Shown here piece by piece: positions 1-23,945 of a DNA stretch of 23,945 nt; position 1 is the first letter of the stretch, and each line of letters begins with the position of its first letter. The stretch covers positions 1 to 23,945 of the IMG/VR virus record IMGVR_UViG_3300001460_000206, one strand, 5' to 3'. The position numbers and the translations under genes were made by a program. The DNA comes from a virus. Under the pieces are notes generated by a model that made no database searches, was not told the DNA's origin, and saw nothing but the letters and a program-made list of their open reading frames with translations.

Positions 1-144
1 GATCTAAACAGCGGCACAGTTACTATTACGGACAACGTGACTAATGCACCGTCTAACTGGTCAGGTAATCGCTACAAGTTTGATGGCACTAATTGGACGG
101 CAAACCCTGATTGGGTTGACCCAGACGCAGACGACGGAGAGTAA
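1..144 (+). CDS. 3' end of a virion protein gene (partial)
   Basis: An open frame runs from the first base to a TAA at 142-144 and gives 47 residues, so the 5' part lies outside the window. The fragment is rich in Thr, Asn, Asp, Gly and Trp (FDGTNWTANPDW) and ends in a very acidic tail (DPDADDGE). This composition is typical of beta-rich tail or fibre proteins. The next gene starts three bases after the stop, so both are probably in one late operon. Function is inferred only from composition and from the fibre-like genes that follow. Confidence 0.6.
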   Translation, partial: DLNSGTVTITDNVTNAPSNWSGNRYKFDGTNWTANPDWVDPDADDGE

Positions 145-147
145 CTA

Positions 148-1593
148 ATGAAAACCATAGGCAGAGATTTCGGAGATGTGGCACGTAAAGTTTACGCTAC
201 GGCTAGCGGAACTTTGCCCAATGGTAAGCCTGTGGCAGTTAATAGCGATGGGACTGTGAGTCTTATTTCTGGTGACTCTATAGGTTCAGAATCTGTATTT
301 GAATCAATCAGGTCAGACCCTATTGTTTCAACATTCGATAGTAACAGTAATAAAGTTGTTATTGCTTATGGTGATTACGGCAATAGTTATTATGGTACAG
401 CGGTAGTAGGAACTGTTTCTGGTACGTCTATAACCTTCGGTACGCCTGTAGTATTTAATTCAGGAACAACTGTTATATCTATTGGTATAACTTTTGACAG
501 TAATTCTAATAAAGTTGTAATTGTATATAGGAACAACAGTAACTCTTATCGTGGGACGGCAATCGTTGGAACCGTAAGCGGCACAAATATTAGTTTTGGA
601 ACCGCCGTGGTTTACGCCAGTAGTGCTACTGGTGCGCATGAGGCAACTTTTGACAGCAATAGTAATAAAGTAGTAATAGTCTATTATAATGAAGGCAACA
701 GTAACTATGGTACAGCTATTGTAGGAACTGTAAGTGGTACAGGTATCAGCTTCGGCTCTGCTGTAGTATATGAATCTGCCTATGTAGCAAAAGCTACTCC
801 TGTATTTGATAGCAATTCTAATAAAATAGTAATTGCCTACCGGGATGGCGGCAACAGCAACCATGGCACGGCTATTGTAGGTACGGTATCGAGTACAAGT
901 ATTAGCTTCGGCTCTGCTGTGGTTTATCACGCTGGGGACACACCACTTGTCACTGCTACATTTGATAGTAATAGTAATAAAGTAGTTATTGTCTTTAGGG
1001 ACGATGGCGATGGTCAAAAAGGCAAGGCTATTGTTGGAACTGTTAGTGGGACAGGAATTAGTTTTGGGTCGGAAGTTGAATGGGTTGGAGGTAGGTACGA
1101 TAATTATTCTGCTGCATTTAACTCTACAGACAACAAAGTTCTTATATTTTATGACGATTACAATGACAGCGGTAAGGGGAAGTACGTCAAAGGTCAGGTT
1201 AGTGGGACTACTATAAGTTTTACTTCTTCATCACTTTTTCATCCTCTTGTCACCACTTTTATTTCAGCAACATACGATAGCAACTCTAATAGAATTGTTA
1301 CTTCATATAGAGATGACAGCAATCAAGATCACGGAACGTCAGTCGTACTTGCTCTTGGCTCTGGAGCAGCACTCACCTCAGAGAACTACATTGGCATGAC
1401 ACCAAGCGCATATCCGTCTGGCGCAGGTGCAGAGATAGATACCAAAGGTGCGATTAACACAGAGCAATCGGGCCTCACAGCAGGGCAGAGCTACTTTGTG
1501 CAAACTGACGGCACTATAGGAACCACAGCGGGTGATCCAAGCGTCTTCGCTGGCACGGCTGTAAGCGCCACTAAACTAATCGTGAAAGGTTGA
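148..1593 (+). CDS. Fibre-like virion protein with a seven-repeat beta-propeller-like domain (paralogue 1)
   Basis: The 481-residue protein has three parts. Residues 1-45 hold a short conserved module (GTLPNGKPVAVNSDGTVS). Residues about 46-404 hold seven repeats of 52-53 residues, each opening with a variant of FDSNSNKVVIAYRD and continuing to GTVSGTSISFGTAVVY. The C-terminal part holds LTSENYIGM, QSYFVQTDG and SVFAGTAVSATKLIVKG. Seven regular repeats with a lone strand (GSESVF) before repeat 1 and a last repeat lacking its final strand suggest a closed seven-bladed propeller. GGAGA lies about seven bases before the ATG. It is followed by a close paralogue. A host-recognition or tail-appendage role is inferred from its place beside the tail hub gene; no enzymatic motif was seen. 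Confidence 0.75.
   Translation: MKTIGRDFGDVARKVYATASGTLPNGKPVAVNSDGTVSLISGDSIGSESVFESIRSDPIVSTFDSNSNKVVIAYGDYGNSYYGTAVVGTVSGTSITFGTPVVFNSGTTVISIGITFDSNSNKVVIVYRNNSNSYRGTAIVGTVSGTNISFGTAVVYASSATGAHEATFDSNSNKVVIVYYNEGNSNYGTAIVGTVSGTGISFGSAVVYESAYVAKATPVFDSNSNKIVIAYRDGGNSNHGTAIVGTVSSTSISFGSAVVYHAGDTPLVTATFDSNSNKVVIVFRDDGDGQKGKAIVGTVSGTGISFGSEVEWVGGRYDNYSAAFNSTDNKVLIFYDDYNDSGKGKYVKGQVSGTTISFTSSSLFHPLVTTFISATYDSNSNRIVTSYRDDSNQDHGTSVVLALGSGAALTSENYIGMTPSAYPSGAGAEIDTKGAINTEQSGLTAGQSYFVQTDGTIGTTAGDPSVFAGTAVSATKLIVKG
334..1359 (+). repeat. Seven tandem ~156-nt coding repeats
   Basis: Repeat starts (the F or Y of the FDSNSNK-type motif) are at 334, 493, 649, 805, 961, 1117 and 1273. Spacing is 159 nt once and then 156 nt five times. 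The peptide is well conserved while codons vary (for example gatagtaacagt, gacagtaattct and gacagcaatagt for the same Asp-Ser-Asn-Ser), so the repeats are old and kept at protein level. Repeat 7 is shortened. Confidence 0.9.
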
Positions 1594-1595
1594 CC

Positions 1596-3125
1596 ATGAA
1601 CTTTATACCTCCACAGGACGAGACACGATTACGAGCCGTTGCATCTGGTGTACTTCCTAACGGGAAGCCTGTTGTGGTTAATGCAGATGGGACTGTGAGT
1701 GTTGTGGGTGGCACGAACCTCACCGCCGAGAACTACGTTGGCATGTCGGGTGGGCCTGTGGAGTATGATGTTACTGCAGAAGCACTAGGCTCAGAGACTG
1801 TTTTTGGCAATAATCCAGGCGGTCCTTCTTATCCTTACATGGGTATGGCTTTTGACCTTAACGCAAACAGAGTTGTAATTGCTTACAGAGATTCGGGTAA
1901 CGATAGTAAAGGGACTGTTGTTGTTGGTGCGATTAGTGGGACCAGCATCAGCTTTGGAACTCCTGTGGTCCTTCTTGACACTGGCAGTGGGGGCCAAGCA
2001 GACTTTTTAAATGTGGTGTATGATAGCAATAGCAATAAAGTAGTCATTAGCTTTTCAGCCTATATTGCTGCTAGTGGAAGCAGTGGTAGGGCTTGTGTTG
2101 GAACAGTAAACCCTGCCGATAACTCTATAAGTATTGGAACCCTTGCAACTTTTACAAGCGGGAACAGCTCCACTACAGATGCGTCAGCTACATTTGATAG
2201 CAACTTAAACAAGGTAGTTATTGCCTATGGAAATAGTGCAAATTCTGGTTACGGGACCTCTGTAGTAGGAACCGTAAGTGGGACTAACATCAGTTTTGGC
2301 ACTGTTGTAGTATTTGAAAGTGCAAGTGTAACAAACATTAGTTCTGCGTTTGATAGTAACTCTAACAAGGTAGTCATTGCCTATAGAGACACTGGAAATA
2401 GTGATTACGGAACTTCTATTTTAGGGACAGTTAGTGGCACTGGAATCAGTTTTGGGACTGCTGTAGTTTTTAACTCTGGTAGAGCCGATAAAAACGCTGT
2501 GGTTTTTGACAGCAATAGTAATAAAATAGTGATTGCCTTCGTGGACGGGGGAGATAATGAAAAAGGAAAAGCTGTCGTAGGAACAGTTAGTGGCACTGGA
2601 ATCAGTTATGGGTCTGAAGTTACCTATTCAGCCTCTGGGTCAAGGGTAGATTGGGTTTCCGCAGTATATAATTCAACGGCTCAAAAGGTTATTATTTCGT
2701 ATCGACGTGTTATTGACTCTAGTGCCGCCCAGAGTGGTGAGCTTATTTCAGGAACAGTAAGTGGGACTAGCATCAGTTTCGGCACTGCCACACAATTTAA
2801 TAATGCGGGGTCAAATTACAATGGCTCTGCTTATGATTCCACAAGCAGCACAGTGGTGACAGCCTATTCAGACGCTGGAAACTCCAATAAAAATACGGCT
2901 ATTGTTTATCAAGCTGGTTTTGACAACACAGTCCGAGGCCAAGTAGCCAGCGGGTCAAGCGCAAGTGTAGACATCATAGGCACGGTAAGCACGAACCAAG
3001 ATGGCCTCACACCGGGTCAGTCATACTTTGTGCAAACAGACGGTACTCTTGGTTTAACAGCAGACGATCCAAGTGTCTTTGCAGGGACTGCAATATCTGC
3101 TACCAAATTACTGGTAAAATCATAA
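1596..3125 (+). CDS. Fibre-like virion protein with a seven-repeat beta-propeller-like domain (paralogue 2)
   Basis: This 509-residue protein is a tandem paralogue of the gene before it: GVLPNGKPVVVNADGTVSVV at the start and QSYFVQTDG with SVFAGTAISATKLLVKS at the end are nearly the same. Its propeller-like repeats start at 1851, 2019, 2193, 2349, 2505, 2667 and 2832, with spacing of 52-58 codons, so some blades carry small insertions. A strand GSETVF precedes repeat 1 and repeat 7 lacks the matching strand. LTAENYVGM lies before the propeller here, but after it in paralogue 1. I chose ATG 1596, which has AAAGG six bases upstream; a TTG at 1590 would overlap the preceding stop. Role inferred as tail fibre or appendage. 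Confidence 0.75.
   Translation: MNFIPPQDETRLRAVASGVLPNGKPVVVNADGTVSVVGGTNLTAENYVGMSGGPVEYDVTAEALGSETVFGNNPGGPSYPYMGMAFDLNANRVVIAYRDSGNDSKGTVVVGAISGTSISFGTPVVLLDTGSGGQADFLNVVYDSNSNKVVISFSAYIAASGSSGRACVGTVNPADNSISIGTLATFTSGNSSTTDASATFDSNLNKVVIAYGNSANSGYGTSVVGTVSGTNISFGTVVVFESASVTNISSAFDSNSNKVVIAYRDTGNSDYGTSILGTVSGTGISFGTAVVFNSGRADKNAVVFDSNSNKIVIAFVDGGDNEKGKAVVGTVSGTGISYGSEVTYSASGSRVDWVSAVYNSTAQKVIISYRRVIDSSAAQSGELISGTVSGTSISFGTATQFNNAGSNYNGSAYDSTSSTVVTAYSDAGNSNKNTAIVYQAGFDNTVRGQVASGSSASVDIIGTVSTNQDGLTPGQSYFVQTDGTLGLTADDPSVFAGTAISATKLLVKS
1851..2921 (+). repeat. Seven tandem coding repeats in the second fibre-like gene
   Basis: The repeats start at 1851, 2019, 2193, 2349, 2505, 2667 and 2832. 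Repeats 3 to 5 are the most regular (156 nt); repeats 1, 2, 6 and 7 are longer or more diverged. The consensus matches that of the upstream gene, so the array was copied as part of a whole-gene duplication or swapped between the two genes. Confidence 0.85.
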
Positions 3126-3136
3126 GGTAAATTTAA

Positions 3137-4615
3137 ATGCCGTTTATCCCATTAAAAATACCAAAGGGTCAATACCGAAACGGCACAGAATATATGTCTC
3201 AGGGGCGCTGGCGTGATGTAAACTTAGTGCGCTGGCATGAGGATGCTTTGCGCCCTGTCGGTGGGTGGCGGCAACGTCAATCTGTAAATTTTAATGGAGT
3301 TGCACGGTCAATAATTTCTTGGGAAGATAATGCTGGAAATAGATATTTAAGCGCTGGCACTCATAATAAACTTTATGCGGTTAATGCGGGAGGAACTACA
3401 ACAGATATTACTCCCAATGGTTTAACTGTTGGTCGAGTCAGTGCGGGTATAAATACAGGTTTTGGCGGTAGTGTTTATGGTTTAGAAGAATATGGTGAAC
3501 CAAGGCAAGATGCAGAAAATTTATTACCAGCTACAATTTGGTCATTAGATAATTGGGGAGAATATCTGTTGGCGATGTCTCCAGCAGACGGTAAACTTTA
3601 TCAATGGCAATTAAATCCGGCTACTGACGCAGCTATAATTGCAAATGCTCCCGTAAATAATACTGGATTTATGGTTACAGAAGAACGATTTGTTGTTTGT
3701 TTTGGCGCTGGTGGTGACCCCAGAAAAATACAATGGTCTGATCAGGAAGATAATACAACCTGGACAGCAGCGGCAACTAATCAAGCTGGTGATTTAATTG
3801 TGCAAACCAATGGAACAATTTTAGCTGGTTTAAGAACTAGAGGGCAATCCGTTATATTAACTTCAGAAGATTGTCATAGTTTAACTTACGCTGGACCTCC
3901 ATTCGTATATAATCTTGAGAGGGTTGGAACCTCATGCGGGTTGGTTTCTTCAAAAGCTGCAATATCTGTTGATAATGGCGTTTTTTGGATGGGTTATAGA
4001 AGTTTCTTTTTATACTCAGGTGGTCGAGTGCAGGATTTGCCTTGTGAAGTTGGGGATTATGTTTTTTCAGATATGAACAGTGACCAAAAAAGCAAAATTA
4101 GTGCAGTTTCTAATTCATCTTGGAATGAAATTTGGTGGTTTTATCCGTCTAAAAGTTCAACTGAATGTGATAGTTATGTGTTATATGATTATGCTGAGAA
4201 CATCTGGTCAACTGGAAAAATAAATAGAACCGCTGGAGTTGACAGTGGAGTGTTTAGACAGCCGTTATTTGTAAACAGTAGCGGTGTTTTGTATGAGCAT
4301 GAGATTGGTTTTAATTATGATTCCGATACTCCATTTGCTGAAACTGGCCCAATTGCGATTGGGAACGGTGATAATATCATGAATGTAGTTGAAATTATTC
4401 CTGACGAATTAACGCAAGGTGATGTAAAGGCTAAATTTAAAACCCGTTATTACCCAAATTCTTCAGAAACAACATATGGCCCTTTTACAATGTCAGACCC
4501 TACTTCTGTGCGGTTTCAAGGTAGACAGGTTCGAATGCGTGTTGAAGGCAATACATCAAGCGATTGGCGTGTTGGCATAATGAGAATGGATGCTAGGCAA
4601 GGTGGCAAGCGGTGA
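3137..4615 (+). CDS. P22 gp10-like tail hub / packaged-DNA stabilisation protein (putative)
   Basis: The 492-residue protein opens with MPFIPLKIPKGQYRNGTEYM and GRWRDVNLVRW, followed by repeated Trp/Gly-rich beta segments (GGWRQRQS, SAGTHNKLYAV, WGEYLLAM, ERFVVCFGAGGDPRKI, ILAGLRTRGQ). This looks like a propeller-type hub similar in size and style to P22 gp10 (about 470 residues), which closes the portal channel below gp4. AGG lies nine bases before the ATG. It sits between the fibre-like genes and the ejection-like genes, which fits a tail-hub role. The assignment rests on overall pattern and context, not on a diagnostic motif; another beta-rich tail protein is possible. Confidence 0.6.
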   Translation: MPFIPLKIPKGQYRNGTEYMSQGRWRDVNLVRWHEDALRPVGGWRQRQSVNFNGVARSIISWEDNAGNRYLSAGTHNKLYAVNAGGTTTDITPNGLTVGRVSAGINTGFGGSVYGLEEYGEPRQDAENLLPATIWSLDNWGEYLLAMSPADGKLYQWQLNPATDAAIIANAPVNNTGFMVTEERFVVCFGAGGDPRKIQWSDQEDNTTWTAAATNQAGDLIVQTNGTILAGLRTRGQSVILTSEDCHSLTYAGPPFVYNLERVGTSCGLVSSKAAISVDNGVFWMGYRSFFLYSGGRVQDLPCEVGDYVFSDMNSDQKSKISAVSNSSWNEIWWFYPSKSSTECDSYVLYDYAENIWSTGKINRTAGVDSGVFRQPLFVNSSGVLYEHEIGFNYDSDTPFAETGPIAIGNGDNIMNVVEIIPDELTQGDVKAKFKTRYYPNSSETTYGPFTMSDPTSVRFQGRQVRMRVEGNTSSDWRVGIMRMDARQGGKR

Positions 4616-4956
4616 GAGTTGTACCGCCATACACTTTAGATATACAATCTTGGGCTGAAAACATTAGAAAGTTTCTAGGTAAGGCGCTAAATCAATTAGA
4701 TTCTAAAGATCAATATTCATCCGCTGCTGAAGATGGTGTTATATTGTGGGACAGAACAAAAAAATATGTTGTTGTTTCTTCATCTGGGGCTTTTCGGCAA
4801 GTTGCAACGCAGCAATCCACACCAGCTTCTAATGTAGGTGCAGAGGGTGACTTCGCGGGAATGATTGCTTGGGATACAAATTACATTTATATATGTGTTG
4901 GAACTTACAACGGTTCAGCTGCCATATGGAAGAGGGCATCTTTAAGCTCATGGTAA
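4612..4956 (+). CDS. Small conserved phage virion-type protein
   Basis: The 114-residue protein starts with GTG that overlaps the previous stop (GTGA), with AAGG about nine bases upstream, so the two genes are translationally coupled. Residues 1-35 look helical (DIQSWAENIRKFLGKALNQL); the rest is beta-rich and ends in GTYNGSAAIWKRASLSSW. A C-terminal segment of the type YIYICVG...WKRASL is common at the ends of marine-phage structural proteins and may be an assembly or trimer element. Coupling to the hub gene suggests a partner in the tail. The exact function is unknown. Confidence 0.65.
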   Translation: MRVVPPYTLDIQSWAENIRKFLGKALNQLDSKDQYSSAAEDGVILWDRTKKYVVVSSSGAFRQVATQQSTPASNVGAEGDFAGMIAWDTNYIYICVGTYNGSAAIWKRASLSSW

Positions 4957-4960
4957 ATTA

Positions 4961-5335
4961 ATGAAAGACTTTATTTTAAGTGATGATTTGGAACGATGTA
5001 AGCCTTGGATAAAAGACGCATTGAAATATTCTAATGGAACACATGAGTTTGAGGATATTGTTTTAGGTATTGCTGAAGGTCGTATGCAATTGTGGGCAGC
5101 TCCTAGGGGGTGCATTGTTACAGAGATCGTGATATACCCTAGAAAGAAACTATTAAATTTATTTTTGGCTGGTGGCAAATTGGATCAATTAATAGATATG
5201 AATGATGATATTACGGCATGGGCAAAGTCTCATGATTGTGTTGGTGGAACTATAACTGGACGGCTAGGCTGGAAAAAAGCTTTAGCTCCTTTAGGTTGGA
5301 AATTATTAAGCGCTCAATACGCTTTGGAGGTTTAA
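4961..5335 (+). CDS. GNAT-like phage protein (virion-associated, putative)
   Basis: The 124-residue protein has a pattern seen in GNAT-like proteins of podovirus virion blocks: an N-terminal helix (ERCKPWIKDALKY), strands around GCIVTEIVIYPRKKLLNLFLAGG, a helix (DDITAWAKSHDC) and a final GRLGWKKALAPLGWKLL, where GW..AL..LGWK matches the usual acyltransferase C-terminal turn. T7 gp13 is a small protein at the same place beside the ejection proteins, and similar small proteins are often labelled acetyltransferase. Whether it still binds acyl-CoA is not clear, as no clean Q/RxxGxG/A motif is visible. The Shine-Dalgarno sequence is weak (GGTAA), so it may depend on read-through from the gene before it. 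Confidence 0.55.
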   Translation: MKDFILSDDLERCKPWIKDALKYSNGTHEFEDIVLGIAEGRMQLWAAPRGCIVTEIVIYPRKKLLNLFLAGGKLDQLIDMNDDITAWAKSHDCVGGTITGRLGWKKALAPLGWKLLSAQYALEV

Positions 5336-5338
5336 AAA

Positions 5339-5788
5339 ATGGGTGGTGGTACAACTGAACAAACAGCAATGTTGCCAGAGTTTGCCGAAACAGGTGTTCA
5401 ACAAACTTTAGGCATGGGACGGGATGCAGCGGCACAAGCTGCAACATACATTCCAACTTATGGCCCAACTCAAGCCGCACAGAGTCCTTATAGTCAACTT
5501 GCTACGCAGCAAACAGACATGATGAACAGCGCATTCAATATGGGTGGAAATATGCCCAGCGGTGGGAATTATTTACCAGAAGAGCAAAGTTATGCTGGTG
5601 GCATACAAGGCTATTCTTCAGCGCCCCTTGAAAATCAAATTGTAAATCAAATTCGTGAAGAAAGCCCTGGTTATGCTCAATATACTGAAAGCTTTGGTAT
5701 AAACCCGCAAACTGGTGAAGTTGGAAGCAGAGCACCACAAAATCAACCTGTTGCATTAGAAATGCAAGGTAGCGGCGGCGGGAAATAG
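5339..5788 (+). CDS. Low-complexity virion protein, unknown role
   Basis: The 149-residue protein is rich in Gly, Gln, Ala, Tyr and Met and looks largely disordered (MGGGTTEQ at the start, GSGGGK at the end). A strong GGAGG lies nine bases before the ATG, which predicts high expression as for a structural protein. It stands just before the large Gln/Ala-rich gene and shares its composition, with PTYGPTQAAQ resembling the TYGG repeats there. I infer a virion or ejection-complex component. No catalytic motif is present. Confidence 0.6.
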   Translation: MGGGTTEQTAMLPEFAETGVQQTLGMGRDAAAQAATYIPTYGPTQAAQSPYSQLATQQTDMMNSAFNMGGNMPSGGNYLPEEQSYAGGIQGYSSAPLENQIVNQIREESPGYAQYTESFGINPQTGEVGSRAPQNQPVALEMQGSGGGK

Positions 5789-5799
5789 GAGAAAACAAT

Positions 5800-7527
5800 A
5801 TGGGCCAAGGTGCAAATCCAAACCAAATATCGCAAGCAGCGCTTCCTGTTGGTCGAGCTTTACAAAACGCGTTTCAACAGGCTGTAACGCCTCCTGCTGG
5901 CAACGGGCCTCCTCCTGGCATGGGTGGAAGGCCACCAATTGGAAATGGGCCTCCTCCTGGCAATGGACTGCCACCCCAAGCAATGGGGCCAAACCCGATG
6001 CAACAGTCTGCTAATGCCTTTATGCGAGCACAACAGTCTTACGGAGACGCAAGTAGTTTTCAAGCTAACAATGCAGTAGCTGCACAAGCATCTCCTATAG
6101 CAACATACGGTGGAACTACAGTCGCACCAGCAAATACTTATGGCGGCGCACAAGTCGCTCCCGCCTCAACATACGGCGGCGCTACAGTCGCTCCTGTGTC
6201 TACCTACGGTGGCGCTACAGTCGCACCAGCTGCAACTTACGGTGGTTCTACAATTGGCGATATTGAAAGAATACAAGCAACGCAACTTGGCCCTGCACGT
6301 CAAATGTCTTCTGTCGGTGGTGTGCAATCTGCGTCTGGCCCAGGTCAAATTGCAGTTGACCAGTTAAGAACACGAGATATTTCAGACTACATGAACCCTT
6401 ATCAACAGCAAGTTATTGACCCTGTTGCTCAAGGAATAGAAAGACAGCGCCTCATTGCACAAGAGCAATTAGAGGGACAAGCAACAAAGGCTAACGCTTT
6501 TGGATCACGTAGGGAAGTTGAAAGAGATAGATTAGCTGAAGAAAGCCTCAGAGCTACTGGCGCGGCTTTAAGCCCACTTTATCAACAAGGCTTTGGTCAA
6601 GCCATGCAAGCTAGACAGTTCGATGTAGGGCAGACACAGCAAGCTAGGACTTTGGATTCTACTCAAAGGATGCAAGCCGCAACATTAGGCCAGCAAGCAA
6701 GAGAAGCTGGGGCGCAACGTGAGCAAGCTGCAAGATCAGGAAACATGCAGGAAGCAAACAAATTTGCACAAATTCAATCTCAGCTTACGCAGCAAGCAAA
6801 GATGGCAAATGCAAGCTCATTTAATCAAAATCAACAGCAACAAGCTCAAATTACGCAACAGGCTAATTTAGCAAGTATGGCAGCGCAAAATGCACAAGCG
6901 CAACAGCAAGCTAATTTAAGTCAGCAGGCTGGATTGGCGGCTGCACAAGCACGAAACGCCGCTGCTCAACAGCAAGCTCAATTAACGCAACAAGCTGGAT
7001 TGTCGGCTGCACAAGCACAAAACGCCGTTGGATCACAACAGGCTGGATTGACACAACAAGCTAATCTTTCGGGTGTAGCGGCTCAAAACGCAGTTGGACA
7101 ACAGCAAGCGCAATTAACTCAAGGCACTGGTTTAGCAAATCAAGGCGCATTAAACCAAGGAATCCAAGCACAAGCTGCAAGGCAACAGCAAGCAAATATG
7201 GCATCAAATGCTAATCAATTTTCAGCCGCAAATGTTCGGGCTGGTGGTGCTAGTGGTTTGGCTGGAGTTGGTGGTCAATTGTTTGGCGTTGGTCAAAATA
7301 TACAAGCGGCAAATGCAAGAACTGGCGCGGGACAAGAAGCGATTATGCAAAACCTTATTAATCAAGGTCAAGCAGGGGCTGCACAATACGCAGGAGCGCC
7401 AGCGCAAGGTTTAAACACTATGGTTGGAACTTTAACTGGTTCTGGAGCGCCAGGTTTAAAAGGCCAGTCTACGCAATTTAATCCTGGTTTGTTTAATTAC
7501 TTCCAAACAGGGGCACAAATGTTCTGA
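5800..7527 (+). CDS. Gln/Ala-rich virion or ejection-type protein with two repeat arrays
   Basis: The 575-residue protein has a Pro/Gly/Met N-terminus (PPPGMGGRPP), five 11-residue TYGG repeats (residues 101-155), and a conserved block at about 193-270 (RDISDYMNPYQQQVIDP, ERQRLIAQEQ, ANAFGSRREVERDRLAEESL). A Gln/Ala region follows with four exact-length 22-residue repeats (residues 349-436) and then a Gly/Ala/Gln C-terminus. The MNPYQQQVID block followed by a basic helical segment is common in large structural proteins of marine phages. Long Gln/Ala amphipathic helices fit an internal or ejection protein that lines or crosses the envelope. The role is inferred from composition and position before the portal. 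Confidence 0.65.
   Translation: MGQGANPNQISQAALPVGRALQNAFQQAVTPPAGNGPPPGMGGRPPIGNGPPPGNGLPPQAMGPNPMQQSANAFMRAQQSYGDASSFQANNAVAAQASPIATYGGTTVAPANTYGGAQVAPASTYGGATVAPVSTYGGATVAPAATYGGSTIGDIERIQATQLGPARQMSSVGGVQSASGPGQIAVDQLRTRDISDYMNPYQQQVIDPVAQGIERQRLIAQEQLEGQATKANAFGSRREVERDRLAEESLRATGAALSPLYQQGFGQAMQARQFDVGQTQQARTLDSTQRMQAATLGQQAREAGAQREQAARSGNMQEANKFAQIQSQLTQQAKMANASSFNQNQQQQAQITQQANLASMAAQNAQAQQQANLSQQAGLAAAQARNAAAQQQAQLTQQAGLSAAQAQNAVGSQQAGLTQQANLSGVAAQNAVGQQQAQLTQGTGLANQGALNQGIQAQAARQQQANMASNANQFSAANVRAGGASGLAGVGGQLFGVGQNIQAANARTGAGQEAIMQNLINQGQAGAAQYAGAPAQGLNTMVGTLTGSGAPGLKGQSTQFNPGLFNYFQTGAQMF
6100..6264 (+). repeat. Five 33-nt coding repeats (TYGG array)
   Basis: Five 11-residue units in a row read ATYGGTTVAPA, NTYGGAQVAPA, STYGGATVAPV, STYGGATVAPA and ATYGGSTIGDI. 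The units differ in codon use, so the array is not a recent slippage product. The peptide is Pro, Ala and Gly rich with one Tyr per unit and looks like an extended linker. Confidence 0.9.
6844..7107 (+). repeat. Four 66-nt coding repeats (22-residue helical array)
   Basis: Units start at 6844, 6910, 6976 and 7042, each exactly 66 nt. The consensus is about AxLTQQAGLSAAQAQNAxxQQQ. A diverged unit precedes the array and a partial one follows at 7108. As 22 is twice 11, the array has hendecad spacing, as in long amphipathic helices or right-handed coiled coils. Confidence 0.9.
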
Positions 7528-7551
7528 CCAAGAGCATAGGAGATTAAAATA

Positions 7552-8679
7552 ATGATGAATCCTGATCCACAAAATACCGATCCACAACAAGGTGGGTTAA
7601 TGGGTTTTTTTAAACGTATGAACGTACAAAACCCGCAAACTGGTTTAACTCCAATACAGAACTTTGGTGCGGCTCTTGATAGCTTGGTTGCTCCTGACCA
7701 GCGTCAAGGTGATGTAATTAGAAGGCAAGGTCTAGCGCGTGTTGGTGAGCAAAATAAAAATAGGTCAATTGAAGCACTTGAAAAAAAGGCCAGCGCTGGC
7801 GATAGTGTAGCTGCAAAATATTTAGACGCATTAAAGAGTGGTGCTTTAGATGCTTCGCAAGCATTTTCTGGTTATTTGCAAGAAAGTGCTGCTTTAGGTC
7901 GTGCTAGAATAACTGCTGGTAATAATAGTACTAATGTTCAAAGGTCTAGTGAACTTCCTGATGGAAGCGGTGTTGTTAAAGTATATAAGGATGGTAAAAT
8001 CGAAGTAACAACGGTTGGTAATAGAACTATAACGGATCAAGATGAAGCTGAAGCTTTTGTAAAAAACGCATATAAGATTGCTAACGAGCAAGCAGAAGGA
8101 CTTTACAGAGCAAGAGCCACTGGTACTGGAACTGGTAAAGAAAGCGCAAGACTCGATAATGAATTAGCTGAAATGACTAGAAATCTTCCACTGCTCGAAA
8201 ATACGGTTGAAAGATTATCTGTTCTTTCAGATCAGGCAAGTTATACGGGTGCTGGACAATTGGCAAACCTTTTTAGAAGGCAACTAGGTCTTGATGTTGG
8301 TGAAGGAGCTATTGCAAGGGCTGAATATGATTCTGTTGTTAATAATCAAATCTTGCCGTTATTAAGAATTACTTTTGGCGCTGCATTTACGGAAACTGAA
8401 GGAGACAAGCTAAAGGCCACACTTGGAGATATAGACGCAAGTCCAGCAGAGAAAAAAGCTGTTCTGAGAGCGTTTATTAATCAAAAAAGAGCGCAGCTTA
8501 AGTCAATGTACTCTACTGAGGTTAATGAAGCAGAAGCATCGAGCCAACAGGCTGGAAATAATCCATATTTAGGTCTTTCTTTAACCGAATTGCGAGGCAA
8601 GTTTGAAGCCGTAATGTCTAGTGGTACGGCAAAGGAAAAAGCTAATTTAATAGCGGCTTTACAAGCTTTGGGAGGTTAA
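7552..8679 (+). CDS. Internal virion / ejection-type protein (putative)
   Basis: The 375-residue protein has a Gln/Asn/Pro-rich start and a compact N-terminal region (MGFFKRMNVQNPQTGLTP). Helical segments follow (SIEALEKKASAGDSVAAKYL) with a small beta patch (GVVKVYKDGKIEVTTVGN) and a long C-terminal helical domain (ARAEYDSVVNNQILPLLR, FTETEGDKLKATLGDID). The C-terminal domain resembles conserved proteins placed beside ejection proteins in many phages. AGGAG lies nine bases before the first of two adjacent ATGs, so I use 7552. Its position between the Gln/Ala protein and another large internal protein supports a role in DNA delivery. No lytic transglycosylase motif is visible. Confidence 0.6.
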   Translation: MMNPDPQNTDPQQGGLMGFFKRMNVQNPQTGLTPIQNFGAALDSLVAPDQRQGDVIRRQGLARVGEQNKNRSIEALEKKASAGDSVAAKYLDALKSGALDASQAFSGYLQESAALGRARITAGNNSTNVQRSSELPDGSGVVKVYKDGKIEVTTVGNRTITDQDEAEAFVKNAYKIANEQAEGLYRARATGTGTGKESARLDNELAEMTRNLPLLENTVERLSVLSDQASYTGAGQLANLFRRQLGLDVGEGAIARAEYDSVVNNQILPLLRITFGAAFTETEGDKLKATLGDIDASPAEKKAVLRAFINQKRAQLKSMYSTEVNEAEASSQQAGNNPYLGLSLTELRGKFEAVMSSGTAKEKANLIAALQALGG

Positions 8680-8684
8680 AAAAA

Positions 8685-10616
8685 ATGGCTGAAAAAACAA
8701 TTCAAGAAATGCTTAATGCTTTAAAAAGCTCAGTAGAAGACACTAAGCCAAAAGAATTGAGTGTTGAGAATATGCTTTTTCAATTAAATAACCAAATGGC
8801 TCCAAAAGCTTATGTTGAGGGTGATCCTTCAATACCTTACGCAAACGAAAGGCCAAATGTATTTGGTGACGTTATTTCCCGTATGACAGAACCGTCTACA
8901 GATGCTTTTCAAACATATATGAAAGGCGCGGGTTCAAGTTTAGGGCAATTATTCGGCGGTGACAGTCAAGAAGATATAAGCCCAACTTATCAACAAATCC
9001 CCAGCAGTGTTCCAAATGCTCTTAGGAGACCAGCAGCAGCAGTTGGAGATTACGGCATGGGGTTGCTTTCGGGAGCAAGTGCTGGTTTTGGAGCTTTAAC
9101 TGGACTTGCTGGCGAAGTGTTTGGGCAAAGCCCTACTGGTGAAAAGCAACTTGCTTCTGACTTAATGGCTGGATTAGAAGTTTCTGTGCCTCAACTTGCT
9201 GGCTCTACTTCTCAACTTGCGCGCCTTGCTCGTCAATCATCATCTGATGTAATCCCTGGTGGTCGAAAATTTGGTGAAATGACTCCCAGAATGGAGGCAG
9301 CAAGATATGCTGAAGAATTGGGCGTTCTTCCAACTATGGGTATGCAGGGTCGTCTTGGTTCTATGGTTGAATCTGGTCTGGAAGCTTCGCCAATATCTAA
9401 TCCTTTTATTTCTTCAAGGACTAATGCGGTAGTTGATCAAATAGAAAGTGCAGCGCAAGCAGCATCTGGGAAAGCTGGAATTGCTACAACTACAGAGGCG
9501 GCTGGTGAAGCCTTAATTAAAGGCTCTAATGCTTTTGCTAACAGTTTTCAGTTAAAAGCTGATAATTTATATAATCAATTAGACAACTTTATAAAACCAG
9601 ATGATCTTATTGTCGCTCCATCAACAATAAATGCTTTAGAAGAAATGCTTAAATATGCTGATGATTTTCCACAATTAGCAAAGCATATTGGAATTGATAA
9701 ATACAGAGGTCTTATGCAAGATTTAAAATCAAATGGCATAGAAACAGCAATTCCCTATGGATTTTTAAAAGACATTAGAACGACTTATGGTACAAGTATT
9801 GGGAAACTAAATGGCCCATTATCTGGAATGGATGGAAACAAATTAAATAAAATATACGGAGCTTTAAGCGATGACATGAAATTAGCTGCTGAGTCTACTG
9901 GTCCAGCGGCGGTCCAAGCATGGAGCAGAGCTAATAAATTTTACAAAGGTGGTGTTTCAAGAATTGAGAATGTCTTAAAGCCGTTAATTAAAGCGGAAAC
10001 AGGATCAGAAGCATACAAAAAAATGACAAATATTTTAATGGAAGGCAATGTAAAACAAAGTACATCAGCTTTAATGAAAATTAGGTCAAGCCTTCCAGCA
10101 GACGATTTTAATAGTTTTAGAGCTACTTTAATTAATAAATTGGGTCTTGCGAAGGCGGGTGGTCAAGATGCTATTGGAGAAGTTTTTTCACCTAGCCAAT
10201 TTTTAACAAATTATAACAAAATTGCTTCTGGCCCAAGAAAAATTATTTTTGGTGAATTAAACGATGAAATGGAAAAATTGGCTAAAGTTGTAGATTTAGC
10301 AAAAGATGCATCAAAAGACCTTAACAGATCACGTACTGCAACTGCTGGTATGAGTATGGGTGCAATTGCTGCTACTGGTGTCGGTGTAACAAGTAGTATT
10401 CCATTGTTGAAAGGTCTTGCGATTGCGGGGGCAATTAACGCATTATCTGGATTAGCATTGACTTCTAAGCCATTTTTAAAAGCTTTGAATATGTCTGCCA
10501 AAAGTGATTTAGGCCCATTGCGTAAAATAGCTGCTGGTGACGGTGTGCTTTCAGCAGATGCGCAAAGTGTGCTTCGTGTTCTTGCAGCACAACAAAATAA
10601 CCAAGGGGTGCAGTAA
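8685..10616 (+). CDS. Large internal virion / DNA-ejection protein (putative)
   Basis: The 643-residue protein is helical, with Ala/Gly-rich hydrophobic stretches near residues 120-150 (YGMGLLSGASAGFGALTGLA) and near the C-terminus at about 555-595 (MSMGAIAATGVGV, LKGLAIAGAINALSGLALT). Such segments can enter membranes, as expected of ejection proteins that build a channel in the cell envelope. The middle part has amphipathic helices (SFQLKADNLYNQLDNF, GIDKYRGLMQDL). It is the last gene before the portal and overlaps it by one base (TAATG). Proteins of this size and place correspond in role to P22 gp16 or T7 gp16, but I see no direct motif for either. Confidence 0.6.
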   Translation: MAEKTIQEMLNALKSSVEDTKPKELSVENMLFQLNNQMAPKAYVEGDPSIPYANERPNVFGDVISRMTEPSTDAFQTYMKGAGSSLGQLFGGDSQEDISPTYQQIPSSVPNALRRPAAAVGDYGMGLLSGASAGFGALTGLAGEVFGQSPTGEKQLASDLMAGLEVSVPQLAGSTSQLARLARQSSSDVIPGGRKFGEMTPRMEAARYAEELGVLPTMGMQGRLGSMVESGLEASPISNPFISSRTNAVVDQIESAAQAASGKAGIATTTEAAGEALIKGSNAFANSFQLKADNLYNQLDNFIKPDDLIVAPSTINALEEMLKYADDFPQLAKHIGIDKYRGLMQDLKSNGIETAIPYGFLKDIRTTYGTSIGKLNGPLSGMDGNKLNKIYGALSDDMKLAAESTGPAAVQAWSRANKFYKGGVSRIENVLKPLIKAETGSEAYKKMTNILMEGNVKQSTSALMKIRSSLPADDFNSFRATLINKLGLAKAGGQDAIGEVFSPSQFLTNYNKIASGPRKIIFGELNDEMEKLAKVVDLAKDASKDLNRSRTATAGMSMGAIAATGVGVTSSIPLLKGLAIAGAINALSGLALTSKPFLKALNMSAKSDLGPLRKIAAGDGVLSADAQSVLRVLAAQQNNQGVQ

Positions 10617-12730
10617 TGCGTTTAGAACCATTAGATCAAACACAGATTGAAAGCATTGTTTCTAAAGCAATTGAGGAAGCTGTTGATTTTATAGAAGCTG
10701 AAATATCTCCTCAAAGAATTAAAGCACAACGATATTTTGATGGCGAAGTAGATATTGGACATGAGGACGGACGTTCCAAATGTGTTGCAACAAAATGCCG
10801 TGAAGTAGTGCGAGGCATAAAGCCCTCTATTCAACGTATTTTTCTAACTAACGACAAGCCTGTTGAGTTTGTACCTAAAGGCCCAGAGGATGTTGCATCT
10901 GCTGAACAGGCAACAAGTTATATTTCGTACAAGTTTCAACAGCATAATGGTTACAAAGTTTTAAGTGATGTTTTTCAAGATGCTTTAGTTAAAAAAGCGG
11001 GTATTGCTTATGTTTATTATCACGATGAAACAAAACAAGACATTCACACTTACACAAATTTAAGTGATGAAGCTTTTTCAATGTTAGTTGAAGATGACGA
11101 TATTGAAGTAATTGAGCATGAGATGCGTATGAGCTTATCCGTTGACGCAATGGGTGTGGAAATTGAACTTCCAGAGCACGATGTTAAAATAACAAGAACA
11201 ATATCCCACGGAGATATTCACATTGAAAGCATACCACCAGAGGATTTCTTTGTTGATAGAAATGCCCGTGGCATGGATAATTATTATATTTGCGGTCACA
11301 GCACAGAAATGCGTGTAGGTGATTTGCTGGGAATGGGGTTTGAGCTTTCGGACTTAGATGGGTTAAGCGGAAGCGAATATAGTGTTGTAAATGATGAAGC
11401 AGAATTTGCTCGTAGAGGATACTCTGTTGATGAAAGCCAAGATGAAAACATAACAGCGGCGTCAAAAAAAGTAACTGTAACACAAGCTTATATGGAATTA
11501 GACATAGAAGGCACAGGCATCCCTAAGTTATATCAATTTCTATGCGCTGGGTCTGGTTTTAAGGTTTTAGATTTTTACGAAGCTGATACGGCACCTTACG
11601 CAATTTTTGAATGTGATCCAGAGCCACACGCGTTTTTCGGAACTTCTCTGGTTGATTTAGTCCTCACAGATCAAGACGCAGCAACTTCTATGTTGCGCGG
11701 TGTTCTTGATAATGTAGCTTTAACTAATAATCCTGGCCTCCAAATCATGGAAGGTCAAGTTGCAGTCGATGATTTGCTCAATAATGAGATCGGAAGAATT
11801 GTTAGAGTTAAAAGCCCTGGTGCAATCACTGAAATGGTTGTTCCATTTACGGCTGGAAGCACATTGCCAGCCTTGCAATATTTTGACCAATTAGTTGATA
11901 ACAAAACTGGCGTTTCTAAAATGGCGCAAGGACTTGATCCTGACGTTTTAAAATCATCTACAGCAACGGCTGTCGCGGCTTCTATGGAAGGTCAAACTGG
12001 ACAAGCAGAAGTTATAGCCAGAAATTTTGCAGAAGGCGGCATGAAGCAACTGTTTTCATTAATGCTGGAGCTAATGGTTAAAAACGCAGATGGCGAAGAA
12101 ATGATGCGTTTAAATGGTAATTTCATACCTGTTTCACCAAAAGCTTGGGAGATAAATATGGATTTATCGGTGAATGTAGGAATAGGCACTGGACGCGAAA
12201 ACGAACGCATGGCGGCTTTACAGCAAGCATTTGCAACCCAACAGCAAATTTATCAAACTTATGGGCCAAGCAATGGAATTGTTACATTGACTCAAATGCG
12301 TAATACAATGGCAGATATGCTTGCAATCGGTGGTGTTAGAAACTCAGATCGTTACTTTATGCCGATGACCCCAGAAATTGAACAGCAGATGGCGGCTATG
12401 GCTCAACAGCAGCAAGCTATGGCAGCACAGCAAGGTCAGGGGCAAGTTCAAGACCCTAATGCTGCATTTATGCAAACAGAGGCAATGAAAGCTCAAACAA
12501 GGGCGCAAGTTGACATGAGCAAGGCCCAAATGGATTATCAGTATAAAATGCATAAGCTGGGCATGGATGATGATTTAAGCCGTGACGAAATGGTGCAAGA
12601 TTTAGCGGTTAAAGTTGCAGATATTTTAGGAAAATACGGAACGGCTGTAGATGTTGCTTCCGTCAAGCAAGAACAAGAAGCTCCAAGGATGCATAATCAA
12701 CAGATGATGGGCATGGGTAATGGATATTGA
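10616..12730 (+). CDS. Portal protein, P22 gp1 type
   Basis: The 704-residue protein is close in length to the P22 portal (725). It begins with a helical clip/wing region (RIKAQRYFDGEVD, GRSKCVATKCREVVRGIKPS, QRIFLTNDKPVEF), then DALVKKAGIAYVYY, and IESIPPEDFFVDRNARGMD, which is the usual portal-core pattern. Further on are DTAPYAIFECDPEPHAFFGT, DQDAATSMLRGVLDN and the crown-side region LDPDVLKSSTATAVAASM. The C-terminus is Gln/Met rich and likely forms the barrel. It makes the dodecameric ring through which DNA is packaged and ejected. The ATG overlaps the previous stop (TAATG) behind AAGGGG. The scaffold and capsid genes follow, as expected. Family confidence is high. Confidence 0.9.
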   Translation: MRLEPLDQTQIESIVSKAIEEAVDFIEAEISPQRIKAQRYFDGEVDIGHEDGRSKCVATKCREVVRGIKPSIQRIFLTNDKPVEFVPKGPEDVASAEQATSYISYKFQQHNGYKVLSDVFQDALVKKAGIAYVYYHDETKQDIHTYTNLSDEAFSMLVEDDDIEVIEHEMRMSLSVDAMGVEIELPEHDVKITRTISHGDIHIESIPPEDFFVDRNARGMDNYYICGHSTEMRVGDLLGMGFELSDLDGLSGSEYSVVNDEAEFARRGYSVDESQDENITAASKKVTVTQAYMELDIEGTGIPKLYQFLCAGSGFKVLDFYEADTAPYAIFECDPEPHAFFGTSLVDLVLTDQDAATSMLRGVLDNVALTNNPGLQIMEGQVAVDDLLNNEIGRIVRVKSPGAITEMVVPFTAGSTLPALQYFDQLVDNKTGVSKMAQGLDPDVLKSSTATAVAASMEGQTGQAEVIARNFAEGGMKQLFSLMLELMVKNADGEEMMRLNGNFIPVSPKAWEINMDLSVNVGIGTGRENERMAALQQAFATQQQIYQTYGPSNGIVTLTQMRNTMADMLAIGGVRNSDRYFMPMTPEIEQQMAAMAQQQQAMAAQQGQGQVQDPNAAFMQTEAMKAQTRAQVDMSKAQMDYQYKMHKLGMDDDLSRDEMVQDLAVKVADILGKYGTAVDVASVKQEQEAPRMHNQQMMGMGNGY

Positions 12731-12968
12731 GCAAAGGGCCAAAAGGTCTAAAAGCTTATTAGAGAATGATTGGTTTGTAAAAACCATAGAGAATTTGCGA
12801 GAACATCAAAAAAATGTTTTTGCAGATAGTATGGCATCTGAAATAGAAGCCAGAGAAGACGCGCACAGCATGATCCGTGCGTTAAATGCAATCCAGCGTG
12901 AGTTACAAGCAGATATAGATGCTCTTACGCTCTTTAAAGGGAAGGGAAAGCACCGTGGAAACGACTAA
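12720..12968 (+). CDS. Small helical protein between portal and scaffold
   Basis: The 82-residue protein starts inside the last codons of the portal gene (11-nt overlap) and ends 14 nt inside the scaffold gene, so it is translationally coupled on both sides. It is charged and helical (QRAKRSKSLLENDWFVKTIE, EDAHSMIRALNAIQREL). Small proteins of this kind are common after phage portal genes, but their role is not known. A small terminase or assembly-factor role is possible, without a motif to show it. Confidence 0.65.
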   Translation: MDIEQRAKRSKSLLENDWFVKTIENLREHQKNVFADSMASEIEAREDAHSMIRALNAIQRELQADIDALTLFKGKGKHRGND

Positions 12969-13920
12969 CCCCATCAATGGTAACGACTTACAGGCGGTTG
13001 CCGATAATTTGATTATAGAAACGCCTGATAATTCTGAGAATGTTTCAGAAGAAATTATAGAAGAAATTGATGACGATCAAACTGAAGTAATTGAAGATGA
13101 AACAGATGAACAGGATGACGTTGTAGCCCAAGACAACGATGAAGATTTGGGTGAGGAATACGAAGAAGCTGAAGAAAGCGAAGCTCAAAAAGACTCTGTT
13201 TACACCGTCACAGTTGACGGAACGGAAACAGCGGTAACTTTTGATGAGCTTAAGCGTGGGTATTCGGGGCAAAAGTATATCCAAAAGGGCATGGCTGAAA
13301 ATGCTAACAGTAAACAGCTTATTGCCCAAGAGCGCCAAATGCTTATGCAATTGGTACAACAAGTGCAGAATGGGGATGTTCCAGTTATTCCTAATTATCC
13401 GTCTGAGGAACTAAAAAATAGTGACCCTCTAGGATATTTAGAGCAAGAAGCAGAATATCGTCGTGCCGTAGATAAGCGCCAACTGTTTGATTATCAGTTG
13501 GGTCAGCAACAACAGCAGCAAGCGCAAACTCAAAGTGAGCAAAACAATCAGTTTCTGGAACAACAGGCGCAACGCCTAGCGGAATGGATGCCTGAGTTTG
13601 CTGACCCAGAAAAGCGCAATGTGATTGTTAATGATATGTCTTCAAAAGCAAAAAAACATTACAAATTGACAGATGAGCAAATTGGAACTGTTAAAACTGC
13701 TGAAGAAGTTCTTATTTTAAATGACGCATTAAAATGGAGAGAATTACAAGCTAACAGTGGCAAGGCTCAGAAAAAAGCCGAAGGCGCTAGGCCAGTAGTC
13801 AAACCAGCAGCTAAACGTGCGGCAAGTTCTGGACGAGTATCAAAAGCAAAGAAAGCAGAAGCGACAATGAGGAAAAGCGGGAGCATCGATGCTGTCGCGG
13901 ATTTTTTATTAAATCCATAA
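12955..13920 (+). CDS. Capsid scaffolding protein (putative)
   Basis: I place the start at GTG 12955 (321 residues), which has AAGGGA about seven bases upstream; an earlier ATG at 12919 would lie deeper in the preceding gene without such a site. The N-terminal third is very acidic (EEIIEEIDDDQTEVIEDETD and EEYEEAEES). The middle is a Gln-rich predicted coiled coil (QLGQQQQQQAQTQSEQNNQF). The C-terminus is strongly basic (KKAEGARPVVKPAAKRAASS) with a final helix before FLLNP. This charge layout, the length and the place between portal and capsid are typical of scaffolding proteins that hold capsid subunits during procapsid assembly and then leave. No protease motif was seen. Confidence 0.8.
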   Translation: METTNPINGNDLQAVADNLIIETPDNSENVSEEIIEEIDDDQTEVIEDETDEQDDVVAQDNDEDLGEEYEEAEESEAQKDSVYTVTVDGTETAVTFDELKRGYSGQKYIQKGMAENANSKQLIAQERQMLMQLVQQVQNGDVPVIPNYPSEELKNSDPLGYLEQEAEYRRAVDKRQLFDYQLGQQQQQQAQTQSEQNNQFLEQQAQRLAEWMPEFADPEKRNVIVNDMSSKAKKHYKLTDEQIGTVKTAEEVLILNDALKWRELQANSGKAQKKAEGARPVVKPAAKRAASSGRVSKAKKAEATMRKSGSIDAVADFLLNP

Positions 13921-13943
13921 CTTTTGCATGAAAGGATACAGCA

Positions 13944-14936
13944 ATGGCTGTTACAGCAAATACTAATCAGACATATAACACGACAACAATTCGTGAAGAT
14001 TTGGCTACCGCAATGGCTTCCATTTCTCCCACGGAAACCGTGTTTATGTCTTCTATCGGAACACGCAATATCGACAACACTTATTTTGAGTGGAGTGAAG
14101 TTGATTTGGCAGCCGCAGGGAATAACAGGCAAATAGAGGGTGATGTTGGACTATCCAACACAGCGCCAACTAATGCTGTTCGTAAGGGCGGTTATTCACA
14201 GATTTCAGCTAAAGTAGTAGAAGTTTCTTCTACAAACCAAGCTGTAAATGGTGTTCAAAATGCTCAGACAACAGCAAAACAAGTTGCTTATAAATTGTCA
14301 GAGTTAAAGCGTGACATGGAAAAAATGTTGCTTGAGAACGTGGCGGCTTCTGCTGGTGCGTCTGGAACTGCTCGTCAAACTGCTGGTTTGCCAGCATATT
14401 TAACAAGCAATGTTTCTCGTGGCGCAAACGGAGCAAACGGTGGCACTTCTGGTGCTGGTGAAAGTGGCTTTGTAAACGCGGCGGCAACAGATGGTACAAT
14501 ACGCCCATTAACAGAAACTTTGTTAAAAGACGTAATTGCCGAGTGTTGGAATAATGGCGCAGAGCCAAGCATTGTTCTTTGTGGTTCTACACAAAAGCAA
14601 AAGATTTCAACTTTTACTGGTAACGCTACGCGCTTTAAAGAAGCCGAAGACAGCAAATTGAACGCAGCTATTGACGTTTACATTTCTGATTTTGGTGAAT
14701 TGCAAATTGTTCCATCGCGTCATATTCGCGTAAGGACAGTTAGCTCTGTTGATTATACGCCAGATGTTTTTGTAATTGATCCGAATTATGCTTCTGTGGC
14801 TTACTTGCAGACTGCAAAACAAGAATCACTTGCTAAAACTGGTCTTTCAGAGCGCCGTCTAATTTCTTGTGAATATGGCCTACAAGTCACTTCACAGAAA
14901 GCACACGGCATTGTGGCTGATATTAATAACTCATAA
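13944..14936 (+). CDS. Major capsid protein, SU10/DUF5309 type
   Basis: The 330-residue protein has the hallmark start of the SU10-type capsid family (DUF5309, HK97-like fold): REDLATAMASISPTET, FMSSIG, YFEWSEVDL, then IEGDVGLSNTAPTNAVRKGG, YSQISAKVVEVSSTNQAV and a helix with KVAYKL-like residues (AYKLSELKRDMEKMLLENVA). Later segments (LLKDVIAECWNNGAEPSIVL, DFGELQIVPSRHIR, VFVIDPNYASVAYLQ) fit the capsid core and axial domain. AAAGGA stands about nine bases before the ATG. A strong terminator follows at once. It would form the icosahedral shell with the upstream scaffold. Recognition is by family pattern; assignment is firm. Confidence 0.92.
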   Translation: MAVTANTNQTYNTTTIREDLATAMASISPTETVFMSSIGTRNIDNTYFEWSEVDLAAAGNNRQIEGDVGLSNTAPTNAVRKGGYSQISAKVVEVSSTNQAVNGVQNAQTTAKQVAYKLSELKRDMEKMLLENVAASAGASGTARQTAGLPAYLTSNVSRGANGANGGTSGAGESGFVNAAATDGTIRPLTETLLKDVIAECWNNGAEPSIVLCGSTQKQKISTFTGNATRFKEAEDSKLNAAIDVYISDFGELQIVPSRHIRVRTVSSVDYTPDVFVIDPNYASVAYLQTAKQESLAKTGLSERRLISCEYGLQVTSQKAHGIVADINNS

Positions 14937-14944
14937 TTAAAAAG

Positions 14945-14971
14945 AAAGAGGGGCAGTAATGCCCCTTTTTT
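14945..14971 (+). terminator. Intrinsic terminator after the capsid gene
   Basis: The stem GGGGCA (14950-14955) pairs with TGCCCC (14960-14965) around a GTAA loop, and T6 follows at 14966-14971. A-rich bases on the 5' side can pair with the T tract and extend the stem. It starts nine bases after the capsid stop and would separate capsid transcripts from the downstream block. Confidence 0.9.
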
Positions 14972-14989
14972 GCTAAGGTGGAAAATACA

Positions 14990-15244
14990 ATGAAAATTAA
15001 AATAATTACTGATCTTCAGCCATTTGCAAATAATTCAAAGTGTTATTTGGGAGATATTATAGAAATTGAAGAAGCAGATGCTAAAATATTAATTTCTAAT
15101 AAGTTTGCTGAAAAAATTGAAGAAAAACCTAAAGCTAAAAAAGAAGCTCCTAAAAGAGCAAGAAATTCTAAAGGTCAACTAATAGCAGATGACCCAAGCA
15201 CTCCAGATGTAAACGAGGCTTGGAAAGACGGAGAGGCTCCCTGA
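14990..15244 (+). CDS. Small conserved phage protein after the capsid gene
   Basis: The 84-residue protein starts at ATG 14990 behind AAGG (14975-14978); a GTG at 14978 would overlap that site, so I prefer the ATG. It has a short beta-rich N-terminal part (MKIKIITDLQPF, YLGDIIEIEEADAKILISNK), where a KGD-like strand and E/D-AKxL pattern resemble small phage proteins encoded next to capsid genes. A Lys/Ala linker follows (KPKAKKEAPKRARNSK) and the end is acidic (NEAWKDGEAP). The role is unknown; a head-decoration or connector role is only a guess from position. Confidence 0.6.
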   Translation: MKIKIITDLQPFANNSKCYLGDIIEIEEADAKILISNKFAEKIEEKPKAKKEAPKRARNSKGQLIADDPSTPDVNEAWKDGEAP

Positions 15245-15528
15245 TGGCTGAAACAATATTAAACACCGAATACCACACTGATGGCGATAAGCTGATCGTG
15301 CAACGCTCTCAGGACGTCCAGGCAATAATGGACTTTAATAAAGAACGAAATATAGAAGGTCACAAGAGAAGCTCTGATATGCGTTTAGTTACATCTATTC
15401 CGTTTGTTTTTGCTGAAGCATGGAGCAAGGAGTGTGGCGCAAATATTGGCTCAAAAGAATTTGCTGCTCACGTTAAAACAAAAATGTTAAGTGGAGAGTT
15501 TAGTAAGTTTCTTGCAAACGGTTACTAA
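15244..15528 (+). CDS. Conserved phage protein of unknown function
   Basis: The 94-residue protein starts at ATG 15244 within TGATG, one base over the previous stop, with GGAGAGG eight to nine bases upstream. Its pattern SQDVQAIMDFNKERN, then MRLVTSIPFVFAEAWSKECG and a C-terminal HVKTKMLSGEFSKFLANG is a recognisable family type: many podovirus-like phages carry a protein with a QDV..I...NK start, an IP...W.. centre and a final short helix that ends near F/YR/KFL. It usually lies near head genes. Function is not established. A head-completion role is inferred from context only. Confidence 0.65.
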   Translation: MAETILNTEYHTDGDKLIVQRSQDVQAIMDFNKERNIEGHKRSSDMRLVTSIPFVFAEAWSKECGANIGSKEFAAHVKTKMLSGEFSKFLANGY

Positions 15529-15741
15529 ATGAAAACGATGTCAGATTTTACAGCCATTATAATAGCTATTTCTACGGCATTAGTCGGTTCTTTTTGGTGG
15601 GTAATTAACAATATACTAACGAATAAATCTAAAGTTACTTTGCTTGAGCAAAAAACTGATATGATAATAGAGTTAATGAAAGAAATGCGTGGAGATCAAA
15701 AAGAAATGCGTAGAGACATTCATCAGCTTATGAAAAAATAA
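15529..15741 (+). CDS. Small membrane protein with C-terminal coiled coil (lysis block)
   Basis: The 70-residue protein starts on the first base after the previous stop. Residues 8-28 (TAIIIAISTALVGSFWWVI) form one transmembrane segment. The rest is a charged helix with heptad-like Leu/Met/Ile spacing (LLEQKTDMIIELMKEMRGDQ). This single-span plus coiled-coil layout is seen in phage lysis accessory proteins, inner-membrane spanin subunits and small holins. It opens a run of five membrane proteins that ends at the holin and endolysin. The precise role cannot be read from sequence. Confidence 0.6.
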   Translation: MKTMSDFTAIIIAISTALVGSFWWVINNILTNKSKVTLLEQKTDMIIELMKEMRGDQKEMRRDIHQLMKK

Positions 15742-15762
15742 AAATATGATGGGTATAGCAAA

Positions 15763-16236
15763 ATGATCGAAGTGCTTGCCCTAGCTGGAGCCGTCAGCAA
15801 GATTGCGTCTTCTATAAGTAGCGCAATTCAAGCTGGCAAAGATGTGAATAGCATTATGCCGCAATTTGGAAAATTGGCAGATTTAGAAGCCGATATTGGC
15901 ATGGCTGAAAGTGGAAAACATAAAACTCCACTTGGTAGGCTTTCAGGAAACACTCAAGAAGCCTACGCTATAGCGTCAGCAAAGATGGCCCATAAGGAAG
16001 CTATGAATCAATTACGCTCAGATTGCCGCTTATATGGAAGCCCCGGACTGTGGGACTCGGTGGTATTTGAAATTGCTGAATCACGTAAACGCCGAAAAAA
16101 GGCTTTGGAAGAGCAAGCTGAAAAACGTGACCGTATTTTTTACTTTTTATCAATTACCATTGCTATTGTTGTGGTTTCATTGGGTAGCGCGGGTTTGATT
16201 TGGGTTGCTGCAATTCTAGCCGAAAGGGTAAAATAG
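15763..16236 (+). CDS. Phage protein with C-terminal transmembrane segment (lysis block)
   Basis: The 157-residue protein has a small-residue N-terminal helix (ALAGAVSKIASSISSAIQAG) and a conserved helical middle (TQEAYAIASAKMAHKEAMNQ, GLWDSVVFEIAESRKRRKK). It ends with a basic stretch before one transmembrane segment at about 126-152 (FYFLSITIAIVVVSLGSAGL). The middle block with CRLYGSPGLWD occurs in similar small proteins of many marine phages. A long cytoplasmic helical part anchored by a C-terminal span fits a membrane-attached lysis or virion accessory factor. Its stop overlaps the next start. Function unknown. Confidence 0.6.
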   Translation: MIEVLALAGAVSKIASSISSAIQAGKDVNSIMPQFGKLADLEADIGMAESGKHKTPLGRLSGNTQEAYAIASAKMAHKEAMNQLRSDCRLYGSPGLWDSVVFEIAESRKRRKKALEEQAEKRDRIFYFLSITIAIVVVSLGSAGLIWVAAILAERVK

Positions 16237-16403
16237 TGTTTTTTTTGATGTGGTTCCTATATAGTCAAAATGCCGTGGACGTATATCAGCTAGGCATGTT
16301 TGAAACAATGAAGCTTTGTGAATCCCAAAAAGCGGCGGCAATGGTGCTAATCACAAATTCAAAAACTAGGATTATTTGTTTTGAGGTATTAATTGATGAC
16401 TGA
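16236..16403 (+). CDS. Very small protein with hydrophobic N-terminus (lysis block)
   Basis: The 55-residue protein starts with GTG at 16236, which shares a base with the previous stop (TAGTG), and has AAAGGG six bases upstream. Residues 1-11 are strongly hydrophobic (FFLMWFLY). The rest is short and contains two cysteines (MKLCESQK and RIICFEV). It ends 8 nt inside the next gene. The hydrophobic start is too short to be a sure signal peptide, and no lipobox is present. It may be a small exported or membrane protein of the lysis block; the two cysteines could form a disulfide outside the cytoplasm. Confidence 0.5.
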   Translation: MFFLMWFLYSQNAVDVYQLGMFETMKLCESQKAAAMVLITNSKTRIICFEVLIDD

Positions 16404-16734
16404 ATTTGAACTTGCTGACTTAAACAAGGATGGATTGATTGATCCGCAAGAGTTTCAAAAACTGGCGCTAGAGGATCGATATAGAGAAATCTTAGACGCA
16501 GACTCTAAACGAGACACACAGAGGCGATTAACGGTGGCTTGTGCAAGTGGGATGATCCTCTATCCCTTTGCCATTGTAGGGGCTTCTGCGTTAGGCTTAG
16601 ACAATGCTGCAAACCTTATCGCTGATATTGCCGCTGTTTACGTGGTAGCCGCCAGCGGGGTCGTGGTTGGTTATTTCGGGTTCAACGCTATGGAGAAGAA
16701 AAATGTTACAAGCACTGATAGGGCCAATAGCTGA
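16396..16734 (+). CDS. EF-hand protein with two transmembrane segments (holin-like)
   Basis: I use ATG 16396 (112 residues), which has GAGGT eight bases upstream. Residues 8-20 (DLNKDGLIDPQEF) are a complete EF-hand loop: Asp, Asn, Asp, Gly, Ile, Asp and Glu stand at the calcium-ligand or turn positions. A charged helix (EDRYREILDADSKRDTQRR) leads into two transmembrane segments, about 46-68 and 75-99. The layout (cytoplasmic EF-hand plus two spans) occurs in other marine phages. Its place beside a 3TM holin suggests a holin, antiholin or membrane sensor. Calcium binding follows from the motif; a lysis role is inferred from context. Confidence 0.65.
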   Translation: MTEFELADLNKDGLIDPQEFQKLALEDRYREILDADSKRDTQRRLTVACASGMILYPFAIVGASALGLDNAANLIADIAAVYVVAASGVVVGYFGFNAMEKKNVTSTDRANS

Positions 16735-17095
16735 ACTAGCCGGAGGGTGGCTGAAAGGAAAAGCTAACGTCCAAGCCGCGTCTGCAAATTTGAAGCTAGT
16801 CGAGGCAGAAGCAAAAGCCACCATAATGAAATCCGCAGCTACGTCTGAAGCTGACTGGGAAAAGATTATGGCTCAGGGAACCCAAAATTCGTGGAAAGAT
16901 GAATATTTAGTTCTCCTATTTTCAATACCGTTGATCTTGGCTTTTCTGCCGTTTGAGTGGGCTGATAAAGCTGTGGCGAATGGGTTTGCAGCGTTAGATA
17001 CTATGCCAGATTGGTATTCATATACCTTGGGTGTGATTGTGGCGAGTTCTTTTGCAGTAAGGTCAGCAACTAAGTTTTTTGGTAATAAAAAATAA
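16703..17095 (+). CDS. Holin of the GTA 3TM type
   Basis: I use ATG 16703 (130 residues), with GGAG seven bases upstream; longer in-frame starts lie within the preceding gene. The N-terminal part has a small-residue hydrophobic segment (LIGPIAELAGGWLKGKA) and a charged helix (LVEAEAKATIMKSAA). The core has W...WKDEYLVLLFSIPLIL, a signature of the holin family first named from gene transfer agents (GTA_holin_3TM), followed by a last span (YTLGVIVASSFAVR). It would make pores in the inner membrane so that the endolysin encoded two genes later can reach peptidoglycan. The family call rests on the DEYL...SIPL pattern and span layout. Confidence 0.8.
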   Translation: MLQALIGPIAELAGGWLKGKANVQAASANLKLVEAEAKATIMKSAATSEADWEKIMAQGTQNSWKDEYLVLLFSIPLILAFLPFEWADKAVANGFAALDTMPDWYSYTLGVIVASSFAVRSATKFFGNKK

Positions 17096-17115
17096 TAACT
17101 AAAAGGTAATAACTA

Positions 17116-17376
17116 ATGGCTACCCCAGCAAAAGGCAAAGCTCGCGTAAAAGTAACAGCTTCTGGTCGTAAAATTAGTTATGGTCAAGCTGGCAATGCAA
17201 AGGGTGGTGGGCCAAGGGTCAGACCTGGCACAGCCAAGGGTGATGCTTATTGTGCAAGGTCAGCAGCACAGAAAAAGAAGTTTCCAAAAGCTGCGAAAGA
17301 CCCAAACAGTCCGTTAAATCTTTCACGTAAGCGTTGGAAATGTTTAGGAACAAAATCTAAGGGAGCAAAGAAATGA
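17116..17376 (+). CDS. Small very basic protein (DUF6321-like)
   Basis: The 86-residue protein is strongly basic. Its blocks are KGKARVKVTASGRKISYG, GGGPRVRPGTAKGDAYCARS and PNSPLNLSRKRWKCLGTKSK. The order GDAYCARS, KKKFP, DPNSPLNLSRKRWKC is a family pattern found in many marine phages (I recall it as DUF6321). Two cysteines are spaced too far apart for a standard zinc ribbon by themselves. High charge suggests binding to DNA or RNA; nothing in the sequence proves it. AAAAGG lies about ten bases upstream and the stop overlaps the endolysin start (ATGA). Confidence 0.7.
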   Translation: MATPAKGKARVKVTASGRKISYGQAGNAKGGGPRVRPGTAKGDAYCARSAAQKKKFPKAAKDPNSPLNLSRKRWKCLGTKSKGAKK

Positions 17377-17984
17377 GTGAGGCAATGAAAAAGCTCCAAA
17401 AGAAAATTGGCGTTGGTGCTGATGGTTCTTTTGGCCCAAACACCGCCAGAGCGATTGCAAAGCATTATGATTTATCACCAATGCGGGGCGCTCATTTGAT
17501 GGGCCAGGCTCACCATGAAAGCGGTGGTTTCAAGAAGGTTTCAGAGGGTCTTTATTACAGTACCCCAGAGCGTATTCAAGCAGTCTGGCCTTCGAGGTTT
17601 GCAACTGTCGAGGATGCTAAACCTTACGCTAAAAACCCTGAGAAGCTCGCTGATAAGGTCTACGGCGGTAGAATGGGAAATTCTGGACAGGGTTATTTGT
17701 GGCGAGGACGCGGATTTTTACAATGCACGGGAAAAAATAACTATTCTCAGTTTGTATTAGATATGAACTTACCAGAAGTATTAGAAAATCCAGATTTAGT
17801 TGCCAATGAGTACGCCTTTGAAACGGCTTTATGGTTCTTTGAGGCTAACAAACTTTTTGAAATTGCTGACGGTGGGGTTACTTATGAAATTATTAAAAAA
17901 ATAACTAAGCGTGTAAATGGTGGACAACATGGTTTGAAGGACAGGGTCAAGCAAACAACCGCAATTTTTGACTATTTGAGTTAG
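17373..17984 (+). CDS. Endolysin, GH19 lysozyme/chitinase family
   Basis: The 203-residue enzyme has a short N-terminal peptidoglycan-binding-like element (LQKKIGVGADGSFGPNTARA, residues 8-27) joined to a GH19 domain. The GH19 signature is plain: GQAHHESGGF with Glu49 as expected acid/base, SEGLYYS with Glu58, then VYGGRMGNSGQGYLWRGRGF and LQCTGKNNY, and a C-terminal KRVNGGQHGLKDRV. It cleaves the glycan strands of peptidoglycan in the periplasm after the holin opens the membrane. The start overlaps the preceding stop by ATGA. The gene is the last of the late block and faces the minus-strand operon with only nine bases between stops. Confidence 0.92.
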   Translation: MSEAMKKLQKKIGVGADGSFGPNTARAIAKHYDLSPMRGAHLMGQAHHESGGFKKVSEGLYYSTPERIQAVWPSRFATVEDAKPYAKNPEKLADKVYGGRMGNSGQGYLWRGRGFLQCTGKNNYSQFVLDMNLPEVLENPDLVANEYAFETALWFFEANKLFEIADGGVTYEIIKKITKRVNGGQHGLKDRVKQTTAIFDYLS

Positions 17985-17993
17985 AAATCAATC

Positions 17994-18293
17994 TCAGGGC
18001 ATTTCTGAATAAGAATAATCTGAACCATATAAATCACGCCATTCTTTTGGGCTTTGGTGTATTGCTAATTTGCTGTCATCCCAAAGCCCTTGATGGTGTC
18101 CTTCACACAACGGAATAGCTAATTGATCTGCTGTTTTGGCTCCGCTAAATCTGTCGTGAATAACGTGATGCGCTTGTGTCGCTGACATTTGCGGCAAATT
18201 AAAAGCTGTGCAAATGCAGCAATTCTTTTCCCTAATTCTTTTTAAAAACTTTGGGTTTTTTTTAGCTTTTATAGGCTTTGGGTTAGACCACAT
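17994..18293 (-). CDS. HNH-type nuclease-like protein
   Basis: I use the ATG at 18293 (99 residues) which overlaps the preceding stop as TAATG; a start nine bases upstream (18302) is possible but has no good ribosome site. The protein has CCIC (Cys25 and Cys28 as CxxC), AHHV (His42-His43), and PLCEGHH (Cys63, His66, His67). This is the cysteine-bearing betabetaalpha-metal layout of small phage HNH proteins near DUF968 and Ref-type nucleases. It probably binds zinc and one catalytic divalent metal and cuts or nicks DNA. It is the last gene of an early minus-strand operon. A role in recombination or host DNA attack is inferred. Confidence 0.75.
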   Translation of the reverse strand: MWSNPKPIKAKKNPKFLKRIREKNCCICTAFNLPQMSATQAHHVIHDRFSGAKTADQLAIPLCEGHHQGLWDDSKLAIHQSPKEWRDLYGSDYSYSEMP

Positions 18294-18796
18294 TATTCCC
18301 ATTCCGTGAAATTATTAGAAGGTTTTTCATCTTTCAAAAAAGGTACTTCAGATGGATTTAATAATTCTATTGCTTGCGATATTGCCCATTTTTTATCCTC
18401 ATTGCTCCATGTCCAGACAGCATCTGAGCTAACATTTATAAGTTTAGCAAGAGCAAACCAGTTTATTTTTTCCATTTCATTTCCCGATCTTTTTTTAAAT
18501 GTTATCTGATTTTTATTAGCAATGCGTCTTAAACTTGTTGGATTTAAACTCATTATTTTTGATGTTTCTTTTAAGGTAAATCCAATTTTAGAATTGATTT
18601 TTATGTTTTCTTCAATTCTTTCAGTTTTTGCTCTTTTATATTCTTGCAGTGCTATTTGGTATTTGTATTCTTCGCCTTTCCTTTTATTGCTTAAATTGTT
18701 CTTTTCTTCCATAGCCAATGCTTGCATTAAACTGCCAATTTCTGCTTCGTTAGGAACCTTGTTAAATTTTTTAATAAAAGTATGAATATAATTCAT
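18293..18796 (-). CDS. Helix-turn-helix protein, putative regulator or replication accessory
   Basis: The 167-residue protein has a helical, charged N-terminal half (IGSLMQALAMEEKNNLSN, YQIALQEYKRAKTERIEENI). Near residues 72-98 is a likely helix-turn-helix (FTLKETSKIMSLNPTSLRRI, then ANKNQITFKKR), where the second helix and RRIANKN resemble homeodomain-like or MerR-like DNA readers. The C-terminal third has a second HTH-like stretch (ALAKLINVSSDAVWTWSNED). Its ATG overlaps the stop of a 30-residue gene (ATGA), and its stop overlaps the HNH gene (TAATG). Function is likely DNA binding; no closer family was recognised. Confidence 0.6.
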   Translation of the reverse strand: MNYIHTFIKKFNKVPNEAEIGSLMQALAMEEKNNLSNKRKGEEYKYQIALQEYKRAKTERIEENIKINSKIGFTLKETSKIMSLNPTSLRRIANKNQITFKKRSGNEMEKINWFALAKLINVSSDAVWTWSNEDKKWAISQAIELLNPSEVPFLKDEKPSNNFTEWE

Positions 18797-18885
18797 AGCT
18801 GTACCATAAATTTATCTACGTTTATCACGGCAATTGTTAAAACAAGTATCCACAAAAATAGTATTATTTTATCTTCTTTGGTCAT
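18793..18885 (-). CDS. 30-residue single-span membrane protein
   Basis: A short frame from ATG 18885 encodes MTKEDKIILFLWILVLTIAV followed by ten more residues. Residues 7-23 are a hydrophobic span after a charged start with Lys3, Glu4, Asp5 and Lys6. The frame starts 17 nt inside the gene before it and its TGA overlaps the next start (ATGA). GAGAG lies about eight bases upstream. Filling the only gap in an otherwise gapless operon with coupled junctions on both sides supports real expression. Its role is unknown; small early phage membrane peptides often act on host membrane proteins or in exclusion, which is only a suggestion here. Confidence 0.6.
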   Translation of the reverse strand: MTKEDKIILFLWILVLTIAVINVDKFMVQL

Positions 18886-19084
18886 TATAATTTCTCTCTT
18901 CTTTAATAACGTCAAAAACAAAAACTTTTCTGGTTGCTGAAACAGTGCAAACTTCTTTATTTTTTACGTTCATTATATTGCTAAATATTTCTTTTGCTAA
19001 AGCCTTGGCTTCAATTCCGTGCTTTGCTTCAACGACTATTTCTTGTGAAACTATACATTCACAAATAACTGAATATTGTGCCAT
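18869..19084 (-). CDS. Small hypothetical early protein
   Basis: The 71-residue protein starts within TAATG, overlapping the stop of the HTH gene before it. It has an alternating beta-alpha-beta-like pattern (AQYSVICECIVSQEIVVEAK, then GIEAKALAKEIFSNIMN, then EVCTVSATRKVFVFDVIKE) like small ferredoxin-like or DUF-type single-domain proteins. Cys8, Cys10 and Cys46 are present but do not form a known metal motif. Overlaps on both sides tie it to the early operon. Function unknown. Confidence 0.6.
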   Translation of the reverse strand: MAQYSVICECIVSQEIVVEAKHGIEAKALAKEIFSNIMNVKNKEVCTVSATRKVFVFDVIKEERNYNDQRR

Positions 19085-19518
19085 TATTTTTTACCGAAAC
19101 TCTTTGTTGCTTCTTTAATTAACGTGTAATCTGCAATGCGTTTTCCGTTTTTAGTAACCATCATTTCAGTTAAAATGATGTGTCCCATGTCTCTCAAGTC
19201 TTTGATCCTCGCCGCCAAACGAAAACATTGATAGCAATTTAATGCCTCAATTGCAGTTATTGATGTTTTTCTTAAATGATTGAAAATTTGGTAATTTTGG
19301 CTTTCCGTATTCATAATTTTACCTCTTTTTATTTTTTGAGAAAAGAACAACTCATATTGTTCATATTCCCAAGGTGACAAAGTTAAAGTGGGCTTAGGAA
19401 TTTCGCGGTTTCTGTTAGAATTTGCAACGGCAACAGCAACGCGATGTTTTTTAGTTGGGCTTAACGTGCTTCTGGCTCTGTGTGCATGAAGCGGCATGTT
19501 ATGCGTTTGGTTTTTCAT
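19084..19518 (-). CDS. Helix-turn-helix domain protein (HTH_39-like) with an internal start
   Basis: The 144-residue frame starts at ATG 19518, overlapping the previous stop (TAATG). Its first 68 residues are basic and Pro/Ser/Asn rich (RARSTLSPTKKHRVAVAVAN), likely disordered. The last 76 residues form a compact winged HTH of the phage type: QNYQIFNHLRKTSITAIEAL, CFRLAARIKDLRDMGHI, KNGKRIADYTL. The pattern CFRLAARIxDLRxxG is the family hallmark (HTH_39). The ATG at 19314 that begins this domain has its own AGAGGT six bases upstream, so a short product is probable as well. The HTH most likely binds DNA as a small regulator. Confidence 0.7.
   Translation of the reverse strand: MKNQTHNMPLHAHRARSTLSPTKKHRVAVAVANSNRNREIPKPTLTLSPWEYEQYELFFSQKIKRGKIMNTESQNYQIFNHLRKTSITAIEALNCYQCFRLAARIKDLRDMGHIILTEMMVTKNGKRIADYTLIKEATKSFGKK
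19312..19330 (-). promoter_or_regulatory. Internal ribosome binding site and start codon
   Basis: On the minus strand AAAAAGAGGT (19330-19321) is followed by six bases and ATG at 19314. This is a stronger site than the one before the full-length start and lies exactly at the border of the HTH domain. A separate 76-residue protein is thus expected. Confidence 0.6.
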
Positions 19519-19718
19519 TATTTTTCGCTCCACATTTCTACAACGCCATTTGTGACATCAATGTCGCTTAAATATTGGTTTAAAAGGTTATGGTCTTTCA
19601 TTATAACGTAAGCTTTTTCTAAACTTTCGTTTAAAGATTTGCTCACTTCTATAATATCGCTTATTTCTTCCCAAGCGCGATCCTCAATTGTCATTGCAAG
19701 CTGTTTTGATCTACCCAT
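19518..19718 (-). CDS. Small acidic early protein
   Basis: I use ATG 19718 (66 residues) because GGTGA lies six bases upstream; a longer frame starting at 19763 would run inside the upstream gene. The protein is acidic and helical (TIEDRAWEEISDIIEVSKSL, SLEKAYVIMKDH) and ends DVTNGVVEMWSEK. It overlaps the gene before it by 8 nt and the one after by one base. No family was recognised. Small acidic early phage proteins can mimic DNA or bind host enzymes, but nothing here proves that. Confidence 0.55.
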   Translation of the reverse strand: MGRSKQLAMTIEDRAWEEISDIIEVSKSLNESLEKAYVIMKDHNLLNQYLSDIDVTNGVVEMWSEK

Positions 19719-19965
19719 GACATTCACCGTGATGCTCAATAATATGCTGATGAATACAATCATTGTATTTTGATATCAGAGCCGTTCTAAGGCGTTGTGA
19801 AAGGGGCTTTCCCTTTTTTGGGTGGTAAAGGTCATCTAAGTCATAATCAGCCTCTGAGCCTTGCACCTCGTCATTGTATTGGCTTTCGTAGAAGTTGTAA
19901 TAAACCTCAACTGCAAATTCACACCCCTTATGCTCTAAATCAATCTGTTGATAATAAGGTTTCAT
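19711..19965 (-). CDS. First gene of the early minus-strand operon, unknown function
   Basis: The 84-residue protein has a beta-rich, aromatic N-terminal part (KGCEFAVEVYYNFYESQYND), an acidic centre (GSEADYDLDDLYHPKKGK) and a C-terminal helix with several His and Cys (LISKYNDCIHQHIIEHHGEC). The centre DLDDLYHP resembles small phage proteins of unknown role; the His/Cys-rich end may bind a metal. AAGGAAAG lies about ten bases upstream. It is the first gene after the divergent control region at 19966-20108. Confidence 0.55.
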   Translation of the reverse strand: MKPYYQQIDLEHKGCEFAVEVYYNFYESQYNDEVQGSEADYDLDDLYHPKKGKPLSQRLRTALISKYNDCIHQHIIEHHGECHG

Positions 19966-20108
19966 TTTTTTATCTTTCCTTGCTGCTTATAAAGATAGAT
20001 TAGTCTCTTTTGTGATACCTGTAAACCCTACATTTACAAAAAAACAATAATATTGAAAAAAAGTTTGCGAAAAACTATAATTAGTAAAAAACAAACAAGG
20101 TAAAAGCG
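19966..20108. promoter_or_regulatory. Divergent control region with operator-like inverted repeat
   Basis: This 143-base AT-rich gap lies between the minus-strand operon and the RusA gene. It holds a strong plus-strand promoter and an inverted repeat TGTAAACCCTACATTTACA (20020-20038, 6-bp arms). On the minus strand the same TTTACA can serve as a -35 element with TAATCT 17 bp on, a poorer match. The repeat would then overlap the minus promoter as an operator. Confidence 0.55.
20053..20081 (+). promoter_or_regulatory. Sigma70 promoter for rusA
   Basis: TTGAAA (20053-20058) and a perfect TATAAT (20076-20081) are separated by exactly 17 bp. Transcription would begin near 20088 and give a leader of about 20 bases that contains the AAGG site before the GTG start. 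Confidence 0.8.
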
Positions 20109-20537
20109 GTGTATAAAATAGAATTAGAGGTTTCTGGACAGCCGCAAGGCAAAGGAAGGCCACGTTTTACAAAGACAGGTCATGCCTACACGCCCGAAAA
20201 AACAAGAGAATATGAGAAAAGAATCTTTGCTGCTGCATGGAAAGCCGCAAAAGATAACAAAATAGATATAACTGAAAGTTTTGTTTCTGTCGAAATCACA
20301 GCATTTATGGATATTCCGCAATCTTGGTCTAAGCTTAAACGTTTAGAAGCTGAATATGGGGCCATACAACACACAATAAAGCCTGACCTTGATAATATAA
20401 TTAAAGCAGCTTTAGACGGTTGTGAGGGTGCTATCTATGTCTCTGATAAACAAGTAACGAGCATTAAAGCCAAAAAAAGATATTGTGACCCAGACAAAGG
20501 TGCTTTTCTTTATATTTCAATTTCTTGGGAAGAATAA
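20109..20537 (+). CDS. rusA: RusA-family Holliday junction resolvase
   Basis: The 142-residue protein has the RusA signature: QPQGKGRPRF near the start, then KPDLDNIIKAALDGCEGAIY and VSDKQV. Asp93, Asp95, Lys99 and Asp113 match the spacing of the catalytic Asp70, Asp72, Lys76 and Asp91 of E. coli RusA. It acts as a dimer that resolves Holliday junctions and branched DNA, likely during recombination-linked replication and before packaging. The start is GTG with AAGG eight bases upstream. It is the only plus-strand gene between two minus-strand operons and has its own promoter. Length fits the family (about 120-140). Confidence 0.93.
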   Translation: MYKIELEVSGQPQGKGRPRFTKTGHAYTPEKTREYEKRIFAAAWKAAKDNKIDITESFVSVEITAFMDIPQSWSKLKRLEAEYGAIQHTIKPDLDNIIKAALDGCEGAIYVSDKQVTSIKAKKRYCDPDKGAFLYISISWEE

Positions 20538-20562
20538 TTTTATTGGCGTAATCTGTTCTTAA

Positions 20563-20970
20563 TCAAGTAGTTTGTAAGGGGTCATAACCTGTTGCCTCTG
20601 ATAATTTAGCCATAGCCAATTCAAAATATAAATTAAACTCTGATTGATCCATCTCGTTGAAGTTTATGCTGTCAACGATACGCATATGACTTCCAGTTAA
20701 ATTATTGTAACGCAATTTTACATATCCACACGCCCACTTTAAATCATTGTGTAAGTGCTTGTCAGTGGGCCATTTGCCAGTAGCATCACAAACTTTTTTT
20801 AATGTTGACCAATATAGATTATGCTGTGGATTGGATCGTTTACCCGTTACAGTTAAATCAAATGCTTGACCATTTTTTAAGCTTTCAATCTGTGATGCAT
20901 CATGTTCAGAAATAGGCAATAGATGCCCATTTTTTAACTCCACTTGTATTTTAGAACGGGATGTCATCAT
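20563..20970 (-). CDS. Phage recombination-block protein (NinB/DUF1367-like?)
   Basis: The 135-residue protein has an N-terminal beta part (KIQVELKNGHLLPISEHDAS, FDLTVTGKR) and then SNPQHNLYWSTLKKVCDATG, where RSNPQHNLYW is the kind of motif found in DUF1367/NinB-like phage proteins placed with recombination genes. The middle has WACGYVKLRYNNLTGSHMRI and the end is helical. It overlaps the SSB gene by about 20 nt and so is coupled to it. NinB-type proteins bind single-stranded DNA; I infer such a role with low certainty. Two ATGs, at 20970 and 20967, are both possible starts. Confidence 0.55.
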   Translation of the reverse strand: MMTSRSKIQVELKNGHLLPISEHDASQIESLKNGQAFDLTVTGKRSNPQHNLYWSTLKKVCDATGKWPTDKHLHNDLKWACGYVKLRYNNLTGSHMRIVDSINFNEMDQSEFNLYFELAMAKLSEATGYDPLQTT

Positions 20971-21304
20971 CTATGCCTTGTTCTTTTTGGTCATACGATT
21001 GAGATGAATTATTATCTTGAACAGTGGCCTTGCCCATCATTTGCAATTCTTGCGTCTTAATTTTTAAATAAGTTTTGCCGTTTGATTCATTAATTTTAAA
21101 CTCACCACTTACGCAAATTGGAGTACCTTTTTTTAAATACTGAGCAACTGATGTTCTAAAATATGAACAATCAAAATAAATGGTAGTTTTTTTATCTCCA
21201 TAACCATCGTCAACAGCTACCGAAAAACTAACAATACTTCCTTTTTCAAACGTTTTTACTTCAGCATCTCGCGTCAATCGCCCCGCTATAGTTATCTGTT
21301 TCAT
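20951..21304 (-). CDS. ssb: Single-stranded DNA-binding protein
   Basis: The 117-residue protein has the bacterial SSB OB-fold pattern: MKQITIAGRLTRDAEVKTFE, IVSFSVAVDD, then TIYFDCSYFRTSVAQYLKKG, TPICVSGEFKI and YLKIKTQELQMMG. A short flexible linker (VQDNNSSQSYDQK) precedes the acidic tip DDDIPF, which recruits partner proteins. It coats single-stranded DNA in replication and recombination. Its ATG overlaps the stop of the annealing-protein gene (ATGA), a common pairing in phages. AAAAGAGG lies about ten bases upstream. Family assignment is firm. Confidence 0.95.
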   Translation of the reverse strand: MKQITIAGRLTRDAEVKTFEKGSIVSFSVAVDDGYGDKKTTIYFDCSYFRTSVAQYLKKGTPICVSGEFKINESNGKTYLKIKTQELQMMGKATVQDNNSSQSYDQKEQGIDDDIPF

Positions 21305-21912
21305 ATTTTCAATTCCTCTTTTCTTTTGTCGTGAGTTTCCATTATTTCTTGATATTGATGTTCTTCTAAACCAATCATATTTAACAATTTATTGTATCTA
21401 TTTTCAAATTCTAAAAAACGTTGCTTGTTGCAATTTTGATAAAATGATATTGCGGCTTCTACTTTTTGGTCTAAATCAGCCACTTTTATATCAGTTATTT
21501 TTGTTTCTGAATTACTGTAATTTGGTTTTGCGTTTTTAAAATCGTCAGCTTCTTCTTCGGAATAAACATCTCCGTGAAGCCCAACTAACTTTAATATAAC
21601 TCGATCTTTTGCTCGTTTTTCAGCCATAGCAAAAGGATAGCTGTTTTTGTTGTTGTATGGCGCGGCTTCACCAATAGACCACTCAGTCGCATCTGCCATG
21701 TGTCCCGTTACGCATATAACAGCAAATTTAGCAGAGACATCTGTTTCTATAATTTTAGGTTGGTCAAATACGATTTTATGATGTGCGGCAACTTTTTCCA
21801 GTGCTTTATGCAATACAACTGGAGTACCGTGACAATCCCAAACAGCTTGACGTTCAGTTAAATTAACCTCTTTTAACAAGGTTATTAGCTTTTCTGGAAG
21901 GGCTTTAGCCAT
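21301..21912 (-). CDS. Putative single-strand annealing recombinase
   Basis: I use ATG 21912 (203 residues), two bases past the stop of the gene before it. The central block ICVTGHMADATEWSIGEAAP followed by YPFAMAEKRAKDRVILKLVG and HGDVYSEEEADDF is conserved among phage proteins that lie beside SSB. The AMAEKRAKDRVIL helix resembles the AETRA.GRAL helix of Rad52-type annealing proteins, while WSIGEA and the strands before it fit a beta-sheet core. The C-terminal helix region (KVEAAISFYQNCNKQRFLEF) may bind SSB or DNA. It would anneal complementary strands in phage recombination. Context (SSB, RusA) is strong, fold evidence is moderate. Confidence 0.6.
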   Translation of the reverse strand: MAKALPEKLITLLKEVNLTERQAVWDCHGTPVVLHKALEKVAAHHKIVFDQPKIIETDVSAKFAVICVTGHMADATEWSIGEAAPYNNKNSYPFAMAEKRAKDRVILKLVGLHGDVYSEEEADDFKNAKPNYSNSETKITDIKVADLDQKVEAAISFYQNCNKQRFLEFENRYNKLLNMIGLEEHQYQEIMETHDKRKEELKI

Positions 21913-21913
21913 A

Positions 21914-22177
21914 TTACAGCTTCCCCGCACTATCAAAATGAATTACATTTAAAGAATTAATATTTTTATTAGGAGTTAAACCAGCCCATACTCCATCTTT
22001 TTCAAAATCATCACAAGCATCTGTGATAGCGTCACTAATTAATCTTGTAATAGCTAAAGTAAATGTAAATTGCTTTTCTTCTGAAAGCTCTTTTTCACTT
22101 AAATCAGCAATTGCTTTGTTAATATACTGTCGAATGATTTGTGGAGTCGGGTGGGTTAAATTGCATTTATTGTTCAT
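21914..22177 (-). CDS. Small protein, first gene of the recombination operon
   Basis: The 87-residue protein is mostly helical (HPTPQIIRQYINKAIADL, KELSEEKQFTFTLAITRLIS, DAITDACDDFEKDGVWAGL) with a short C-terminal strand (INSLNVIHFDSAGKL). AAAAGAGGT lies eight bases before the ATG. It begins a four-gene minus-strand unit that includes the annealing protein and SSB. No family was recognised; a helper of recombination or a small early protein is possible. Confidence 0.6.
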   Translation of the reverse strand: MNNKCNLTHPTPQIIRQYINKAIADLSEKELSEEKQFTFTLAITRLISDAITDACDDFEKDGVWAGLTPNKNINSLNVIHFDSAGKL

Positions 22178-22263
22178 TTTCTAATACCTCTTTTAGATTG
22201 TTCTTGTATAATACACGTTAGTCGCATAGATACAACCTTATAGTTACATATCGGAGACTTTTA
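22178..22263. promoter_or_regulatory. Divergent control region with three TGTAT/ATACA half-sites
   Basis: The gap between the recombination operon and the Cro-like gene has TGTATAATACA (22205-22215, palindrome with one central base) and another ATACA at 22230-22234. On the minus strand TTGTAT, 16 bp and TATTAT form a fair promoter across these sites. On the plus strand TATAAT (22207-22212) can serve as a -10, but no good -35 is seen. A regulator bound here would control both directions. Confidence 0.5.
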
Positions 22264-22437
22264 ATGAAAACTGTTTTATCATCTGAGGAGATAATAAGGC
22301 GCTTGGACGGACGTGTTTTAGCAAAAGTTGTTAGAGACATAGGCATTTCTAAGCACACACTTTACCGTCTAATTAGAGGTGAAGATGTTTATTATTCCAC
22401 TATAAGCAAGTTATCAGATTATCTGATTGAAAAATAA
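22264..22437 (+). CDS. Small Cro-like helix-turn-helix regulator
   Basis: The 57-residue protein is short but well formed. GGAG lies seven bases before the ATG. It is nearly all one Cro/C1-type HTH: LAKVVRDIGISKHTLYRLIR, with GISKHTLYRLIRGEDV as turn and recognition helix, then a final helix (YSTISKLSDYLIEK). Small proteins of this shape bind palindromic operators as dimers. Its place at a divergent control region with repeated TGTAT half-sites suggests that it governs the early operons and itself. No integrase or second repressor is visible here, so a lysogeny switch cannot be claimed. Confidence 0.75.
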   Translation: MKTVLSSEEIIRRLDGRVLAKVVRDIGISKHTLYRLIRGEDVYYSTISKLSDYLIEK

Positions 22438-22472
22438 AAGGCTCACAGAGAGGTAAAAAACTGTGAGCCTTT
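22437..22472. terminator. Perfect 12-bp hairpin after the regulator gene
   Basis: AAAGGCTCACAG (22437-22448) pairs fully with CTGTGAGCCTTT (22461-22472) around a 12-base loop. The T tract is poor on the plus strand (TTTCAAATTT) but better on the minus strand (TTTTATTTTTC). It may stop transcription partly, protect mRNA ends or act as a control hairpin. Confidence 0.65.
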
Positions 22473-22476
22473 CAAA

Positions 22477-22524
22477 TTTAGCAAGGAGTAACAAAAGCAC
22501 GTTACTCGATTTCTTTAGCAAGGA
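22477..22524 (+). repeat. Leader with a doubled TTTAGCAAGGA and a 7-bp inverted repeat
   Basis: TTTAGCAAGGA occurs at 22477-22487 and 22514-22524. Between them GAGTAAC (22486-22492) and GTTACTC (22501-22507) can form a hairpin with an AAAAGCAC loop. The second copy provides or lies next to the ribosome site of the initiator gene; the first copy holds AAGGAG, without a start codon behind it. Confidence 0.6.
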
Positions 22525-22535
22525 AAAGGGAAAAA

Positions 22536-23231
22536 ATGTCTAATTTAGTTAGTAACTTTATTCAAACAAAAAAAGTAGGATCAAGCACAAAAAAAGCAAT
22601 TCTAATGTATATGGCTGATAAGGCTAGTGATGATGGTTCCGGCGTTTGGGTCAGCAAAAAGAATATGTGCGCGGATTTAGAGCTAAGTGTAAGAGCACTA
22701 CAAACAAATATTAAACTTTTATTAATGTATGAATTTTTGATCGAATCAGGCCGAAAAAAATGTAAGAATGGTTATACGATAGATTATACCATCAATTTTG
22801 AGGCTTTTAATATATGTGAAAGTACTCGAAAAACACCCGCAGCAGATGCACCCCCGCAAGAGATGCACCCCTACCCCCGCACTAGCTGCACCCCTACCCC
22901 TGCATCAGATGCACCCAAACCACCCTTAGAACCATCCTTAGAACCTATTATAAGTGTAAAGGATATTTTAAATGATTGGTTAAAGGATAAAAAAGCAGCA
23001 GATAGTTTTGTCGCTTATCGAAAGAGTATAAAAAAACCATTAACTAAAACTGGAGCAACAAGGCTTGCTACTAAGCTTAGACATATCTTTGTTGCTGGTG
23101 GTTCTCCAGAGGACGCTTTAGCAATGTGTGAGGAGAAGGGCTGGAAATCTATTGAGCCAGAATGGTATTTTAATACACTTCACGGTAAAGATAGTGTAAG
23201 ATTTAAAGAAGCAATGGACACGTTAAGATAG
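22536..23231 (+). CDS. Winged-helix replication initiator-like protein
   Basis: The 231-residue protein has an N-terminal winged-helix domain (residues 1-92: SSTKKAILMYMADKASDDGS, GVWVSKKNMCADLELSVRAL, LLLMYEFLIESGRKK) typical of phage replication starters. A Pro/Thr/Ala linker (about 97-137) follows, and then a helical C-terminal domain (DILNDWLKDKKAADSFVAYR, GATRLATKLRHIF, EWYFNTLHG). This layout is like lambda O and other phage initiators, where the first domain binds iterons and the last part contacts the helicase loader. The linker DNA carries four iterons. AAGG and AGGG lie before the ATG. The exact family was not settled, but an initiator role is well supported. Confidence 0.75.
   Translation: MSNLVSNFIQTKKVGSSTKKAILMYMADKASDDGSGVWVSKKNMCADLELSVRALQTNIKLLLMYEFLIESGRKKCKNGYTIDYTINFEAFNICESTRKTPAADAPPQEMHPYPRTSCTPTPASDAPKPPLEPSLEPIISVKDILNDWLKDKKAADSFVAYRKSIKKPLTKTGATRLATKLRHIFVAGGSPEDALAMCEEKGWKSIEPEWYFNTLHGKDSVRFKEAMDTLR
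22844..22917 (+). repeat. Four iterons inside the initiator gene
   Basis: Copies of AGATGCACCCC start at 22844, 22861, 22884 (AGCTGCACCCC) and 22907 (ending CCCA). Steps are 17, 23 and 23 bp. The two full units add TACCCC and then (C/T)GCA; the first unit lacks the six bases TACCCC. The copies fall in all three reading frames of the gene. Confidence 0.85.
22844..23010. other. Putative replication origin (iterons plus AT-rich flank)
   Basis: Four iterons are followed by a doubled CCTTAGAACC (22924-22933, 22936-22945) and then a strongly AT-rich stretch to about 23010 (for example TAAAGGATATTTTAAATG). Iterons followed by an AT-rich melting zone within the initiator gene is the layout of the lambda origin in gene O. 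No experimental marker of origin function can be seen in sequence alone. Confidence 0.6.
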
Positions 23232-23249
23232 CAAAAGAGGTATAAACTA

Positions 23250-23741
23250 ATGAAGCATGATTATAGAATAAGTTTAATAAAAAAAGAGTTGGAAAGTCTG
23301 TTAAGCAGTTATTCGGTTCCTTTACATTTGCGCAATGATCCAGGAGCAAAAGAAAAAGAAGTTGAAATAATAGTAAAGGCCATTAACCAATTTTACCCAA
23401 ATGATACTAACCAGGACGTGATTTCGGGTTCTTTTGAAAGGGCAGAGTTAAAAATTAAAGCTTCGCAGATGTCTAGGACTTGGCCTAAAGCCGCTGATAT
23501 TGTTTCAGCAATAAAGAAAAGCACTGTAAACGATTCTGTGATGACCACTAAATCAGCAGATTGGTTTCCAGACCCAAGCGTTATTCATGCTAAAAGAATA
23601 AAAAACGGTGAGCCAGTTTCTGAGAATTACATTCTAGGCAAATTAGCTGAAGAATTAATAAAGAATGGTTTGGTAACGGGTGATGATTTAAAGCCTTACA
23701 GAAACGCTCTTTCTTCTAAGAAAAAAGCCCCCACGGATTAA
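23250..23741 (+). CDS. Replication-block protein, helicase-loader position
   Basis: The 163-residue protein follows the initiator by 18 bases and has AGAGGT eight bases before the ATG. The N-terminal part is helical (ISLIKKELESLLSSYSVPLH, KEKEVEIIVKAINQFYP) and the centre has RAELKIKASQMSRTWPKAAD followed by IVSAIKKS, a pattern (TWP....I..AI) known from phage proteins placed after initiators. The C-terminal part is helical (ENYILGKLAEELIKNGLV). In lambda the gene after O is the helicase loader P, so that role is possible; no AAA+ or zinc motif is present to confirm it. Confidence 0.55.
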   Translation: MKHDYRISLIKKELESLLSSYSVPLHLRNDPGAKEKEVEIIVKAINQFYPNDTNQDVISGSFERAELKIKASQMSRTWPKAADIVSAIKKSTVNDSVMTTKSADWFPDPSVIHAKRIKNGEPVSENYILGKLAEELIKNGLVTGDDLKPYRNALSSKKKAPTD

Positions 23742-23756
23742 ATCAACGCAGGGGCT
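23721..23756 (-). terminator. Possible minus-strand terminator at the end of the replication block
   Basis: Read on the minus strand, AGCCCC (23756-23751) can pair with GGGGCT (23731-23726) around a 19-base loop, and a run of T follows. The loop is long, so the hairpin is weaker than the one after the capsid gene. It would block antisense transcription into the replication genes. Confidence 0.4.
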
Positions 23757-23759
23757 AGT

Positions 23760-23800
23760 AAAGGCGAATCTCACAGGGAGAATGAAGCAGCTTCGCCTTT
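23760..23800. terminator. Hairpin after the replication block, related to the one at 22437
   Basis: AAAGGCGAA (23760-23768) pairs with TTCGCCTTT (23792-23800). The loop contains CTCACAGGGAG, close to CTCACAGAGAG in the first hairpin, and a small alternative hairpin GAAGCAGCTTC. No strong T tract follows (TTTATTC), so it may act as weak terminator or RNA control element. Confidence 0.5.
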
Positions 23801-23888
23801 ATTCAAAATTAACATATAAATATTTTTATTTCTATTTATTAATTATTTATGTAATACAAAATTAACGCACCCTGCAAAGGACGTATAA
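23801..23888. other. AT-rich spacer
   Basis: This spacer is nearly all A and T up to about 23860. It then has GCACCCTGCA (23867-23876), which resembles a shortened iteron unit, and AAAGGA (23876-23881) as ribosome site of the next gene. I see no clear -35/-10 pair. Confidence 0.4.
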
Positions 23889-23945
23889 ATGAACAAAGAA
23901 AACTGGCCAGCGGATAAGGTGCAGCGCAGAAGCGTCAAAAGCATT
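23889..23945 (+). CDS. 5' end of a gene, possibly ParB-like / DNA methyltransferase (partial)
   Basis: An open frame begins at ATG 23889 with AAAGGA seven bases upstream and runs off the window after 19 codons: MNKENWPADKVQRRSVKSI. The order WPADK(V/I)xRRxVxxL/I is typical of the first residues of phage ParB-domain proteins that are fused to or act with adenine or cytosine methyltransferases. With only 19 residues this is a suggestion. The frame is clearly open and well started. Confidence 0.5.
   Translation, partial: MNKENWPADKVQRRSVKSI

Follow-up and report, generated by a model that had tools for sequence, protein, structure and literature searches.

In the origin of phage lambda, one of the closest described systems to the locus examined here, dimers of the initiator O bind inverted-repeat iterons within gene O itself and open an adjoining 40-bp A+T-rich region (PMC5043065). 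In the O gene of the related phage P27, synonymous mutations in the iterons abolished plasmid establishment (PMC7466680). Related initiators can carry different nested iterons, as is known from lambda, P22, and L (PMC8022706). Iteron plasmid origins of the RepE, pi, or RepA type also consist of arrays of initiator sites adjoining an A+T-rich region. These sites are mostly direct repeats bound by monomers (PMC5043065).

The window analyzed here is the whole of IMG/VR record IMGVR_UViG_3300001460_000206, 23,945 bases, and is probably a fragment of a marine phage genome. Its portal protein has its nearest match in Octadecabacter Antarctic DB virus 2 (49%), which makes a marine bacterium of the Octadecabacter kind the probable host. 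The proteins encoded by two adjacent genes at 148-3125 are related to each other and consist of repeats centered on (T)FDSNSNKVVIAYxDxGNS; they are probably tail or receptor-binding proteins of a propeller-like kind. The initiator gene, at 22536-23231 on the + strand, encodes an O-like protein of 231 aa that matches Pfam HTH_36 (PF13730) at 9.1e-6 and PHROG 678, "replication initiation O-like," at 1e-18. Lambda O also matches PHROG 678 (1.7e-35). The HTH_36 match covers residues 17-62 and, at 25.8 bits against a curated cut-off of 25, is barely over the threshold. Lambda O matches PF04492 (Phage_rep_O), while a Pfam search with the window initiator returned PF13730 HTH_36 only, so the window system is not assignable to PF04492; a direct profile comparison of its N-domain with lambda O also gave no match.

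An AlphaFold2 model of the initiator, built as a monomer and of moderate quality (pLDDT 71, pTM 0.42), predicts an N-terminal winged-helix DNA-binding domain at residues 1-92 (22536-22811, + strand), with helices at 17-29, 41-48, and 52-64 and wing strands at 68-76 and 79-86. The third of these helices (VRALQTNIKLLLM; 22689-22727, + strand) is the predicted recognition helix and varies with iteron type. Residues 101-139 (22836-22952, + strand) are predicted to form a disordered linker, with pLDDT below 50 throughout, and are followed by a helical C-terminal domain at residues 139-231 (22950-23228, + strand), which the model together with comparison of relatives indicates to be exchangeable. 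By sequence, no relatives of the N-domain with solved structures were found, and a fold search of the whole initiator against the PDB returned only winged-helix regulators at E > 0.01, with the DnaD N-domain at 0.22.

Upstream of the initiator is a small Cro/C1-type HTH gene (22264-22437, + strand; Pfam HTH_26, 9.4e-6). Between the two, at 22430-22479, a 19-nt inverted repeat that encloses a 12-nt loop is likely to be a transcription terminator. A 163-aa ORF (23250-23741, + strand) follows directly 3' of the initiator, in the position of lambda P. It is without a match in Pfam or PHROG families, and a fold search gave nothing significant, with lambda P among the non-significant matches (E 1.6). 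In a near-identical contig, genes that we take by eye to encode terminase come next downstream.

The sequence-only reading had placed four iterons over a flexible linker in this gene, with steps of 17 and 23 bp and codon phases of 2, 1, 0, and 2 relative to the ATG at 22536. The four copies start at 22844, 22861, 22884, and 22907, in exactly these phases and with steps of 17, 23, and 23, and the linker beneath them is the one predicted to be disordered. The third copy reads AGCTGCACCC and the other three AGATGCACCC; on its + strand, the whole window has TGCACCC nowhere else. The repeat unit itself had been only partly noticed; rather than a 10-bp direct repeat it is a symmetric 21-bp site, ACCCNTGCA-N5-TGCACCC. 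Its core dyad, GCA-N5-TGC, is exact in 4 of 4 copies, preceded by ACCCN(T/C) and followed by ACCC, with a spacer whose center is usually A. On the + strand, the full sites are iteron 1 at 22833-22853 (ACACCC GCA GCAGA TGC ACCC, dyad GCA at 22839), iteron 2 at 22850-22870 (ACCCCC GCA AGAGA TGC ACCC, dyad at 22856), iteron 3 at 22873-22893 (ACCCCC GCA CTAGC TGC ACCC, dyad at 22879), and iteron 4 at 22896-22916 (ACCCCT GCA TCAGA TGC ACCC, dyad at 22902), the last containing a perfect TGCAT-CAG-ATGCA. Together they cover 22833-22916, with the dyads at initiator residues 102-127, and the 17-bp step is shorter because iterons 1 and 2 have a common flank. In 500 dinucleotide shuffles of the window, four dyads never fell within 90 nt; the maximum was three, reached in 5 shuffles.

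As had been proposed, this arrangement follows the plan of lambda, where ori-lambda likewise has four dyad iterons midway through the gene for the initiator, in three frames, with A+T-rich DNA on the 3' side (PMC5043065) and a small gene next, in the P position. The annotated lambda iterons fall in phases 0, 2, 2, and 1, so three-frame placement is already lambda's own and is not new. The two systems differ in the iteron (ATCCCTCAAAACGAGGGA in lambda, TGCA-N5-TGCA in the window), in the steps (20/24/23 versus 17/23/23), and in the N-domain family (PF04492 versus HTH_36). For Salmonella phages P22 and L (gene 18), related initiators are likewise reported to contain, within their genes, iterons unlike one another (PMC8022706); the repeat sequences differ from those of the window, with six copies of TGTCCAACGGA in L. 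Compared with iteron plasmid replicons, the window sites are symmetric instead of direct repeats and lie inside the initiator gene. Also comparable are the HTH_36 O-like initiators of the Pseudomonas, Aeromonas, and Stenotrophomonas phages PotUPM1, phi2, 4_4512, and CUB19, which have the same dyad as the window, CCCCGCA-N5-TGC, in the linker, in 3-7 copies with steps of 16/17 and 22/23 in several frames. They differ from the window in protein sequence (~25-36% identity), in having more copies, and in their C-terminal domains, and the database records consulted for them carry no feature annotation of the repeats.

When the linker peptide was held fixed and its codons were redrawn synonymously, 0.83 dyads were expected against the 4 seen (P=0.001). 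A much weaker null, permutation of the linker's own codons, gave four dyads in 244 of 5000 trials (90 of 5000 with an ACC flank). Since this null reaches four dyads in 5% of cases, the window by itself gives statistics of moderate strength, and it is the comparison with relatives that carries the weight. In three groups of relatives, observed dyads exceed those expected from redrawn codons, at 57 versus 11.4, 61 versus 8.6, and 58 versus 7.2. Third-codon positions were compared in 15 window-type sequences and in 17 four-iteron sequences of the TTC type described below. Those within half-sites are variable at 0 of 8 in each group (all 16 invariant, a few of them in codons without synonyms such as Met), against 69/96 and 82/96 variable in the N-domain of the same two groups, and most spacer positions vary. 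The repeats had been expected at the same place in relatives despite differing linker peptides, and this is what we find: all 52 distinct members of two close groups have 2-5 dyads, 50 of them at least 3, and none of these 52 has lost the repeats while retaining this N-domain and linker.

The sequence of the sites changes together with the predicted recognition helix. In place of the GCA-N5-TGC of the window and of LQTN-type relatives, those with a RAVRx(H/N) helix have G(A/C)A-N5-TTC at the same spacing, and this pairing of helix and iteron holds for nearly all copies, in three frames. Because the RAVR-type relatives have GAA/GCA-N5-TTC at the same places, the same base is altered at three codon positions: the G-to-T change falls at positions 1, 3, 2, and 1, with the residue exchanges Ala-Ser, Met-Val, Cys-Phe, and Ala-Ser. 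The left half-site changes correspondingly in most TTC-type copies, as a symmetric site requires. Exceptions are copy 1 of the TTC type, still TGC in 7 of 17 sequences, copy 3, whose left half is still GCA, and, in a few window-type relatives, GTA in copy 1. A single-residue code (Gln56 for GCA, Arg56 for GAA) is true in the close family but fails in a wider set, where residue 52 is the most informative on iteron type in a comparison uncontrolled for relatedness. The link between helix and iteron may rest on few independent events.

Exchange of domains gives a further view of the same relationship. The TTC-type relatives agree with the window in N-domain and in the layout of the iterons and have an unrelated C-domain. 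Relatives L048-L059 have only the C-domain in common with it (64% identity), and their N-domain has no similarity to that of the window; their linker contains another dyad, of the type TTGCCC-N4-GGGCAA, in three frames, which in L048 are phases 0, 1, and 2 with steps of 22/22. Both joints are 3' of the iterons, so that sites and N-domain move together. In every combination of N- and C-domain compared, the 163-aa ORF keeps its position, and it is conserved at 29-98% identity whichever of these domains the initiator has. Conservation at the DNA level, as the sequence-only reading had claimed, is therefore shown by the recoding null, the fixed third positions, the concerted change of helix and half-site, and the swapped N-domain with its own three-frame dyads. 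To judge from these comparisons, it is the DNA sites, and not the encoded peptide, that are conserved. Since the sites overlie a disordered linker, one site sequence can be kept in three frames while the peptide drifts.

A protein-blind scan of IMG/VR by DNA pattern alone returned at least 237 stretches. Among the matches listed, 52 of 61 frame-breaking GCA arrays lie in ORFs with this N-domain, and the remaining nine lie in ORFs that appear by inspection to be truncated or divergent initiator-like, some with weak HTH_36 matches; for frame-breaking GAA arrays in the same scan the count is 52 of 63. Among the matches listed, frame-breaking arrays of these dyads are nearly confined to HTH initiators. 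Initial matches that step by 18 nt were discarded, being in-frame coding repeats in unrelated proteins, and some GAA-type matches are due to chance, namely those in GroEL genes (L279, L374, L384) and in L293, L343, and L387. Frame-breaking arrays of the same kind also occur in winged-helix-like proteins of L164, L200, L185, and L232, whose HTH_36 matches are weak at best; these proteins may be initiators not yet described. Dyad steps in N-domain ORFs among the matches listed are 17 or 21-23 (few 15, 16, or 20) and never 18 or 19, the two classes lying about half a helical turn apart.

Initiators of 10 of the 13 isolated phages examined have such arrays, with 3-7 copies in several frames. In L063, L068, and L071 (Aggregatibacter, Vibrio, and Stenotrophomonas phages) the linker repeats have 21/24-nt steps in one frame only, so that peptide and DNA repeats are inseparable there. 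Rhodobacteraceae genomes (L394-L473) also have initiators of this class. Among 73 distinct relatives in these genomes, 69 have at least 3 copies of a 9-mer in at least 2 frames in the linker; the same criterion is reached by the N-domain in 1 of 73 and by the C-domain in 3 of 73. An example in Leisingera (L395:935-2864) is preceded by what we take by eye to be an integrase-like gene and followed by what is presumably an AbiEii-like ORF, neighbors that suggest an integrated element of small size and not a full prophage.

An AT-rich zone had been described 3' of the iterons, and it is present at 22925-23004. This thermally unstable stretch is a candidate unwinding element. Its instability over 60 bp is at the 98.4th percentile, and so in the top 2%, though it is not unique, as about 20 regions of this AT-rich record are similarly unstable. 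At the same place, 15 relatives have 62-77% A+T. GC skew had been suggested as a check on the position of the origin, and it tracks gene strand in both the window and a 36.3-kb relative, making it uninformative.

Taken together, we consider it very probable that the four sites are the iterons bound by the initiator at a phage replication origin that, as in lambda, lies within the initiator gene, with binding and origin function inferred from sequence. A dimer of the N-terminal winged-helix domain would most likely bind each GCA-N5-TGC dyad, whose half-sites would be read by the recognition helix (residues 52-64). By analogy with lambda, this complex, once assembled, would then destabilize the adjoining A+T-rich DNA at about 22925-23004. 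The replicative helicase would be recruited by the C-terminal domain, perhaps together with the 163-aa protein encoded downstream.

Of the other explanations, the one that comes nearest accepts that the initiator binds these sites but assigns them to control, through autoregulation or titration, with the origin elsewhere. Iteron-type sites can act in control too, and the incompleteness of the record means that a second origin could lie outside it. Against this, the sites are ~300 bp inside the gene rather than at a promoter, the tight cluster occurs only in the initiator gene in both the window and the 36.3-kb relative, and the arrangement equals the experimentally defined lambda origin; we regard a purely regulatory role as improbable. 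The repeat might instead reflect the protein, as a proline-rich low-complexity linker whose DNA repeats through codon bias. The linker is indeed Pro/Thr/Ala-rich, and after permutation of its own codons four dyads persist in 5% of cases, but the same DNA encodes DAP, MHP, and CTP, half-site third positions are fixed while spacers vary, and the steps are not multiples of three, unlike those of unrelated coding repeats with such dyads, which step 18 nt in-frame. In the two close groups, moreover, relatives that keep the peptide while losing the dyads were not found.

Recent tandem duplication with no function in the DNA would account for the common flanks and regular spacing of the copies. It accords poorly with spacers and phases that differ between copies, the spacers being less alike than the half-sites, with half-sites that change in concert, and with a layout kept across relatives at ~60% N-domain identity. 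Both duplication and a protein-level origin of the repeat therefore seem to us very remote, and a nested, lambda-like origin is the reading we prefer.

A literature search, with most subscription journals outside its coverage, found no report naming three-frame iterons. Two aspects seem not to be set out in the papers searched: that both half-sites are rewritten in concert, in three frames, as the recognition helix changes, and that dyad arrays which break the frame can mark an origin. We hold it to be an evenly balanced proposition that the HTH_36 O-like initiators make up a large natural series in which initiator and origin types are matched, the half-site being rewritten in three frames at once upon a change of recognition helix, and that N-domain and iterons move between phages as a single cassette joined on the 3' side of the iterons. 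If this is true, the position and type of the origin could be predictable from sequence alone in uncultured phages. With their matching helices, the paired TGCA-N5-TGCA and TGAA-N5-TTCA series already offer a natural experiment on the joint change of initiator and origin specificity. The window provides a testable candidate origin for an uncultured marine phage group, and a frame-breaking dyad array in an HTH initiator gene would be a simple signature with which to locate origins in metagenomic phages.
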